Of a DNA stretch of 64,000 nucleotides, positions 1 to 64,000 are shown one piece after another (position 1 is the stretch's first letter; the number at the start of each line of letters is the position of its first letter). This DNA is from Marinomonas pollencensis. GTDB taxonomy: Bacteria > Pseudomonadota > Gammaproteobacteria > Pseudomonadales > Marinomonadaceae. A program made the translations under genes and the position numbers. Below the pieces are notes generated by a model that saw only the letters and a program-made list of their open reading frames with translations, searched no databases and was not told the DNA's origin. Location: NCBI RefSeq assembly GCF_003387375.1, contig NZ_QUNG01000008.1:62001-126000 (forward strand), read 5' to 3'.

Positions 1-1464
1 TGGGAAGGCGAAGTCTGGAATCGCCGTAAAAACGGTGAAATTTTCCCTGAGTGGCTCAGTATTTCTGTGGTGAAAGACGATGAAGGAAAGTTAACCCACT
101 ATGTGGCGACTTTTAAAGATATTTCAGAAAGCAAAGCCAATGAACGCCGTATCAACCAACTGAATTACTACGATAGCCTAACCCGTTTGCCGAATCGGCG
201 TATGCTCTGTGAAGAAATCGACTACCTGCTGACTCACATTGACCTTAAATGTCGTCGTAGTGCGGTTCTTTTTATTGATTTAGACCACTTCAAAGATGTG
301 AACGATTTGAAGGGGCATCACCTAGGGGACATTTTACTGCAACAAGTAGCATCACGTTTAATGGATGCCACGCGATCTGGTGATTCTGTGGCTCGCTTTA
401 GTGGTGATGAATTTGTCGTGGTACTAGAAGATGTGGATATTTCAGAAAATTCAGATCGTATTGCTTACCGAGCAAAGCATGTGGCCAACAAGGTCATGGC
501 TGCCTTAAGGCAAGCGTTTGAGCTCAATGAGCAACCTTATGCGTTAACCGCCAGTATTGGTATTGCGATTTTTGGTCAAGACGCCATTGGCAGTGATGAA
601 ATTATTAAACAAGCTGAAATGGCCATGTATGAAGCCAAAGGCCATGGTCGTAATCATGTGTGTTTCTATGCCCCTCAAATGCACGAGAAGATCCTTGAAA
701 GGGTGACTTTAGACACCAGTTTCCGGTTGGCGCTACAGCGCGAGGAATTTGTACTCTACTATCAGCCGCAATGGGATGGTGAGAGAAATATGGTTGGGGT
801 AGAGGCGCTAGTGCGCTGGATTCACCCGACTAAAGGTATGATATCTCCAGGGGTATTTATTCCCTTCGCTGAAGAATCTAAATTGATTCTTCCTCTCGGG
901 CGCTGGGTTATGAAAAATGCCATGGTGCAGTTGGCAAAGTGGCAAGAAAACCCTTCTTTAAGCCATTTGGTGATGTCGATAAACGTCAGTGTGCTGCAAT
1001 TTACTACAGTCGATTTTGTCTCAGAAGTAGAAGAAGCGCTGCGGCAAACTGGGGTAAATCCTGCGCAAGTGCAGCTTGAGCTGACGGAAAGTATGTTGGT
1101 CAGAGATCAGCTGGATATTATTCAAAAAATGCAGGCACTGAAGACCTTAGGTGTGCTTATTTCTTTGGATGATTTTGGCACAGGCTATTCTTCATTGTCT
1201 TATCTTCAGCAGTTGCCGATAGATCAGTTGAAAATTGATCAGTCCTTTACTCGTGCTATCGAAGAGAGTGATAAGCAAGCGTCACTGGCCGCGTCGATTA
1301 TTGGTCTTGGTCAGAATTTAGGTATGGAAGTGATTGCCGAAGGCGTAGAGACGCAGGCGCAATTTGAATGGCTGAAGAATCATGGATGTAATCTTTATCA
1401 GGGCTTTCTACTCGGTCGCCCACAACCTAGCAACGAGTTCGTTAGAACGGAAGAAATCGACTAA
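1..1464 (+). CDS. PAS-GGDEF-EAL c-di-GMP signalling protein (5' truncated by window)
   Basis: Open from the first base, so the N-terminus lies outside the window; 487 residues are visible. The first ~45 carry the end of a PAS domain with a PAC-like tail (WEGEVWNRRKNGEIFPEWLS, then ATFKDISESK). A GGDEF domain follows with its signature as SGDEF (nt 400-414), preceded by RSGD five residues upstream, which fits the RxxD inhibitory site. The EAL domain keeps VEALVRW (EAL at nt 802-810), ELTESM and DDFGTGYSSL, so phosphodiesterase activity is plausible. Family knowledge: GGDEF makes c-di-GMP and EAL degrades it. Which activity dominates cannot be read from sequence; SGDEF variants can be active. 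It ends 76 bp before siaA on the same strand, so it may share regulation with that operon. Confidence 0.93.
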   Translation, partial: WEGEVWNRRKNGEIFPEWLSISVVKDDEGKLTHYVATFKDISESKANERRINQLNYYDSLTRLPNRRMLCEEIDYLLTHIDLKCRRSAVLFIDLDHFKDVNDLKGHHLGDILLQQVASRLMDATRSGDSVARFSGDEFVVVLEDVDISENSDRIAYRAKHVANKVMAALRQAFELNEQPYALTASIGIAIFGQDAIGSDEIIKQAEMAMYEAKGHGRNHVCFYAPQMHEKILERVTLDTSFRLALQREEFVLYYQPQWDGERNMVGVEALVRWIHPTKGMISPGVFIPFAEESKLILPLGRWVMKNAMVQLAKWQENPSLSHLVMSINVSVLQFTTVDFVSEVEEALRQTGVNPAQVQLELTESMLVRDQLDIIQKMQALKTLGVLISLDDFGTGYSSLSYLQQLPIDQLKIDQSFTRAIEESDKQASLAASIIGLGQNLGMEVIAEGVETQAQFEWLKNHGCNLYQGFLLGRPQPSNEFVRTEEID

Positions 1465-1540
1465 TTCGTTTCATTGTCTCAACTAAAATAATCGTTTTTC
1501 ATTGTTGTAATGTTTAACTTATTAGTAAGGTTTTATCTGT

Positions 1541-3526
1541 ATGGCTCGTTGGGGATTACGTGGTAAGTCATTGTTTGCATTGGCAGTCACCTGTATTTTG
1601 GCGTTGTTTTTTACTGCCTTTATTGGTTGGTTACTGCTCAAAGAAGGCAAGGTTTATTCAGCCAAAAATTATGCAAAAAGTTTCACCGAGCTGAATTATC
1701 AGAAAATCTTAACCCCAATCTCACGGGAGCTCGCATTAGCCGAACGCTTTGCAGACACCTCAACGGTTCGGGAGTGGATGCAAGACCCTACGAATGCCGA
1801 AAAACAGGCTGCCTTTGTTGAGGATGCGAAGGGGTTTTTAAGCGTTTTTCAAGATCACTCCATGTTTTTCATTACAGATACGACCAAAGATTACTACTTT
1901 GCGGATGTTAATAACCCTTTTAGTATGACGCCAAAATACCGCATTTCGTACGCTAACCCACGAGATGATTGGTATTTTCATAGCCGCCAACAGTTGGCCC
2001 CTTTTAATATTAATGTGGACGAAGACGAACACCTAAAAGTGACTAAAATTTGGGTGAATTATATTGTGAAGAATAACGGGGTATTTGTCGGTTTAGCGGG
2101 GACCGGATTCGATTTAACTCATTTTCTTGATCGTTTCACCAGTGCGCCTATTGCTGGGGTGCATCCCTTTATTATCAATGCCAATGGCGGCATCGAAGCA
2201 CACAAAGATAAAGACTTAATTGCCTTTGACACACTCGACGGCAACTATGGAACTCGCTCTATATTTGCCTTGTTAGACGATGTTGAGTCTAAGCAAAAAG
2301 TGCAGCAGGCAATGAAGCAAGCCAGAACCGAAGACAGCGGTGTTGTTTCGGTGCTGGTTGAGCAACAAGGCACTCAGCAATTAATGTCATTTATGTATTT
2401 TCCATTGTTGGATTGGTACGTTGTGACCAATGTGGATTTACACAATGTTAATTTGTTAAACACCAATATACTGCTGCCAACCGCGGCGGTGTTTGTGCTG
2501 CTATTGGTTATCTTGCTGGCTGTTTTTGGGTTTGCCGTAGAGCGTTTAGTGATTTCCCCTATTCGTCAGTTACAAACGTCAGCGAAGGCGATGGAAGCGG
2601 GGAGTTACGATGTGAATTTGCCGGTAACCAGTGATGATGAGATTGGTGAGTTAAGCCAAACCTTTAATAATATGGCAGCCCAAGTTCGCAATCATACACA
2701 ACAATTAGAGCGTGAGGTGGCTGAGCGTACCTCTGAGCTGCAAGCAACTCATCAGGAAATGCTCGATGCACACCGTGAAATAGGTGCCTCGATTGATTAC
2801 GCAAGCTTAATTCAAAAAGCGATTTTGCCGGATCGCGAGATGAAGCACTTTTTAGGTGAGCATCACAGTATTGTGTGGCGCCCAAGGGATGTTGTTGGCG
2901 GCGATTTTTATGTCTTCCAGCGTGCTGAACATGGTTGTTTATTGGGTATTGTCGATTGTGCCGGTCATGGTGTGCCTGGGGCGTTAATGACCATGTTGAT
3001 GCGCGCGGCGATCGATCACGCCACCACTGAAGTGGGCATTCAAGACCCCGCGGCATTGTTGCATTCTATTGATCACACGTTGCGCTCCATGTTGAACGAA
3101 GATGCCACCGCCGATCGTGTGGCAACCAATGCTGACGTGGGGTTGGTTTATATTCCAGAAGAAAATGACATAATGCGATTTGCTGGCGCCAAAATTGGCT
3201 TGTATGCTAGCAATGGCTCAGAAATAGTGAAGCATAAACCGTCGCGACGGGCTTTAGGAGATAAACGTCTTGGCGTGTACGAGAACATAGAATTACCGGT
3301 ATCAGGTTGGACCTATTATATGACCACCGATGGTTTCTTAGACCAAGCTGGCGGAGAGAAAAAATTTGGTTTTGGTAACCGCCGTTTCGAGTCCTTAATA
3401 CAACGTCATGCAGAGCTAACATTAAGTGAACAAGCGTCAGCATTTGTTGAGGCGTTAAATACGTATATGGGAGATCAACCACAGCGAGATGACATCACTC
3501 TAATGTCGTTTCGTTTTGATCAATAG
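1541..3526 (+). CDS. siaA: SiaA-type membrane PP2C/SpoIIE phosphatase with HAMP
   Basis: A 661-residue inner-membrane protein: TM helix ~13-33, periplasmic Cache-like sensor ~35-300, second TM ~310-335, HAMP ~335-390 (VISPIRQLQTSAKAMEAG), short coiled coil, then a PP2C-type phosphatase domain ~425-660. Metal-binding acidic motifs are visible: RDVVGGDF, IVDCAGHGVPGALM, TTDGFLDQ and QRDDIT. Length and order match SiaA of Pseudomonas aeruginosa, which dephosphorylates SiaC and so switches on the diguanylate cyclase SiaD, promoting aggregation and biofilm. First gene of siaABCD; siaB starts 25 bp downstream. An AAGG upstream of ATG 1541 serves as a weak ribosome site. The ligand sensed by the Cache domain cannot be inferred. 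Confidence 0.92.
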   Translation: MARWGLRGKSLFALAVTCILALFFTAFIGWLLLKEGKVYSAKNYAKSFTELNYQKILTPISRELALAERFADTSTVREWMQDPTNAEKQAAFVEDAKGFLSVFQDHSMFFITDTTKDYYFADVNNPFSMTPKYRISYANPRDDWYFHSRQQLAPFNINVDEDEHLKVTKIWVNYIVKNNGVFVGLAGTGFDLTHFLDRFTSAPIAGVHPFIINANGGIEAHKDKDLIAFDTLDGNYGTRSIFALLDDVESKQKVQQAMKQARTEDSGVVSVLVEQQGTQQLMSFMYFPLLDWYVVTNVDLHNVNLLNTNILLPTAAVFVLLLVILLAVFGFAVERLVISPIRQLQTSAKAMEAGSYDVNLPVTSDDEIGELSQTFNNMAAQVRNHTQQLEREVAERTSELQATHQEMLDAHREIGASIDYASLIQKAILPDREMKHFLGEHHSIVWRPRDVVGGDFYVFQRAEHGCLLGIVDCAGHGVPGALMTMLMRAAIDHATTEVGIQDPAALLHSIDHTLRSMLNEDATADRVATNADVGLVYIPEENDIMRFAGAKIGLYASNGSEIVKHKPSRRALGDKRLGVYENIELPVSGWTYYMTTDGFLDQAGGEKKFGFGNRRFESLIQRHAELTLSEQASAFVEALNTYMGDQPQRDDITLMSFRFDQ

Positions 3527-3551
3527 CCCAGTCAATTATGGGGAATACGCT

Positions 3552-4088
3552 ATGTCAACACCGGATCTTTATGGTTTAAGAGAGCGCTTCGAACAGGATA
3601 AAATACTATTGTGTTTTAATGGGCCGATATCGAGAAGCCTGATTGAAGAAATCGGCAATGCCTTGAAAAACTATTTACAATCTGAGCAACTTCCACCGGC
3701 GTCTGCGCTGGATGTGTTTGCTGCTTATATTGAGCTAACACAAAATATTCGACACTATGCTGTTGAATCACAACTGCCAGGAGCGGACACCGCAACGGTA
3801 ATTGTCAGCCACAATGAAGACTGCTACAGCGTCGCAGCGGGGAATATTGTGCGTTTAGAGGATGGGGAAGCCTTGTTAAAACGCATTGAATCCTTTGCCA
3901 CGATGGACAAAGTAGAGTTAAAGGCGGCCTATAAGGCTCAATTAAGAAAGCCGCGAGATCCCCAAGCAACGACAGGCGCTGGGTTGGGGTTAATTGATAT
4001 GGCTCGAAAATCCAGTAAACCAATGGCCGCAACATTAAAGCCCATTGACAATGAAACCGCCTATTTCAGCTTAAGTATACAAATCTGA
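3552..4088 (+). CDS. siaB: SiaB-type SiaC kinase (histidine-kinase-like ATPase fold)
   Basis: 178 residues from ATG 3552, preceded by GGGGAA; an upstream in-frame alternative at 3516 would overlap siaA and is unlikely. The protein has the layout of a stand-alone GHKL ATP-binding domain: an N-box-like helix with E61 and N65 in YIELTQNIRHYA, and a glycine-rich lid GAGLGLIDMA near residue 150. In the known Sia system SiaB phosphorylates SiaC, antagonising SiaA. No transmembrane segment is present, so it is cytosolic. It lies between siaA and siaC, 8 bp before siaC. Identification rests mainly on operon context and size (DUF6272-type). Confidence 0.87.
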   Translation: MSTPDLYGLRERFEQDKILLCFNGPISRSLIEEIGNALKNYLQSEQLPPASALDVFAAYIELTQNIRHYAVESQLPGADTATVIVSHNEDCYSVAAGNIVRLEDGEALLKRIESFATMDKVELKAAYKAQLRKPRDPQATTGAGLGLIDMARKSSKPMAATLKPIDNETAYFSLSIQI

Positions 4089-4096
4089 GACACACT

Positions 4097-4471
4097 ATGA
4101 ATGAGTTATTGATTAACAGTACCCAATCCTCTCCAGAAATTCGAGGGGACTGGGAAAATGGCATTCTTTATATGAAGGGTGATTCTTACCCAGAGAATTC
4201 CTATGAACTGTATGCCGACGTGGTGGCTTGGGTTAGCCGCTTTTTAACTACAAACTCGTCCCCTTTGACCCTAGAGTTGAGCCTAATTTACCTTAATACA
4301 AGCAGTATAAAGGTCATGATGGATATTTTTGATGAAATGGAAGATGCATTTCAGTCAGGACGCTCAGTGGCGGTGAAATGGCTATATGACAAAGAAAATG
4401 AGCGTGTTGCAGAGCTCGCCGAAGAGTTTAAAGAAGACTGCAGCTTTCCTTTCGACATTATAGGTGGCTGA
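4097..4471 (+). CDS. siaC: SiaC phospho-switch protein
   Basis: 124 residues, the size of SiaC (DUF1987 family). The regulated threonine is visible as T68 in IYLNTSS, the same position as Thr68 in the Pseudomonas protein. In the known system unphosphorylated SiaC binds and activates SiaD, and phosphorylation by SiaB blocks this. The fold resembles anti-sigma-factor antagonists. The gene starts 8 bp after siaB and its TGA overlaps the ATG of siaD by one base (TGATG at 4469-4473), which suggests translational coupling and fixed stoichiometry of switch protein and cyclase. Confidence 0.92.
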   Translation: MNELLINSTQSSPEIRGDWENGILYMKGDSYPENSYELYADVVAWVSRFLTTNSSPLTLELSLIYLNTSSIKVMMDIFDEMEDAFQSGRSVAVKWLYDKENERVAELAEEFKEDCSFPFDIIGG

Positions 4472-5253
4472 TGAAAATTGATTTTTCAGCACTAGAAGAA
4501 GATGTTGTGAATATTTTGGAAAACCCAGAATACGACAACCATCCTGCCCGAGAGGTATTAGGCCGTTTGTGGGAAATGAACCTGAACCAGTGGAATCGGG
4601 TTGAGCGTATTACGCGTTTGTCAGACTCTTACCAAGATATGATGATGCAGCGGGAAAAAAGTCTCAGTGCGCGATTTGATAAGCACTTACGCCAGTTAGA
4701 GAAGATCACTCGGATTTCGGATCATTATCAGCGAATTTTGAAGCAAATGAACAGTGAGCTTGAGCAGACCGCGTTAATGGACCCCCTGACCGAACTTCCT
4801 AACCGTCGTATGATGATGAAACGTCTGTCCCATGAGTTCGAGCCTAATAGCCAGCATAAGGTGTATTGCGTTGCCATGGTGGATGTGGATCATTTTAAAC
4901 TGATTAATGATCAGCATGGTCATCAAATTGGTGATGATGTCTTGGTCGCGCTAGGTCAACTCATGTCCAATATTGTGGCTGAAGATGTACATATCGGGCG
5001 CTGGGGTGGAGAAGAGTTTTTAGTGCTCTTACCAGGAAAAGACCAAGGAGAGTCACAGTCGTTAATGGAGCAGATGCGCATAGCGATCGAGCAGCTGGCG
5101 CTTAACTTTGGCGACAAGCAACTGACCACCAGTGTCAGTATCGGTATAAGTCAATATCGTCAAGGGGACACGGTGGATTCCTTACTAACCCGAGCGGATG
5201 ATGCTCTTTATGTGGCTAAGTCATTGGGCCGTAATCAAATTTCTCTGGATTAA
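4471..5253 (+). CDS. siaD: SiaD diguanylate cyclase
   Basis: 260 residues. The N-terminal ~100 residues are helical and probably form the SiaC-binding stalk; they contain an internal repeat (ERITRLSDSYQ at ~46-56 and EKITRISDHYQ at ~78-88). The C-terminal GGDEF domain (~100-260) has an intact GGEEF at 179-183 and DVDHFKLINDQHGH. The residues where the RxxD inhibitory site would sit read EDVH, so product feedback through that site looks absent. Last gene of siaABCD; a 7-bp stem lacking a T-run follows at 5334-5353. Confidence 0.93.
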   Translation: MKIDFSALEEDVVNILENPEYDNHPAREVLGRLWEMNLNQWNRVERITRLSDSYQDMMMQREKSLSARFDKHLRQLEKITRISDHYQRILKQMNSELEQTALMDPLTELPNRRMMMKRLSHEFEPNSQHKVYCVAMVDVDHFKLINDQHGHQIGDDVLVALGQLMSNIVAEDVHIGRWGGEEFLVLLPGKDQGESQSLMEQMRIAIEQLALNFGDKQLTTSVSIGISQYRQGDTVDSLLTRADDALYVAKSLGRNQISLD

Positions 5254-5333
5254 TCGATCGTCATAGAAGCGTTTTCGATAGCACGCAAACGCTTTGTTGG
5301 CGATGACGACCGCCTGCCAGAAGGCCAAGTATC

Positions 5334-5353
5334 ACGAGCCGCTCTAGGCTCGT
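5334..5353 (+). terminator. Possible weak terminator after siaD
   Basis: ACGAGCC and GGCTCGT form a perfect 7-bp stem with a GCTCTA loop about 80 bp after siaD, without a following T-run. A second looser stem (AAGCGTTT / AAACGCTT) lies at about 5271-5295. Either could end the sia transcript; the rest of the 224-bp gap up to 5478 shows no gene. Confidence 0.35.
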
Positions 5354-5477
5354 TGTTAACCAAATTCAGAACGACCTAGCCTGCCTTTTCTGTCATAGAC
5401 ATTAGTCTAGGTGGTGTTCAAATCTACTTCTAAAAGGCGCATTATGTTATTAACTCGATACGAAGAGCATAATAATA

Positions 5478-7355
5478 ATGGCAGCCATCGACGTTTCTGA
5501 GGTACAAAAGTTCCTCTACTCAACCCCTCCTTTTGCCAATTTATCCAGCGCTCAAATGGCGTCTATATTGAATGGCATGGAGGTGTCTTATGTACGCCAA
5601 GGGCAGACTCTAACGCTTGCTGGCGCAGCGGCTACCTTACATTTGATCCGTCGTGGCGCCTGTGAAATACGCACTCCAAATGGCGCGTTAGTGGATCAAA
5701 TAGCCGATGGCGAATGCTTTGGCGTTTCCAGTGTGCTGGCCCAAAATCCTGATGGTTTAGAAATCGTCGCCATGGAAGACAGTTTGGTTTACCGTTTTGC
5801 AAAAGCTTCTTTTCTTCAGGTTTTCGAGCAAAGCGAAGCGCTCAGACTGTTTTTTGAACACACTCAACATCATCGTTCCCGTAAATTATCCCGCACCCAA
5901 GGTTCAGACATTAATACCCCGGCTTTGCAGCTTTCTACACCGATTGAGCAGGTGATGACACGTCAACTGATTAAAGCGACCCCTGAAGAAAGTGTGCAAA
6001 TAGCAGCGCAGCGAATGACCGAAGCGCGGGTGAGCTCGATTCTGATTGTAGACGCTAAAGAAGAGCATAAACCTTTAGTTGGCATAGTGACGGACCGAGA
6101 TTTGCGTTCTCGCGTGCTGGCATTGGGCATCACATCAGAGCTGTCCTTGAGCGAAGTGATGACCTGTGCTCCTGCGACCTTATCACCAGATTCTCTGGTA
6201 ATGCAGGCGCAAACCCTGATGAGTGAATACAATATTCACCATTTGCCGGTCGTTACGGGGGATGGGGTACCGGTGGGCATGGTGACCGCGGCTGACTTAC
6301 TGAGACATCAAGAGTTGAGCCCTATTCTATTGATTAATCAGATTCACCGACAAACGACAGTCGAAAATCTGGCCCGAGTTTGTCAACAGTGGCCGACCTT
6401 GATTGTTAATTTGATTTTAACGGATATGAAGCCGGCAGATATTGGTAAAGTATTAGCGGCAGTGAGTGACAACCTGACCCGTCGTTTAATCGAATTAGCC
6501 ATTGCAAAGTTTGGCCAGCCTCCGTTCCCTTTCCAGTTTCTAGTATTTGGCTCCCAAGCACGAAAAGACCAATCCTTGGGCAGTGATCAGGATAATGGCT
6601 TGATGCTTTCTAGCCCTCCTAATGCACAACAGAGCGAGTATTTCTCAGCCTTATCCAACTATGTCTGTGAGGGGTTGGGGGCGTGCGGTATTCGTTTGTG
6701 TCCGGGTAATATTATGGCCAGTAATCCCGATTGGCGAATGACACAAGAACAATGGCAGCAAGCGTTTTCTAATTGGATCACCAGTGCGGCGCCAAGCGCC
6801 TTGTTAAACGCCAGTATTTTCTTTGATATTCGCTGTGTCTATGGCGATGAAAAAGCGCTGACGGACTTGCTCAAAGGAATGCAGAAAGACATTGCCAAAA
6901 ACAGTTTGTTTTTAGTTTCTTTGACCCGTAGTGCCTTGGCAAGCAAACCGCCATTGGGCTTTTTTCGTCACTTCTTGTTGGAATCCTCAGGAGAACATAA
7001 GCACCAACTAGATCTAAAGCATCAGGGGTTGGCATTAATCAATGATATTGCCCGCTTATATGGGGTGGCCTGCCAGACGTATCGGGTCGGTACCATACCG
7101 CGTTTAGAGCAGGCGATTCGAGAGAAGTTAATAAGCGAAGACATTGCGCGTAATTTGATCGATGCATGGGACGAATTAAATGGCTTAAGGCTGGAAGCTC
7201 AACGACGTCACTGGCAAGCGGCTGGTAAAGCCAGTGCTTATCTTGACCCCAGCACGTTAAGTCCATTAGAGCGTAAACATTTAAAAGCCACTTTCGCGAC
7301 TATTAAAGAAGCGCAGGAAATCGTATTGCAGCGTTTCGCACGAGGCTATGCCTAA
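5478..7355 (+). CDS. cNMP-binding / CBS / DUF294 nucleotidyltransferase-like signalling protein
   Basis: 625 residues in four modules: a cyclic-nucleotide-binding-like beta barrel (~20-130), a CBS pair (~155-280; VMTRQLIKATPEE and VMTCAPATLSPDS), a DUF294 nucleotidyltransferase-like domain (~300-440) with FGSQARKDQ and GSDQDNGLML resembling the GS...DxD catalytic motif of GlnD-type enzymes, and the DUF294 C-terminal helical domain (~475-620). No transmembrane helix. Family members often sit beside acetate or other solute transporters, but none is adjacent here. Its TAA overlaps the next start (TAATG), so it is cotranscribed with the exonuclease. The nucleotidyl substrate and ligand are unknown. 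Confidence 0.88.
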   Translation: MAAIDVSEVQKFLYSTPPFANLSSAQMASILNGMEVSYVRQGQTLTLAGAAATLHLIRRGACEIRTPNGALVDQIADGECFGVSSVLAQNPDGLEIVAMEDSLVYRFAKASFLQVFEQSEALRLFFEHTQHHRSRKLSRTQGSDINTPALQLSTPIEQVMTRQLIKATPEESVQIAAQRMTEARVSSILIVDAKEEHKPLVGIVTDRDLRSRVLALGITSELSLSEVMTCAPATLSPDSLVMQAQTLMSEYNIHHLPVVTGDGVPVGMVTAADLLRHQELSPILLINQIHRQTTVENLARVCQQWPTLIVNLILTDMKPADIGKVLAAVSDNLTRRLIELAIAKFGQPPFPFQFLVFGSQARKDQSLGSDQDNGLMLSSPPNAQQSEYFSALSNYVCEGLGACGIRLCPGNIMASNPDWRMTQEQWQQAFSNWITSAAPSALLNASIFFDIRCVYGDEKALTDLLKGMQKDIAKNSLFLVSLTRSALASKPPLGFFRHFLLESSGEHKHQLDLKHQGLALINDIARLYGVACQTYRVGTIPRLEQAIREKLISEDIARNLIDAWDELNGLRLEAQRRHWQAAGKASAYLDPSTLSPLERKHLKATFATIKEAQEIVLQRFARGYA

Positions 7356-8017
7356 TGCTTGCTTCTATTATTGCCCGTTTTCAGACCTGGCGACGTCATA
7401 GATTAACCGCAAAACGGCCATGGCAAGATTGGGAATATCTGGTGTTAGACATCGAGACCAGTGGCCTAGACGCAAAGCAAGATCACATTATTAGCATCGG
7501 TTGGGTGGTGATTCGAGAAGGGCAAATTCAGTTGGATTCTGCGCAGCATCTGTTATTAAACGGGGCGCAAGTGGAAGCCAGTGTGGGCATTCATTTAATT
7601 ACCGATGGTGACTTAGAAGATCATGGTCGCCGTGAGCAGAGTGTGATCCGCTATTTGCGTTTATTGCTTCGAGATAAGGTGTTGGTGATGCACCATGCGC
7701 CGTTGGAATTGAGTTTTTTAAAAGCGTGGTGGCGGCAGCAACAGCAAGCCTCGCTCACGTTACATTGGCTGGATACACTGGCCATAGAAAGGACGAAGTC
7801 ATTGCGTGCTAGTCAACCGATACAAGAAGGCGGCTTTCGCTTAGCTCCTTGTCGAGCCCGTTATGGGCTGCCTGAGTACCAAGGCCATGATGCGCTCACC
7901 GATGCTTTGGCAACCGCCGAGCTTTTGCTCGCCCAAATTTCCTACCAAGGCAAAGATTGTCGCCTACATGACCTATTACAGATAGGTGGTGGCCATACCA
8001 AATTCGTTGCAGGTTAA
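7355..8017 (+). CDS. DnaQ/DEDDh-type 3'-5' exonuclease
   Basis: 220 residues with the three exonuclease motifs of the DEDDh superfamily: ExoI LDIETSGLDA (D32, E34), ExoII HHAPLELSFL, ExoIII HDALTDALATAELL. Resembles the epsilon-like proofreading fold but lacks the polymerase-binding tail of DnaQ. It starts on the stop codon of the cNMP/CBS/DUF294 gene (1-nt overlap), a pairing common in gammaproteobacteria whose purpose is not established. Substrate (DNA, RNA or small oligonucleotide) cannot be told from sequence. Confidence 0.88.
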   Translation: MLASIIARFQTWRRHRLTAKRPWQDWEYLVLDIETSGLDAKQDHIISIGWVVIREGQIQLDSAQHLLLNGAQVEASVGIHLITDGDLEDHGRREQSVIRYLRLLLRDKVLVMHHAPLELSFLKAWWRQQQQASLTLHWLDTLAIERTKSLRASQPIQEGGFRLAPCRARYGLPEYQGHDALTDALATAELLLAQISYQGKDCRLHDLLQIGGGHTKFVAG

Positions 8018-8021
8018 TGAG

Positions 8022-8102
8022 TTAACCCACAGCGTGATATGCTTGCTCGGTGCCTTGGAGCAAGGGGTCGCTTAGTGAATATTCCACATCAAACTTGCCC
8101 AT
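8022..8102 (-). other. 26-codon open frame, doubtful
   Basis: ATG at 8102 opens a short frame (MGKFDVEYSLSDPLLQGTEQ, then AYHAVG) ending at TAA 8022. No ribosome site is visible and I do not recognise it. It may be a remnant of a degraded gene tail or chance. It lies in the gap between the convergent exonuclease and marR genes. Confidence 0.15.
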
Positions 8103-8110
8103 AATGCGCT

Positions 8111-8132
8111 ATTAAGTAGTGCACTACTTAAT
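8111..8132. repeat. 22-bp perfect palindrome
   Basis: A perfect palindrome centred between 8121 and 8122, half-site ATTAAGTAGTG, between the 3' ends of the exonuclease and marR genes. It has no loop or T-run, so it looks more like a protein-binding dyad than a terminator. The flank GCGCTATTAA recalls GCGCTATTTAA in the palindrome upstream of marR at 8653-8670. Confidence 0.5.
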
Positions 8133-8181
8133 GCTAAAAAATAAGAACTTATTCACATCAGCACAGTTAATGGCGCGACCA

Positions 8182-8616
8182 TTAAGAGTGGGCGAGTAAG
8201 TTCTGTCTAAGCGCTTCAATAGTCGCTTTGGTGTCTGCCAATTGGTCCAACGAAAGGTCTAAAGTGCAGACCGCTTGTTGGACAATGGCTTCTACTTTGG
8301 CTTCTAAGGCGTCCCCTTGCTGAGTTAACTCAATGATGACATGACGTTCATCATCTTTCGCGCGGTGCCTAGTGACTAAGCCTGATGACTCCATCCTTTT
8401 GAGTAACGGAGTCAAGGTGGCTGAGTCTAGATAGAGCTGTTCTCCAATAGTAGAAACGGAGCAGGATCTATGTTGCCAAAGTACAATTAAAACCAGGTAT
8501 TGTGGGTAAGTGATGCCTAAGGGCTTGAGTAGTTTCCGGTATAACTTGTTCATCGCCAAAGACGTTGAGTACAAGGAGAAACACAAAAGCTCGTTCAATT
8601 TTAGAACGCCTGTCAT
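8182..8616 (-). CDS. MarR-family regulator, OhrR-like (two-cysteine type)
   Basis: 144 residues with a winged-helix MarR core ([53 protein letters not shown]). The N-terminus [13 protein letters not shown] places a cysteine (C12) where OhrR has its peroxide-sensing cysteine, and C117 follows 105 residues later, the spacing of the resolving cysteine in two-Cys OhrR of Xanthomonas; a third Cys is at 52. Inference: an organic-peroxide or thiol-stress repressor. No ohr peroxidase gene is next to it, so the target is elsewhere or different. A palindrome 38 bp upstream may be its autoregulatory operator. Confidence 0.83.
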
Positions 8617-8652
8617 GGCGGACTTACCTCTAAACTCTGGATTCGTCGATAA

Positions 8653-8670
8653 TAGATAGCGCGCTATTTA
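8653..8670. promoter_or_regulatory. Candidate MarR operator
   Basis: Perfect 12-bp palindrome ATAGCGCGCTAT (8656-8667), nearly extended on both sides (TA...TA), 38 bp upstream of the marR/ohrR-like start. Position and symmetry fit an autoregulatory site; it does not match the AT-rich OhrR box of Bacillus. Confidence 0.4.
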
Positions 8671-8780
8671 ATAGCAATCCTTACGACGTCACTTCCTTGC
8701 TTTTTGATTTCTTGCTCCTACTTGCCTGCCATAACGGAGTAAATGTTATGGCGTCCTTGCATATTGTCCGTTTTGTTTAA

Positions 8781-9584
8781 TTAGCTTTGAGAAGGGCTGG
8801 GGTTAAATTCCCAGGCTTCACGGCTGGGCTCAGATGCCAGATGTTTTGGGTTTTCAGACCAGTGAATCAAGTTGAGCTCGCCGCCGTTAGATTCGGTTAA
8901 CGCGGTACAGTGCTCTACCCAATCACCATCATTACAGTAAAGAGTATCGTCCTTCAGGCGAAAAGAAGCGTAATGAATATGGCCACAGATATAGCCATCC
9001 ACATGGTGATTTTTAGCAGACTTCAATGCAGCTGTTTCGAAGCGTTCTATAAACTCTTTGGCTTTATTAATATGGGTTTTTAAGTAGCCGGCCAAGGACC
9101 AGTAAGGCAGCCCAATAAAGCGGCGCACACCATTGATCCATTGATTGAGTGACAGCATAAGGCCATGCGCACGGTCGCCAATAGCCAGCATCAGAGGGCT
9201 GATCTTGATCATCTGATCAAACTCATCTCCGTGACTAACATGGAACACACGACCGTCTGACGTTGTGTGTTTCGCATTTAGGCGTATATCGATACCTGAT
9301 AGGGTTTGCCCAGCAAATTGTCTGAAGAAAGCATCGTGATTACCTGGTATGTAGATCACTTTAGTACCAGAGCGGGCCATGCTGAGGATCTGTTCGATGA
9401 TTTGAGTATGACTATCGACAAAGTTTGCACGACTTTTCATTTCTTGCAAATCGATAATATCGCCCACCAAATACAGGGTGTCTGTGGTGATTTTCTGCAG
9501 AAAATCTAACAAGTGGTCCGCTTGGCACGCTTTGGTGCCTAAGTGAACATCTGAGATAAAGACGGATCGAAAAGTCGTTTGCAT
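8781..9584 (-). CDS. UDP-2,3-diacylglucosamine diphosphatase-like metallophosphoesterase
   Basis: 267 residues of the calcineurin-type phosphoesterase fold with the full metal-ligand set: ISDVHLG (~9-15), VGDIIDL (~40-46), IPGNHD (~79-84), VSHGDEFD and CGHIHYA. It resembles the LpxH/LpxH2 group, which hydrolyses UDP-diacylglucosamine in lipid A synthesis, but that group has paralogues and this could be one with another phosphoester substrate. Start ATG 9584 is fixed by an AGGAGG box at proper distance. Single-gene unit; no lipid A genes nearby. Confidence 0.78.
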   Translation of the reverse strand: MQTTFRSVFISDVHLGTKACQADHLLDFLQKITTDTLYLVGDIIDLQEMKSRANFVDSHTQIIEQILSMARSGTKVIYIPGNHDAFFRQFAGQTLSGIDIRLNAKHTTSDGRVFHVSHGDEFDQMIKISPLMLAIGDRAHGLMLSLNQWINGVRRFIGLPYWSLAGYLKTHINKAKEFIERFETAALKSAKNHHVDGYICGHIHYASFRLKDDTLYCNDGDWVEHCTALTESNGGELNLIHWSENPKHLASEPSREAWEFNPSPSQS

Positions 9585-9662
9585 AAGAGCCTCCTACGAG
9601 CAATATCTGTATAGAGTAGGCAGGCTAGATGACAAACTTATGAGCGCTAGATGACAGTTCTG

Positions 9663-11438
9663 TCACATCGCAATATTCGGGGTAATATAGGTATTTTGAT
9701 AGGGTTGCAGGTAGAGGTAATTGCCCCCTTTTTGCTTTGCCGACTTTTTCGCTTGAGCCGCCAATTCTGCAACGAGGTGATGGTTGTCACACTCATCTGG
9801 GTTAGGGTTTACGACGCCAATGGCGAGACTCAAAATGGGGTGGAAGAGCAGATCACCTTGTCGGTTTCGAGTCCATACTCCGCCTTCTTTTAATGTTTCT
9901 TCTGTGTAAAAGCTAAGCACTTCTTGGGCAAAACGGCTTAAGATAGCACGGCATTGTTGTTCCCAGTCTAGGGCGCGAAAAATAACCACAAAGTCATCGC
10001 CACCTATGTGTCCGATAAAGTTGCCATCTGGACTGACTACCTCTTTGATAATGTTGCCAACCAGCTGGATCACGGCATCACCCTTAGAATAGCCGAAATA
10101 ATCGTTAAAGGGCTTGAAATCGTTTAAGTCAAAGTAGGCCACATAAAAGTCTTCTTTAGCTGCTAAGCGTAAGCTGACTTCTTTATGAATAGGGACATTA
10201 CCAGGCAGTAAGGTGACTGGGTTGGAATAGGTTGCGTTTTGAATCTTCAGCTCAGTAATACGCTTAAGTAGATCCCTTAAATGCCCAGTACCGACGAATT
10301 TTTTATCGCGTACTATGATGATCTCATTGTTAAGCGTATCTGCTTCTTGATTGGTAACCAGTTCAGAAACGGCAGACAAACTCACCGTGCTTTCTACAAT
10401 AAGCACGTCTTCACTGAGCAAAATAGTGGCCGGCTTATGTTCATATAAGGCGCGCCCATAGGTAGTGGAGAAGAGTTCATGCAATTGGTAGCGACGTATG
10501 ACACCAATCGGTTCCTGATTGTTATTCAGTACTGGAATAGAAAACAAATTGGCGTGTTCGATAAAGCATTGGGAGACAAAATTTAACGGACTTTCGACAC
10601 TGACAGCAGGCGTTGTACGGGATAGAGTTTGTACGGTTTCGGCATGATCAAGATTAAACGCAGCACGACGTTGTGCTTGCTTTTGTAGGTAGGTATTTGC
10701 TTCAGTGGCTGGCATTTCTAATGGCCGTGCAAGAAAAAAACCTTGCCCATAACTGACGCCCATTTCAATTAACTGATCCAGCTCTTGTTGTGTTTCTATG
10801 CCTTCTGCAATGAGCTTACAACCTAAGCGTTGGGCAATGGTAATAATAGAGCGAACAAACTCTCGTTTGATCTCATCTTTATCCACATCATGGATAAAAT
10901 GCTTGTCGATTTTGACAATGTCTGGTTGTAGTTCAGACCAAAGTCGAAGGCCGGAATAACCTACACCAAGGTCATCTATCGCCACTGGGAAACCCATTTC
11001 TCGATAATGTTCAACGCTGGTTCTAGACAGGCCATTGTGATCGTAAGGGTGCTGTTCAGAGAGCTCAATAATGATGTCTTTTTGATTGAGACCAAGCTCA
11101 TTCAGGATGTTTAGCGTCATGCCTTTTTGGTGATAAGGTGAGCTTAAAAGGGACGCGCTTACATTCAAAAATAAACGTCCTGGTAACGCCAATTTGGCAA
11201 ATCGGCTCAGAGCTCGTTCACGACATAGTAATTCCAGTTCATGCAAGCGTTGTTCTTGCATTGCCAGTGTGAATAAAGCATCAGGAGTGAACAGTTCGGT
11301 GTTGGCTGGGCCGCGGGATAAGGCCTCATTGCCGTAGATCGCACCAGACGATAAATCATAGATAGGTTGAAAAAGAGGGGTGATCAAACCTTCCTTTAAA
11401 ATTTTATCCAGTAAAACTCGTTGCTCATTCGTACTCAT
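9663..11438 (-). CDS. EAL-CBS-CBS-GGDEF c-di-GMP protein
   Basis: 591 residues in the less usual order EAL first: EAL ~10-245 (NEALSRGP with E38-A39-L40, ELSEQHPYD, AIDDLGVGYSGLRLW, GIETQQELDQL), a CBS pair ~265-395, then GGDEF ~400-580 with GHIGGDDFVVIF. The signature is GGDDF, not GGDEF, and no RxxD precedes it at the standard spacing. No signal peptide or TM, so cytosolic. CBS pairs commonly bind adenine nucleotides, so energy state may gate c-di-GMP turnover (inference). Transcribed alone; a 294-bp leader region lies upstream. Confidence 0.92.
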   Translation of the reverse strand: MSTNEQRVLLDKILKEGLITPLFQPIYDLSSGAIYGNEALSRGPANTELFTPDALFTLAMQEQRLHELELLCRERALSRFAKLALPGRLFLNVSASLLSSPYHQKGMTLNILNELGLNQKDIIIELSEQHPYDHNGLSRTSVEHYREMGFPVAIDDLGVGYSGLRLWSELQPDIVKIDKHFIHDVDKDEIKREFVRSIITIAQRLGCKLIAEGIETQQELDQLIEMGVSYGQGFFLARPLEMPATEANTYLQKQAQRRAAFNLDHAETVQTLSRTTPAVSVESPLNFVSQCFIEHANLFSIPVLNNNQEPIGVIRRYQLHELFSTTYGRALYEHKPATILLSEDVLIVESTVSLSAVSELVTNQEADTLNNEIIIVRDKKFVGTGHLRDLLKRITELKIQNATYSNPVTLLPGNVPIHKEVSLRLAAKEDFYVAYFDLNDFKPFNDYFGYSKGDAVIQLVGNIIKEVVSPDGNFIGHIGGDDFVVIFRALDWEQQCRAILSRFAQEVLSFYTEETLKEGGVWTRNRQGDLLFHPILSLAIGVVNPNPDECDNHHLVAELAAQAKKSAKQKGGNYLYLQPYQNTYITPNIAM

Positions 11439-11732
11439 CGTAGTTCTGATACTTTATCCGCTTATTGGTGAGCATAAGTTTATGTCGTATTTATGACCGT
11501 TTGATGACTGCTAATCGCATGAAAAGAGGAAGGCGATTAATATGTAGAAGGCAGCAGAGGGCTGTAACTATATGTCTTGGCGAGTAAAATTGGGAAAATA
11601 ATCGGAACTGAGAGAGGCAAACCCCGTTACCTGATCGGTATTTTTATTGTTACCTTACGATCGGGAACTTGGGTCGTTTAGTCTTCACTACGCTTGTTAG
11701 AGCAAGGGCAGTCGACTAGGCGATAGCGCTTA
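11439..11732. other. Non-coding gap upstream of the EAL-CBS-GGDEF gene
   Basis: About 294 bp with no supported gene. It should hold the promoter of the EAL-CBS-GGDEF gene (minus strand) and the 3' end of the 60-aa gene transcript. The one structured element I see is the hairpin at 11630-11665. Confidence 0.6.
11630..11665. repeat. Interrupted hairpin in intergenic region
   Basis: CCTGATCGGTA pairs with TACC-(TTA)-CGATCGGG: an 8-bp outer stem with one G-U pair, a 3-nt bulge and a 4-bp inner stem around a T-rich loop. It could terminate or stabilise the transcript of the upstream 60-aa gene, or be a leader element of the c-di-GMP gene. It does not match a c-di-GMP riboswitch that I recognise. 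Confidence 0.35.
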
Positions 11733-11915
11733 TTAATGAGCAGTACGGCCTTGAACGGAACGAGTAGGAATTAGGCTTAGCACGGCTTTCTTAACACCTG
11801 AAACCGCTTTTTTAAAAGCAAGAGAAAGGTAGTAGCGACGCATTTCGTAAGCTTTTTCTACATAGTAATCTGTGTCTAGATTGCCTAAATTGTCGTATTT
11901 ATAATCAGTTTTCAT
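11733..11915 (-). CDS. 60-aa uncharacterised basic small protein
   Basis: 60 residues, beginning acidic and tyrosine-rich (MKTDYKYDNLGNLDTDYYVE) and turning into a basic amphipathic helix (AYEMRRYYLSLAFKKAVSGV). Start supported by AGGAGAG 6 nt before ATG 11915. No cysteine, no clear TM helix, no family that I can name with confidence; it faintly recalls short DUF proteins of proteobacteria. Single-gene unit on the minus strand. The good ribosome site and helix periodicity argue it is expressed. Confidence 0.65.
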   Translation of the reverse strand: MKTDYKYDNLGNLDTDYYVEKAYEMRRYYLSLAFKKAVSGVKKAVLSLIPTRSVQGRTAH

Positions 11916-12090
11916 CGTAACTCTCCTAAAGTTTGCGTGTGTTTTGTTTACGCTTTATATAATAGGGCTTGGATGAATCTTGAACAAACGATCAATTTTC
12001 AGCTCATTGATGAAAAAAACTAATGTTTAGTTTAAGTCATTGTTTTTAATCCATTTTTTAATGGTTTTTGTGAAGAGCCTGAAAGCAGCT

Positions 12091-12984
12091 TCATTGTATT
12101 GGTTGCTGACTGGCAGCGCGGAATCTGCCGGGCGGGTAGCCAGTACTCTTTTTGAAAAAGCGCGAGAAATAGCCTGGGTCCTTAAAACCTAAATGATAAG
12201 CGATTTCTTCGATAGTTTGGCGGCTATAAAGTAACTGCCGTTTGGCTTCAAGCTGTAACCTAGACTGGATTAAGTCATGGACACTTTGCTGCAGAATAAG
12301 TTTGCAGGCCCGATTCAAACGGCTGATTGACATGCCAAGAGCGCAGGCGTATTGGTCACTGCTCCAGTGCTCCTTGTAATGCAATTCAATCAAGGCTTTT
12401 AAGCTCTGAATTTGCTGGTCTTGTGCCGACATGGTCGTATTTTGCTCGCCGCTTATTGTTTGCTGGCGAGCTAATTGCAAAAGAATGGCATGGATTAAAT
12501 GACGGCACATTAAGCCGCGTCCTTCATGGGGGCGGTGTAACTCTTTTTCTAATTGCTCTATCAGCGGCCAGAGGTCAGCCAGCAGCGAATCTTGGTTATT
12601 GAAAGAAATGCAGCTGGGTTGGTGTAACAAGGGTTTAATAAAGCGTTTGGTTGCTTCATCAATGTCGTCGATCACAGGAACCGCAATGGTAATAACGCGG
12701 CCATCAGTATCAGGGGCAAACTGAAAGCTATGCACCACACCGACTGGCACCATAATAGCCCAACTGCCCAGTAAATTTTGCTGTTGGTCATCTATTCGAA
12801 TATTGGCCTTGCCTGACTTAAGCAGCAAAATCTGAAACAACTGAGCATGGCGATGGGGTTTTATTTTCCAGCCTAAATCACTGCTCCTCGATTCTATGGC
12901 CTCAATATGAAAAAACTCAGGGTCATCTATCCAATTGGATTCACCATATAACGCGAAATGCGGAATCTTATGCTTGCTTGTCAT
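12091..12984 (-). CDS. pobR: AraC-family activator, likely PobR
   Basis: 297 residues from ATG 12984 (MTSKHKIPHFALYGE); a longer frame to 13074 adds 30 residues not typical of the family. N-terminal cupin-like sensor (~15-160: HRHAQLFQILLLKSGKANI, WAIMVPVGVVHSF) and C-terminal double helix-turn-helix (~200-290) with the AraC signature (IEEIAYHLGFKDPGYFSRFF). It is divergent from pobA across a 310-bp region. AraC-type PobR proteins activate pobA in response to 4-hydroxybenzoate; assignment here rests on domain type plus this location. Confidence 0.85.
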   Translation of the reverse strand: MTSKHKIPHFALYGESNWIDDPEFFHIEAIESRSSDLGWKIKPHRHAQLFQILLLKSGKANIRIDDQQQNLLGSWAIMVPVGVVHSFQFAPDTDGRVITIAVPVIDDIDEATKRFIKPLLHQPSCISFNNQDSLLADLWPLIEQLEKELHRPHEGRGLMCRHLIHAILLQLARQQTISGEQNTTMSAQDQQIQSLKALIELHYKEHWSSDQYACALGMSISRLNRACKLILQQSVHDLIQSRLQLEAKRQLLYSRQTIEEIAYHLGFKDPGYFSRFFKKSTGYPPGRFRAASQQPIQ

Positions 12985-14503
<1,519 letters not shown>

Positions 14504-14552
14504 AGGCTTAAATAAAAAATGAAAGAGAGTTTTTGGCTTTCTGATATGTGTT

Positions 14553-14609
14553 GTTAAAATAATAAACTCTTATAAATCATATAGATTTATAAGAGTTTAT
14601 TATTTTAAC
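14553..14609. repeat. 26-bp perfect inverted repeat (hairpin) between pobA and TRAP genes
   Basis: Left arm 14553-14578 and right arm 14584-14609 are exact reverse complements (26 of 26), separated by ATATA. The arms are AT-rich, beginning GTTAAAATAATAAACTC. It starts 50 bp after pobA. It can act as a bidirectional terminator or a transcript-stabilising hairpin lowering expression of the TRAP genes; it could also be a small mobile-element relic. No target-site duplication was identified. Confidence 0.8.
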
Positions 14610-14758
14610 CAATGAAATGTATTTAATGATTTCTGCGTAAAAGAGTTTTGTCTATTCAATTTTTCAATAGCTAAAGCCCAGAATGAATTACCTTTTTTGG
14701 CTTTGGGTTGTTAGCTTTTGGTTATCATAATAAATATAACGTTATCCCGGAGTTGATC

Positions 14759-15781
14759 ATGAAAAAAACAATAAAACAGGTGGCACTGACAGCGCTTGCC
14801 TTATCCGCCATTAGCCAAACTCAGGCAGCAGAATATACCTTACGTTTTAGTCATTTCTTTCCTGAAGTATCAGGGCAAAACAAAGAACTATTCGAGCAAT
14901 GGGCAAAGTCGGTAGAAGAAGAGTCTAATGGGCGTATCGATGTACAGATTTTCCCTTCAGGCACGCTGGCAAAAGCCACCGGCCAATACGATGCGGTAAA
15001 AAACAGCATCGCCGATGTGGCTGTGGTTATTCAGGGTTATACTGCCAACCGCTTTCCCCTTACCCAAATTGTTGAGCTTCCTGGGGTTGCACAAGGTGCT
15101 GCACAAGGTTCTTGTATCGTCGAAAGCTTATATGATGAAGGCTTGATTGCAAAAGAATACCGTCAAACAAAACCCCTGTTTCTGTTCACCCATGGACCAG
15201 GCGTCCTGCACACCACAGATAAAGCCATCAAGGTACCGGAAGATTTAGCAGGATTGCGCATTCGTCGTCCGACCTCTGTGGTCGCCAAGTTGCTAGAAGG
15301 TTTGGGAGCACAGCCGGTAGGAATGCCTGCGCCGGACGCTTATCAATCGACTCAGCGTGGTGTCATTGACGGGGTGGCCTTACCATGGGAAGGGCAATAT
15401 ACCTTCCGTCTTAACGAATTGACCAAATACCATACTGAAGTCGGTGGTTTATACACCCTGGCTTTTGTGATGACGATGAATAAATCCTTTTATAACCGTT
15501 TGCCTGCCGACCTTAAAAAAGTCATTGATGATAACTCCGGTATGAAATGGTCGAAAAAAGCGGCGTTAGTATTTGATGGCTTAGATGCGAAGGGTCGTGC
15601 TCAAGCAATCGAAATGGGCGATACCATCGATGTGATTAAAGATGGTGCAGAGAACCCTCTTTGGAAGCCAGTGTTATATCAAGCGACAGAAGAGTATTTG
15701 CAAGCGTTGCAAAATAAAGGATTACCTGCGCATAAGGTGTACGCTCGCGCGATGGAACTGGCTCAAACGGCGTGTAAATAA
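14759..15781 (+). CDS. TRAP transporter solute-binding protein (DctP family)
   Basis: 340 residues from ATG 14759 (MKKTIKQVALTALALSAISQ), a signal peptide with likely cleavage after TQA, giving mature AEYTLRFSHFFPE. The DctP fold is recognisable, including the conserved arginine segment LRIRRPTSVVAKLLEGLGAQ and PAPDAYQSTQRGVIDG. The longer upstream frame lacks a signal peptide at its start and is rejected. It delivers an organic acid to the QM permease encoded next. Adjacent pobA and pobR suggest 4-hydroxybenzoate or a related aromatic acid as ligand (inference from context). Confidence 0.92.
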   Translation: MKKTIKQVALTALALSAISQTQAAEYTLRFSHFFPEVSGQNKELFEQWAKSVEEESNGRIDVQIFPSGTLAKATGQYDAVKNSIADVAVVIQGYTANRFPLTQIVELPGVAQGAAQGSCIVESLYDEGLIAKEYRQTKPLFLFTHGPGVLHTTDKAIKVPEDLAGLRIRRPTSVVAKLLEGLGAQPVGMPAPDAYQSTQRGVIDGVALPWEGQYTFRLNELTKYHTEVGGLYTLAFVMTMNKSFYNRLPADLKKVIDDNSGMKWSKKAALVFDGLDAKGRAQAIEMGDTIDVIKDGAENPLWKPVLYQATEEYLQALQNKGLPAHKVYARAMELAQTACK

Positions 15782-15827
15782 GCAAAGCTTGAGATTGTTT
15801 TAACTGTGCTGACTTTGGGGATTTCAG

Positions 15828-16337
15828 ATGAAAGCAGTGAGTTGTTTTATTGCGCGCATTACCCACTTTATGCATCTTATTGGCGGCTTTTTTCTTGTCG
15901 CCATGATGCTGGTTACTTTGGCGGATGTCGCTGCGCGTGGGCTTTTCGGTATCACTGAAGGGAGCGTGGATTGGACCTTTACCGGTGGCATCGAGTTGGT
16001 TAAATACAGTTTGTTGTTTACTGTGCTGTTTATTTTGCCCCACTCGGTCAGCCGCTCACAAGTTATCGTAGATCTGTTTACTGATGGCTTTAAAGACACT
16101 ACGAAGCGCTTGTTTGAAGCCTTTTATAGTCTTTGTTTTGGCGTGTTAGGCGGGGCGATGAGCTACAGCTTTTATCTTCATATTGAAGACGCCGCGATGA
16201 GTTATGAAACCACCCAAGATTTGATGATTCCATTAACGTATTTCTATTCTGTGGCCACTTTTGCCACTGTGATGCTGGCTATTGCCGCGTTTGTGTACGC
16301 GTTTGAACTATTGATTTGTGGGAAGGCAGAAGCATGA
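15828..16337 (+). CDS. TRAP transporter small permease (DctQ family)
   Basis: 169 residues with four predicted TM helices and the DctQ-like segments FLVAMMLVTLADVAARGLFG and ELVKYSLLFTVLFILPHS. It forms the Q subunit that pairs with the large M subunit in the inner membrane. GGGGA precedes its ATG, and it ends in an ATGA overlap with the DctM gene, so the two are translationally coupled. Confidence 0.9.
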   Translation: MKAVSCFIARITHFMHLIGGFFLVAMMLVTLADVAARGLFGITEGSVDWTFTGGIELVKYSLLFTVLFILPHSVSRSQVIVDLFTDGFKDTTKRLFEAFYSLCFGVLGGAMSYSFYLHIEDAAMSYETTQDLMIPLTYFYSVATFATVMLAIAAFVYAFELLICGKAEA

Positions 16338-17623
16338 GTACATCACTAATAGGTTTAATTTGCATCGCCTTCATGATGCTTTTGATTGTGTTACGAGCGC
16401 CAATTGCTTTAACGATGGCATTGATTGGTTTTGGTGGTTTTGCTTGGATTGTGGCGTTTGATCCAGCGGTGTCAATTTTAGCGAATGGGCCATTTGAAAC
16501 CTTATCCAACTACAGTTTTAGCCCTATACCTATGTTTATTTTAATGGGGGTTTTTGCCTCAAAAGCAGGTATGTCGCAGGCGCTTTTCCAAGGGGCTAAA
16601 ACCATGTTTGGTAGCTGGCGTGGCGGTATGGGCCTGGCCGCGGTAACTTCTTGTGGGATATTTTCGGCAATATCTGGTTCATCTTTGGCCACCGCTGCGA
16701 GCATGTCTCGGGTGGCTCTGCCTGAAATGGAGAAAAACGGCTATGCGCCTACGCTGGCCAGTGGTGTATTAGCGGCGGGTGGTACTTTAGGGGTGATGAT
16801 TCCACCTTCCATTGCCTTGCTTTTATATGCCCTGATTACCGAACAGTCAGTGGGCGATATGTTCATTGCAGGTGTGGTGCCTGGCCTGCTGGGTCTGGTG
16901 ATGTACGGGATGACCGTGGCGGTGGTGGTGACTTTGTTTCCAGCGACAGCCAATCCTGGTGAAGCAACCACATTAAAACAAAAAGTGATGGGACTAAAAG
17001 GCTTGTTGCCTTTCTCGGCGGTTTTTTTGTTCATCATTGGGGGAATTTATACGGGGTGGTTTACGCCGACAGAAGCCGCCGCGGTGGGGGCGGGGGCGAC
17101 CTTATTGATCGCACTGTTTCGCGGCATGCGTTGGACGCAGTTCCAAGCGGCAGTCAGTGAGACACTGGTCATGTCTGCGATGATCTTTTTCATGATTATC
17201 GGAGCGGAAATATTCGGCTACTTTTTGTCTGTGTCGCGCATTTCTTTCTCCTTGGTGGAGTATGTTGGCAGCTTAAATTTGAGCCCATACATGGTGTTAT
17301 TGTGTGTGCTTGTTTTGTTTATGTTGCTGGGGTGTGTGATGGACAGTATTGCCATGCTGTTGCTGACTGTGCCTGTGGTGTATCCCTTGATTGAAGCGGC
17401 CGGCTTTGATCCTATTTGGTTTGGTATTGTCGCGGTAATTACCGTAGAACTTGGCCTGATAACACCGCCTGTGGGAATGAATGTGTTCGTGATTAAATCA
17501 GTCGCGCCTCACATCAGTCTGGGAGATATGTACAAGGGGGTGGTGCCTTTTGTGATCTCAGATCTGCTGCGTTTAGCCTTAATTGTGGCTTTCCCTGTGA
17601 TTGCAGTGGGCTTAGTGAATTAG
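16334..17623 (+). CDS. TRAP transporter large permease (DctM family)
   Basis: 429 residues from ATG 16334 overlapping the small permease stop (ATGA). About 12 hydrophobic helices; DctM hallmarks include SPIPMFILMGVFASKAGMSQ, SGSSLATAASMSRVALPEM, GGTLGVMIPPSIALLLYALI and ELGLITPPVGMNVFVI. Sodium- or proton-coupled uptake of the solute bound by the DctP protein. A strong terminator follows at 17641. Confidence 0.94.
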   Translation: MSTSLIGLICIAFMMLLIVLRAPIALTMALIGFGGFAWIVAFDPAVSILANGPFETLSNYSFSPIPMFILMGVFASKAGMSQALFQGAKTMFGSWRGGMGLAAVTSCGIFSAISGSSLATAASMSRVALPEMEKNGYAPTLASGVLAAGGTLGVMIPPSIALLLYALITEQSVGDMFIAGVVPGLLGLVMYGMTVAVVVTLFPATANPGEATTLKQKVMGLKGLLPFSAVFLFIIGGIYTGWFTPTEAAAVGAGATLLIALFRGMRWTQFQAAVSETLVMSAMIFFMIIGAEIFGYFLSVSRISFSLVEYVGSLNLSPYMVLLCVLVLFMLLGCVMDSIAMLLLTVPVVYPLIEAAGFDPIWFGIVAVITVELGLITPPVGMNVFVIKSVAPHISLGDMYKGVVPFVISDLLRLALIVAFPVIAVGLVN

Positions 17624-17640
17624 TCCTTGTTGTAGTATAA

Positions 17641-17676
17641 AAAAATGGCCTTGGGAATAATCCTAGGCCATTTTTT
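17641..17676. terminator. Bidirectional terminator between TRAP operon and lipoprotein genes
   Basis: AAAAATGGCCT and AGGCCATTTTTT form a stem extended by an inner GGG/TCC pairing across one mismatch, with an A-run on one side and a T-run on the other. It serves dctM (plus) and the LPP20-like gene (minus). Confidence 0.85.
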
Positions 17677-17696
17677 ATAGAGTTAACGTCGGGCGC

Positions 17697-18737
17697 TTAG
17701 GGTTGGTTAGTAAGCCAGTTGAAGAGCTTGCTGACGGCTTGTTGAGACCAGTCCTCTGCCGCTTTACCCTCAGCACTTTGCGGGTTTTTATCTATGCCTC
17801 GAGCCCTGACAGTCCAAGAGGCTAAGTGGCGTTGGTCGGCTCCAATCAACGACAAAGTTCCTTCTTGAAAGACATAATACCGACCCTGTTGCATTTGCGT
17901 ATGGTGGGAGGTTTTAGAGGTCAAGGTGAACACTGCATCCTGCTTCGCTGTTAATCCATATTGGGACAACTCACTGGCCAATAAATCGCTTTGCTCCGTG
18001 CCAGAGACATCAAAACCAAACTGATTCAAAGCCTGGTTGAGTTGTTGCTCAGTCGCCTGCAACGACTTGTCAGCACGGCCTAACAATGCCGCTTGAGTCG
18101 AGTATAGGTTCAGTTCATCTTGGTAATTTTTACGTTGTGCAAATAACGGTATTAAGCGCATGTAGGTGCGCCAATCTTGTTGTGCTGCCGTTTGATCAGG
18201 CGATGTGGATAAACTTGCTGCTGCGCTGCGTATCTTATCGTCGGTGTCTTTTAGAGCCTCGGTTAATTTCGCGATAATACGTTGGCGATCAATAGATTGC
18301 AGAACATAAACGTAATCGTCACCGGCAAAACGTTGTTCATTGACGGTTTGTTCTAATTCAATCGGGGCGGTTTTGACTTGGGTGTACGCGCTTTGCACCC
18401 GTATGACTTGTTCATTTTGACCGCTGGTCGAAGACACCTGAGTGTCTTGGGTATTGAGCTGACTGACCTGAGTGCGTAACTGCTGGGCTATTTGCGCATT
18501 GCCGTTTTGTTCAGCCTGAGCGAAAGCAAGGGCAAGGTTATCTATCCTAGGAGCACTGCCAACCCCATAAAGATGCGAGCGATCGCTGGGTGGCGATAGC
18601 ACCCAATCAGGTACCTTGGTAGGGTCAGTCTGAGCGCTCTGAAAATCAGGCAGTGAGCTGATACAGCCAGATAAAACGGTGGCGCTCAACGCCACCAATG
18701 CCCAGTTTAAAGGACGAAACAAGCTAGCCTTTTTCAT
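17697..18737 (-). CDS. LPP20-family lipoprotein
   Basis: 346 residues. The N-terminus is a lipoprotein signal with lipobox LSGC at ~22-25. The next segment, PDWVLSPPSDRSHLYGVGSA, is typical of LPP20-like proteins, followed by a long helical, Gln/Ser-rich middle and a C-terminal domain (~250-340). Probable outer-membrane lipoprotein of unknown function. It is last in the set COG3014-like / LpoB-like / LPP20-like, starting 2 bp after the lpoB-like gene stops, so surely cotranscribed with it. Confidence 0.82.
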   Translation of the reverse strand: MKKASLFRPLNWALVALSATVLSGCISSLPDFQSAQTDPTKVPDWVLSPPSDRSHLYGVGSAPRIDNLALAFAQAEQNGNAQIAQQLRTQVSQLNTQDTQVSSTSGQNEQVIRVQSAYTQVKTAPIELEQTVNEQRFAGDDYVYVLQSIDRQRIIAKLTEALKDTDDKIRSAAASLSTSPDQTAAQQDWRTYMRLIPLFAQRKNYQDELNLYSTQAALLGRADKSLQATEQQLNQALNQFGFDVSGTEQSDLLASELSQYGLTAKQDAVFTLTSKTSHHTQMQQGRYYVFQEGTLSLIGADQRHLASWTVRARGIDKNPQSAEGKAAEDWSQQAVSKLFNWLTNQP

Positions 18738-18739
18738 GG

Positions 18740-19342
18740 TTAGAAGAAACCGCCTTTAGTTGCCAGTTTCTTGATTTTCTTCTGACCATTCCAGACTTCA
18801 CGATTGGTGGTCATGTTGATCAGTTTCAGGTCCACTTGATAAAAGGTGACTCGCTCATCGCCGTTTGAATCGACAATTGAGTTTATGGTGCCGGATAAGG
18901 CAAAGCCTGCCCCTTGTTCCAGCCCGAATTTGGCGACGGTATCTGGAGCGGCATTCATTTCTTGGTCGCTTCGTTCGGTACGAATGTCTTCGCGCTCTTC
19001 ACCAGAGACCACAAAATCAACTTTGCCAGCGCGCAATAAGCTGCGTTTGATGTCGTTTACAAAGGTGTCGACAGGAATGTGCTCTGAGCTTTTATTGCGA
19101 ATGGTTTGAATAATGACGGTTGGATTGCCTTTGTTAGAGAAATTGTAATCTCGGTACCAAGGGAAACTCAACATATCATTGATCATGGCGTCGGCGACTA
19201 ATTTAGAGTCGATGTCGTTCCAGCGATCAGACACGGCCACCTCTTTGTCCGTATCGATTCGCTTAACGCTGCCTGAGCAAGCTACCAGGGTAACGGCGAG
19301 CAGTACCACAATTAAATGTTTCCATTGAGCTAATATGCGCAT
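18740..19342 (-). CDS. LpoB-like penicillin-binding-protein activator lipoprotein
   Basis: 200 residues with signal peptide and lipobox VACS (~19-22). The rest matches the LpoB/YcfM fold: NPTVIIQTIRNKSSEHIPVD, a short variable segment, and a C-terminal ALSGTINSIVDSNGDERVTF and REVWNGQKKIKK. LpoB of E. coli activates PBP1B from the outer membrane. This copy has no long proline-rich linker, so it may serve another partner. It sits between two other lipoprotein genes. Confidence 0.82.
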   Translation of the reverse strand: MRILAQWKHLIVVLLAVTLVACSGSVKRIDTDKEVAVSDRWNDIDSKLVADAMINDMLSFPWYRDYNFSNKGNPTVIIQTIRNKSSEHIPVDTFVNDIKRSLLRAGKVDFVVSGEEREDIRTERSDQEMNAAPDTVAKFGLEQGAGFALSGTINSIVDSNGDERVTFYQVDLKLINMTTNREVWNGQKKIKKLATKGGFF

Positions 19343-19396
19343 GATCTGGGTCCTTCTTTCTTTAACCTAACAATATAGGCGTTTTAAACGATTAGT

Positions 19397-21073
19397 TTAG
19401 TTTGGGTTACGTAAGTTCCATACTTTTATTTCATTGGGCTGTAAGACTATTTGACCCAATGAGAAGTCTTTATTGTCGACCGCATAATGAGGGTCATAGG
19501 TCGCGGCCCGCAATGGCTTGCGGGTTAAACGTACTTGGGCAGGTAAGGTTAGCCAGTTACGGGTATCCGCAGCAGATGAAGCAAAAACAGAGACTTGGCC
19601 AAGTAAACTGAGTATCAAGCTAGCAGTGTCATCATCCACGCTGCGGGCGACGCGATCTGCCAACCAGCTGCGTAATAACTCCCGTACCAAGCCTTCATAG
19701 ATGTCTCGTTGGGCCTCAAAAAGCTGCTCTTGAACGGCGATATCCGCCAACGAAGTCATGCGAATGGTTTGACTAGAATGCGCCTCCTGACTGCTCCCTT
19801 TAAGATCCAATATAGGCGTTTGGTGATCGAGTGTAAAACGGCGGTAATAAGGCACAGTAACGCGAATAAACTGCTGCGTCAGTAAGCTGTCTAGGTGGGC
19901 TTGCTTTAGCTGACTCCAAACCCCAGAGCCGACAATAACGCGTTTGGTGAACACGCCACCAATGGCCCCCCAAGCGCCGCCAGCTTTGTAGTTGGCGAGC
20001 AAATTCAATGGGTTAATATCGGAATAGACCATGGTAAACCAGCGATAAGCGTCGCTTTGTTGCTGGTGGCTGCCACCCACTAGTGGTTGTAATACCAAGG
20101 AGTAAGCGCGCGGGTCCGCATACAGGCGCAATGACATTTCACTTTTGTCTGGTATAAAGCCTTGGTGCTCTAAAATAACCAGTTCTGCATCATCTTGCTG
20201 GTAGCTGGCGAGTAGGGTTTGCATCGCTGGGGAGAGCTTAGCCTTGATCAGCTTGTTGATCTCATCTTGGCTCCAGCCGCTACCTTTACGCATCATGCGA
20301 ATGGTGTCCAACCAGGCCCGTTCAGCGGTCATGTCTGACAGACCATACTGTTTGGCATAACCTGCTTCATAGAGTTTGGCGGCATCTTGATAGCTAATGC
20401 GAGCGTCGTCGTATTGCTTGCTGATCTCATATTGCAAGCCTTCTACATAACGCGCCCAAGCATCGTCTCGATAGGCGTATTCTGCGGTGCTGCGACCGCC
20501 ATTGTAAAAGTTGCCAAGCCAGCTGAGCGCCTTCATGTAAAAGGCTTGATCTTGCTTAGCGTTGAGATCGTCGTAAGTGGGTTTTTGTGCTTGAATTTCA
20601 TTGAGCTTGTTGTCGATACGGCGCGCTTCGACCAAGGCTGAGTCACGCAATTTATCCCGTTGTTCTCGGTTATCTGCTTGCTCTGACAAGGCGAGGTAAT
20701 TGAGCGATTTTAGGTAGCTGATGTAGATGCGTTCTAAGCCACTGCCATGATAATTTTCTTGTCTTGGATTAGTGAGCAATGCCCAAGCACGGTTCTTAAA
20801 GCTTTTTGGAAAGAAGGTGTCGCTGAGTTGATCGGCTTGTTCGAGTAAGCGGTTACTGCGTTGATAATCGCCTTGGTTTTGTGCCAGAGCGCCGACTTCA
20901 AGAAGGTACAGTAATTGATCTTGGGGAGAGTCTTGCAATACATCAGTGAATTGGCTTTCGGCTTTTTTCCAGTCACCTTGCTTGGCCAGAGAGAGGCCTT
21001 GATCGATTTCCTGCTGGTAGGTCGCACACCCGCTTAGCAAGAGAAATGTCACGCAAAGAATAGCCCACTTCAA
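19397..21073 (-). CDS. COG3014-like TPR lipoprotein
   Basis: 558 residues starting at a TTG codon (21073) with AGGA 8 nt upstream; the product begins MKWAILCVTFLLLSGCATYQ, an ideal lipoprotein signal, and no ATG fits better. Residues ~20-110 look like tetratricopeptide repeats (GLSLAKQGDWKKAESQFTDV), followed by a long conserved domain of unknown function. Such proteins travel with LpoB-like and LPP20-like lipoproteins in other gammaproteobacteria, suggesting a shared envelope role. Gap to the lpoB-like gene is 54 bp. Confidence 0.8.
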   Translation of the reverse strand: MKWAILCVTFLLLSGCATYQQEIDQGLSLAKQGDWKKAESQFTDVLQDSPQDQLLYLLEVGALAQNQGDYQRSNRLLEQADQLSDTFFPKSFKNRAWALLTNPRQENYHGSGLERIYISYLKSLNYLALSEQADNREQRDKLRDSALVEARRIDNKLNEIQAQKPTYDDLNAKQDQAFYMKALSWLGNFYNGGRSTAEYAYRDDAWARYVEGLQYEISKQYDDARISYQDAAKLYEAGYAKQYGLSDMTAERAWLDTIRMMRKGSGWSQDEINKLIKAKLSPAMQTLLASYQQDDAELVILEHQGFIPDKSEMSLRLYADPRAYSLVLQPLVGGSHQQQSDAYRWFTMVYSDINPLNLLANYKAGGAWGAIGGVFTKRVIVGSGVWSQLKQAHLDSLLTQQFIRVTVPYYRRFTLDHQTPILDLKGSSQEAHSSQTIRMTSLADIAVQEQLFEAQRDIYEGLVRELLRSWLADRVARSVDDDTASLILSLLGQVSVFASSAADTRNWLTLPAQVRLTRKPLRAATYDPHYAVDNKDFSLGQIVLQPNEIKVWNLRNPN

Positions 21074-21075
21074 GA

Positions 21076-21201
21076 TTAGTGTCCTGTGCCTAGAAACTGG
21101 TTAATAAACAGTACCCCAACTAATGCCATGCAAGCTAGGTAAAGTAAAATCCAGCGCGCTTTCAGACAATAGGGGCAAGGTTTTTTCTTCTTTTTCGTCA
21201 T
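21076..21201 (-). CDS. 41-aa membrane miniprotein with CPYC motif
   Basis: ATG 21201 to TAA 21076. The product starts MTKKKKKPCPYCLKARWILL, followed by a hydrophobic helix (LYLACMALVGVLFINQFL) and a short GTGH tail. A pentalysine N-terminus followed by one TM helix predicts N-in membrane insertion; CPYC is the glutaredoxin-type or a metal-binding CxxC. Its stop is 2 bp before the TTG start of the COG3014-like gene, so it would be translationally coupled and first of the lipoprotein operon. No strong ribosome site is visible. Not recognised; too short for routine gene callers. Confidence 0.6.
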   Translation of the reverse strand: MTKKKKKPCPYCLKARWILLYLACMALVGVLFINQFLGTGH

Positions 21202-21263
21202 GCTAGGTAAATGCCAAGTTAAGAGTCACGGAGGGTGTCTTTGTTCACTCTACTATGCCACAA

Positions 21264-21288
21264 AAAAGGAGGCACATGGCCTCCTTTT
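21264..21288 (-). terminator. secB transcript terminator
   Basis: AAAAGGAGGC and GCCTCCTTTT form a perfect 10-bp stem with a 5-nt loop, 24 bp beyond secB; read on the minus strand it is followed by a T-run. Confidence 0.85.
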
Positions 21289-21311
21289 ATAAGCAAAAAA
21301 CGTGCATGACG

Positions 21312-21791
21312 CTATTGTGTTGTGGCTGTTTCTGCTTGTTGCTTCTGAAGATTTTCTAAATACAGAGCATCAAAGTTGATAGGCGCTAGCATCACCGCAG
21401 GGAAGCTGCCTTTGACGATTGTCGCATCAACATTTTCACGAGCATAAGGGAACAAGGTTGCAGGGCAGAAAGCGCCTAGTGCGTGATGCAATTGTTGGTC
21501 GTCGAGACCCGCAATAACAAACAAACCACCTTGTTGAACTTGTACTAGGTACGCTGGCTCATTGGCATTTTTGACGTTCAAGGTGATGTCTAACACGACT
21601 TCATAAACGCTTTCGCCGACTTGACGGCTGCGAGTGTTCAATTCCATAGCAACTTCTGGTTGCCATTCTTCTTGGAACACCATAGGGGAACGTGGTGACT
21701 CAAAAGAAATGTCTTTTAGAAATACGCGTTGTAAAGACAGCTGAGGACCTTGTTCTTCTTGGTTTACTGCCGCTTCGTTGTTATCAGCCAT
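21312..21791 (-). CDS. secB: Protein-export chaperone SecB
   Basis: 159 residues matching SecB in length and motifs (LQRVFLKDISFESPRSP, VVLDITLNVKN, LFPYARENVDATIVKGSFPA, LAPINFDALYL). Tetrameric cytosolic chaperone that holds preproteins unfolded and passes them to SecA. The gene order yibN-grxC-secB on one strand is the conserved enterobacterial one. Acidic N-terminus; start ATG 21791. Confidence 0.97.
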   Translation of the reverse strand: MADNNEAAVNQEEQGPQLSLQRVFLKDISFESPRSPMVFQEEWQPEVAMELNTRSRQVGESVYEVVLDITLNVKNANEPAYLVQVQQGGLFVIAGLDDQQLHHALGAFCPATLFPYARENVDATIVKGSFPAVMLAPINFDALYLENLQKQQAETATTQ

Positions 21792-21883
21792 TATTATTCC
21801 TTTTTTTATGAAGAGTGTTCTGATCGACTGCCGTTGGCAGTGATGCCATTTTTATTTCTTGGTTGCTTAGTCTGCCGGTGTGC

Positions 21884-22138
21884 TTAGCCAGCTAGAAGCG
21901 CATCCAGTTTTTGTTCACGCTCTAACGCAAACAAGTCGTCACAACCACCAACGTGTTGTTCACCGATCCAAATTTGAGGAACAGTATGACGACCGCTTTT
22001 TTCCATCATTTCTTGGCGTACTTTTGGTTGTCCGTCGACACGAATCTCGTTGAAGGCAACCTGCTTCATGTTAAGCAATTGCTTTGCACGAGTGCAGAAC
22101 GGACAGTAGTCACTAGAGTAAAGGGTTACTGTAGCCAT
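21884..22138 (-). CDS. grxC: Glutaredoxin 3
   Basis: 84 residues, thioredoxin fold with dithiol active site YCPFC (C12, C15), cis-proline region HTVPQIWIGEQHVGGCDDLF that binds glutathione. Reduces disulfides and glutathione mixed disulfides in the cytosol. Between yibN and secB, spacing 11 bp to yibN. Confidence 0.96.
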   Translation of the reverse strand: MATVTLYSSDYCPFCTRAKQLLNMKQVAFNEIRVDGQPKVRQEMMEKSGRHTVPQIWIGEQHVGGCDDLFALEREQKLDALLAG

Positions 22139-22149
22139 AATAATCTCTC

Positions 22150-22572
22150 TTATTTCTTCACTAAAGGAAGGTTAGATGACTGCCATTCAGCGATGCCGCC
22201 TTGCAGTTTAAATACCTTGCTAAAGCCTGCTTTTTTCAGCTCTTTCGAACTTGGGCCCGAGTGAATGCCAGATTTGCATACTACAATAATAGGGTCGTTT
22301 TTGTGCTTCTCAAGCTTTGTTAAACTGCTTTTAATCTTAGTTGCAGGAATATTCATTGCACCAGTAATAAAGCCAGTTTTGAACTCTTTTTCTGGGCGAA
22401 TATCAAGAATCACAGCGTCTTCTGTGTTCATAAGATTGGTTGCAGCAGAAGGTGTTAAGCCTTGTGGACCGCCTTTGGTTTCGGAGAAAATCAAGGTGGC
22501 TAGGACAGCTAAAAATACTGCGACCATTTCCCAGTGGTTAGTCGCAAATTCAATAATTTGATTCATCATCAT
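22150..22572 (-). CDS. yibN: Membrane-anchored rhodanese-like protein (YibN family)
   Basis: 140 residues from the first of three consecutive ATG codons (22572; 22569 and 22566 are equally possible); the frame extends further but the family begins here (MNQIIEFATNHWEM). One N-terminal TM helix (~12-30), then a rhodanese domain with VILDIRPEKEF and active-site loop VVCKSGIHSG, GGIAEW. The sulfurtransferase substrate is unknown. Upstream of grxC-secB in one transcription unit. Confidence 0.88.
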   Translation of the reverse strand: MMMNQIIEFATNHWEMVAVFLAVLATLIFSETKGGPQGLTPSAATNLMNTEDAVILDIRPEKEFKTGFITGAMNIPATKIKSSLTKLEKHKNDPIIVVCKSGIHSGPSSKELKKAGFSKVFKLQGGIAEWQSSNLPLVKK

Positions 22573-22711
22573 AACGGTAAGACCTGTAAAAAAACTGCCA
22601 GCATTATACACGGCCAGCTTGGCGGGTACATACTCCTTATATACGGATCTGAATTCTGTTAAAAAGTTTCCTACTGCGTTGGCGAGTTAGAGGTAAAAGA
22701 GCATGGTTAAT

Positions 22712-22751
22712 TTTACCCTTGTGACCATCAAATAAGTGCCACAAGGGTAAA
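22712..22751. repeat. 12-bp inverted repeat, possible terminator
   Basis: TTTACCCTTGTG and CACAAGGGTAAA pair perfectly over a 16-nt loop, 35 bp after the end of the DUF1338 gene (minus strand). A factor-independent terminator is plausible though the following tract is A/T-mixed. It marks the boundary between the conserved secB block and the catabolic island. Confidence 0.5.
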
Positions 22752-22785
22752 TTGGCGCGCCTAGGAAAGGAGCAAGGTGTGCCAG

Positions 22786-23589
22786 CTAGTTGCTGTTAGT
22801 GGAGTCAAAAATCTTGTCTGCATTGCCTTCGATAAAACTGTCGAATAATGTGCCATCCGCGGTTGGATGGCGACGGGCAAACTCATAAAAACAGCTTGGG
22901 ATGGTGCTGCTCTTGCCATCGCCGAACTGGTATTCAATTTTATCCGCCATAGTGGACGACTGTTCTAAATACACAGCTGGAGAGCCTTTTACCAAACCGC
23001 CGACATCGTTTAGGCGATAGCCTTCGTCAAGGAGCAGTTGGTTGACTTGCTCTATGCTGGTAAAGGTGTCTAATAAATTGATACTCACGGTAAAGTGATT
23101 GGCTTGTAGCCCCATGGTCGCAAGCCAAGCGGCGTATTCACTGTGCTGGGTGAGAGTCTGATAATCCGCTGATGAGATGGGCCGCCATAAAATACCAGAG
23201 CAAAAGATCGCAGGAGACTGCACACAGTCTTCAGGGATCTGCTCGATCAGTGTTTGAATGATGTTCTGGCAGTCTTCTGGCAACTCGTCTACTAACAATT
23301 CAGATAAAAAGATTTTCGGTAGCGCCTCGTGCTCAGGGTGTTTGTAACAACGAGCGACCAGATGCTTATTTTCAAATCGAAAGGCACCGTATGCTTGGTA
23401 GCCCATGGCCATAAGCTGAGGTTCTAAGTTGGCCAAGCAGATAGGCGAATTAGCAAAAGTGCGGAACGCGACGTGGTCGTTAAGCACCTCTTCTCCATGG
23501 CTTTTAAACAAGTTCTGGATGCGCTTGGCTTGAGGCGTCACTTGGATGTATTGCTGCCATAGGGCGTCGAAAAATTCTGATGCATGCAT
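22786..23589 (-). CDS. DUF1338-family protein, short form; likely 2-oxoadipate-processing enzyme
   Basis: 267 residues of the DUF1338/HglS family. The long form HglS (YdcJ-like) is an Fe(II) enzyme converting 2-oxoadipate to D-2-hydroxyglutarate in lysine catabolism. The first metal histidine and the substrate arginine appear as H39 and R43 in NDHVAFRTF, the same spacing as H70/R74 of HglS; later candidates are the His in ANHFTVSI and the Glu in CFYEFARR. The protein is about 190 residues shorter than HglS. Start ATG 23589 has GGAGG. Its neighbours (ALDH7, pipecolate-oxidase-like) support a lysine pathway role. Confidence 0.78.
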   Translation of the reverse strand: MHASEFFDALWQQYIQVTPQAKRIQNLFKSHGEEVLNDHVAFRTFANSPICLANLEPQLMAMGYQAYGAFRFENKHLVARCYKHPEHEALPKIFLSELLVDELPEDCQNIIQTLIEQIPEDCVQSPAIFCSGILWRPISSADYQTLTQHSEYAAWLATMGLQANHFTVSINLLDTFTSIEQVNQLLLDEGYRLNDVGGLVKGSPAVYLEQSSTMADKIEYQFGDGKSSTIPSCFYEFARRHPTADGTLFDSFIEGNADKIFDSTNSN

Positions 23590-23674
23590 AACTTACCTCC
23601 ACAGATAGGGTCACAATTAAGGATGACTTTACTGGATCAAGTGGTGGACCAGCAAAGGGTAAAAATGCACTTAG

Positions 23675-24568
23675 TCATGCGAAAAAATGATGCGGGTCAC
23701 GATGCGCTAGCGCTTTCTGAGCGGCCTTTTTATTAAATAAGGTGTTTTTAGTCATCAAAATAGTATTAATGACATACGCAGGAAAACTGTGATCTTTGTT
23801 GTGGGCTAAGCCCACTACACGCTTTAATTGAATGTCATTGAGCGTGCGTAACACGACGTCTGCGCGCCCCCGTGACGAATGCTCAGGAATGAGTGAAATG
23901 CCCAGCCCTGCTGCTACCAAATCCAGAGCGTACTCTTCGGTTTTCACTTGTGCGCGGACATCTGTTGTTAGCCCTTGCTTTTGCATAATGAAATTCCAAG
24001 ATTCCAAAATGTCACAAGGGGTGCGCGAAACAAAAGGCTGTTTATCTATTTGTTTGATGGATAAAGAAGAATAATCCGCGAGCCAATATCCCACCGGCAT
24101 GGCGATCACATAGTCGTCTTCCCAAAGAGGGTAAAACACATCGTCGTCTTGAATATAACTGTCGCAGGTAAAGCGTAAGTCAGCGCTTTCAGACGCGTCC
24201 ACTAGGCTCAAGGTCAACCCAGGAATGTCATCCAACATGGTTTTGATGACTTGGCTGATCAAGGTGCCGGATAAAAAAGGCGCCAAAGAAATCGACAATG
24301 ACAGTGGTTTATCACTGTGGCGGAACATGTCCTTTAGATTACTGAACTCATTCACCAAGCGGCAAGCATGGGGGTACAGCTGAGTGCCACTGTCGGTGGG
24401 GGCGACGCCTTTTGAATGACGTACAAACAGCTTGGTGTCTAAGTCTTCTTCCAGCTGCGATAAGGTGGTGGAAATGGACGGTTGAGCCACAAAACAGCGT
24501 TTTGCCGCCGCGCTTAGGCTGCGTTCTTCAAAAACTGCAATAAAGTAGCGAAGAGATCGAACGTCCAT
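23675..24568 (-). CDS. LysR-family regulator
   Basis: 297 residues from ATG 24568 (MDVRSLRYFIAVFEERSLSA), with GGGGG upstream; the frame extends 49 codons further but without family sequence. Winged helix 1-60 (AAAKRCFVAQPSISTTLSQL), periplasmic-binding-protein-like effector domain ~90-290. Oriented away from the aldehyde dehydrogenase gene across 192 bp and upstream of the DUF1338 gene on the same strand, so it probably controls the catabolic genes. Effector unknown. Confidence 0.88.
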   Translation of the reverse strand: MDVRSLRYFIAVFEERSLSAAAKRCFVAQPSISTTLSQLEEDLDTKLFVRHSKGVAPTDSGTQLYPHACRLVNEFSNLKDMFRHSDKPLSLSISLAPFLSGTLISQVIKTMLDDIPGLTLSLVDASESADLRFTCDSYIQDDDVFYPLWEDDYVIAMPVGYWLADYSSLSIKQIDKQPFVSRTPCDILESWNFIMQKQGLTTDVRAQVKTEEYALDLVAAGLGISLIPEHSSRGRADVVLRTLNDIQLKRVVGLAHNKDHSFPAYVINTILMTKNTLFNKKAAQKALAHRDPHHFFA

Positions 24569-24760
24569 AATTACCCCCAAAAAAACTCTTATTACCTGAG
24601 TATGGAGCAGGCTATAGGTAAAAACTAGACCTCCCACAGGAAAACGGTATTTCTCATCATTGACTAAGCTGAGTAAGGTGTTGGAAAGACTTGAGCGCGG
24701 CAAATTGGCCATCAACGCTTTCTCTATTTTGTCATTTCACCAAGATTACCGAGGTTCAAT

Positions 24761-26305
24761 ATGTCATTAACGTGTTTAGAAACTTTAGGCATTAATCAAT
24801 TAAAGCAGGGCGCTACCTTTTTCAGCGTGTTGACGGGTAACACGCAAGCGTTAGGGGACGGTGCTGAGTTTTCTGCCCATAGTCCAATTGATGGCGCGCG
24901 TTTATCGCAATTTAAGAACGCGACACCCTCTCAATTGCACGAGGTGAATAAAGAGCTGCAAGAGGCGTTTGCAATTTTGCGCAATATTCCTGCGCCACGT
25001 CGTGGTGAATTGGTGCGTCGTATTGGTGAAGAGGCACGTAAATACAAAGACGAGTTGGCCCAAGTGATTTCCCTAGAAGCCGGTAAAATTGTGCCTGAAG
25101 CGCTCGGAGAAGTACAAGAATGGATCGATGTCTGTGACTTTGCGGTGGGACAATCCCGCATGCTGCATGGTTTATCAATTGTCTCTGAGCGACCAGGCCA
25201 TCGCATGATGGAGCAGTGGCAACCACTTGGCCCTGTTGCTGTGATTACAGCGTTTAATTTCCCCATGGCGGTGTGGGCTTGGAATACCATGCTCGGTTTG
25301 GTGTGTGGTGACCCGGTGTTGCTTAAACCTTCTGAGAAAGCCCCTTTGTGTGCGCTAGCCATGTATCGTATTGCACAAAATGTCTTGGCCGATATGCCTG
25401 ATATTCCTAAAGCCGTGGTGTCGGTCATGATAGGCGATCGTGAGTTAGGTGAAGCCATTGCTGCTAGCGATACCTTCCCATTGGTGTCTGCAACCGGTTC
25501 GACTGCAATGGGACGAGCGGTGGCAACCACAGTGGCGGGACGCCTTGGTCGTTCTTTACTAGAGCTTGGTGGTAACAATGCCATGATAGTGTCTAAGAGC
25601 GCGGACCTAGACCTTGCCTTGCGTGCGATTGTGTTTTCAGCGGCGGGCACAGCAGGTCAGCGCTGTACTACATTACGCCGTCTTATTACCCACACCTCTA
25701 TTGTGGATGGCGTTGTCGAGCGCTTGACGAAATCTTATCAATCCTTACCAATTGGTAATCCGCTAGCCGCAGGCACCTTGGTTGGCCCTTTAGTGGACGA
25801 AGACAGTTTTGCTCGCATGCAGGCGGCATTAGCCACTGCTCAGCAACAAGGTGGTGAGATTATTTGTGGCGGGCAACGGGTCACTGACGGTGTGCCAGCA
25901 GGCGGTTTTTATGTGGCGCCTGCGATTGTTCGTATTGCCCATGATGCCCCCATTGTTCAGCAAGAAACCTTTGCGCCTATTCTTTATGTTTTGACCTACG
26001 ATGACTTCGAAGACGCCATTGCGATGCAAAATGAAGTGCCGCAAGGCTTGTCGTCTGCGGTCTTTACTGAAAACCTGCGCGAGGCAGAATATTTCATGTC
26101 TCCAGCAGGCTCTGATTGTGGTATCGCCAATGTCAATATAGGTACCTCAGGGGCGGAAATAGGAGGGGCTTTTGGTGGCGAGAAGGAAACAGGTGGCGGT
26201 CGTGAGTCAGGGTCTGATGCATGGCGTAACTATATGCGGCGCACGACCAACACCATCAACTATGGTGGCGATTTACCACTGGCTCAGGGCATAGTCTTTG
26301 AATGA
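24761..26305 (+). CDS. amaB: ALDH7-type aldehyde dehydrogenase (L-aminoadipate-semialdehyde dehydrogenase-like)
   Basis: 514 residues. ALDH hallmarks: cofactor region ITAFNFPMAVWAWN, glutamate base in LLELGGNNAMI, nucleophile Cys in GTAGQRCTTLRR, and PIVQQETFAPILYV. LGGNNAM and GQRCTTLRRL are the ALDH7 (antiquitin) versions, the group of AmaB, which oxidises L-2-aminoadipate semialdehyde / piperideine-6-carboxylate to 2-aminoadipate with NAD+. GAGG ribosome site precedes ATG 24761. Followed after 112 bp by the pipecolate-oxidase-like gene, the known amaB-amaA pairing of Pseudomonas putida. Confidence 0.87.
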   Translation: MSLTCLETLGINQLKQGATFFSVLTGNTQALGDGAEFSAHSPIDGARLSQFKNATPSQLHEVNKELQEAFAILRNIPAPRRGELVRRIGEEARKYKDELAQVISLEAGKIVPEALGEVQEWIDVCDFAVGQSRMLHGLSIVSERPGHRMMEQWQPLGPVAVITAFNFPMAVWAWNTMLGLVCGDPVLLKPSEKAPLCALAMYRIAQNVLADMPDIPKAVVSVMIGDRELGEAIAASDTFPLVSATGSTAMGRAVATTVAGRLGRSLLELGGNNAMIVSKSADLDLALRAIVFSAAGTAGQRCTTLRRLITHTSIVDGVVERLTKSYQSLPIGNPLAAGTLVGPLVDEDSFARMQAALATAQQQGGEIICGGQRVTDGVPAGGFYVAPAIVRIAHDAPIVQQETFAPILYVLTYDDFEDAIAMQNEVPQGLSSAVFTENLREAEYFMSPAGSDCGIANVNIGTSGAEIGGAFGGEKETGGGRESGSDAWRNYMRRTTNTINYGGDLPLAQGIVFE

Positions 26306-26417
26306 GCTAGGGCTGCCAGTAGGCAAAGAAGGTGAGAGGGACGTCATCGTTTGTTAAGGCGTCCTGTTTGCTTGAGTTATTTAGCTAAGCCGTAGCGTCG
26401 GCTTTAAGGTCGTAACT

Positions 26418-27689
26418 ATGCAAGATTCTGTGTGTGATTCCTTATGGCGAGCCAGTGCGCCAGCAGGCCCTCAACTCACCCAGTTAGAAGGGGAAATTGA
26501 GGTACAGGTAGCGATTGTTGGTGGTGGCTTTACCGGTTTGTCGGCGGCGCTTCACCTTGCTCAATTAGGCGTCTCTGTGGCGCTGATTGAGGCACAAGAA
26601 GTTGGCTTTGGTGGTTCTGGGCGTAACGTCGGTTTAGTGAATGCCGGAGTGTGGATGGAGCCCGACCAGTTAGATAAAACCCTTGGACTCGAAGCGGGAA
26701 GAACCCTATACAACACCTTGGCAGGCGCCCCAGAATTGGTGTTTAGCCTAATCAATAAATATCACATTCAATGTGAAACTACGCGACATGGCACTCTGCA
26801 TGCAGGCGTCGGCAAGGCTGGACTTACTCAGTTACAGCGCCGTTGTGAGCAAATGCGAACGCGCGGTGCGCCAGTGGAATTGCTAGACACAGCTGAAGCG
26901 CAAGTACGCATTGGTTCGACTAAATTTATTGGCGCTTTGTTCGACCCAAGAGCGGGAACCATTCAGCCATTAGCGTATGCCCGTGGTTTGGCGTTTGCGG
27001 CGCTGAAAGAAGGGGCTTTATTGTTTGATCAGTCGCCCTTAAACAGTGTTCGGCCCTCGACGGAAGGTTGGATTGTGACTACCCCAAAAGGGCAAATACG
27101 GGCTGAAAAAGTGGTGTTGGCAACCAATGCATACAGCGAGCATGGGGTGAAAGAGCAAGCGCGGAAATTTGTCCCTATCTTTTACAGTCAGCTAGCCAGT
27201 AAACCCTTGAGTGAAGCCCAGTTAGCGAAGGTTTTGCCAAACGCAGAAGGTGTTTGGGATACCTGTACAGTGATGAGTTCTTTTCGCCTAGATCAACGAG
27301 GCCGTTTAGTGTTTGGAGGTATGGGCGGCGAAGGAAAGGCGTTATCCAATTGGGCATCTCAGCGGGTGGCTGAATTATTCCCGTTTTTGAGCCAAGTAGA
27401 ATGGGAATATGCCTGGAGCGGCAAGATTGCCTACAGCGAAGATCACCTTCCCCATTGTCAGCAATTGCAGCACGGCTTGTTTAGCGTAGCAGGTTACAGC
27501 GGGCGTGGCATTGGCCCTGGTACCATGATGGGCAAAGAGCTGGCTGAGTGGTTTTCAGGCCAGCGAGACAGTCTGTCGGTACCTATGACGAGATTGCGTA
27601 ATGTGCCATTACGAGAGCTGAAACGCCTGTTTTATGAGGTGGGTGCGCAGACCTATCATTTAGGCCAAAAAACCCACGCTATTGATTAG
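26418..27689 (+). CDS. amaA: FAD-dependent amine oxidoreductase, likely L-pipecolate oxidase
   Basis: 423 residues of the DAO/DadA fold: dinucleotide motif VAIVGGGFTGLSAALHLAQL (~33-52), GFGGSGRNVGLVNAG (~71-85), and C-terminal FAD contact VAGYSGRGIGPGTMMGKELA. Closest in my recollection to AmaA/OrdL-type oxidases, which oxidise L-pipecolate to piperideine-6-carboxylate; gamma-glutamylputrescine oxidase (PuuB) has the same architecture and cannot be excluded by sequence alone. Position directly after the ALDH7 gene favours pipecolate. Confidence 0.8.
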   Translation: MQDSVCDSLWRASAPAGPQLTQLEGEIEVQVAIVGGGFTGLSAALHLAQLGVSVALIEAQEVGFGGSGRNVGLVNAGVWMEPDQLDKTLGLEAGRTLYNTLAGAPELVFSLINKYHIQCETTRHGTLHAGVGKAGLTQLQRRCEQMRTRGAPVELLDTAEAQVRIGSTKFIGALFDPRAGTIQPLAYARGLAFAALKEGALLFDQSPLNSVRPSTEGWIVTTPKGQIRAEKVVLATNAYSEHGVKEQARKFVPIFYSQLASKPLSEAQLAKVLPNAEGVWDTCTVMSSFRLDQRGRLVFGGMGGEGKALSNWASQRVAELFPFLSQVEWEYAWSGKIAYSEDHLPHCQQLQHGLFSVAGYSGRGIGPGTMMGKELAEWFSGQRDSLSVPMTRLRNVPLRELKRLFYEVGAQTYHLGQKTHAID

Positions 27690-27718
27690 TTGAAACGGAG
27701 GGTTTGACAATAAAAGTG

Positions 27719-27747
27719 AAGGAATGCGCAATTTCAGGGCATTCCTT
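27719..27747 (+). terminator. Terminator after amaA
   Basis: AAGGAATGC and GCATTCCTT form a perfect 9-bp stem with an 11-nt loop, 29 bp past the amaA stop, followed by a short T-run. Confidence 0.65.
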
Positions 27748-27818
27748 TGTGTGCCAAATAAGCTTAAGGTAGAGTATGCTTTTATCCTTCCATCACCTTA
27801 GAATGAAGTGGCCAAAGA

Positions 27819-28721
27819 ATGCGGAGATATATCCCGTCGTCAACCGCGCTAAAATGTTTTGAAGCATCGGTTAGACACCTTAGCTTTACTCGAGCTGCGC
27901 AGGAATTACACCTTACTCAAAGTGCCGTTAGCCGTCAGATTCGCAATCTAGAAGAGTTTCTATCCCGTGATCTATTTATTCGTTTGAATAAGCGTTTGGT
28001 GCTTACTGGTACAGGGGCTGCGTATTATAAAGAAGTCGTCCCTTTACTCGATGGCATGGAGAATGCCTGTTTGCGAATGCTGCATCGTGAAGATGAGAAA
28101 ACCACGTTAACCATTTCTGCATTACCCACCTTTGCTTCCCATTGGCTGGTTCCTCAATTGGCTGAGTTTCAACGGGATTATCCACAGTTTCAAATCAAGG
28201 TTAGGTCACTCGACGACGCCGCCAAGATAGACCCTGAAAGCGTTGATATTATTCTTCATTATGGTGGTGACCATTGGCCACGTGCTGTGTCTCATCAGTT
28301 GATGCAAGAGAAGGTCGTGGCGGTGTGTTCCAGCGCCTTGTTGGCGCAATACCAAGACGGCCGAAGCGGTACTGAGTGGCAGTGCAGTGACGTGGTGAAT
28401 TTGCCACTCTTGCATTCCTCCGCAAGAATTAATGCTTGGCCCGATTGGATGGTAGCCCAAGGCCTTGAAAGCGGCTCGTTTGCCGGCACTTCATTTGAAC
28501 ACTTTCATATGCTTATAGAAGCGGCGAAAAACAGCATGGGCGTGGCAGTGATTCCTAGCATCCTAGCCCAGGGAAGTTTACTCAATGGCGATCTAGTAGC
28601 GCCGTTTGGCGATGAAGTTGCGACCCCCCATGAATATCTGCTGTCTTACCCTGCAGACAAGGCTGATTTGGAGCAGGTAGTGACTTTTCGTGACTGGTTG
28701 TTAGCCAGACAAGTGGCATGA
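27819..28721 (+). CDS. LysR-family regulator, GcvA-like
   Basis: 300 residues beginning with the GcvA-type N-terminus (STALKCFEASVRHLSFTRAA, then QSAVSRQIRNLEEFL), effector-binding domain ~95-290. Same strand as the amaB-amaA genes, separated by a terminator. In Pseudomonas a LysR regulator (AmaR) is encoded beside amaBA, so this is a candidate local regulator of pipecolate use; the window has a second LysR on the other side of the cluster. Effector not deducible. Confidence 0.87.
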   Translation: MRRYIPSSTALKCFEASVRHLSFTRAAQELHLTQSAVSRQIRNLEEFLSRDLFIRLNKRLVLTGTGAAYYKEVVPLLDGMENACLRMLHREDEKTTLTISALPTFASHWLVPQLAEFQRDYPQFQIKVRSLDDAAKIDPESVDIILHYGGDHWPRAVSHQLMQEKVVAVCSSALLAQYQDGRSGTEWQCSDVVNLPLLHSSARINAWPDWMVAQGLESGSFAGTSFEHFHMLIEAAKNSMGVAVIPSILAQGSLLNGDLVAPFGDEVATPHEYLLSYPADKADLEQVVTFRDWLLARQVA

Positions 28722-28825
28722 TAAAAAGAATTAATGAACGGAATAGTGTTGTCAGTCTGTAATTAAATTACATGCCTGTGATAGTATCAAACCATCGTCA
28801 TGTTTAATTTACGGGACACATAACC

Positions 28826-30355
28826 ATGAATAAAAAGACCACCGCACTCTTCATCCTTGATGGATGGGGCTACAGCGAAACTTCCCAATCCAATGCCATT
28901 ACGGCGGCGAACACGCCAAACTGGGATCGCCTGTGGGAAAACCGCGCCCACACACTGATCAAAACCTCTGGCTTGGCCGTGGGGTTACCAGAAGGTCAGA
29001 TGGGTAACTCAGAAGTGGGTCATATGAACTTGGGTGCTGGACGCGTGGTCTATCAAAACTTTACCCGTATCGGTAAAGCTATTTCTGACGGCTCTTTTTT
29101 TGAAAACGACGCCCTAGTAGGGGCGGTCGATAAAGCGGTAAGCGCAGGTAAAGCAGTACATATTTTAGGTTTGCTTTCCAATGGTGGTGTTCACAGTCAT
29201 CATGAGCAAATTATGGCGATGTGCGAACTAGCGGTAAAGCGCGGTGCTAAAGCCGTTTATGTGCATGGTTTTACCGATGGTCGCGATACACCGCCGCGTT
29301 CAGCACAAACCCCAATTGCAGAGTTAAGTGCAAAATTAACAGAGTTAGGCGTGGGTAAAATTGCTTCGCTAACAGGGCGTTATTTTGCCATGGACCGAGA
29401 TAATCGTTGGGATCGAGTGCAAACGGCTTATGACGCTATTGTACTTGGCAAAGGCGAATATCAAGCCGCCACTGCAGAACAAGCAATTCAAGCGGCTTAT
29501 GAGCGTGATGAAAATGATGAGTTTGTTAAAGCAACGGTTATTGGTGAACCTGTTGCAGTAGAAGATGGCGATGCCATTATCTTTGCCAACTTCCGCCCTG
29601 ACCGTGCTCGCCAACTGACACGCGCTTTTACTGAAGCGGAGTTTTCTGGCTTCGAACGAAAAGCACACCCAGCGTATGCTGCGTTTGTTACCTTTACCGA
29701 ATACGCGGCTGATATTGCTGCTGATGTGGCGTTCCCGCCATTAGCGCTCAGCAATACTTTGGGCGAAATCTTGTCCAAATCAGGTAAGAAGCAATTGCGC
29801 ATTGCGGAAACCGAAAAATACGCCCACGTTACCTTCTTCTTCAACGGTGGCGAAGAAGCTGTGTTTGACGGCGAAGAGCGTGAATTGATCCCTTCTCCTA
29901 ATGTCGCAACTTACGACCTACAGCCAGAAATGAGTGCGCCAGAAGTCACAGATAAGCTGGTGGAAGTCATTGAAGCGGGTAAATACGACACCATTATTTG
30001 TAACTTTGCCAACGGCGATATGGTTGGGCACAGTGGTGTTTTTGACGCGGCAGTAAAAGCCGTCGAAGCCGTTGATGCGTGTCTAGGCCGTATTTTGTCT
30101 GCGCTGAAAGTGAATGGTGGCCAATGCTTGATTACCGCTGATCATGGCAACGTAGAGCAAATGTTAAGTAACGATGGGTCTCAGCCATTAACCTCTCATA
30201 CCATTGGGCCAGTGCCTTTGGTGCTGTTCTCTCCAACGCCGGGTCTTGCCTTAAAAGAAGGTTCTTTATGCGACATTGCGCCGACATTATTGGACATGAT
30301 GGGCATGGAAAAACCTGAAGAAATGAGTGGCGTTAGCCTACTCACTCGTCAGTGA
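28826..30355 (+). CDS. gpmI: 2,3-bisphosphoglycerate-independent phosphoglycerate mutase
   Basis: 509 residues, alkaline-phosphatase superfamily. Metal site [11 protein letters not shown], phosphoserine in [20 protein letters not shown] (Ser62), TDGRDTPP, and C-terminal [13 protein letters not shown] and [11 protein letters not shown]. Interconverts 3- and 2-phosphoglycerate in glycolysis with Mn2+. envC starts 7 bp downstream, as in E. coli. The 104-bp upstream gap separates it from the catabolic island and must hold its promoter. Confidence 0.97.
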
Positions 30356-30362
30356 GGCATTG

Positions 30363-31505
30363 ATGACTGTATTGTGTCGTCATGTGTTTTGTGTCGTCTT
30401 GCTCCTGTTGTCCAGCCTTAGCTGGGCAGCAGGAGAGCCGCAGACGCCACAAGAAGCCAAACAACAGATTCAAGCTTTGCAGAAAGATCTGCAAAAACTG
30501 AATGCTTGGCTGAAAGAGACTAAGTCTCAACGTTCTGATGTTGAAAAAGAATTGGAAAGCAAAGACAAGTCCATTCAAGATTTGCTCAACAAGATTAAAA
30601 ATTTGCAGCAGAGCCTGAAACAAGGTGAGCAGCAGCTGGGGGAGTTACAACAGCAGCAGCTATCGCTTCGGCTCAGTATCCAAAAACAGAATGAACAAAT
30701 AGCCGCCCAACTAAGGGCGGTTTATCGTTCCGGTAATCAAGAAGGCATTAAGCTACTGCTGAATGGTCCTGACTCTGCTACTTCAATGCGCTTGCTGCAA
30801 TACAATCGTTATTTCTCTACCGCCCGACAATCCCTAATTAATGGTTACGCGAATGAAGTTAATGACCTTAATCTAGTGGAGAAAAGCTTGCGCCAAAAAC
30901 GCGCTCAACAAGCGCAAGAAGAAGCCTCATTAATCGAGCAGCGTAAACAATTAAGCAAAGAAAAGTCGGCTCGTCGCACCTTATTAGCTAAGCTAGATAA
31001 AGATCTGGCAAAAGGCAGCCAGCGTTCTCAACGCTTGGTACAAAATCAGCAAGACCTGAAAGAAATGCTAAAACGCCTAGAAGAGGCCTTAGCGGATGTG
31101 AAACTACCAGATCAAAATGTGCCCTTTTCCTCGCAAAAAGGTAAATTAGTACGACCGCTGAGAAAATTGGTTCGTTTGCCGACGGACGGCAAGGTAAATC
31201 TTGGTGGCGTCACCCTTAAAGCGCAAGAAGGCACTGAAGTGCATGCCATCTTTAATGGCCGAGTGGTGTTTTCCGATTGGCTGCGTGGCTTTGGTTTCTT
31301 GATGATTATTGATCACGGTGATGGTTATATGTCTCTGTATGGTTACAACCAGAGTCTCTTGAAAGAAGTGGGAGAATGGGTCAACAGTAACGATGTGGTG
31401 GCCACCGTTGGCAGCTCGGGCGGACCTGCCGATGCGGCGCTCTTCTTTGCCATCAGACACAATGGCGCGCCATTAACACCCTTGTCTTGGGTTCGCTCCA
31501 GTTGA
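30363..31505 (+). CDS. envC: EnvC murein hydrolase activator
   Basis: 380 residues from ATG 30363 (MTVLCRHVFCVVLLLLSSLS, signal peptide), start set by GAGG in the preceding 10 bp. Long coiled coil ~25-245, then a LytM/M23 domain (~270-380). Zinc ligands of true M23 peptidases are not retained (ends FFAIRHNGAPLTPLSWV), as expected for EnvC, which activates AmiA/AmiB amidases at the septum instead of cutting itself. It follows gpmI by 7 bp. Confidence 0.92.
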   Translation: MTVLCRHVFCVVLLLLSSLSWAAGEPQTPQEAKQQIQALQKDLQKLNAWLKETKSQRSDVEKELESKDKSIQDLLNKIKNLQQSLKQGEQQLGELQQQQLSLRLSIQKQNEQIAAQLRAVYRSGNQEGIKLLLNGPDSATSMRLLQYNRYFSTARQSLINGYANEVNDLNLVEKSLRQKRAQQAQEEASLIEQRKQLSKEKSARRTLLAKLDKDLAKGSQRSQRLVQNQQDLKEMLKRLEEALADVKLPDQNVPFSSQKGKLVRPLRKLVRLPTDGKVNLGGVTLKAQEGTEVHAIFNGRVVFSDWLRGFGFLMIIDHGDGYMSLYGYNQSLLKEVGEWVNSNDVVATVGSSGGPADAALFFAIRHNGAPLTPLSWVRSS

Positions 31506-31548
31506 TGATAAATAACGCATTTATATACATGGCATAACAGTAGGAAAA

Positions 31549-32850
31549 ATGATGAAGAAGTCTCTCAATCGAGCTCTAGTATTGTTACTGATGGCTTTTT
31601 CTGTACAGCAAGTCAGCGCTGCAGAAAAAACGGTCGATAGCCATGCCCCCCAGCTTCCCTTATCTGAAATACAATCCTTTGTGGAAACCTTTGAAACCAT
31701 TAAAGAAGGCTATGTTGATCAACTCTCTGACCAACAGATTTTAGACAGAGCCCTCAAAGGAATGGTGGCAGCCCTAGATCCTCATTCTGAATACATGACT
31801 AAGGATGAAGTGGCGGACTTTGAAGACCTCACATCTGGCAACTATGCTGGGGTGGGTGTTGAAGTGGAAATGAAAGACGGTAAGTTAACCGTGGTGTCAC
31901 CGATTGACGGATCGCCAGCTAAGCAAGCGGGCATTCTCTCTGGTGATGTTATTGTTAAGGTTGGCACTACCTACATTACTGATTTGGGCTTTCAAGATGT
32001 AATGAACCTGATGCGCGGTGAGGTAGGCACTAAGGTGACCTTGGATATCGAGCGGGATGGGCAGATCAAACATTTTACCCTTGAACGCCGTTTAGTCGAA
32101 GATGAAAGTGTGACCAGCAAATGGTTAAGTAAAGGTATTGCTTACATACGTATTAAGCAATTCCAAGGAGATACCGGCACAGAATTCCATCAGGCAATCG
32201 CTAAGCTGGAACAAGAACAGCCAATTAATGGTGTGGTGCTGGATTTAAGAAACAATCCAGGCGGCGTGCTGCAAGCGGCAGTGAAGGTAGTGGACACCTT
32301 TATTGAGAATGGCATGATAGTGTACACAGACGGTCGTCATAAATTATCTAAGAGCGAGTTTAAGGCGACGGCGAAAAACACTCAGTTACCAAAAGTGCCA
32401 CTGGTGGTGCTGATTAATGATGGCTCTGCCTCCGCTTCTGAAATTGTCGCCGGTGCCTTACAAGACCATAAACGCGCGCTAATTATGGGGACCGAAAGCT
32501 TTGGCAAAGGGTCAGTACAGACGGTGGTACCATTGTCTGATGGTGCCGCGGTTAAACTTACCACCGCCTTGTATTACACCCCTAATGGGCGTTCTATCCA
32601 AGCGCAGGGTATCACCCCGGATTTGGTAGTACCTGAAGCCACCTTGACCTTGAATAAAGATCATTTCGTGGTCAAAGAAGCCGAGCTAAAAGGGCATCTG
32701 AGCAATGGGACAGGTGGCGCAGACAGAACGGATACGGCCGGTTTGCTGAAGCTTAGCGAGGTAGCAAAGAAGGATTTCCAATTATTCCAAGCGCTAACCA
32801 TTTTACAAACCCTACCTAGTTTTGATTACCATCCTCGAGAGACAAAATAG
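31549..32850 (+). CDS. ctpA: Carboxy-terminal processing protease (S41)
   Basis: 433 residues (ATG 31549 or the adjacent 31552). Signal peptide to about residue 25 (VQQVSAAEK), PDZ domain ~90-170 (GVGVEVEMKDGKLTV), S41 catalytic core with NDGSASASEIVAGAL (Ser nucleophile) and ESFGKGSVQTVVPL (Lys general base). Periplasmic endopeptidase that trims proteins or cell-wall hydrolases. Placed between envC and yibQ, so a role with septal hydrolases is plausible. Its TAG shares a base with the GTG of the next gene. Confidence 0.93.
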   Translation: MMKKSLNRALVLLLMAFSVQQVSAAEKTVDSHAPQLPLSEIQSFVETFETIKEGYVDQLSDQQILDRALKGMVAALDPHSEYMTKDEVADFEDLTSGNYAGVGVEVEMKDGKLTVVSPIDGSPAKQAGILSGDVIVKVGTTYITDLGFQDVMNLMRGEVGTKVTLDIERDGQIKHFTLERRLVEDESVTSKWLSKGIAYIRIKQFQGDTGTEFHQAIAKLEQEQPINGVVLDLRNNPGGVLQAAVKVVDTFIENGMIVYTDGRHKLSKSEFKATAKNTQLPKVPLVVLINDGSASASEIVAGALQDHKRALIMGTESFGKGSVQTVVPLSDGAAVKLTTALYYTPNGRSIQAQGITPDLVVPEATLTLNKDHFVVKEAELKGHLSNGTGGADRTDTAGLLKLSEVAKKDFQLFQALTILQTLPSFDYHPRETK

Positions 32851-33887
32851 TGAATTTAATAAACATCAAGAGGAGCGCCATTTGGAGCGCTCTTATCTTG
32901 GTCAGCTTGATGGGCAATCAAGCACAGTCAGCAGAAGAAACCGATCAAACCCAGGCATTAGGACCATTGATTTTTAATAGCGCAGCGCCAGAACGGAATA
33001 GCGCCGCACCAGAACGAGAGTATAGAGCGGACACTGAGGAGGCTATCGAACCGCATTGGCTGGCTCCTGTCCTCAATGATTTAGCACACTCAAAGGACGA
33101 TACCGAGTTAGCAAAGCCGCTAAATATGACGCCTCCTTTTTGGCAGTCTAATCACTCAGCAGAGCAAGAGCCCGATAAGAGTTTGCCGAAAATTGCGATT
33201 TTAATAGATGATCTAGGTTATAACCGCCAAGGTATGACATCGGCGCTGGCGTTACCCACTAATGTGGCGCTGGCTATCTTGCCTTTGACGCCTTTTGCTC
33301 ATGCTACGGCAACCCAGTCAAAGCAGCAGCAACGGGTCACTATTCTTCACGCGCCAATGGAAAATGTACGTGAATTGAAGCTTGGACCAGGCGGTCTTTA
33401 TGTCAAAATGACAGAAACGCAGCTGAAAAAAGCATTGTTAAAAGATATTGAAAGTTTGCCTGGTATTAAAGGCGTAAACAATCACATGGGCAGCTTATTA
33501 ACCGCACAGCAAAACTCAATGAATTGGGTGATGGAAGTGTTAAAAGGGCGCTCTTTATTTTTTATAGACAGCTTGACCTCAGCCCATAGTGTGGCCGAAA
33601 AAACCGCCATAGAGTATGGCTTGCCAACCACCAGTCGAGATGTTTTCTTGGATAATATTCGCATGGAAAAGGCCATTGATAAGCAATTTACAAGATTGGT
33701 TAAACTGGCAAAACGTAATGGTGAGGCGCTGGCGATAGGGCACCCTTACCCAGAAACCATGGCCTATTTAAAGAAGCGTCTGGTGGCGCTAGAAAAAGAT
33801 GGCGTAAGATTAGTGCCATTGACTGACATGCTGCGCAAGCACCCAAAAAGTAATGCAGCTAACCAGAAAAAACGGGTAACAGAATAA
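32850..33887 (+). CDS. yibQ: Divergent polysaccharide deacetylase family protein (YibQ)
   Basis: 345 residues from GTG 32850, overlapping the ctpA stop by one base. Signal peptide, low-complexity segment with a tandem NSAAPER duplication (nt 32976-33017), then the YibQ/DUF610 domain: KIAILIDDLGYNRQGMTSAL, APMENV, GVNNHMGSLLTA, FIDSLTSA, AIGHPYPETM. Periplasmic; related to carbohydrate deacetylases but divergent, and activity is not established. Conserved companion of envC and ctpA. Confidence 0.9.
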   Translation: MNLINIKRSAIWSALILVSLMGNQAQSAEETDQTQALGPLIFNSAAPERNSAAPEREYRADTEEAIEPHWLAPVLNDLAHSKDDTELAKPLNMTPPFWQSNHSAEQEPDKSLPKIAILIDDLGYNRQGMTSALALPTNVALAILPLTPFAHATATQSKQQQRVTILHAPMENVRELKLGPGGLYVKMTETQLKKALLKDIESLPGIKGVNNHMGSLLTAQQNSMNWVMEVLKGRSLFFIDSLTSAHSVAEKTAIEYGLPTTSRDVFLDNIRMEKAIDKQFTRLVKLAKRNGEALAIGHPYPETMAYLKKRLVALEKDGVRLVPLTDMLRKHPKSNAANQKKRVTE

Positions 33888-33956
33888 CGGATAGGCTACG
33901 GACTGTCTCAATCAAAAGTAGCCAAAAGTTTGCACCTTCCTCTTACCAAGCCTAAT

Positions 33957-33992
33957 AAAATGCTTACCGTGACGTCTTAAGGTAAGCATTTT
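33957..33992 (+). terminator. Terminator of gpmI-envC-ctpA-yibQ unit
   Basis: AAAATGCTTACC and GGTAAGCATTTT form a perfect 12-bp stem with a 12-nt loop, 69 bp after yibQ. Confidence 0.8.
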
Positions 33993-34212
33993 GGCGATTG
34001 TCTCTTCGCTGATTCTCTAATATCCCCTTGATGGGCGTATGGCATTAGCCAGTCAGCGCTCACCTGTTAGTAAGCCTCACTTATAAAGCATAAAAACCTA
34101 TCTTGGTGTTTTTCACTAGTGATTAATTTTACCTTGGCCGAGTCTCAGGGTGGTTTATTTTTCTATTTTATTGCTTATCTATTGACCAGTCATTGATCAA
34201 ATATTAGTCTGT

Positions 34213-34229
34213 TGCTACATTGTAGTGCA
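34213..34229. promoter_or_regulatory. Candidate NtrC-type upstream activator site
   Basis: TGCTACATTGTAGTGCA: 17 bp with TGC at the left and GTGCA at the right as in NtrC sites, plus an inner CTACA-T-TGTAG palindrome. Its centre is about 98 bp upstream of the start predicted from the sigma-54 element at 34293. The left half is imperfect. Confidence 0.4.
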
Positions 34230-34292
34230 CATTCTTTAGGGAATTCTGCAATAAGTTTCATATTATATGTCATTTTAGGGGTGGCATATTTT

Positions 34293-34310
34293 TGGAACGC
34301 TTCTTGCTTT
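34293..34310 (+). promoter_or_regulatory. Sigma-54 promoter of the liv importer operon
   Basis: TGGAACG-CTTC-TTGCTTT matches the -24/-12 consensus (TGGCACG-N4-TTGCW) at 11 of 12 defined positions, with GG (34294-34295) and GC (34306-34307) exactly 10 bp apart. It lies 43 bp upstream of the binding-protein start with AGGAG in between. Implies activation by an enhancer-binding protein, most simply NtrC, which is encoded in this window. Confidence 0.75.
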
Positions 34311-34352
34311 TTAAATAATAACGATAAACAAAAACGAGTAGGAGCTATTCTT

Positions 34353-35465
34353 ATGTCAAATGCGGTAATCAGAAAAACGTTGATTTCTATTGCGGTAGCA
34401 GGAGCGGCGACACTGGCTCAGGCAGAAGTGGTAATTGGTGTAGCAGGTCCTCATACAGGGGCTTACGCTGCGTTTGGCGAACAGCTATGGAAAGGGGCCG
34501 AACAAGCCGCAAAAGATATCAATGCCGCAGGTGGTATTGATGGAGAAATGATCAAGCTGGTCAAAGCAGACGATGCTTGTGAGCCGAAGCAGGCGGTGTC
34601 GGTAGCTAACCGTTTGGTTGACTCAGATGATGCCATCGCTGTGATTGGCCATTTCTGCTCTTCTTCTACTCAACCAGCGTCTAATATCTATGCTGAAGCC
34701 GGTGTATTAATGGTGACGCCAGCATCAACCAACCCAACCATTACCGATCGTGGTTTGCCCAATGTGTTCCGTGTTTGTGGTCGTGATGACCAACAAGGGC
34801 AAGTGGCCGCTAGCTATATTGTAGATACCCTGAAAGCCAAACGCGTCGCGATTATTCACGATAAAGACACTTATGGTAAAGGTTTAGCGGATGCGATGAA
34901 GTTGTCGCTGAATAATAAAGGCAGCACAGAAGTGATGTACGAAGGTCTGACCCGAGGTGAAAAAGACTTTAACGCCTTGGTGACAAAAATTCGTTCTGTG
35001 AATGCTGATGTGTTGTATTTTGGTGGCTTACACTCAGAGGCTGGTCCTTTGGTGCGTCAGCTTCGTGAGCAAGGTTCAAAAGCCATCTTTATGTCAGGTG
35101 ATGGTATCGTTTCAGACGAGTTTGTTACGGTTGCCGGTGGTCCACAATATGTTGACGGCGTGATGATGACATTTGGTGCCGACCCAATGTCCTATCCAGC
35201 GGGTAAGAGTGTGGTCAAAGAATTTCAGGCAAATGGTTATGAACCAGAAGGCTATACCCTGTACTCATACACTGCCATGCAAGTAACGGCGGCGGCCTTA
35301 AGCCATACTAATTTAGATCCAATTAAAGCCGCTGAATGGTTGCATGCTAATTCAGTGGACACTGTGATGGGGAAAAAGAGCTTTGACGAAAAAGGCGACT
35401 TAACAGTATCCGATTACGTCATGTATGAGTGGAATGATAAAGGCAAATACATCCAACAAAATTAA
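34353..35465 (+). CDS. livK: Branched-chain amino acid ABC transporter substrate-binding protein
   Basis: 370 residues from ATG 34353 with AGGAG upstream. Signal peptide (MSNAVIRKTLISIAVAGAAT, then LAQA|EVV). Leu/Ile/Val-binding fold: VIGVAGPHTGAYAAFGEQLW, AVIGHFCSSSTQPASNIYAE, LMVTPASTNPTITDRG, RVCGRDDQQGQVAA. Periplasmic receptor of the importer encoded by the next four genes. True ligand could be Leu/Ile/Val, other neutral amino acids or amides. Confidence 0.93.
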   Translation: MSNAVIRKTLISIAVAGAATLAQAEVVIGVAGPHTGAYAAFGEQLWKGAEQAAKDINAAGGIDGEMIKLVKADDACEPKQAVSVANRLVDSDDAIAVIGHFCSSSTQPASNIYAEAGVLMVTPASTNPTITDRGLPNVFRVCGRDDQQGQVAASYIVDTLKAKRVAIIHDKDTYGKGLADAMKLSLNNKGSTEVMYEGLTRGEKDFNALVTKIRSVNADVLYFGGLHSEAGPLVRQLREQGSKAIFMSGDGIVSDEFVTVAGGPQYVDGVMMTFGADPMSYPAGKSVVKEFQANGYEPEGYTLYSYTAMQVTAAALSHTNLDPIKAAEWLHANSVDTVMGKKSFDEKGDLTVSDYVMYEWNDKGKYIQQN

Positions 35466-35552
35466 TTTTTTCTGAATTAATTTATTCAACTGCTCGCCGT
35501 TGCTAGCCAACGGCGAGACGTTCTTCGATTTACATTCCCGCGAGGTTATACG

Positions 35553-36464
35553 ATGGACATCGTTCTCCAGCAGTTGGTAAACGGCCTGACCCTTGGCTCT
35601 GTTTATGGGCTTATAGCAATCGGCTACACCATGGTGTACGGCATTATTGGCATGATTAACTTCGCCCATGGCGATGTTTACATGGTTTCTGCTTATCTCA
35701 CTGCCATATCAATCGCACTACTCACTTTTTTTGGTGTGCAATCTTTTCCTTTTATCATCTTTGGCGCCTTGGTTTTCACCATAGTCATTACCGGAGCCTA
35801 TGGCTGGGTAATTGAGCGTGTAGCTTATCGCCCCTTGCGTAACTCAAGTCGTTTATCGGTGTTGATCTCCGCCATCGGTATGTCTTTGATATTGCAAAAC
35901 TACGTACAGTTGAGCCAAGGGCCAAACCAGCAGGGTGTGCCTACCTTACTCAGTGGGGCATTTCGTTTTTATGTGGGTGATGGCTTTGTGCAAATCACCT
36001 ATATGAAAGTGATGATACTGCTGATCGCGTTCACGGGGATGGCGGTACTGACTTATATTATCCAGAAAACAAAACTGGGTCGTATGTGTCGAGCTACCCA
36101 ACAAGACCGCAAGATGGCCTCTATTTTGGGGATAGATACCGATAAAGTTATCTCCTCTGTCTTTGTGATTGGTTCCGCTATGGCCGCACTAGCCGGCGTA
36201 TTAGTGACCCTTGATTACGGCGCTTTTGATTTCTACATTGGTTTCATCATGGGAATCAAAGCCTTTACGGCTGCGGTGCTTGGCGGTATTGGTTCACTAC
36301 CAGGGGCTATGCTGGGAGGCATTATCTTGGGGCTTTCTGAGTCCTTGTTCGCAGGCTTGGTAAGTTCAGATTATAAAGATGTGTTTTCTTTCTCTTTGTT
36401 AGTGCTGATTTTGATTATTCGTCCAAGTGGCCTATTAGGCAAACCAGCAGTGGAGAAAGTATAG
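35553..36464 (+). CDS. livH: Branched-chain amino acid ABC permease LivH
   Basis: 303 residues, ~8 TM helices. LivH motifs: LVNGLTLGSVYGLIAIGYTM, GMINFAHGDVYM, and the coupling loop GIDTDKVISSVFVIGSAMAA. Inner-membrane half of the channel with LivM. GAGG ribosome site. Stop codon directly abuts the livM start (TAG ATG). Confidence 0.95.
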   Translation: MDIVLQQLVNGLTLGSVYGLIAIGYTMVYGIIGMINFAHGDVYMVSAYLTAISIALLTFFGVQSFPFIIFGALVFTIVITGAYGWVIERVAYRPLRNSSRLSVLISAIGMSLILQNYVQLSQGPNQQGVPTLLSGAFRFYVGDGFVQITYMKVMILLIAFTGMAVLTYIIQKTKLGRMCRATQQDRKMASILGIDTDKVISSVFVIGSAMAALAGVLVTLDYGAFDFYIGFIMGIKAFTAAVLGGIGSLPGAMLGGIILGLSESLFAGLVSSDYKDVFSFSLLVLILIIRPSGLLGKPAVEKV

Positions 36465-37739
36465 ATGAGTCAAACAGCAGGTATGAATTATAAGCAATGC
36501 TTCACTGATGCCGTGGTTGCTGCCTTGATGGCATTGGTGGTGTTTGGCCCTATTATGGGGGTCGTTCTGGATGGCTATAAATTCGACATCGATTTTCAGC
36601 GCGTGGCGGTGATTGTTGCCTTGGTATTTGTTGGTCGTTTGATTATGTCTTACTATTTTCAGACCGAGAAAGGTAAGGCGATGATCTTCAAGTACGCCAG
36701 CAACCATGACGGCGTAACGGTTAATCCGCCGCATTTTAAATCGAAAATGATCTGGGTTATTCCGTTGGTAATGATAATTGGTTTTCTGATCCCCTTTGTG
36801 GCATCGAAATACATTCTTACGGTACTGATATTAGGCCTGATCTATGTCCTATTAGGACTTGGTTTGAATATCGTAGTGGGCTTGGCTGGCTTGTTAGACC
36901 TAGGTTTCGTTGGCTTTTATGCAATCGGCGCTTATGCCCTAGCCCTAGGTTATGAGAATTTGGGGTTAGGCTTTTGGTCAATGTTGCCCATAGCGGCCAT
37001 TGCCGCGGCGTTTGCTGGGGCCATATTGGGCTTTCCGGTGCTGCGAATGCATGGCGATTACCTGGCTATTGTGACCCTGGGTTTTGGTGAAATCATTCGT
37101 TTGGTACTCACCAACTGGGTATCCTTAACCCATGGCCCGAATGGTATCTCGGCACCGTTACCGACCTTCTTTGGTTTAGAGTTCAAGCGGCGTTCCGCCA
37201 GTGGTGAAACCTTCCATGAGTTTTTTAACCTGCCTTACGATTCCGGTTACAAATACATGTTCGTGTACTTGGTGCTGTTTATTGTGGTGTGGGCGGTTCT
37301 TTTTATTAAGCATCGTTTGGTTAAAATGCCTATTGGTCGTGCTTGGGAAGCGCTGCGCGAAGACGAAATTGCTTGTCGTTCTTTGGGCTTGAACCATGTG
37401 TTAGTAAAGCTATCTGCTTTTATGTTGGGGGCTTCTACCGCCGGTTTAGCGGGGGTTTTCTTTGCTACATACCAAGGTTTTGTGAGCCCTTCATCATTTA
37501 CTTTCTTCGAATCTGCTCTGATTCTCGCGATTGTTGTACTCGGGGGTATGGGATCAACATTGGGGGTGGTGATTGCCGCTTTCTGTTTGACCGTATTGCC
37601 TGAGATGTTAAGGGAAGTGGCCGAGTTCCGAGTCTTGATATTCGGTATTTTGATGGTTGTGATGATGATTTGGAAACCTCGCGGTCTCGTTCGTGTGACC
37701 CGAAATGGTTTTGCTGCGAGAGAAGGGGCAGTTAAATGA
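36465..37739 (+). CDS. livM: Branched-chain amino acid ABC permease LivM
   Basis: 424 residues, as long as E. coli LivM, with an extra N-terminal ~100-residue segment before the core (YVLLGLGLNIVVGLAGLLDL, GFVGFYAIGAYALAL, MHGDYLAIVTLGFGEIIRLV). Coupling helix ALREDEIACRSLGLNHVLVK. Overlaps livG by ATGA. Confidence 0.95.
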   Translation: MSQTAGMNYKQCFTDAVVAALMALVVFGPIMGVVLDGYKFDIDFQRVAVIVALVFVGRLIMSYYFQTEKGKAMIFKYASNHDGVTVNPPHFKSKMIWVIPLVMIIGFLIPFVASKYILTVLILGLIYVLLGLGLNIVVGLAGLLDLGFVGFYAIGAYALALGYENLGLGFWSMLPIAAIAAAFAGAILGFPVLRMHGDYLAIVTLGFGEIIRLVLTNWVSLTHGPNGISAPLPTFFGLEFKRRSASGETFHEFFNLPYDSGYKYMFVYLVLFIVVWAVLFIKHRLVKMPIGRAWEALREDEIACRSLGLNHVLVKLSAFMLGASTAGLAGVFFATYQGFVSPSSFTFFESALILAIVVLGGMGSTLGVVIAAFCLTVLPEMLREVAEFRVLIFGILMVVMMIWKPRGLVRVTRNGFAAREGAVK

Positions 37740-38617
37740 GCCAAGAAAACATCCTTAAAGTAGAAAACTTGGTTATGCACTTTGGTGGGATTAAAGCCCT
37801 TAATGATGTGACCTTTGATATAAAACGTGGTTCGGTATCGGCTCTAATTGGTCCCAATGGCGCCGGTAAAACAACAGTATTCAATTGTTTGACGGGGTTT
37901 TATAAAGCCACAGGGGGCAACATTATGTTGTCCGCTAATGGCAAAGAAACCAGTGTGATTAAAGTCTTGGGTGAGCCCTTCATGATGACCGACTTTATTT
38001 CACCTGTCGCCTTTATTCAGCGCTTAAAATACAAGATGTTTGGCGGATCGCATCTGGTCAACCGTGCTGGCTTATCGCGAACCTTTCAAAACATTCGTCT
38101 GTTTAAAGAAATGTCGGTGGTAGAGAACCTGTTGGTGGCCCAGCACATGCGGGTCAATCGCAATCTGATGGGGGGGATTTTAAATACTAAGGCCTATCAA
38201 TTAGCGGAAGAGGAAGCCTTAGAGCGTGCTTTTTATTGGCTCGGCGTGGTGGATCTGGTGGATTTTGCCAACCGTTTAGCTGGCGAGCTTTCCTACGGTC
38301 AACAACGGCGCTTAGAAATTGCTCGAGCCATGTGTACCAACCCAGAAATTGTCTGTCTTGATGAACCCGCGGCGGGGTTAAACCCGTCAGAAACCGAAGC
38401 CTTAACGAAAATGATCCGTGTGTTGCGCGATGAGCATAAGACCACTGTCTTGTTGATCGAGCATGATATGGGCATGGTGATGGATATTTCGGATTATATT
38501 GTTGTACTTGATCATGGTGAAGTGATTGCCGATGGCGGTCCGGATGATATTAAGAGTAATCCAAAAGTAATTGCTGCTTATCTCGGGGCAGAAGAAGGCG
38601 AAGAGGTGACCTTATGA
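37736..38617 (+). CDS. livG: Branched-chain amino acid ABC ATPase LivG
   Basis: 293 residues. Walker A GPNGAGKTT (~39-47), signature LSYGQQRRLEIARAM, Walker B IVCLDEPAAGLNP, switch His in LLIEHDM. Between Walker A and the Q-loop (FQNIRLF) it carries an insertion (~70-108, including MTDFISPVAFIQRLKYKMFG), making it longer than the usual ~255-residue LivG. Overlaps both neighbours by 4 nt. Confidence 0.95.
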   Translation: MSQENILKVENLVMHFGGIKALNDVTFDIKRGSVSALIGPNGAGKTTVFNCLTGFYKATGGNIMLSANGKETSVIKVLGEPFMMTDFISPVAFIQRLKYKMFGGSHLVNRAGLSRTFQNIRLFKEMSVVENLLVAQHMRVNRNLMGGILNTKAYQLAEEEALERAFYWLGVVDLVDFANRLAGELSYGQQRRLEIARAMCTNPEIVCLDEPAAGLNPSETEALTKMIRVLRDEHKTTVLLIEHDMGMVMDISDYIVVLDHGEVIADGGPDDIKSNPKVIAAYLGAEEGEEVTL

Positions 38618-39327
38618 CAACACTGATGGAATTTAAAGAAGTGGATGTCCATTACGGTCCAATCCAAGCATTGAAGAAAGTCTCACTAACGGTAGATGAA
38701 GGTGAAATTGTCACCATGATCGGAGCCAATGGCGCAGGTAAGTCGACCTTATTGATGTCTATTTTTGGTCAGCCACGAATTTCTAGTGGTGAAATCATCT
38801 ATCGGGGTGAAGATATTTCCCAGAAATCAGCCCATTATGTGGCGTCCCATGGTTTGGCTCAATCACCAGAAGGGCGGCGTATATTTCCAAGTATGTCGGT
38901 TGAAGAAAACCTGCTCATGGGCACCATCCCAATTGGTATGCAGCACGCGGATGAGGACATGAAGCGTATGTTTGAGTTATTTCCGCGACTTGAAGAGCGG
39001 CGTAATCAGCGAGCCTCTACTATGTCTGGCGGTGAGCAACAAATGCTGGCCATTGCGCGCGCGTTAATGAGTCGACCTAAGCTCTTGTTATTGGATGAAC
39101 CCAGCTTGGGTTTGGCACCGATTATTGTTAAGCAAATTTTTGAAATACTCAAAGATGTCGCCAGCACAGGTATGACCATCTTCTTGGTGGAGCAAAATGC
39201 CAACCACGCATTAAAACTGGCAGATCGTGGCTATGTGATGGTAAATGGTGAAATTCGTTTAACCGGCACTGGGGCAGAGCTACTGCTCAATCCAGAAGTC
39301 CGTGAGGCGTATTTGGGCGGCCATTAG
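38614..39327 (+). CDS. livF: Branched-chain amino acid ABC ATPase LivF
   Basis: 237 residues, usual LivF length. Walker A GANGAGKSTLL, Q-loop, signature TMSGGEQQMLAIARAL, Walker B LLLLDEPSLGLAP, H-loop FLVEQNAN. Pairs with LivG to power the importer. Last gene of livKHMGF; a very strong terminator follows. Confidence 0.95.
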   Translation: MTTLMEFKEVDVHYGPIQALKKVSLTVDEGEIVTMIGANGAGKSTLLMSIFGQPRISSGEIIYRGEDISQKSAHYVASHGLAQSPEGRRIFPSMSVEENLLMGTIPIGMQHADEDMKRMFELFPRLEERRNQRASTMSGGEQQMLAIARALMSRPKLLLLDEPSLGLAPIIVKQIFEILKDVASTGMTIFLVEQNANHALKLADRGYVMVNGEIRLTGTGAELLLNPEVREAYLGGH

Positions 39328-39352
39328 CCTTTTGCTTAAAGGCTGAGTGAGC

Positions 39353-39391
39353 AAAAATGGCGAATCTTATCGGCTAAGATTCGCCATTTTT
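39353..39391. terminator. Strong bidirectional terminator livF / tsaC
   Basis: Left arm 39353-39369 and right arm 39375-39391 pair perfectly over 17 bp around TCGGC; flanked by an A-run on the left and T-run on the right. Sits between convergent livF and tsaC. Confidence 0.92.
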
Positions 39392-39428
39392 TTGGACTGC
39401 AGCAAAACCGTATCGCTTCGCGTGGCGA

Positions 39429-39986
39429 TTAAGCTCTAAATAACGTATCACTTAATAGATCTTTCACTTGTGATGGCTGGCTATTGCCACCGAGAGGGGC
39501 ATCATAGATAGCATCAATGCCGTCACCAAAGTAAGCGATCACTTCTTCTTTTGACATGGCAGGGTCAAGTCCAGCCGGGTTGGCAGAGGTAGAAACGAGA
39601 GTGCCATTAAAGGCCGCACAAAGGGCTTGGACGGGCGCGTGTTGTGATAAACGGATCGCCACACTGGCGTGCTGACCTCGGACCCATGGCGGGGTAATTT
39701 GCGTATCAGGTACTACCCAAGAAGTAGGAATAGCCGTTTTGCTGATTAGCCGCTCCGCCGCTTCTGTGGTTAATGTCTCAGTCCAAGGGGCTAATTGGGC
39801 GGCGTTGCCTGCGACCAAAATCAGGCCCTTTTCAATTGCTCGAGACTTTAAACTAAGAATTTTTTTGACCGCTGATTCATTAAATGGGTCACAGCCTAAG
39901 CCCCAAACGGCTTCAGTTGGGTAGGCGATAACGCCACCTTGGCGCACAATATCGGCAAGTTGTGTTGGGGAATGTATCAGTTTCAT
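39429..39986 (-). CDS. tsaC: Threonylcarbamoyl-AMP synthase TsaC
   Basis: 185 residues of the YrdC/Sua5 family without the extra Sua5 domain. Motifs: [61 protein letters not shown]. Makes threonylcarbamoyl-AMP for the t6A modification of ANN-decoding tRNAs. Single-gene unit convergent with livF. Confidence 0.94.
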
Positions 39987-40064
39987 GAAAGGTCACTCTG
40001 ACAGGGAAATGAAAAACGTCAGGGGGAATTTTAAGGGTATTTATGAACAGGAGCCAGAAAGTAA

Positions 40065-40090
40065 GGCCGATTAAGAAAAATTAATCAGCC
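40065..40090 (-). terminator. Possible terminator after DUF3461 gene
   Basis: GATTAA and TTAATC, extended by GGC/GCC across one mismatch, form a stem around GAAAAA about 38 bp downstream of the DUF3461 stop. Confidence 0.35.
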
Positions 40091-40127
40091 TCGATCCCAA
40101 CTTAATGACTGGCAAGCGTATTAAGGC

Positions 40128-40508
40128 TTACTTTAGGGCGTTGATTTTGGCTTTGATGTCAGCGATCTTACTTTCCATGACTTTTTCTAGGTGCTCTAGC
40201 TCAACAATAAGGTCTTCTTTAGAGACTCTCGCTTCTTGTTGCTTGCCAACAATTTTTTCTAGCTCTTCTAAAGCACGAACCACAATCAAAGAAGGTTCTT
40301 GTACTTGGCGGTAAGTTTGTTGTCCGCCATCGGCTAAAACTGTTTTTGTAGAGCGACCAAATTTAAACTTTTTACTTTTTGGTAATAAAGAGCCTTTCTC
40401 ACGACGGTAATATACTTTTAAAACATCTTGCCCATTTTCATATCGAAGAGTGAATTTTTCGATGTTTTCTGTACTAGTGATGCCCATAGATTCAAGCGTT
40501 GGATACAT
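40128..40508 (-). CDS. DUF3461 family protein
   Basis: 126 residues starting MYPTLESMGITSTENIEKFT, the hallmark N-terminus of DUF3461. A basic middle (YYRREKGSLLPKSKKFKFGR) and a C-terminal coiled coil (ALEELEKIVGKQQEARVSKE onward). No TM or signal peptide. Function unknown; the family is common in Pseudomonas-like gammaproteobacteria. AGGAC precedes ATG 40508. Monocistronic between tsaC and ntrC. Confidence 0.88.
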   Translation of the reverse strand: MYPTLESMGITSTENIEKFTLRYENGQDVLKVYYRREKGSLLPKSKKFKFGRSTKTVLADGGQQTYRQVQEPSLIVVRALEELEKIVGKQQEARVSKEDLIVELEHLEKVMESKIADIKAKINALK

Positions 40509-40655
40509 AGCAAAGTCCTATTTAATGTTTGTTATTAATTAGTATGGGATTGTTATGTTCAAAAGCAAGGGCAAACGATAAGAAAATTGAGATGGCGCAG
40601 GGAATTGGCAATCAATGATGCCAAGTGTTTTCTGCCGCCATCTGCTAGTGGAAAA

Positions 40656-42089
40656 TTAATCTTCTTCTTGCTCAGTATTATCTATTCCTAGCTCTTTTAT
40701 TTTCCGGGTGAGGGTGTTTCTGCCCCAGCCTAATAATAATGAAGCGTCTCGGCGTCGCCCTGCGGTATGGGCTAATGCCGTTTCAATCATGATCCGCTCA
40801 AACTTAGGCACGGCTTGCTCTAAAATGCCTTTTTGGCCACTGGCTAGGGCGCTATCTACCCAGCTCTTAAGAGCATCTTCCCAAGAACCAAAAGGTTGCT
40901 CGCTAGGGGCTTCGGATAATAGTTCTGGTGGTAAATCTTCGACTAAGACTTCACGCCCAGATGCCATTACGATTAGCCATCGGCAGGTATTTTCAAGTTG
41001 TCGGACATTACCAGGCCAATCAAGTCTGGTGAGATAGTTTTCTGTTTCCTTGCTGAGCAGTTTAGGCTCTACCGCCAGCTCTTCTGCAGCACGGCTTAAA
41101 AAGTGGCGTGCCAGTTTAGGAATATCTTCACGTCGCTCTGCCAATTTAGGTAAATGAATACGGATGACATTTAAACGATGGAATAAATCTTCTCGAAACG
41201 AACCTTTTAATACCAAACCTTCTAAGTTTTGGTGCGTTGCAGCAATAATACGAACATCCACTTTAACAGGCGTATGGCCACCCACACGGTAAAATTCCCC
41301 ATCGGCTAAAACTCGCAATAGTCGAGTTTGCGTTTCGGCAGGCATGTCACCGATTTCATCAAGGAATAAGGTGCCGCCATTGGCTTGTTCGAAACGGCCG
41401 CGTCGTTGGGTATTGGCACCGGTGAAAGCGCCTTTCTCATGGCCAAATAACTCAGACTCGATCAAATCGTGGGGAATAGCCGCCATATTGAGAGCAATAA
41501 AGGGGTTGGCCGCCCTTGGGCTGTGAGTGTGCAAGGCTTGAGCGACCAGCTCCTTACCGGTTCCCGATTCTCCGTTAATCAGCACGGTAATATTGGAATT
41601 GGCTAAGCGACCAATGGCACGAAACACTTCTTGCATGGCAGGTGCTTCACCAATAATGTCTTTGTCTACCTGAGTTTCAACTTCTTCGGTGGTTTCTTCA
41701 ATGCTAGGCATGGCGTTTTGGTGGTGTAAAATCGCGCGCTTTACTAGGCTGACGGCTTCTTCTACATCAAAAGGTTTCGGTAAATACTCAAACGCACCGC
41801 CCTGATAAGATGCAACCGCGCTTTCTAAGTCAGAATGCGCCGTCATAATGATGACAGGCAAGTGCGGGTGATCATTTTGTAACTTGTTCAACAGGGTTAA
41901 GCCATCCATGCCAGGCATGCGAATGTCACTGATGATTGCGCTGGGTTGTTCTTGGTCAATCAGGTCCACTAAGTGTTCGGCGGACTCAAACAGACGGCAA
42001 TGGATCCCTTCTTGTTCTAAGGTTTTTTCTAGTACCCAGCGAATCGATCTGTCGTCATCTACAATCCAGACGGTCTCGTGTTGTGTCAT
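40656..42089 (-). CDS. ntrC: Nitrogen regulator NtrC
   Basis: 477 residues. Receiver ~1-125 with phospho-acceptor D55 (IISDIRMPGMDG); AAA+ domain ~145-370 with Walker A GESGTGKE, the sigma-54-contacting loop EKGAFTGANT and Walker B GGTLFLDEIGD; C-terminal Fis-type helix-turn-helix (~435-470, RRDASLLLGWGRNTLTRKIK). Activates sigma-54 promoters under nitrogen limitation. Start overlaps the ntrB stop by ATGA. Two candidate sigma-54 promoters in this window (glnA, liv operon) are likely targets. Confidence 0.97.
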   Translation of the reverse strand: MTQHETVWIVDDDRSIRWVLEKTLEQEGIHCRLFESAEHLVDLIDQEQPSAIISDIRMPGMDGLTLLNKLQNDHPHLPVIIMTAHSDLESAVASYQGGAFEYLPKPFDVEEAVSLVKRAILHHQNAMPSIEETTEEVETQVDKDIIGEAPAMQEVFRAIGRLANSNITVLINGESGTGKELVAQALHTHSPRAANPFIALNMAAIPHDLIESELFGHEKGAFTGANTQRRGRFEQANGGTLFLDEIGDMPAETQTRLLRVLADGEFYRVGGHTPVKVDVRIIAATHQNLEGLVLKGSFREDLFHRLNVIRIHLPKLAERREDIPKLARHFLSRAAEELAVEPKLLSKETENYLTRLDWPGNVRQLENTCRWLIVMASGREVLVEDLPPELLSEAPSEQPFGSWEDALKSWVDSALASGQKGILEQAVPKFERIMIETALAHTAGRRRDASLLLGWGRNTLTRKIKELGIDNTEQEED

Positions 42090-43171
42090 ATGTCTTTCTC
42101 CTTGCCTAGGGCCCGCGTCTCAATAGGAATTAAAATATTAAATTCGGTGTTATGTGGCTGGCTCTGGCACTCGATAATGCCGTTATGTTGGTGGATAACG
42201 GATTGGGAAATTGACAGCCCAAGTCCAGTGCCATCAGCGCGACCGCTAACCATTGGGTAAAATAGAGTTTTTAATAACGCTTCCGGAATGCCAGGACCAT
42301 TATCAATAATGCTGACTTTGCAGACTAAACGATGGCGTTTTGCGCCTATGGTGAACTGTCGTAATGCTCGTGTTACGAAACGAATTTGTCTGTGAGGGTT
42401 GTCGTCTTGCTCCAATAAAACCTGCATTGCATTGCGGGAAACATTGAGTAGGGCTTGGATTAATTGAGATTCATCGCCCACAATATCAGGGATGCTTGGG
42501 TCATAGTCACGCACAATATCAATCAAACCTTCTGATTCAACCTGGATCAGTTGTTTGACGCGTTCAATCACCCGATGGATATTCAACTCTTTTGTTTTTG
42601 GTAGCTGACGAGGGCCGAGTAAGCGGTCGACCAGATCACGCAGGCGATCTGATTCTTCGATAATAACCTGGGTGTAGTCTTTCAATGCTTCGTCGGTAAA
42701 GGCGCGGCTTATCAATTGCGCCGCTCCTCGAATACCACCCAATGGGTTTTTAATTTCGTGGGCCAGATTGCGCACCAATTCTTTACTGGTTTGATGGTTG
42801 GCAATCAGTTCATCCTCTAGAGATATGCGTTTCATACGGTCTCTAGGGTAAAGCTCAATCAGCAGGCTGTCGGTGGTGTTAATGGTGCCGATAACAGGCG
42901 TTACCGTGTAATCGCAAAATAACTTTTTGCCGTTGGCTATTTCAACTTCCGCTTCCCGTTTGGTAAACGGGTGGCCGGATTCTATCGCGTTAAACAAAGA
43001 CGCGACACTGGCTTCATCTTCACGGAACACTACCCCTAGTTCCTGACCATAAATGCGCTTACGGCTAATGGCCAATAGCATTTCAGCTGCTGGGTTTAAA
43101 TATTCAATATTCAGCTCGCGGTCTACTTGTACCACAGCCGTTGATAAACGATCTATTAATAAGCTATACAC
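42086..43171 (-). CDS. ntrB: Nitrogen sensor kinase NtrB
   Basis: 361 residues from GTG 43171, preceded by AGAGG at good spacing. PAS domain ~1-110, dimerisation/phospho-acceptor helix with LVRNLAHEIKNPLGGIRGAA, then HATPase domain with ALLNVSRNAMQ, DNGPGIPEALL, GTGLGLSISQSVI. Soluble kinase/phosphatase controlled by PII. The 207-bp gap to glnA holds the glnA terminator. Confidence 0.96.
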   Translation of the reverse strand: MYSLLIDRLSTAVVQVDRELNIEYLNPAAEMLLAISRKRIYGQELGVVFREDEASVASLFNAIESGHPFTKREAEVEIANGKKLFCDYTVTPVIGTINTTDSLLIELYPRDRMKRISLEDELIANHQTSKELVRNLAHEIKNPLGGIRGAAQLISRAFTDEALKDYTQVIIEESDRLRDLVDRLLGPRQLPKTKELNIHRVIERVKQLIQVESEGLIDIVRDYDPSIPDIVGDESQLIQALLNVSRNAMQVLLEQDDNPHRQIRFVTRALRQFTIGAKRHRLVCKVSIIDNGPGIPEALLKTLFYPMVSGRADGTGLGLSISQSVIHQHNGIIECQSQPHNTEFNILIPIETRALGKEKDI

Positions 43172-43327
43172 AGTCGTGCCTCTTTAGTGACTCTAATGGA
43201 CTGCAAAATACGAACCAACAATGTGCCATAAAGAAGACTGATTTCATTGGGTATTTCCAGAGTCTATAAAGGTATTGTGCTCTGTTTTGGTGCAACTATA
43301 AATATATGTTTTTTTCGAGGGCAAAAA

Positions 43328-43353
43328 AAAGCCCCAAATTGAATCGGGGCTTT
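43328..43353 (-). terminator. glnA terminator
   Basis: AAAGCCCC and GGGGCTTT pair perfectly with a 10-nt loop 26 bp beyond glnA; on the minus strand a long T-run follows. Confidence 0.88.
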
Positions 43354-43378
43354 GCTTTGTCTTTATGGCTTTCTACAT

Positions 43379-44785
43379 TTATACGCTGTAGTAAAGTTCG
43401 AACTCAAGAGGTGTTGTTGTCATTGCAACACGCTGAGCTTCACCCGCTTTAAGCTCGATGTAAGCATCGATCATTTCATCAGAGAAAACGCCACCTTGAG
43501 TCAAGAACTCGCGGTCTTCGTCTAAGCACTTAAGTGCTTCTTCTAGGCTGCCCGCAACTTGTGGGATAGCCAATGCTTCTTCCGCTGGAAGATCGTACAA
43601 ATCTTTGTCAGCAGCATCGCCAGGGTGGATCTTGTTTTTGATACCGTCAAGGCCAGCCATCAACATTGCTGAGAATGCTAGGTATGGGTTAGCGGTTGGA
43701 TCAGGGAAACGTGCTTCGATACGCTTGCCTTTAGGGCTAGCAACGTAAGGAATACGGATAGAAGCAGAACGGTTACGAGCTGAGTAAGCTAGCATAACAG
43801 GGGCTTCAAAGCCAGGAACAAGACGCTTGTAAGAGTTAGTTGAAGCGTTAGTGAACGCATTCAATGCTTTAGCGTGCTTGATGATACCGCCAATGTAGTA
43901 AAGCGCCATTTCAGACAGGCCAGCGTATTGGTCACCAGCAAATTGGTTAACGCCATCTTTCCAGAAAGATTGGTGAACGTGCATACCAGAACCGTTATCG
44001 CCAACGATTGGTTTTGGCATGAATGTCGCTGTTTTGCCGTAAGCGTGAGCAACATTGTGTACACAGTACTTAAGGATTTGAACTTCATCGGCTTTTTTAA
44101 CTAGAGTGTTAAATTTAGCACCGATTTCGTTTTGGCCTGCAGTTGCCACTTCGTGGTGATGAACTTCGATTTCCAAGCCCATAGATTCCATAGCACCACA
44201 CATAGCGCCACGAAGGTCATGGTGAGAGTCAACCGGTGGTACAGGGAAGTAACCGCCTTTAACAACAGGACGGTGGCCCATGTTGCCGCCTTCGAATTTC
44301 TTGTTGGACGCCCAAGCTGCTTCTTCTGCGTTGATTTCAACACAAGAACCAGACATGTCTGTTTTCCATTTAACGTCGTCAAAAACGAAGAACTCTGGCT
44401 CAGGACCAAAGAATGCAGTGTCGCCAAGACCAGTAGACTTAAGGAACTCTTCTGCACGTAGCGCAACAGAGCGAGGGTCGCGGTCGTAGCCTTGCATAGT
44501 AGATGGCTCGATGATGTTACAACGAACGATCAGGGTAGATTCTTCTGTAAATGGATCCACAATAACGGTGTCGTCTTGTGGCATCATGATCATGTCGGAT
44601 TCGTTGATGCCTTTCCAACCAGCGATTGAGGAACCGTCAAACATTTGACCGTGTTCAAAAAACTCTTCATCCACAGTAGAAGCTGGGATAGACACATGCT
44701 GCTCTTTACCTTTGAAATCGGTAAAGCGAAGGTCAACCCACTTCGCGTCGTGTTCAGCAATCAAAGCAAGGGTCTTGTTTGACAT
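43379..44785 (-). CDS. glnA: Glutamine synthetase type I
   Basis: 468 residues, the length of the dodecameric GSI-beta enzymes. Motifs: [45 protein letters not shown], and the adenylylation site with Y397 (DLYDLPAEE), so activity should be set by GlnE. Makes glutamine from glutamate and ammonia. GGAGAA box before ATG 44785 and a sigma-54 promoter about 90 bp upstream. ntrBC follow on the same strand after a terminator. Confidence 0.98.
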
Positions 44786-44872
44786 AGTTGGTTCTCCAAT
44801 TGATTAAAAAGAAATTTGTTCCGATATAGTATTTAAAATGCTTCAAGGTGAAGCGCTGTTGATAGATTACTT

Positions 44873-44888
44873 AGCACAAGCTGTGCCA
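44873..44888 (-). promoter_or_regulatory. Sigma-54 promoter of glnA
   Basis: On the minus strand TGGCACAGCTTGTGCT: GG and GC are exactly 10 bp apart and 10 of 12 consensus positions fit. Predicted start is ~75 bp upstream of glnA. Matches the known NtrC-dependent control of glnA. Confidence 0.75.
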
Positions 44889-45000
44889 GAATTTTGGGCG
44901 TTTTATTAAACCCTTATATAACAATAAGATACAAAAATATCGCCCTATGAAGGCGCACACGAATGGCCCTAAAATAGGTCAGCACAAAAACTTCCGTTTA

Positions 45001-45042
45001 TTTTTGGTGCGATTTATTCTTTTGCGCCCTTTTTTGGTGCGA
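45001..45042. promoter_or_regulatory. Pair of 12-bp direct repeats, candidate NtrC enhancer
   Basis: TTTTTGGTGCGA occurs at 45001-45012 and again at 45031-45042, a 30-bp period (three helical turns), 140-180 bp upstream of the predicted glnA start. GGTGC is the NtrC half-site; a poor partner GCGCCC lies at 45024-45029 but at non-standard spacing. Confidence 0.45.
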
Positions 45043-45051
45043 ATATATTGT

Positions 45052-45080
45052 TTTCGTCCGCTTTGGCTTTTCTCTATAAT
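45052..45080 (+). promoter_or_regulatory. Candidate sigma-70 promoter of thiI
   Basis: A perfect -10 TATAAT (45075-45080), 41 bp upstream of the thiI start, with a weak -35 (TTTCGT, 45052-45057) at 17-bp spacing. Confidence 0.45.
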
Positions 45081-45120
45081 GAGCCCCGTTTTTAATTACC
45101 TGGCATGCAACGCACTCCTT

Positions 45121-46575
45121 ATGAAATTTATTGTTAAGTTTTTCGCTGAAATCACCATTAAAAGTCGTCCTGTACGAAAATCATTTATCAAACAGCTGCG
45201 TCAAAACATAAAGCTAGTGCTAAAACAGCACGATGCGGATGTGGTGGTAGCAGGTAATTGGGATTTCATTGAGGTGTTGTCAGAGCGTGATGAGCTTAGG
45301 GCTGATTTTACTGAAGCACTGTCGAATATAGCTGGCATTGCTCATTTCCAGTTTGTCCGTGAATTTCCGTTGGTGGATTTAGACGGTATTGTGGATCAAG
45401 CGTTAGTCTCCTATGGGGATATTCTTAAAGACGCCGTGTTTGCTGTGCGCGTTAAGCGTGTAGGAAAGGAGCATGGCTTTTCTTCTGTAGAAGCGGAGCG
45501 TTATATTGGTGGCTGCCTTAAAGCAAAGTCTGGTGCCCACAGTGTGCGCCTAAAAGATCCTGATGTGTTGGTGCCAATCGACATTCGTGACGATCGCGTA
45601 TGGATGATTGAGCAACGTGTAGAGGGCTTGGGTGGTTACCCAATTGGCTCTCAAGATTCTGTGTTGTCATTAATGTCAGGCGGCTATGACTCCACCGTCA
45701 GCTCTTACCTCACCATGAGTCGTGGTCTGAAAACCCATTTTTGTTTCTTTAACTTAGGTGGTGATGCCCATGAAATTGGCGTTAAGCAAGTGTCTAACTT
45801 TTTATGGGAAAAGTATGGCTCAGGTTTGAACGTAAAATTTGTTACCGTTCCTTTTGAAGAAGTGGTAGGTGAGATCCTAACTAAGGTAGACAATGCGGAA
45901 ATGGGGGTAATCCTCAAGCGCATGATGTTGCGTGCAGCAACACAAGTGATGGAAGGGGTGAATGCCAAAGCCTTGGTGACAGGAGAAAGTGTTGCCCAGG
46001 TTTCCAGTCAAACCTTGGTCAACCTAAAAGTCATTGATCAAGTCACCGATGAGTTGGTGCTGCGCCCTTTAATCACCACCAATAAGCAAGAAATCATTGA
46101 TAAAGCCATTGAGATTGGAACCGCACCCTTTGCGGCGAGTATGCCGGAGTTTTGTGGTGTTATTTCCGTGAAACCCACCACTCGTGCGAAAATGCACCGT
46201 GTTGAGAAACAAGAAGCCAATTTCGATTTTGCGGTGTTGGATAAAGCCGTAGAAGATATGCGAGTCATGTCGATCCAAAATGTGATGGACGATGTAGAGA
46301 AGCAATATCAAGGGGAAGTGCCTGAAGTGCGCATGCCGGTGGGTAATGAAATCATTATTGATATTCGTCACCCTGACGAAGCCTTGAAGCGTCCACTAAA
46401 AGTCAGTGGTCGACCTGTTAAAGTCATTCCATTTTTTGCATTGGACTCAAAATGGTCTGAGTTAGACGCCGATGTGATGCATTTATTGTATTGCGGTAAA
46501 GGGGTGATGAGCCGCATTCATGCTTCTTATTTGCTGGGTAAAGGCAATAAGAATGTGGGGATTTACCTGCCTTAA
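45121..46575 (+). CDS. thiI: tRNA 4-thiouridine synthase / thiazole synthesis protein ThiI
   Basis: 484 residues from ATG 45121 (MKFIVKFFAEITIKSRPVRK), the family start; the frame continues upstream without similarity. N-terminal ferredoxin-like and THUMP domains (~1-165), PP-loop SLMSGGYDSTVSSYL (~180), FCGVISVKPTT with the partner cysteine, and a C-terminal rhodanese domain with C458 in LLYCGKGVMSRIHA. Long form with rhodanese, as in E. coli; transfers sulfur to U8 of tRNA and for thiamine. Divergent from glnA. Confidence 0.96.
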   Translation: MKFIVKFFAEITIKSRPVRKSFIKQLRQNIKLVLKQHDADVVVAGNWDFIEVLSERDELRADFTEALSNIAGIAHFQFVREFPLVDLDGIVDQALVSYGDILKDAVFAVRVKRVGKEHGFSSVEAERYIGGCLKAKSGAHSVRLKDPDVLVPIDIRDDRVWMIEQRVEGLGGYPIGSQDSVLSLMSGGYDSTVSSYLTMSRGLKTHFCFFNLGGDAHEIGVKQVSNFLWEKYGSGLNVKFVTVPFEEVVGEILTKVDNAEMGVILKRMMLRAATQVMEGVNAKALVTGESVAQVSSQTLVNLKVIDQVTDELVLRPLITTNKQEIIDKAIEIGTAPFAASMPEFCGVISVKPTTRAKMHRVEKQEANFDFAVLDKAVEDMRVMSIQNVMDDVEKQYQGEVPEVRMPVGNEIIIDIRHPDEALKRPLKVSGRPVKVIPFFALDSKWSELDADVMHLLYCGKGVMSRIHASYLLGKGNKNVGIYLP

Positions 46576-46657
46576 TAAAGGCGAGTTGCTGGTCAATTAG
46601 GCTGGCAACAAGAACTGGGTTTTGCGTCATTTGCTGCGCCATAAAAAGGTGGAGTAA

Positions 46658-46720
46658 ATGCCTGAAGAAGATTATTTGTTGACTTTTTTAGTCAGTTTAA
46701 TGGGATCTTCACAAATATAA
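46658..46720 (+). other. 20-codon open frame with strong ribosome site, doubtful
   Basis: GGTGGAG lies 3 nt before ATG 46658; the frame encodes MPEEDYLLTFLVSLMGSSQI and stops at 46720, within the thiI-typA gap. It could be a leader peptide for typA or chance. The remaining gap up to 46835 should carry the typA promoter. Confidence 0.2.
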
Positions 46721-46835
46721 GGGTACAATTGCGCGAATTTTACCCCGTACTGAGATTCAACGCGCTTGAAGAGCATCACTGCTCGCGCCAAGCAGCGATA
46801 CATCTTTTTGCTTACGCTTAATGCAGAGAAATATA

Positions 46836-48656
46836 ATGTCTAATGATATCAATAAGTTACGTAACGTAGCTATTATTGCCCACGTTGACCACGGTAAAAC
46901 AACCTTGGTTGATCAGCTTTTAAGTCAATCTGGTACGCTAGATCGTAAAGACCAAGGTTCAGAACGAATCATGGACTCCAACGACCAAGAAAAAGAGCGT
47001 GGCATCACAATCTTGGCGAAAAACACGTCAATCATGTGGAACGATTACCGTATTAATATCGTAGACACACCTGGACACGCAGACTTCGGTGGTGAAGTAG
47101 AGCGCGTATTGTCCATGGTAGATTCTGTATTGTTGTTGGTAGACGCAGTAGATGGCCCTATGCCACAAACGCGTTTCGTAACATCAAAAGCATTTGAGCG
47201 TGGTTTGCGTCCAATCGTTGTTATCAACAAAATTGACCGCCCAGGCGCGCGTCCTGATTGGGTAATGGATCAAGTTTTTGACTTGTTCGATAGCCTAGGC
47301 GCCACTGAAGAGCAGCTTGATTTCCCTGTTATCTACGCTTCTGCAATCAATGGTATTTCTGGTAACGATCCAGAAGCTATGGCAGAAGACATGACGCCGC
47401 TTTACCAAATGATCGTCGACAGCGTGCCAGTGCCTGATGTTGATCCAGAAGGCATGTTCCAAATGCAGGTTTCTGCATTGGATTACGATGCTTATGTTGG
47501 TGTTATCGGTATCGGCCGTATCACACGCGGTAGCTTGTCTCCAAACCAGCAAGTAGTGATCAAATCTTCTGATGGTAAAGAGCGTAAAGGTAAAGTCCTA
47601 AACGTGAAGGGCTACCACGGTCTACAACGTGTAGACACAGAAAAAGCGTCTGCTGGTGATATCGTTTGTATTAATGGTATCGACGGTCTAAGCATCTCTG
47701 ACACCTTGTGTAACCCAGAGTGCGTAGAAGCATTGCCAGTATTGACTGTTGATGAGCCTACAGTAAGCATGACATTCATGGTGAACGATTCTCCGTTCGC
47801 TGGTAAAGAAGGTAAGTATGTTACTTCTCGTAACATCAAAGACCGTCTAGACCAAGAGTTGATCCACAACGTAGCATTGCGCGTTGAGCAAGGTGATACG
47901 CCTGATAAATTTAAAGTTTCCGGTCGTGGTGAGCTTCACCTTTCTGTATTGATCGAAAACATGCGTCGTGAAGGTTTTGAGCTGGGTGTGTCTCGTCCTG
48001 AAGTAGTTCAAAAAGAAGTTGACGGCAAAATCCAAGAGCCATACGAACAAGTGGTTATCGACGTTGAAGAGCAGCATCAAGGTTCTATCATGGAAGAGCT
48101 TGGCTTGCGTAAAGCTGAGTTAACTAACATGGAACCAGATGGTAAAGGCCGTGTACGCCTTGAGTTCATCGCGCCATCTCGTGGCTTGATCGGTTTCCGT
48201 GGCTTGTTCCTAACCTTGACTTCCGGTTCTGGTATCATGACTAGCGTCTTTGACCACTACGGTCCAGTTAAAGAAGGTGATGTTAGCAGTCGTCAAAACG
48301 GTGTACTAGTGAGTATGTTGACGGGTAAAACAGCCGCGTACGCTTTGTTTAACCTACAAAGTCGTGGTCGTATGTTCCTAGGCCATGCGGTAGATATCTA
48401 CGAAGGTCAAATCATCGGTATTCACTCACGTGACAACGACTTAGCCGTTAACCCTGTAAAAGGTAAGCAGCTAACTAACGTACGTGCTTCTGGTACGGAT
48501 GAAGCCTTGACGTTGACGCCACCAATCAAGCACACGCTTGAGCAAGCGCTTGAGTTTATCGAAGACGATGAGTTGGTAGAAGTAACACCAGAAAGCATCC
48601 GTGTTCGTAAGAAACTATTGACTGAAAACGAGCGTAAACGCGCTGGTCGTAAGTAA
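46836..48656 (+). CDS. typA: Ribosome-associated GTPase TypA/BipA
   Basis: 606 residues from ATG 46836 ([20 protein letters not shown]), GAGA upstream; an in-frame ATG five codons earlier is less well placed. G1 [11 protein letters not shown]3 [12 protein letters not shown]4 NKIDR; domains II-V as in EF-G-like factors, plus the BipA C-terminal domain ([20 protein letters not shown]). Binds 70S ribosomes and assists 50S assembly, especially in cold. Codons are biased to GGT/CGT more than in neighbours, suggesting high expression. Confidence 0.97.
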
Positions 48657-48746
48657 GAAATAGCGATTCTTTAATAAGCGACTCGTCAGAGTGGTTTAAA
48701 AGAGCAGCAGCAAATGGAGCCACGCAAGTGGTTTCGTGAGCGACAT

Positions 48747-48771
48747 AAGCGCCTTCGGGCGCTTTTGTTTT
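48747..48771 (+). terminator. typA terminator
   Basis: AAGCGCC-TTCG-GGCGCTT, a UUCG tetraloop hairpin followed by TTGTTTTTT, 91 bp past typA. Confidence 0.88.
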
Positions 48772-48863
48772 TTCTGGGGGATGAGTTGTCCTCTAAAGTA
48801 GCGCAGCGCGCTCTTAAATAGCCATAAGCATAGAAAAACACAGCGCATTCAAAAGGAGTAGCC

Positions 48864-49298
48864 ATGAAAGTATTAGTGCAGCGAGCTTTAAATGCCAGCG
48901 TCTCAGTAGATGGTGAGGTGATCGGCGCCATCGATCATGGACAGCTAGTCTTGGTAGGCATTGAAAGAGGTGATACGGAGCAAGATGTGCAGCGCCTAGC
49001 GGATAAGCTGCTAAAGTACCGTATGTTTTCTGATCAAGATGGGAAGATGAATTTAAATGTCCAGCAAGCCTCTGGTGGTGTTTTGTTGGTGTCTCAATTT
49101 ACCCTCGCGGCCGACACCAAAAAAGGCCTTCGCCCAGGCTTTTCCACAGCTGCCATTCCTGCGGAAGGCGAGCGTTTATTTAATGACTTTGTGGATAAGG
49201 TTCGAGCTCAGTACGCCCAGGTTGAGACAGGCCGCTTCGGTGCTGACATGCAGGTATCCTTCACCAATGATGGTCCCGTTACTTTTATGCTGGATTAA
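48864..49298 (+). CDS. dtd: D-aminoacyl-tRNA deacylase
   Basis: 144 residues, usual DTD length. Active-site SQFTLAAD (SQxT) and the chirality-proofreading Gly-cisPro in NDGPVTFML. Hydrolyses D-aminoacyl-tRNA and glycyl-tRNA(Ala). AGGAG box before ATG 48864. Convergent with tatC; a shared terminator lies between. Confidence 0.95.
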
Positions 49299-49350
49299 AT
49301 GGTTTTATGCTCGATTAGGTGTCTATCGGCAAGAATAAACAGGGCAAAAA

Positions 49351-49378
49351 AAAGCGGCTGTGGAAAACTCGCCGCTTT
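49351..49378. terminator. Bidirectional terminator dtd / tatC
   Basis: AAAGCGGC and GCCGCTTT, a perfect 8-bp stem with a 12-nt loop, preceded by an A-run that serves as the T-run for the minus-strand tat operon. Confidence 0.82.
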
Positions 49379-49410
49379 ATTAACAAACCGATTATTGTCT
49401 TATCTTGCGA

Positions 49411-50169
49411 TTAACTTGCCTCAGGAGCTTCCTCAGCGCTCTCTTCTTCTCTTTTTACGGTTCTTCCAGCCAGCAAGCCTAATTCAAAAAGCATCCACAT
49501 AGGGATGGCGAGAAGCGTTTGTGAGAAGATATCGGGCGGTGTGATTAGCATCCCGATAACAAAGCAGCCGAGAAAAACATAAGGGCGTTTCTTTGATAGG
49601 GTTGCCACGGTTGTCACCCCAGCTTTTACCAATAAATAAGTCGCCACAGGAATTTCAAACGTCACCCCAAAGGCAAAGAAGAGCTTTAAGACAAAGTTCA
49701 GGTAATTGTTGATGTCCGTCATAACGGTCACATCACCAGGTCCGACTGTGGTAAAAAAGCCGAAAATCAGTGGCAGTACCACGTAATAGGCGAACAGAAC
49801 GCCGCCGTAAAACAAAAGGATACTGGAGATAAGCAACGGAATGGCGATTTGCTTTTCGTTTTTATACAAGGCTGGGGCAATGAAGGACCAAGCTTGATAT
49901 AGGGTATAAGGTATCGACAGCAAGACGGAAATGGCAAACGTCAGTTTTAATGGGGCTAAGAAAGGTGAGGCGACTTCGGTGGCGATCAGGGAGCTGCCTT
50001 TGGGGAGCAGCATTCTTAGCGGTTCAGACACTATCATATAGAGTTCATTGGCGTAGAAATACAAGCCAATAAAGATGACTAAAATTGCCAAGACAGATTT
50101 TAATAGTCGGTTTCTTAGTTCTATTAAATGGGCGACAAGTGGTGCCTGCGCAGAAGAATCAGTACTCAT
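49411..50169 (-). CDS. tatC: Twin-arginine translocase TatC
   Basis: 252 residues from ATG 50169 (MSTDSSAQAPLVAHLIELRN); a TTG three codons earlier is possible. Six TM helices; TatC motifs HLIELRNRLLKS near the N-terminus and YQAWSFIAPALYKNEK. Receptor for RR signal peptides. Last gene of the tatABC group on the minus strand; acidic C-terminal tail. Confidence 0.95.
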   Translation of the reverse strand: MSTDSSAQAPLVAHLIELRNRLLKSVLAILVIFIGLYFYANELYMIVSEPLRMLLPKGSSLIATEVASPFLAPLKLTFAISVLLSIPYTLYQAWSFIAPALYKNEKQIAIPLLISSILLFYGGVLFAYYVVLPLIFGFFTTVGPGDVTVMTDINNYLNFVLKLFFAFGVTFEIPVATYLLVKAGVTTVATLSKKRPYVFLGCFVIGMLITPPDIFSQTLLAIPMWMLFELGLLAGRTVKREEESAEEAPEAS

Positions 50170-50190
50170 AGTTAACAATCTACCAATAAA

Positions 50191-50631
50191 TTAAGAGCGA
50201 GATGTTTCAGCCGTGCTGTCTGATGTGCCTGTTGTTGCCGTGCTGGCGGCCATCGTCGTTGGCGCCTCTGGGGCTAGGTTATTGGCCTGTTCAATGCTTT
50301 TTGATGAGGCAGGGCTGGAGTGCTCTGGGTTTGCTTGTTGATGTTGTTCGCCGCTTTGCTTAGCCAACGCAGATTCTGGTAAAGGCGTGATCATGTTTTG
50401 AATGTCATTGCCTTCTTTCATAATGCGCTGATTGGTCTGGCTGATTTTCTGCTGCAATTCTTCTTGGTCTAGCTGGGCGTTAATTTCACGCTGCACAGAG
50501 CTAATCGAGCGGCGTATTTTACGCACCCAAAGACCGGCGGTTTTGGCCGCAGTAGGAAGGCGTTCTGGGCCCAGAATAATCAAGGCCACAACGAAAACAA
50601 CAAGCAGTTCTGAGAAGCCAATATCGAACAC
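50191..50631 (-). CDS. tatB: Twin-arginine translocase TatB
   Basis: 146 residues from GTG 50631, three bases after the tatA stop, so translation is coupled. N-terminal TM with MFDIGFSELLVVFVVALIIL and GPERLPTAA, amphipathic helix, then a long Ser/Thr/Ala-rich tail from ~75 on (PASSKSIEQANNLAPEAPTT and beyond), typical of TatB and poorly conserved. Confidence 0.92.
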   Translation of the reverse strand: MFDIGFSELLVVFVVALIILGPERLPTAAKTAGLWVRKIRRSISSVQREINAQLDQEELQQKISQTNQRIMKEGNDIQNMITPLPESALAKQSGEQHQQANPEHSSPASSKSIEQANNLAPEAPTTMAASTATTGTSDSTAETSRS

Positions 50632-50634
50632 AGA

Positions 50635-50853
50635 TTAAACGCTCTTGTCGTCTTTTTTAGATTCAGAATCAATGACTTTGTTTTGCGCCATGTTTGATTC
50701 TTCGCTCTCATCTTCTTTGTTAACGGCTTCTTTAAAGCCTTTTACGGCACCGCCTAAATCACCACCAAGGTTTTTTAATTTTTTAGTGCCGAAAATAAGA
50801 ACAAGGATAGCCAAAACAATAAGTAACTGCCAAATACTGATACCACCTAACAT
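50635..50853 (-). CDS. tatA: Twin-arginine translocase TatA
   Basis: 72 residues from ATG 50853 with AGGAG 8 nt upstream; a TTG two codons earlier is disfavoured. N-terminal [28 protein letters not shown] hinge, amphipathic helix [15 protein letters not shown], charged tail. Pore-forming subunit that assembles on TatBC. Confidence 0.95.
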
Positions 50854-50864
50854 CTTCAATACTC

Positions 50865-51197
50865 CTATTTAGAGCGATTCGCCTTCTCTTCTAATCCTGA
50901 TAAATCGAAGCGACGCGCTAATTCATTTAAAACGTCATCCGGACCTAAATCAAGGTGGGATAGCATAACCAGTGTATGAAACCATAAATCTGCTGTTTCA
51001 TTAATTAGCTCTGATTTGTCTTGTGACGTCAGAGCGTCTTTAGCAGCGATAATAGTTTCGGTACTTTCTTCGCCTACTTTCTCAAGAATTTTGTTTAACC
51101 CTTTTGCGTGCAGGCTAGCAACATAAGAGGAATCTGCCGCTGCCGTTTTACGTTGTTCTAGAGTGGCAGCGAGTTCAGCTAATACATCAATCTTCAT
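50865..51197 (-). CDS. hisE: Phosphoribosyl-ATP pyrophosphatase
   Basis: 110 residues of the MazG-like all-alpha HisE fold: [16 protein letters not shown] and [16 protein letters not shown] carry the metal-binding acidic residues. Second step of histidine synthesis. In Pseudomonas hisI precedes hisE between ubiB and tatA; here hisI is absent and hisE stands alone, 11 bp before tatA. Confidence 0.93.
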
Positions 51198-51213
51198 TAT
51201 AATCTCACGAATG

Positions 51214-52857
51214 TTACGGTTTTAATATCAATAAGTATAGACCAACAATAAACAGCGAAATGCTTAACATGTCAGCGCTTTGCAAGTGTTTTAACGCCTC
51301 AGGGTTGATCGTCAACCAGGCGGTTCCAAGGCTGACCAGCCCCAATAATCGGAACGGTAAGCCGCGGCGTGTCTTCTTCACCTCTTTGCTTAACTCAACA
51401 ATAGCGGCGGTGTGGCTTTGCATACGTTCTTCTTGGTGCGAGGCTTGGCTTAGGGCGGAGAAGATCAAATTAGGGATCTTCGGCATTTGGCCTGCCCATT
51501 CAGGAGCTTGTTTACGCACCTCCTCAAATAAACGCTTCGGTCCAACTTGCTGGTGCATCCAGCGTTCTAGGAAGGGCTTGGCAGTGACCCACAAGTCTAA
51601 ATCAGGGTACAACTGACGTCCTAACCCTTCGATATTGAGCAGTGTTTTTTCAAGCAAAACCAACTGTGGTTGGACTTCCATATTAAAGCGACGCGCGGTT
51701 TGAAATAAGCCAATCAATACCTGACCAAATGAAATGTCTTTCAGAGGCTTAGCAAACATGGGCTCACAAACGCTGCGAATCGCGGATTCAAAAGCGTGCA
51801 CAGGGGTTTCTTTTGGCACCCAGCCACTTTCCACATGAAGCTCTGCAACCAAGCGGTAATCGCGCTGGAAAAAGGCCAATAGGTTACGCGCTAGGTAGTT
51901 TTTGTCTGCATCATCTAAGCTGCCCATAATGGCGCAATCGATTGCTATGTACTTAGGCTTTTCAGGGTTGGAAACATCCACAAAGATATTGCCAGGGTGC
52001 ATATCGGCATGGAAAAAACTGTGTGAGAAAACCTGGGTAAAGAAAATTTCCACGCCGCGCTCTGCCAAGCACTTCATATTAGTGCCTGCGGCGTTTAAGG
52101 CTTTTATGTCCGCTACCGGAATGCCTGAAATACGCTCCATCACCATGACATTCTTTTGGCAGTAATCCCAATATACTTGAGGGACGTAGAGCAGTTCAGA
52201 GTCCGTAAAGTTACGTTGTAAGAGCCCGGTGTTGGCGGCTTCTTTGGCTAAGTCTAACTCGTCTAATATGGTGTATTCGTAATCGGTAACGACTTCGACA
52301 GGGCGTAAACGACGGCCATCTGAGCTGCTTTTGGCAATAAAGTGCGCCAAGGTATAAAGCAAGCCGATGTCTTGGCGAATGGTTTTCTCAATATTCGGGC
52401 GAATCACCTTTACCACCACCTCTTCACCTGAATGCAAGGTGGCTGTATGCACCTGTGCAATGGAAGCAGAAGCTAGGGGGGTCGCGGAAAATTCAGCAAA
52501 CAGTTCGCTCACCGGGGCTTTTAAGTCGCGCTCGATAATCGCCTGGGCTGTTTTACCTGAAAACGCTGGCACCTTATCTTGCAGTTTGGCCAACTCATCA
52601 GCTATATCGTCGTCCAGTAGGTCGCGGCGAGTAGACAAAATTTGGCCGAATTTGACGAAAATAGGACCCAGTGACTCAAGGGCCAAGCGCAACCGCTCGC
52701 CTCGGTTTTGAATCGCTCGTTTACGGCCTAATTGACACAATAAGCCTAAGGTATAACGTAAATACCAAGGTAATTTATCAAATGGAATTAAAGCATCAAG
52801 GCGAAAGCGCAGCACGGTCAAAATGATGCGCGTTAAACGAAAGGCGCTGGTGAACAT
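51214..52857 (-). CDS. ubiB: Ubiquinone biosynthesis kinase-like protein UbiB
   Basis: 547 residues from ATG 52857. ABC1/ADCK family: KxGQ segment [21 protein letters not shown]-rich loop [27 protein letters not shown] and AIDCAIMG; two C-terminal TM helices (~500-545). ATPase that supports assembly of the ubiquinone complex on the membrane. Starts 1 bp after the ubiE stop; the usual ubiJ between them is missing. Confidence 0.95.
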
Positions 52858-52858
52858 A

Positions 52859-53614
52859 TTAGAATTTAAATCCTTTATGTAGGGCAACAATGCCGCCAGT
52901 CATATTTTGGTAGCTGGTACGCTCAAAGCCCACTTCATCCATCATGCCTTTCAGGGTTTCTTGGTCTGGGTGCATGCGAATGGATTCTGCTAGGTAACGA
53001 TAGCTTTCGGCATCGTTAGCAATGACTTTGCCCATAAATGGCAATAAGCGGAATGAGTAATGGTCATAAACCTGCGACAACATCTCGGATTCCGGTTTTG
53101 AGAATTCCAACACCAATAAGCGGCCGCCTGGTTTTAGGACACGATACATAGACGCCAAGGCTTTGGATTTGTCGGTAACATTACGCAAGCCAAAGGCGAT
53201 GGTGATGCAATCGAAGGTATTGTCTGGAAAAGGAAGTGCTTCGGCGTTAGCTTGGACAAATTTTACGTTTCCTACTACGCCATGGTTGGCTAATTTATCA
53301 CGACCGACTTTGAGCATGGAGTCGTTGATGTCAGCCAGTATTACTTGTCCTTCGCTGCCGACTAAGCGAGAGAACTTCAGGGTAAGGTCACCTGTTCCGC
53401 CAGCAATATCTAATACTTTGTTGCCTGCTCGGACGCCTGATTGACTAATAGTATGGCGTTTCCACAGACGATGCACACCCCCTGACATTAAGTCGTTCAT
53501 AATGTCGTATTTTGCGGCCACTGAGTGAAAGACATTGGCAACGGCCTGAACTTTCTCGTCGGTAGGGATTTCTTTAAAGCCAAAGTGGGTGGTTTTTTTC
53601 TGATCGTCTTGCAT
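52859..53614 (-). CDS. ubiE: Ubiquinone/menaquinone C-methyltransferase UbiE
   Basis: 251 residues, SAM methyltransferase with [34 protein letters not shown], and [28 protein letters not shown]. Methylates the quinone ring. First gene of ubiE-ubiB-hisE-tatABC on the minus strand; a 202-bp gap upstream without a gene carries its promoter. Confidence 0.96.
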
Positions 53615-53816
53615 AAATTACATCATCCTAAGGGCGCCAAGACGCGCCAAATTCTTGAACTGCGGTGCGTACACATTAGTAAAGCATTGTAACTGCCCCG
53701 AGGAGGCTAGGGAAGGTATGAATACGCCTTCTTGGTGTTGGCCTAGAGAGAGGGTCTTAAATGGCCGCCTTTAAGCCTCACCGTGGGAAAAGTCAGTGCC
53801 TCGGATTATGGCATTA

Positions 53817-55349
53817 TTATGTTTCTGGGTTATCCACCATCACCTTGTTACGACCTGCTTCTTTAGCGGAATACAGCTGTTTGTCCGCACGGGAAAAGAA
53901 GGTTTCGTAATTCTCTTGTGTCAGTTCTGCTAAACCAATAGAGACAGTGATGGATACTGGCTCGCCATTAACGTTAAACGGTGCTTTTTCCACTTCTTTA
54001 CGGATCGCTTCAGCACGCTGCTGGGCATCGCTTAGAGGGGTGCCTGGAAACACGATGACAAACTCTTCGCCACCGTAGCGGAATAATAAATCTGATGCTG
54101 CCAGCACATTGCGAATTTGTCTGGGAACCAAGCGCAGTACTTTATCGCCAGCGAGATGCCCCCAGGTATCATTTACTTGTTTGAAAAAGTCGATGTCACA
54201 AATGGCCAGGCTCAAAGGACTGCCGTTGGCAAGCGAGTTGCTGCACAGTGGCAAAATAGTATCTTGGTACGCTGCTCGATTTGGTAAATCGGTGAGGGCG
54301 TCTGTCATGGCTTGGGCTAATTTTTCTTGCAGACTGGTGCGCAATGAAGAGGTGTCTTTTTCCATGCGAGTGACTTTGCTTTTCAGCAAAGAGATGGATT
54401 GAGTCGACATTTTCTCTTGGGCAAGCATTTGCTTACGGTACTGTGCCATGGTGTCAGATATGTTGGCCATGCGCTCATTGATTAATGCTTTTAAACTGTC
54501 CAGATCATCTGCTTGTTGCACTGCGTTGGCCGCTTCTTGAACTTGCTTTTGCATGCTTGTATTCAGGCCTTCACGGCTTTCAGAAAGGCTCTTTTGGCTG
54601 CGGTAACTTTTTACAATGGAGTCATTGATACTGGCCAGTTGTTTATTCAGCTCATTAAGGTAGCTGGTCAAACCTTCTTGGGTGTTACCAATCGCGATCA
54701 TGATCAGGGCGATCAATTCATCGAGAATTTTGGGGAAATCGTTAAAGTTTTTATTTTGCGCTAAGGTGTTTTTCAGCTCAGAAATTTGTTCGTCATAGTC
54801 ACTAGGGAGTGCCAAATTGCTTAGTAACCCGATGAGGGTATGGCGCACTTGTTGTAGCACTTCTTGATTGTTGAGCTTGGTTTTTGCTGGTTGGGCGCGT
54901 TTAAATAAGCGAGCAATGAGGGGGGCTTTTTTAGTTTCTACTTGAGCATTATGAGCAAGACTAGCTTCTATTAAGGCGAGGTATTCTTTGAGTAAGCTGG
55001 GCCAGTGGGGGACGGATTGCCAATGGCTACGAATCGCACTCTCAAACGCATTTTTCTGGCTTTGTGGAACCTGTTGTCCGTGATGATCTAAGATATCGAT
55101 CAGGTCGTGAAGTGTCTCTCTAAAGTGTTTTGCTCGGGTTAGTCTTGCTTCGTCCACTTTAAGCAGCAGAGGCTCCACGTTGTCTAGTATCGCTTGAATT
55201 GCGGTGGCATCTGCCCCTTTGCTAATCTGCAAGCGAATTTGACGAACGGCATGGTCCAACTCAGGGTCGTTCCCCTCAGCTAGTAGACTCGTCCTTGAGA
55301 CTGCTTTACGTAAAGCGTTAACCAGCTGAATTTGAGATGTGTCCGTCAT
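53817..55349 (-). CDS. Diguanylate cyclase with helical N-terminal domain
   Basis: 510 residues. The first ~340 are predicted all-helical without TM, including coiled coils (~215-345, e.g. SLLKSKVTRMEKDTSSLRTS). The C-terminal GGDEF domain (~345-505) has LFRYGGEEFVIVFPG and DIDFFKQVNDTWGHLAG; the inhibitory-site position reads AASD, lacking the arginine. Cytosolic c-di-GMP synthase; signal unknown. Same strand as dsbA, 20 bp apart, so possibly cotranscribed with it. Confidence 0.93.
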   Translation of the reverse strand: MTDTSQIQLVNALRKAVSRTSLLAEGNDPELDHAVRQIRLQISKGADATAIQAILDNVEPLLLKVDEARLTRAKHFRETLHDLIDILDHHGQQVPQSQKNAFESAIRSHWQSVPHWPSLLKEYLALIEASLAHNAQVETKKAPLIARLFKRAQPAKTKLNNQEVLQQVRHTLIGLLSNLALPSDYDEQISELKNTLAQNKNFNDFPKILDELIALIMIAIGNTQEGLTSYLNELNKQLASINDSIVKSYRSQKSLSESREGLNTSMQKQVQEAANAVQQADDLDSLKALINERMANISDTMAQYRKQMLAQEKMSTQSISLLKSKVTRMEKDTSSLRTSLQEKLAQAMTDALTDLPNRAAYQDTILPLCSNSLANGSPLSLAICDIDFFKQVNDTWGHLAGDKVLRLVPRQIRNVLAASDLLFRYGGEEFVIVFPGTPLSDAQQRAEAIRKEVEKAPFNVNGEPVSITVSIGLAELTQENYETFFSRADKQLYSAKEAGRNKVMVDNPET

Positions 55350-55369
55350 GGAGCCTCACATACTAATAA

Positions 55370-55999
55370 TTACTTATTTTGCTCTTCTTTCTTAATGAGG
55401 TAGTTCACCACATTAAAGATGTTTTCGTTGCCGCCAGCAGTGGAAGCATCGACCAAATATTTACCATTTACCACAATCGTTGGGGTGCCACGCACGCCGT
55501 AAGCACGAATCCTTGCATCCGCCTGGTTAAGGCGACTTTCTACTGCGAAGGAATTGAACTGTTTGTGGAACTCATCTTCGCTTACACCATAGTTAGCAAA
55601 AAAAGCAGCCAATGAATCTTCTGTGTTTAGGCGCTCACGTTTGACATGAATTGCAGTGTAAATGTCATCGTGAACCTTGTCTTCAATACCTAATAGGTCG
55701 GCAACGTAAAATGCTTTGGCATGGGCTAACCAGTTACGGCCAAATACCGCAGGCATGTAATTGAAATCTACCTTGTCGTTGTTAGCAATGGTTTTTTTCC
55801 ATGCTTGCGTGTAAGGCTCTAGGTGGTAACAGTGAGGACAACCAAACCAAAACACTTCACGGACTTCGACCTTGCTTGGGTCGTCAGTTCGCACTGGGTT
55901 AGCAATAGTAGTGTAGCCGTTTCCATCGCTGTAATCTTGGGCGTAGGATGTTAGCGGAATAAGTAAGGTAAGAATTAGCGCTGAAAATAGCTTTTTCAT
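55370..55999 (-). CDS. dsbA: Thiol:disulfide interchange protein DsbA
   Basis: 209 residues. Signal peptide (MKKLFSALILTLLIPLTSYA), thioredoxin fold with helical insert, active site FGCPHCYH (C54, C57) and cis-proline loop GVRGTPTIVVNGKY. Periplasmic dithiol oxidase for exported proteins. CPHC is the classical oxidising DsbA motif. Upstream is a 173-bp gap and then a cytochrome c gene, an arrangement also known in Pseudomonas. Confidence 0.95.
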   Translation of the reverse strand: MKKLFSALILTLLIPLTSYAQDYSDGNGYTTIANPVRTDDPSKVEVREVFWFGCPHCYHLEPYTQAWKKTIANNDKVDFNYMPAVFGRNWLAHAKAFYVADLLGIEDKVHDDIYTAIHVKRERLNTEDSLAAFFANYGVSEDEFHKQFNSFAVESRLNQADARIRAYGVRGTPTIVVNGKYLVDASTAGGNENIFNVVNYLIKKEEQNK

Positions 56000-56172
56000 T
56001 GATGGCTCCTGGTGATCAATGTTTATCGAGACTGGCGGTTATATTGCCAGATTTTCGCTTTAATTCGATGCATTGCCTTGCATAAAGTTCTTTCATTTGA
56101 CCAAGTTTACGTAAAACTTACAAGGTCGCACTAAGTGCTTGACGCATTAATTTATTTTTTGAACATTGTGGG

Positions 56173-56775
56173 CTAATGAAGCCCCTGTAAATAATTGGCA
56201 ACAGCATCAATCTCGGCGTTGCTGAGTGGTTTCGCAATCTGTTGCATGATGTTGGCCATGTCGTTGTTTCTTGTCCCGTTTTTAAACGCCTGTAGCTGCG
56301 CTTTGGTGTAGCCCTCAAACTGCCCACCTAAGGCCGGAAAACGTGCCGAATTAATGCCTTTTCCGGCTGGACCATGGCAGGCTGCACAAGCTGTCACGCC
56401 GGTCTCTGGGTTACCAAATCGGTATAGGGTCGCCCCTTGCTCAAGATAATCTGGTGCGGTGTGCTCTAGGGTGATTTGCTGGCCCGCAAAGTAACTGGCG
56501 ATGTCTGATAAGTCTTGTGCGGAGTAATTGTCCAATAGTCCTGCCATTTGCGGAACGTGGCGTTGCCCAGATTGAATATCCGTGAGTTGTTTGAGTAAAT
56601 AGCTTGGTTGTTGTCCAGCCAGTTTGGGAAAAACAGCAATATGGCCATTGCCATCTTCCCCATGGCAAGCAATGCAGCGTGTAGTAAGCGCTTTACCTTG
56701 GCCGCTCGCATCATACGTTTGGGCGAGGCAAACGCTGCTAACAATGAGTAATAAACTGAGACATAAGCGCTGCAT
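56173..56775 (-). CDS. Dihaem cytochrome c4
   Basis: 200 residues from ATG 56775 (MQRLCLSLLLIVSSVCLAQT, signal peptide); an upstream frame extension is not family sequence. Two CxxCH sites: CIACH (C34-H38) and CAACH (C130-H134), with distal-methionine segments HVPQMAGL and TRNNDMANIM. Periplasmic electron carrier of the cytochrome c4/c553 type, likely feeding terminal oxidases. Divergent from engB, as in many gammaproteobacteria. Confidence 0.93.
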   Translation of the reverse strand: MQRLCLSLLLIVSSVCLAQTYDASGQGKALTTRCIACHGEDGNGHIAVFPKLAGQQPSYLLKQLTDIQSGQRHVPQMAGLLDNYSAQDLSDIASYFAGQQITLEHTAPDYLEQGATLYRFGNPETGVTACAACHGPAGKGINSARFPALGGQFEGYTKAQLQAFKNGTRNNDMANIMQQIAKPLSNAEIDAVANYLQGLH

Positions 56776-56972
56776 GGTTAACCTTTGTCGATAGAGAGAA
56801 AATAGAAGAATGTCAGGGGATCTTGTTAGAAATCGTTCTATTCGCCGACTAAATGGATTTTTACGCAGATTTAGTGGCGAAAACATGGCAAAAAGAGCGA
56901 TTCGCAGGCATTATATACAACCGATGAATAAACGTGAACGCTAATCCCGATTCCACAGACGAATACCAACTT

Positions 56973-57617
56973 ATGACTCCTTTTGACTCTATATTCCGCT
57001 CCGCCCACTTTATCAAAAGTGCCGAAAAGCTTTCACAATGCCCACTTGATCAAGGTCTTGAGGTTGCTTTTGCTGGTCGCTCTAATGCTGGTAAATCTAC
57101 CGCATTAAATACTTTGACCAACCAAAAGAAACTGGCTCGAACTTCGAAGACGCCAGGCCGAACTCAATTGATCAACTGCTTTGGTCTAAGCATAAGCGAT
57201 AGACGTCTGATCGATTTACCAGGTTACGGTTTTGCAAAAGTGCCGATCGCCATGAAAAAAGTATGGCAAGCACACATGCAAGATTACCTAATGAACCGTC
57301 GCTCGTTAGCGGGGGTGGTATTGGTGATGGACATTCGCCATCCATTAAAAGAGTTTGATGAGATGATGTTGGATTGGGCTAAGTCGAATGGCATGAAAGT
57401 CCACGTTTTGCTAACAAAATCTGACAAACTGAAGCGTGGTCCAGCCAAAGCTTCTATGTTGAGTGTGCAAAAAGCGATAAAAGAGCAGGGTGTAGATGGC
57501 ACAGTGCAAACTTTCTCTGCCCTAAACAATGACGGTCTTGATGAATTGCGTAATCGTTTAGCCTCTTGGTTGGTGTTTGATAAGTTAGACGAGATTCCTG
57601 TTTCTCCGCACGCTTAA
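56973..57617 (+). CDS. engB: Ribosome biogenesis GTPase EngB/YihA
   Basis: 214 residues from ATG 56973 (MTPFDSIFRSAHFIKSAEKL); a GTG at 56934 would add 13 residues. GTPase motifs AGRSNAGKST (G1), RTPG.. region KTPGRTQLINCF (G2), DLPGYGFAKV (G3), TKSDKLKRG (G4), FSALNNDG (G5). Needed for 50S assembly. Strong terminator downstream. Confidence 0.95.
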   Translation: MTPFDSIFRSAHFIKSAEKLSQCPLDQGLEVAFAGRSNAGKSTALNTLTNQKKLARTSKTPGRTQLINCFGLSISDRRLIDLPGYGFAKVPIAMKKVWQAHMQDYLMNRRSLAGVVLVMDIRHPLKEFDEMMLDWAKSNGMKVHVLLTKSDKLKRGPAKASMLSVQKAIKEQGVDGTVQTFSALNNDGLDELRNRLASWLVFDKLDEIPVSPHA

Positions 57618-57645
57618 TTATGCGCGAGCGAAACGAATACACCAT

Positions 57646-57677
57646 AAAAAAAGGTCTCAATTTTTGAGGCCTTTTTT
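57646..57677. terminator. Bidirectional terminator engB / gshA
   Basis: AAAAAGGTCTCAA and TTGAGGCCTTTTT pair with a single wobble around a T loop; A-run and T-run on the two sides serve both convergent genes. Confidence 0.88.
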
Positions 57678-57694
57678 GTCTCTATGGTTTGTCT

Positions 57695-59281
57695 TTAGGC
57701 TTGGTAAGCCGCCAAGAAAGTATCAAAATCAACACTGTCTTGTTGTTCAATTTGCTGTTGTTCGGCAAGCGATTTTTCTGCCAAATTCGCAAAATGATCA
57801 AGCGCCTTCCCACTCACTGGAGTGGCTAACCAAGCGGCTTGCTGCTCTTTCGCCAATGACAGCATAGCAGGCTGGAATCCTTGTGCTTGTTGGCAGCGAG
57901 CCAGCAGTTGTGATGAAGGCAGCAATGCGTCTTGTGCGATTTTCGTTTCTTGCTCAACAACGGCGTCTAGGTAAGCTTGATTGCCTGTTTGCGCGACAAG
58001 GAATTGCGCCACTTCTTTTAGTTGCGCAAGCAGTTTATTGGCTTGATCACGTAACCGAACTGGGCCCTTACCGAAATCAAATTCGGCGTCCAGTTCACGG
58101 CCACGGGAAGCAATTTCTTGTTGTGTAACGCGCAATTGATGGCATTCATCAATGTCTAACAAGGTGTCATCACACAAGGTGCAATAAAGCAAAAAGACAT
58201 CAATAAAATACAGCGTCGATGGGGTCATACCGATTGATGAATCCGGGTCAATGTCCATGATGCGCACTTCAATGTATTCGACACCACGATCTTGTAACGC
58301 GCTGCTTGGGTGTTCGCCGGGCTTGGTGACGCGTTTAGGGCGAATATCACTGTAATATTCGTTTTCAATTTGTAGCAAGTTGCTGTTTAGCTGGCGGTAT
58401 TGACCGTCTACCTTAACGCCAATTTCTTGGTAACTAGGGTAAGGGGTCTTAAGTGCCGTTTTAATCGTCTGAATATAAGTGTGCACTTCGTTATAGCAAA
58501 CGAACAGATCCGCTTGGGCTTTGTTTTGGTAGCCCATGTCGCTCATACGTAACGATGTCGCTTTAGTGCCGACCCAAGTATGCTTTTCCAAATCGGATAA
58601 ACTGTCTGGCTTATTTCCTAGGAAGCTTGCATCTATGGCTGGTGAGGCGCCAAATAATAAGGATAACATCCACGAATTACGACGGAAGTTACGAATCAGC
58701 GTAAAATAACTGTCCGATTGGAAGTCTTGTTGCTGTGCCGCTGTGAGTGCTGTTTTCCCTTTATACTTAGTTAAGAACTGCCAAAAAGACGCGTCAAAGG
58801 AAAAATTATAATGCATGCCTGCGATGCATTGCATGATGCGGCCATAACGATTGGATAAGCCTTCACGATAAACTCGTTTTAACTTGCCGGTATTCGACTC
58901 ACCAAAATACGCAATCGGCACATCTTCATTGCTTTCTAAGTAACAGGGCATGCTGGCAGGCCACAAACACTCATCCTGTTTGGCCAGCTCATGGTTAACC
59001 ACATGATGAATATCCGTTAGCTCTTGAATAACGCCTTCAACACTCGGGTGTACCTGAGTGATGAACTCCATAAGAGATTCGGAATAATCGGTAGTAATGG
59101 AGGGGTGCGTTAATGCTGCGCCCAATGCTTTAGGGTGTGGTTTGTGGGAAATGCGACCTTGCGATCGGTCGACACGAAGTGCTTCTCGCTCTACTCCGCG
59201 ATGAAACGTTAGTGCAGCTGAAGAGTCACTTTGTTGGCAATGGCTCGCGAGCGCATTTAAAGCATCAGTTAAGGTAGTCAA
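57695..59281 (-). CDS. gshA: Glutamate-cysteine ligase (GshA type 1)
   Basis: 528 residues from TTG 59281, chosen because AAGGA sits 7 nt upstream and no in-frame ATG is available; E. coli gshA also starts with TTG. The open frame runs five codons further to another TTG. Family sequence: RGVEREALRV, ITTDYSESLMEFIT, SNRYGRIMQCIAGMHYNFSF, SLRMSDMGYQ, GVEYIEVRIMDIDP. First, rate-limiting step of glutathione synthesis. Confidence 0.95.
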   Translation of the reverse strand: MTTLTDALNALASHCQQSDSSAALTFHRGVEREALRVDRSQGRISHKPHPKALGAALTHPSITTDYSESLMEFITQVHPSVEGVIQELTDIHHVVNHELAKQDECLWPASMPCYLESNEDVPIAYFGESNTGKLKRVYREGLSNRYGRIMQCIAGMHYNFSFDASFWQFLTKYKGKTALTAAQQQDFQSDSYFTLIRNFRRNSWMLSLLFGASPAIDASFLGNKPDSLSDLEKHTWVGTKATSLRMSDMGYQNKAQADLFVCYNEVHTYIQTIKTALKTPYPSYQEIGVKVDGQYRQLNSNLLQIENEYYSDIRPKRVTKPGEHPSSALQDRGVEYIEVRIMDIDPDSSIGMTPSTLYFIDVFLLYCTLCDDTLLDIDECHQLRVTQQEIASRGRELDAEFDFGKGPVRLRDQANKLLAQLKEVAQFLVAQTGNQAYLDAVVEQETKIAQDALLPSSQLLARCQQAQGFQPAMLSLAKEQQAAWLATPVSGKALDHFANLAEKSLAEQQQIEQQDSVDFDTFLAAYQA

Positions 59282-59480
59282 GAAGTTATCCTTCAATAAA
59301 AATATGACAAGTATAATTAGCGCTGATTGTACTCGGCCGAGCTTATTGGCAGCAAGCTGACATTTTCCATCTGACGAAAGATTGCAAAATCGATCCTTAG
59401 TCCATTGTAGTTATTAATTCATACGATCGGTAAAATAATGCTTCATTCATTGTATAAGATCGACAAATGTTGAGTGCAGC

Positions 59481-59987
59481 ATGAACACAGTTAGATTAAA
59501 GCAGATAGGCTTTTGGTCGGCGTTAGCGCTTATTATTATTGTTGCTCTAACTTGGGGAGTGGATAAAATCATTCCTCAACAGCGATTATCTGATATCGGC
59601 CAATGCGATAAAACAGAACATGAGTGCGTTGTTTCTTTACCTGGTGAAGAAATGCCAGCGACCTTGTCTTTTGACGAAGGGGTGCATGTTAATACACCGA
59701 TACCCGTGTCTTTGTCATTACCGCAAGACTTAGCTGATAAAACGAATACTATTCGATTGACCCTAAGTTGCAAAGAAGTCTACATGGGGGTGAGTTCAAT
59801 TCGTTTAACGCAAAAACCTGAGCCGAATGTATGGCAAGGAACAATCCGTTTACCAGAATCCGAAACGGAGGATGTGACTTGGCAGGTCAAAGCGACCTTG
59901 ATCGAGAATAACGGAGATGAAAAGAACATCTGGTTTGAGTTTGATGTGTCTTCTACTAAGGCACTAAGAACGGCGGCGAACAACTAA
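59481..59987 (+). CDS. Uncharacterised membrane-anchored protein
   Basis: 168 residues: N-terminal TM helix (~10-28, GFWSALALIIIVALTWGVDK), then a periplasmic domain rich in beta strands with two cysteines near the start (IGQCDKTEHECVVSLPGEEM) and a third in LTLSCKEVYMGVSSIRL. Not a family I can name; small gammaproteobacterial proteins of this layout exist without known function. Promoter-like TATAAG upstream; strong terminator downstream, so monocistronic. Confidence 0.75.
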   Translation: MNTVRLKQIGFWSALALIIIVALTWGVDKIIPQQRLSDIGQCDKTEHECVVSLPGEEMPATLSFDEGVHVNTPIPVSLSLPQDLADKTNTIRLTLSCKEVYMGVSSIRLTQKPEPNVWQGTIRLPESETEDVTWQVKATLIENNGDEKNIWFEFDVSSTKALRTAANN

Positions 59988-60040
59988 TCGCCGTGGCCGC
60001 TGCTGAGTCAGGGTTAATAGACCAACTCGAGCCGTAATAA

Positions 60041-60075
60041 AAAAAGGCGACTTTCGTAAAGAGAGTCGCCTTTTT
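60041..60075. terminator. Bidirectional terminator before hisF
   Basis: AAAAAGGCGACTTTC and GAGAGTCGCCTTTTT pair over 15 bp with one wobble around GTAAA; serves the orphan membrane-protein gene and the his operon. Confidence 0.9.
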
Positions 60076-60100
60076 AGTCTTTGTCACTAAGCGCTTGAGG

Positions 60101-60874
60101 TTATAAGCGCATTTCGATGCCAGCGTCACTCATGCGTTCTTTCGCTTGTTGGATGCTGTATTCGCCAAAATGGAAAATACTCGCCGCCAACACCGCATCG
60201 GCTTTGCCTTCGGTGACACCATCAACCAGATGGTCGAGGTTGCCGACACCGCCAGAGGCAATCACAGGAACGTGAACCGCTTCGCTGATCGCACGGGTGA
60301 CACCCAAATCAAAACCATTTTTTGTGCCATCACGATCCATACTCGTTAACAGGATTTCTCCTGCCCCGTATTCGACCATTTTTTTCGCCCATTCAACCGC
60401 ATCAAGTCCTGTCGGCTTACGGCCACCGTGGGTGAAAATTTCCCATTTATCGGCTTCGCCTTCTGCGCTGACTTTTTTCGCGTCAATGGCCACGACGATA
60501 CATTGTGAGCCAAAGCGTTGAGCGGCCTCGCGGACAAACTCAGGGTTAAAGACGGCGGCCGTGTTGATACCAACTTTGTCCGCGCCTGCGTTTAGCATGC
60601 GGCGAATGTCTTCACAGGTGCGAATACCACCACCGACAGTCAACGGAATAAAAACCTGACTGGCAATGGCTTCTACCATATGTACCGTAGTTGCACGGTC
60701 GTCAGAGCTGGCGGTAATGTCTAAGAAGGTAATCTCATCCGCCCCTTGCTCGTTGTAACGTTTTGCCACCTCTACTGGGTCGCCGGCATCACGAATATCA
60801 ACGAATTGAACGCCTTTGACGACGCGGCCATTGTCCACATCAAGACAAGGAATAATACGTTTTGCTAATCCCAT
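60101..60874 (-). CDS. hisF: Imidazole glycerol phosphate synthase cyclase subunit HisF
   Basis: 257 residues, (beta/alpha)8 barrel with the catalytic aspartates in [19 protein letters not shown] (D11) and VVAIDAKK (~D130), and [13 protein letters not shown]. With HisH it makes IGP and AICAR. It follows hisH by 9 bp; hisA, usually between them, is absent. Confidence 0.97.
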
Positions 60875-60883
60875 AACAGGCTC

Positions 60884-61564
60884 CTAATCTTTGTTGGCCG
60901 AAGAGGGTTTGCCATCCCAGTGAATAAAGTTTTTGTACAGTTGAAGGCCGTCTTTATGGCTTTTTTCTGGGTGGAATTGCACCGCGAAAACATTGTCGCG
61001 GGACAAAGCAACGCAAAACTCCAAGCCATAATCACAGGTGCCAGCCACTTCGTTTTTGTTTTCTGGCACAACGTAGAAGCTGTGTACGAAATAAAAACGT
61101 GCGTTGTCTGGAATGCCTTCCCATAACGGGTGATTAATGCTCTGTTTGACTTGGTTCCAGCCCATGTGCGGCACTTTCAGTTTGCTGCCGTCATGATCTG
61201 TGTGTTTTTCACCAAAGAAAAGGGCGTTGCCTTTGAAATGATCCAAACAATCTACGCCGCCGTTTTCTTCGCTGTGGGACATCAAAGATTGAATGCCTAC
61301 ACAAATCGCCAAAAAGGGTTTTTCAGCCATGGCTTTGCGAATACTAGGTACTAAACCTGTGTTGTGCATCTCGCCGATACAATCACGAATAGCGCCGACG
61401 CCAGGTAATAACACGCGATCGGCCGCATCGATAACCGCCGGATCACTGGTAACCACCACTTGGGTGTTTTCATCGGCAACAAACTCTAATGCTTTGGCCA
61501 CCGAGTGCAGGTTGCCCATGCCGTAATCGATGACGGCAACAACCGATTTTTTAATCTCGTTCAT
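60884..61564 (-). CDS. hisH: Imidazole glycerol phosphate synthase glutaminase subunit HisH
   Basis: 226 residues, class I amidotransferase: VIDYGMGNLHS, nucleophile Cys in PFLAICVGIQSLM, and the His/Glu of the triad in VQFHPEKSHKDG. Slightly longer than typical (~210) owing to insertions in the middle. Supplies ammonia to HisF. Confidence 0.96.
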   Translation of the reverse strand: MNEIKKSVVAVIDYGMGNLHSVAKALEFVADENTQVVVTSDPAVIDAADRVLLPGVGAIRDCIGEMHNTGLVPSIRKAMAEKPFLAICVGIQSLMSHSEENGGVDCLDHFKGNALFFGEKHTDHDGSKLKVPHMGWNQVKQSINHPLWEGIPDNARFYFVHSFYVVPENKNEVAGTCDYGLEFCVALSRDNVFAVQFHPEKSHKDGLQLYKNFIHWDGKPSSANKD

Positions 61565-61573
61565 GCGAAAGTC

Positions 61574-62167
61574 CTACAAACAGCCTTTAGTCGATGGCAT
61601 TTGACCTGCCATACGCTCGTCTACTTCTAGTGCCATGCGAAGCGCACGACCGAATGCTTTGAAAATGGTTTCCGCTTGGTGGTGGGTGTTCTTACCACGC
61701 AAGTTATCAAGGTGCAGAGTGACTTTCGCGTGGTTGATGAAGCCGTGGAAAAACTCAGAGAACAAATCCACATCAAAGCCACCCACAGATGCACGGGTGA
61801 AAGGTACGTGCATTTCTAATCCTGGACGACCAGAAAAGTCGATCACCACGCGAGACAGTGCTTCGTCTAATGGAACATAGGCGTGGCCGTAGCGCTTGAT
61901 GCCTTTTTTATCGCCAACAGCAATTTCAAACGCTTGGCCTAAGGTGATACCTAGATCTTCTACCGTATGGTGTGCGTCAATGTGAAGGTCACCAACCGCG
62001 TGGATATCTAAGTCGATTAAGCCATGACGAGCAACTTGTTCGAGCATATGGTCTAGAAAAGGTACGCCGGTGAAGCAATTGAATTTACCAGTACCATCTA
62101 GGTTAATTGATACCTTGATCTGAGTTTCCAGCGTATTACGCTCGACACTAGCAATGCGGTCGGACAT
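61574..62167 (-). CDS. hisB: Imidazoleglycerol-phosphate dehydratase HisB
   Basis: 197 residues from ATG 62167 ([20 protein letters not shown]), a stand-alone IGPD without the phosphatase half found in E. coli. Metal ligands in [39 protein letters not shown]. First gene of hisB-hisH-hisF; the 240-bp upstream gap is shared with divergent asmA and shows no gene. Confidence 0.96.
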
Positions 62168-62407
62168 TGATTGGGTTCTCCACGTTGAATCGTGACGCGT
62201 TGGCATCACGGATTAGACAGTCTGTTTAGATTGCCGTTATAGATTGTCATTGAAAATTATCGTTGCCGCCATTATAGAACGAGGGGTCTCAGGCTTCTAT
62301 CCTTTACGTGTCGTTTTTAATGACTTGTTGCTATTGGATCGATAAACCTAGGGTTGCAGTGCTATTATGTTAGTCATTCAGCAAACTAAGTCTAAGGAAT
62401 CACGTCT

Positions 62408-64000
62408 ATGTTATGGCTAAAAAGGCTCAGTGTGGTAATCGGTGCTTTGTTGGTGTTGCTTATTGCAGTGCTGGCTTATGTGATGTTTTTTGTTAATTCG
62501 GATTCATTTAAAACAGAGCTACAGAAAGTCGCTTTAGAAAAAGCAGGCATCCATCTGCGCATTGATGGTGATATTCAATGGACTTTCTTCCCTTGGCTGG
62601 GCCTAGAATTAGACGATATTGGTGTGGCGATGGGCAAAGACCCTGAAATATTGCAATTTGATCGCGCCGAATTTGGTTTGGCGATCTTGCCTTTGCTGAA
62701 ACACACCATTCAAGTCGACCGAGTGCGTTTAGTAAACCTACAAGCCAGCTTGAAAGTCGACTCATCAGGTCGAGGTAACTGGCAGCGTAGTCCAGACGCC
62801 GAAGCGACCAGCTCGACAGCGAGCGGTTCATCAAACAGCAATAATACCGCGTCGGCGAGTAATAGTTCATCAACCGCTAATAGTTATCAGGCAACCTCTT
62901 CAGGAGCTGATATCAAGGCCATTCCTGATTTACAACTAGACAGCTTAAAAATTGATAACGCGAAAGTGACCTATATCGATGAGCAAACACAGCAGAAAAT
63001 TGAGGCAAACTTCAATGTGAACTTAAGCAATGTCCAATGGGATAAAGCTTGGCCAATGATGTTGGATGCGGTGATTAAGCAAAGTGATCTAGCAGGCAAT
63101 AATACATTAACGGTTGCCAGTAAGTTGAACGCCGATTTGACTGTGTTCCCGAGCCGAGAAGCCTTCTCGTTAGAAAATGCTTCCCTAGTCACTGAGCTAA
63201 GCGGTGACTCCTTGCCAGTCAGTCCGTTGAAAGCGGAACTCGCGCTTAAGCAGATGGATATGGATGTGCCCCAAGAAAACCTCTTTATGGAGGGAATCGC
63301 GGTAAATGCGTTAGGCGTGAATGCCACCGGTAAAGCTCAGCTCTATCAAGTACTGAGTAATCCGCAATACAGTGCGTCCTTATCTGTCAGCGAATTTAAC
63401 CCACGGAACTTGTTGCAACAACTGAACATCCCGTTGCCAGCCATGGCAGATAGTACGGCCCTCACCAAAGCCAGCGCCAAGGTGAAAATAGAAGGAGGCC
63501 GCAACGAGTTGGTTATTCAGCCCCTGTCTTTGGTTATGGATGACACCAATTTGCAGGCGAATATTGTTACCGAGCTCTCTCCACTTCGTTGGGATGTGAA
63601 TATTCAAGGCGACAGTTTAGATCTAGATCGCTACCTGCCACCGGAAGCCACAGACGAAGGCAGCGCAGCGAGCGAGAAACAAGCCAGTACCGAGACGGCA
63701 TCAAGCAACACACAGAAGGCGGCATCTAGTACTGATGAAGAGCTTGTACCATTAGAATTAGTGCGTTCCTTGTATGGTCATATTGGTTTTGTTTTCGATA
63801 ATTTAACGGTCAAAAAACTTCAACTGGACAGTGTTAAATTAGATGCGACCCTGGCCAATGGCTTGGTCAATGTGTCCCCAGCAGCGGTCGATTTGTATCA
63901 GGGTAATGCGACACTTAAGGCCACCTACGATGCCCGTACGAGTAACCCGAAACTGACCATGTCGACGCAAGTAAAAGGGATCGAAATCCAGCCTCTGTTA
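62408..64000 (+). CDS. asmA: AsmA-family protein (3' truncated by window)
   Basis: 531 residues visible, frame open at the window end. TAAGGA precedes ATG 62408. N-terminal TM (~8-28), then the AsmA N-terminal domain (VALEKAGIHLRIDGDIQWTF, FPWLGLELDDIGV, LPLLKHTIQVDRVRLVN). Two low-complexity Ser/Thr/Ala/Asn linkers lie at ~130-168 and ~412-447. AsmA-like proteins are inner-membrane anchored, span the periplasm and are implicated in phospholipid transport to the outer membrane. Divergent from hisB, the typical location. Confidence 0.9.
   Translation, partial: MLWLKRLSVVIGALLVLLIAVLAYVMFFVNSDSFKTELQKVALEKAGIHLRIDGDIQWTFFPWLGLELDDIGVAMGKDPEILQFDRAEFGLAILPLLKHTIQVDRVRLVNLQASLKVDSSGRGNWQRSPDAEATSSTASGSSNSNNTASASNSSSTANSYQATSSGADIKAIPDLQLDSLKIDNAKVTYIDEQTQQKIEANFNVNLSNVQWDKAWPMMLDAVIKQSDLAGNNTLTVASKLNADLTVFPSREAFSLENASLVTELSGDSLPVSPLKAELALKQMDMDVPQENLFMEGIAVNALGVNATGKAQLYQVLSNPQYSASLSVSEFNPRNLLQQLNIPLPAMADSTALTKASAKVKIEGGRNELVIQPLSLVMDDTNLQANIVTELSPLRWDVNIQGDSLDLDRYLPPEATDEGSAASEKQASTETASSNTQKAASSTDEELVPLELVRSLYGHIGFVFDNLTVKKLQLDSVKLDATLANGLVNVSPAAVDLYQGNATLKATYDARTSNPKLTMSTQVKGIEIQPLL

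Follow-up and report, generated by a model that had tools for sequence, protein, structure and literature searches.

A conserved single-helix membrane miniprotein with an invariant CxxC-Arg motif in Marinomonas and related families, possibly a dithiol redox module of the cytoplasmic face

Introduction

How should one understand a frame of a few dozen codons lodged between secB and a lipoprotein gene? This is the question raised by a locus of Marinomonas pollencensis, where such a frame might be a chance reading of intergenic DNA, a leader that regulates the gene behind it, an accessory of the neighbouring lipoproteins, or a small membrane protein whose chemistry depends on its own cysteines. 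We address it here by comparing the frame, its predicted product and its surroundings across related genomes, starting from the window, that is, the whole stretch of 64,000 nucleotides of DNA that was analysed.

Results

A short gene conserved throughout the genus

The features of the locus are the following:

21076..21201, minus strand: miniprotein gene, ATG to TAA (genus conservation, purifying selection)
21166..21177, minus strand: codons of the C9-P-Y-C12 dithiol motif (both cysteines in 34/34 distinct genus and 76/76 family sequences)
21154..21156, minus strand: codon of Arg16, the CXXC+4 position (Arg in 76/76 sequences)
21094..21153, minus strand: predicted single transmembrane helix, W17 to F36 (hydrophobicity and AlphaFold helix)
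21262..21288, minus strand: terminator-like hairpin and T-run 3' of secB, between secB and the miniprotein gene (fold z-score -2.57)
19397..21073, minus strand: COG3014-like lipoprotein (TPR by Pfam), TTG start, the linked gene downstream
18740..19342, minus strand: LpoB-like lipoprotein (PF13036)
17697..18737, minus strand: LPP20-like lipoprotein (PF02169)
21312..21791, minus strand: secB, upstream (PF02556)
21884..22138, minus strand: grxC, glutaredoxin 3, upstream (TIGR02181)
22150..22611, minus strand: rhodanese-domain protein, upstream (PF00581)

On the minus strand, the frame runs from an ATG at 21201 to a TAA ending at 21076 and encodes 41 amino acids, MTKKKKKPCPYCLKARWILLYLACMALVGVLFINQFLGTGH; the plus strand over 21076..21201 is broken by stops. 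The order of elements is rhodanese, grxC, secB, terminator-like hairpin, miniprotein and lipoprotein trio. A similar GC hairpin with a T-run is seen by eye upstream of the miniprotein in most genus loci; the hairpin at 21262..21288 is absent from the output of the terminator scan, and the promoter scan returned nothing immediately 5' of the miniprotein gene. A CATAAT-like box is visible 3' of the T-run in the genus alignment (visual inspection only). The Shine-Dalgarno sequence of the M. pollencensis copy appears weak by eye, and that of many relatives good.

A first conservation search covered 56 related genomes and matched the miniprotein, free of internal stops, in every genome of the same genus (35/35, its own included; E 3e-12 or better). 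Later draws added four genus genomes that carry it (G201, G222, G242, G748), and, going by contig names, 36 of 37 loci belong to Marinomonas and the remaining one to Maribrevibacterium. In all 595 genus pairs pN is below pS, the median dN/dS is 0.15 over the 94 pairs with usable pS, and codons vary least at second and most at third positions. Judged from these patterns, the ORF is a genuine protein-coding gene under purifying selection: the 41-aa frame claimed in the preliminary description is indeed present at 21201..21076 on the minus strand, and all 35 genus copies are undisrupted. A chance ORF is excluded by this genus-wide presence without internal stops combined with purifying selection.

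Nine columns are invariant among the 34 distinct genus sequences (K5, K7, C9, C12, R16, W17, C24, L31 and F36). The CPYC motif singled out at first proves conserved in its cysteines, which are always kept, but not in its letters, since CPYC accounts for just 18 of the 34 sequences, next to 15 with CPNC and one with CQNC. Similarly, the pentalysine head is real as a basic run, but its composition is 4-5 Lys/Arg, interrupted once by Asn (L004).

A family defined by CxxCxxxR ahead of one helix

Neither Pfam nor NCBIfam returned a model specific to the protein. Among the open-licence PMC papers listed in literature searches, none describes such a family in its title or the start of its abstract. 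Relatives were sought with profiles at increasing depth. The genus profile matched 37 of 244 genomes of the order at E<=0.01, ten of them from the genus, a count that includes some true DsbBs and some chance matches. With a wider profile, 93 of 390 genomes were matched; at E<=1e-6 there were 54, comprising 18 genus genomes and 36 from six other families, 11 of these 36 having themselves supplied a sequence to the profile. Seven wider-profile matches above E 1e-4 were read (L183-L187, L191, L192). The class draw gave matches in 24 of 303 genomes (E<=0.01), and 15 of the 23 outside the window's own genome were translated (16 loci, including L214): three from f112 (E 1e-11 to 7e-8) and two fusions from f97 (4e-6, 6e-5) are clear, L207 of f185 (E 0.005) is a plausible relative, and the remaining translated matches are full DsbBs or apparently due to chance. 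At phylum level 7 of 249 genomes matched, including three genus genomes and one from f185 (2e-5), and of the four matches outside the genus the f185 one was read (L230).

Apart from the fusions, the relatives read are short ORFs of about 31-54 aa with script-chosen starts, plus one 72-aa frame whose start is uncertain, and all have the same layout, with CxxCxxxR between a basic head and a single hydrophobic stretch. The family alignment (A3) leaves out the near-duplicates L048, L049, L056, L184 and L190 as well as L192, judged a chance match though motif-bearing; the weak genus-profile matches L058, L061, L063 and L066 were set aside by eye, along with full DsbBs. CxxCxxxR precedes one hydrophobic helix in all 76 distinct sequences compared, and C9, C12 and R16 are the sole invariant columns of the alignment. 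Trp follows the Arg in 58 of 76 sequences, Gly never comes directly after the second Cys (76/76), and 74 of 76 have no charged residue within 16 residues past the Arg. The third cysteine, C24, is a feature of the genus and varies across the wider family.

Are genus and distant members homologous beyond this motif? Against a profile of distant members, 24 of 34 genus sequences beat their core-shuffled controls, and 12 of 42 did so in the reverse comparison; with whole-tail shuffles the figures rise to 34/34 and 25/42. These cross-profile results, where related sequences count as separate as in all our shuffle tests, favour homology without proving it.

Membrane topology and natural fusions

The single transmembrane helix proposed at the outset is supported by one hydrophobic stretch and by an AlphaFold model built from a 6-sequence alignment, which predicts one helix over residues 10-38 (mean pLDDT 81.0). 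Charge is strongly asymmetric, with a mean net value of +5.68 up to the Arg versus +0.20 past the helix, and none of the 76 sequences is an exception. Natural fusions also bear on the orientation. At L182 (about 3.4-4.2 kb, minus strand), head and helix are fused in frame to an aspartyl-protease domain (PF13650), which at the sister locus L179 forms a separate downstream gene with its own signal-peptide-like start. At L198, a SCO1/SenC domain (PF02630) comes after a CxxCxxxRY head and helix; a protein with this head is found in all four genomes searched from that order (L231, L232, L233, L234), L198, L226:3199-3834 and L231 being one gene, and two Sco paralogues of the order (L235, L236) lack it. 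Aspartyl-protease and SCO1/SenC domains are normally periplasmic, so the CxxC should face the cytoplasm. An N-terminus inside and a C-terminus in the periplasm, with the CxxC on the cytoplasmic face, is therefore a very probable arrangement, apparently opposite to that of the DsbB CxxC.

Thiol and sulfur genes in the vicinity

Several lineages place genes of thiol or sulfur metabolism close to the miniprotein. In the window, grxC and the rhodanese gene lie upstream, the terminator-like hairpin standing between secB/grxC and the miniprotein. In family f38, a glutaredoxin-like gene is found downstream in 12 of 12 fetched loci, scoring over the Pfam glutaredoxin cut-off in L163 and L176 and under it in L158; most of these loci also have a signal peptidase I gene on the upstream side (by eye; Pfam-confirmed in L158). 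The f38 glutaredoxin-like protein (L163:4294-4659 and other loci) carries FCRSCPSS instead of the usual CPYC site. The neighbour in f6 is a hydrolase that we take to be YheT-like, present in 19 of 54 loci, those of f38 included; L177 of f6 has a glutaredoxin-like gene in its place, and in L036 of f6 TusA is two genes on from the miniprotein. Just upstream in f6 there is also a gene (L165:3448-3987, L086:6163-6714) for a conserved protein of 179-183 aa that has a hydrophobic stretch near its N-terminus and exceeds the cut-off of no Pfam family. In f112, DsrE/DsrF/DsrH/DsrC-type genes are two genes away at L227 (Pfam-confirmed), and at L228 and L229 the miniprotein is directly convergent with a DsrC-like gene (by eye). 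No thiol or sulfur gene adjoins the miniprotein by eye in the loci of f28, f37, f45, f46 and f47, and in f28 a glutaredoxin/GST-domain gene lies about 2 kb off. Picked out post hoc and often not in the same operon, such neighbours are suggestive only.

A redox dithiol or a metal site

Our best reading, offered tentatively, is a membrane-anchored dithiol redox module of the cytoplasmic face. Its Lys/Arg-rich N-terminus would lie in the cytoplasm and its C-terminus in the periplasm, placing the CxxC dithiol at the cytoplasmic start of the helix and the Arg one turn later. The CxxC could then cycle between dithiol and disulfide at the membrane surface, with the Arg tuning the second cysteine. The reductant may be the cytoplasmic glutaredoxin/glutathione system, a guess from the neighbours, and the module might either pass its redox state to a membrane partner or act as a small electron-transfer site; more speculatively, the quinone pool could serve as oxidant, a role that it has for the CxxC-Arg of DsbB. 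In support of redox chemistry, Cys, Cys and Arg are spaced as the CxxC and R48 of DsbB in 76 of 76 sequences.

Metal binding by a dimer would suit a CxxC near the membrane just as well. The main rival reading, possible though on the unlikely side, is that two chains lie side by side and use their four cysteines to bind Zn(II), Cu(I) or an Fe-S centre where the helices meet the membrane surface, which would make the protein a metal-dependent dimer, sensor or carrier. Each chain contributes two invariant cysteines and a single helix able to dimerise; CPxC is found in zinc sites, and the CxxCxxxRY-helix head sits on SCO1/SenC, a copper-linked family, in 4/4 genomes of one order. Yet the family alignment shows no further invariant ligand, be it Cys, His or acidic, and CxxCG, the usual zinc knuckle, does not occur. 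Many basic residues beside the cysteines disfavour cation binding, and a metal site leaves the invariant Arg at +4 unaccounted for. A redox dithiol is the best fit for three invariant residues placed where a lone helix begins on the cytoplasmic side, with no zinc-knuckle glycine, and we put a redox rather than a metal role at a little under an even chance.

Resemblance to the second helix of DsbB

The nearest Pfam/NCBIfam match is to a short piece of DsbB, the CxxC-Arg plus TM2. Pfam DsbB (PF02600) matches residues 7-31 of the window protein over 25 of 148 model positions, with a score of 22.2 bits, the cut-off being 22.1; the same match falls under the cut-off in the genome search (20.2 bits), another genus member scores 19.7 bits, and E<=0.1 is reached by 15 of the 48 family members. 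The genome has a full-length DsbB of its own at G000:C8:130078-130527, about 4 kb past the window end (143.6 bits).

We compared the family with two sets of DsbBs, the first of which (12 sequences, A4) came mostly through likeness to the miniprotein, a bias that affects both its hhalign values (86.4% for the broad family, 95.5% for the genus) and its shuffle results. With helix cores shuffled, the genus score against these 12 dropped from 21.7 to 10.7 bits (34/34 at p<0.05), and that of distant members from 5.8 to 4.6 (2/42 at 0.05; 7/42 under a looser control). Thirty Pfam-fetched DsbBs gave the same picture, with genus scores falling from 16.1 to 9.6 bits (34/34 beating controls) and distant members from 7.5 to 6.2 (4/42). 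In the converse comparison with the genus profile, 10 of the 12 TM2 segments from the first DsbB set and 22 of the 30 from the Pfam-fetched set outscored their controls; with the distant-member profile, 4 of 12 and 6 of 30 did so. From these differing core-shuffle outcomes, the genus resembles DsbB TM2 beyond the motif and distant members hardly do so.

Might the miniprotein then be a DsbB fragment, made up of the CxxC and TM2, that has been taken over as a one-helix subunit and docks on DsbB itself or on some other thiol enzyme with four helices? The success of TM2 segments against the genus profile speaks for such an origin, as does a GCFAL-like stretch that the miniprotein has in common with some DsbBs. 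The predicted topology is opposite, however, distant members are little like DsbB past the motif, and short hydrophobic segments may converge, so that we regard it as improbable.

According to PMC11208910, R48 of DsbB, at CXXC+4, stabilises the thiolate-quinone complex, and its mutants are poor at quinone binding and reduction; R48 is also mentioned in PMC6752827 and PMC3839904. By analogy, a quinone link is conceivable but unlikely for the miniprotein, and slightly less likely still is its full form: a single-helix family with a minimal DsbB quinone-reacting site on the cytoplasmic face, working as a one-helix thiol-quinone redox switch or sensor that would link the quinone pool, by electron exchange, to glutaredoxin or sulfur-relay thiols of the cytoplasm. 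Against DsbB-like chemistry stands the lone helix, with neither the four-helix quinone pocket nor a second Cys pair.

Independence from the lipoprotein genes

As first described, the TAA of the miniprotein gene ends 2 bp ahead of a TTG, which is located at 21073. This TTG opens an ORF of 558 aa that is lipoprotein-like, with a hydrophobic start ending LSGC. Only TPR repeats pass the Pfam cut-off in it; the name COG3014 is the label of the earlier sequence reading, and a search of open-licence PMC papers for the word COG3014 found no paper. Of 35 genus loci, 31 have COG3014 next to the miniprotein. Our stop-start script scored 26 of these 35 (five of the nine it missed, L012 and L031-L034, do carry COG3014), and in 24 of the 26 the stop codon of the miniprotein is almost adjacent to the following start or overlaps it (median offset 1 nt); the other two lie at 44 nt. 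The suggested coupling to the lipoprotein gene is thus plausible in these 24 loci, but an obligate link fails. The genome-wide co-occurrence search, which covered COG3014 from the COG3014-LpoB-LPP20 set, gave no match at E<=1e-10 for six of the 38 genomes of the genus (G003, G014, G016, G030, G222, G242), and all six retain the miniprotein. The transporter genes (judged by eye to be of TRAP type) that in the window adjoin the lipoprotein trio have the miniprotein gene directly beyond them at L073, L074 and L088. Relatives in other families adjoin genes other than COG3014. At L077:6124-7025, transposase-like ORFs (by eye) stand just upstream of an intact miniprotein gene. The miniprotein is shown by these distributions to be independent of the COG3014 lipoprotein genes.

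The preliminary description had envisaged a partner of the lipoprotein set, and a redox or structural partner co-expressed with COG3014, LpoB and LPP20 would agree with the tight stop-start spacing and frequent adjacency. It is nonetheless very improbable given the six genomes that keep the miniprotein without detectable COG3014, the other neighbours elsewhere, and a CxxC predicted to be cytoplasmic where mature lipoproteins are not; an obligate partner role is largely refuted. The other early suggestion, a leader ORF whose translation merely regulates the downstream lipoprotein gene, would suit a short frame placed just upstream of starts that are mostly GTG or TTG in genus loci, but is hardly credible with selection acting on the cysteines and Arg at the amino-acid level and the miniprotein kept where the downstream gene is lost.

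Discussion

A gene of about 40 codons, present genus-wide and with relatives across the order, keeps an invariant Cys-Cys-Arg under strong selection and has no model in the two libraries scanned. Were its cytoplasmic-side CxxC-Arg to react with quinone, it would constitute a very small link from respiration to cytoplasmic thiols. Should it prove to be no more than a metal binder, the analysis still maps a conserved family of miniproteins with clear residues to test.

Among known systems, glutaredoxins share the CPYC letters, and glutaredoxin-like genes are near in some lineages, but a single helix has no room for a thioredoxin fold and CPYC becomes CPNC, CKRC, CRFC and others in the relatives; membership is ruled out by the single helix and by the lack of a match of the window protein to Pfam glutaredoxin PF00462. 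MgrB (47 aa) is likewise under 50 aa with one transmembrane helix; it acts on PhoQ, and its cysteines are periplasmic. The size and single helix of small bitopic regulators, which act on a membrane partner, are both found here. In zinc-hook and zinc-clasp proteins a metal is held by CxxC pairs from two chains; the miniprotein has two conserved Cys per chain. VKOR also has a CXXC at a helix start with a +4 residue, which according to PMC11208910 is needed for de novo disulfide formation and is often Tyr, Trp or Ala; it has four helices against one here, and no VKOR family was among the Pfam/NCBIfam matches of the miniprotein. DsbB comes closest, with PCxxC where a helix begins, Arg at CXXC+4 and a local profile match. 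Unlike DsbB, however, which has four helices, the miniprotein has one predicted helix in 41 aa; its only cysteines are C9, C12 and C24, without the second, DsbA-reactive periplasmic pair; and its CxxC is predicted by charge bias and fusions to be cytoplasmic, that of DsbB being periplasmic. Membership of DsbB fails on helix number and the missing pair, and the miniprotein would best be described as a bitopic membrane protein of small size whose DsbB-like site is predicted to face the opposite side of the membrane.
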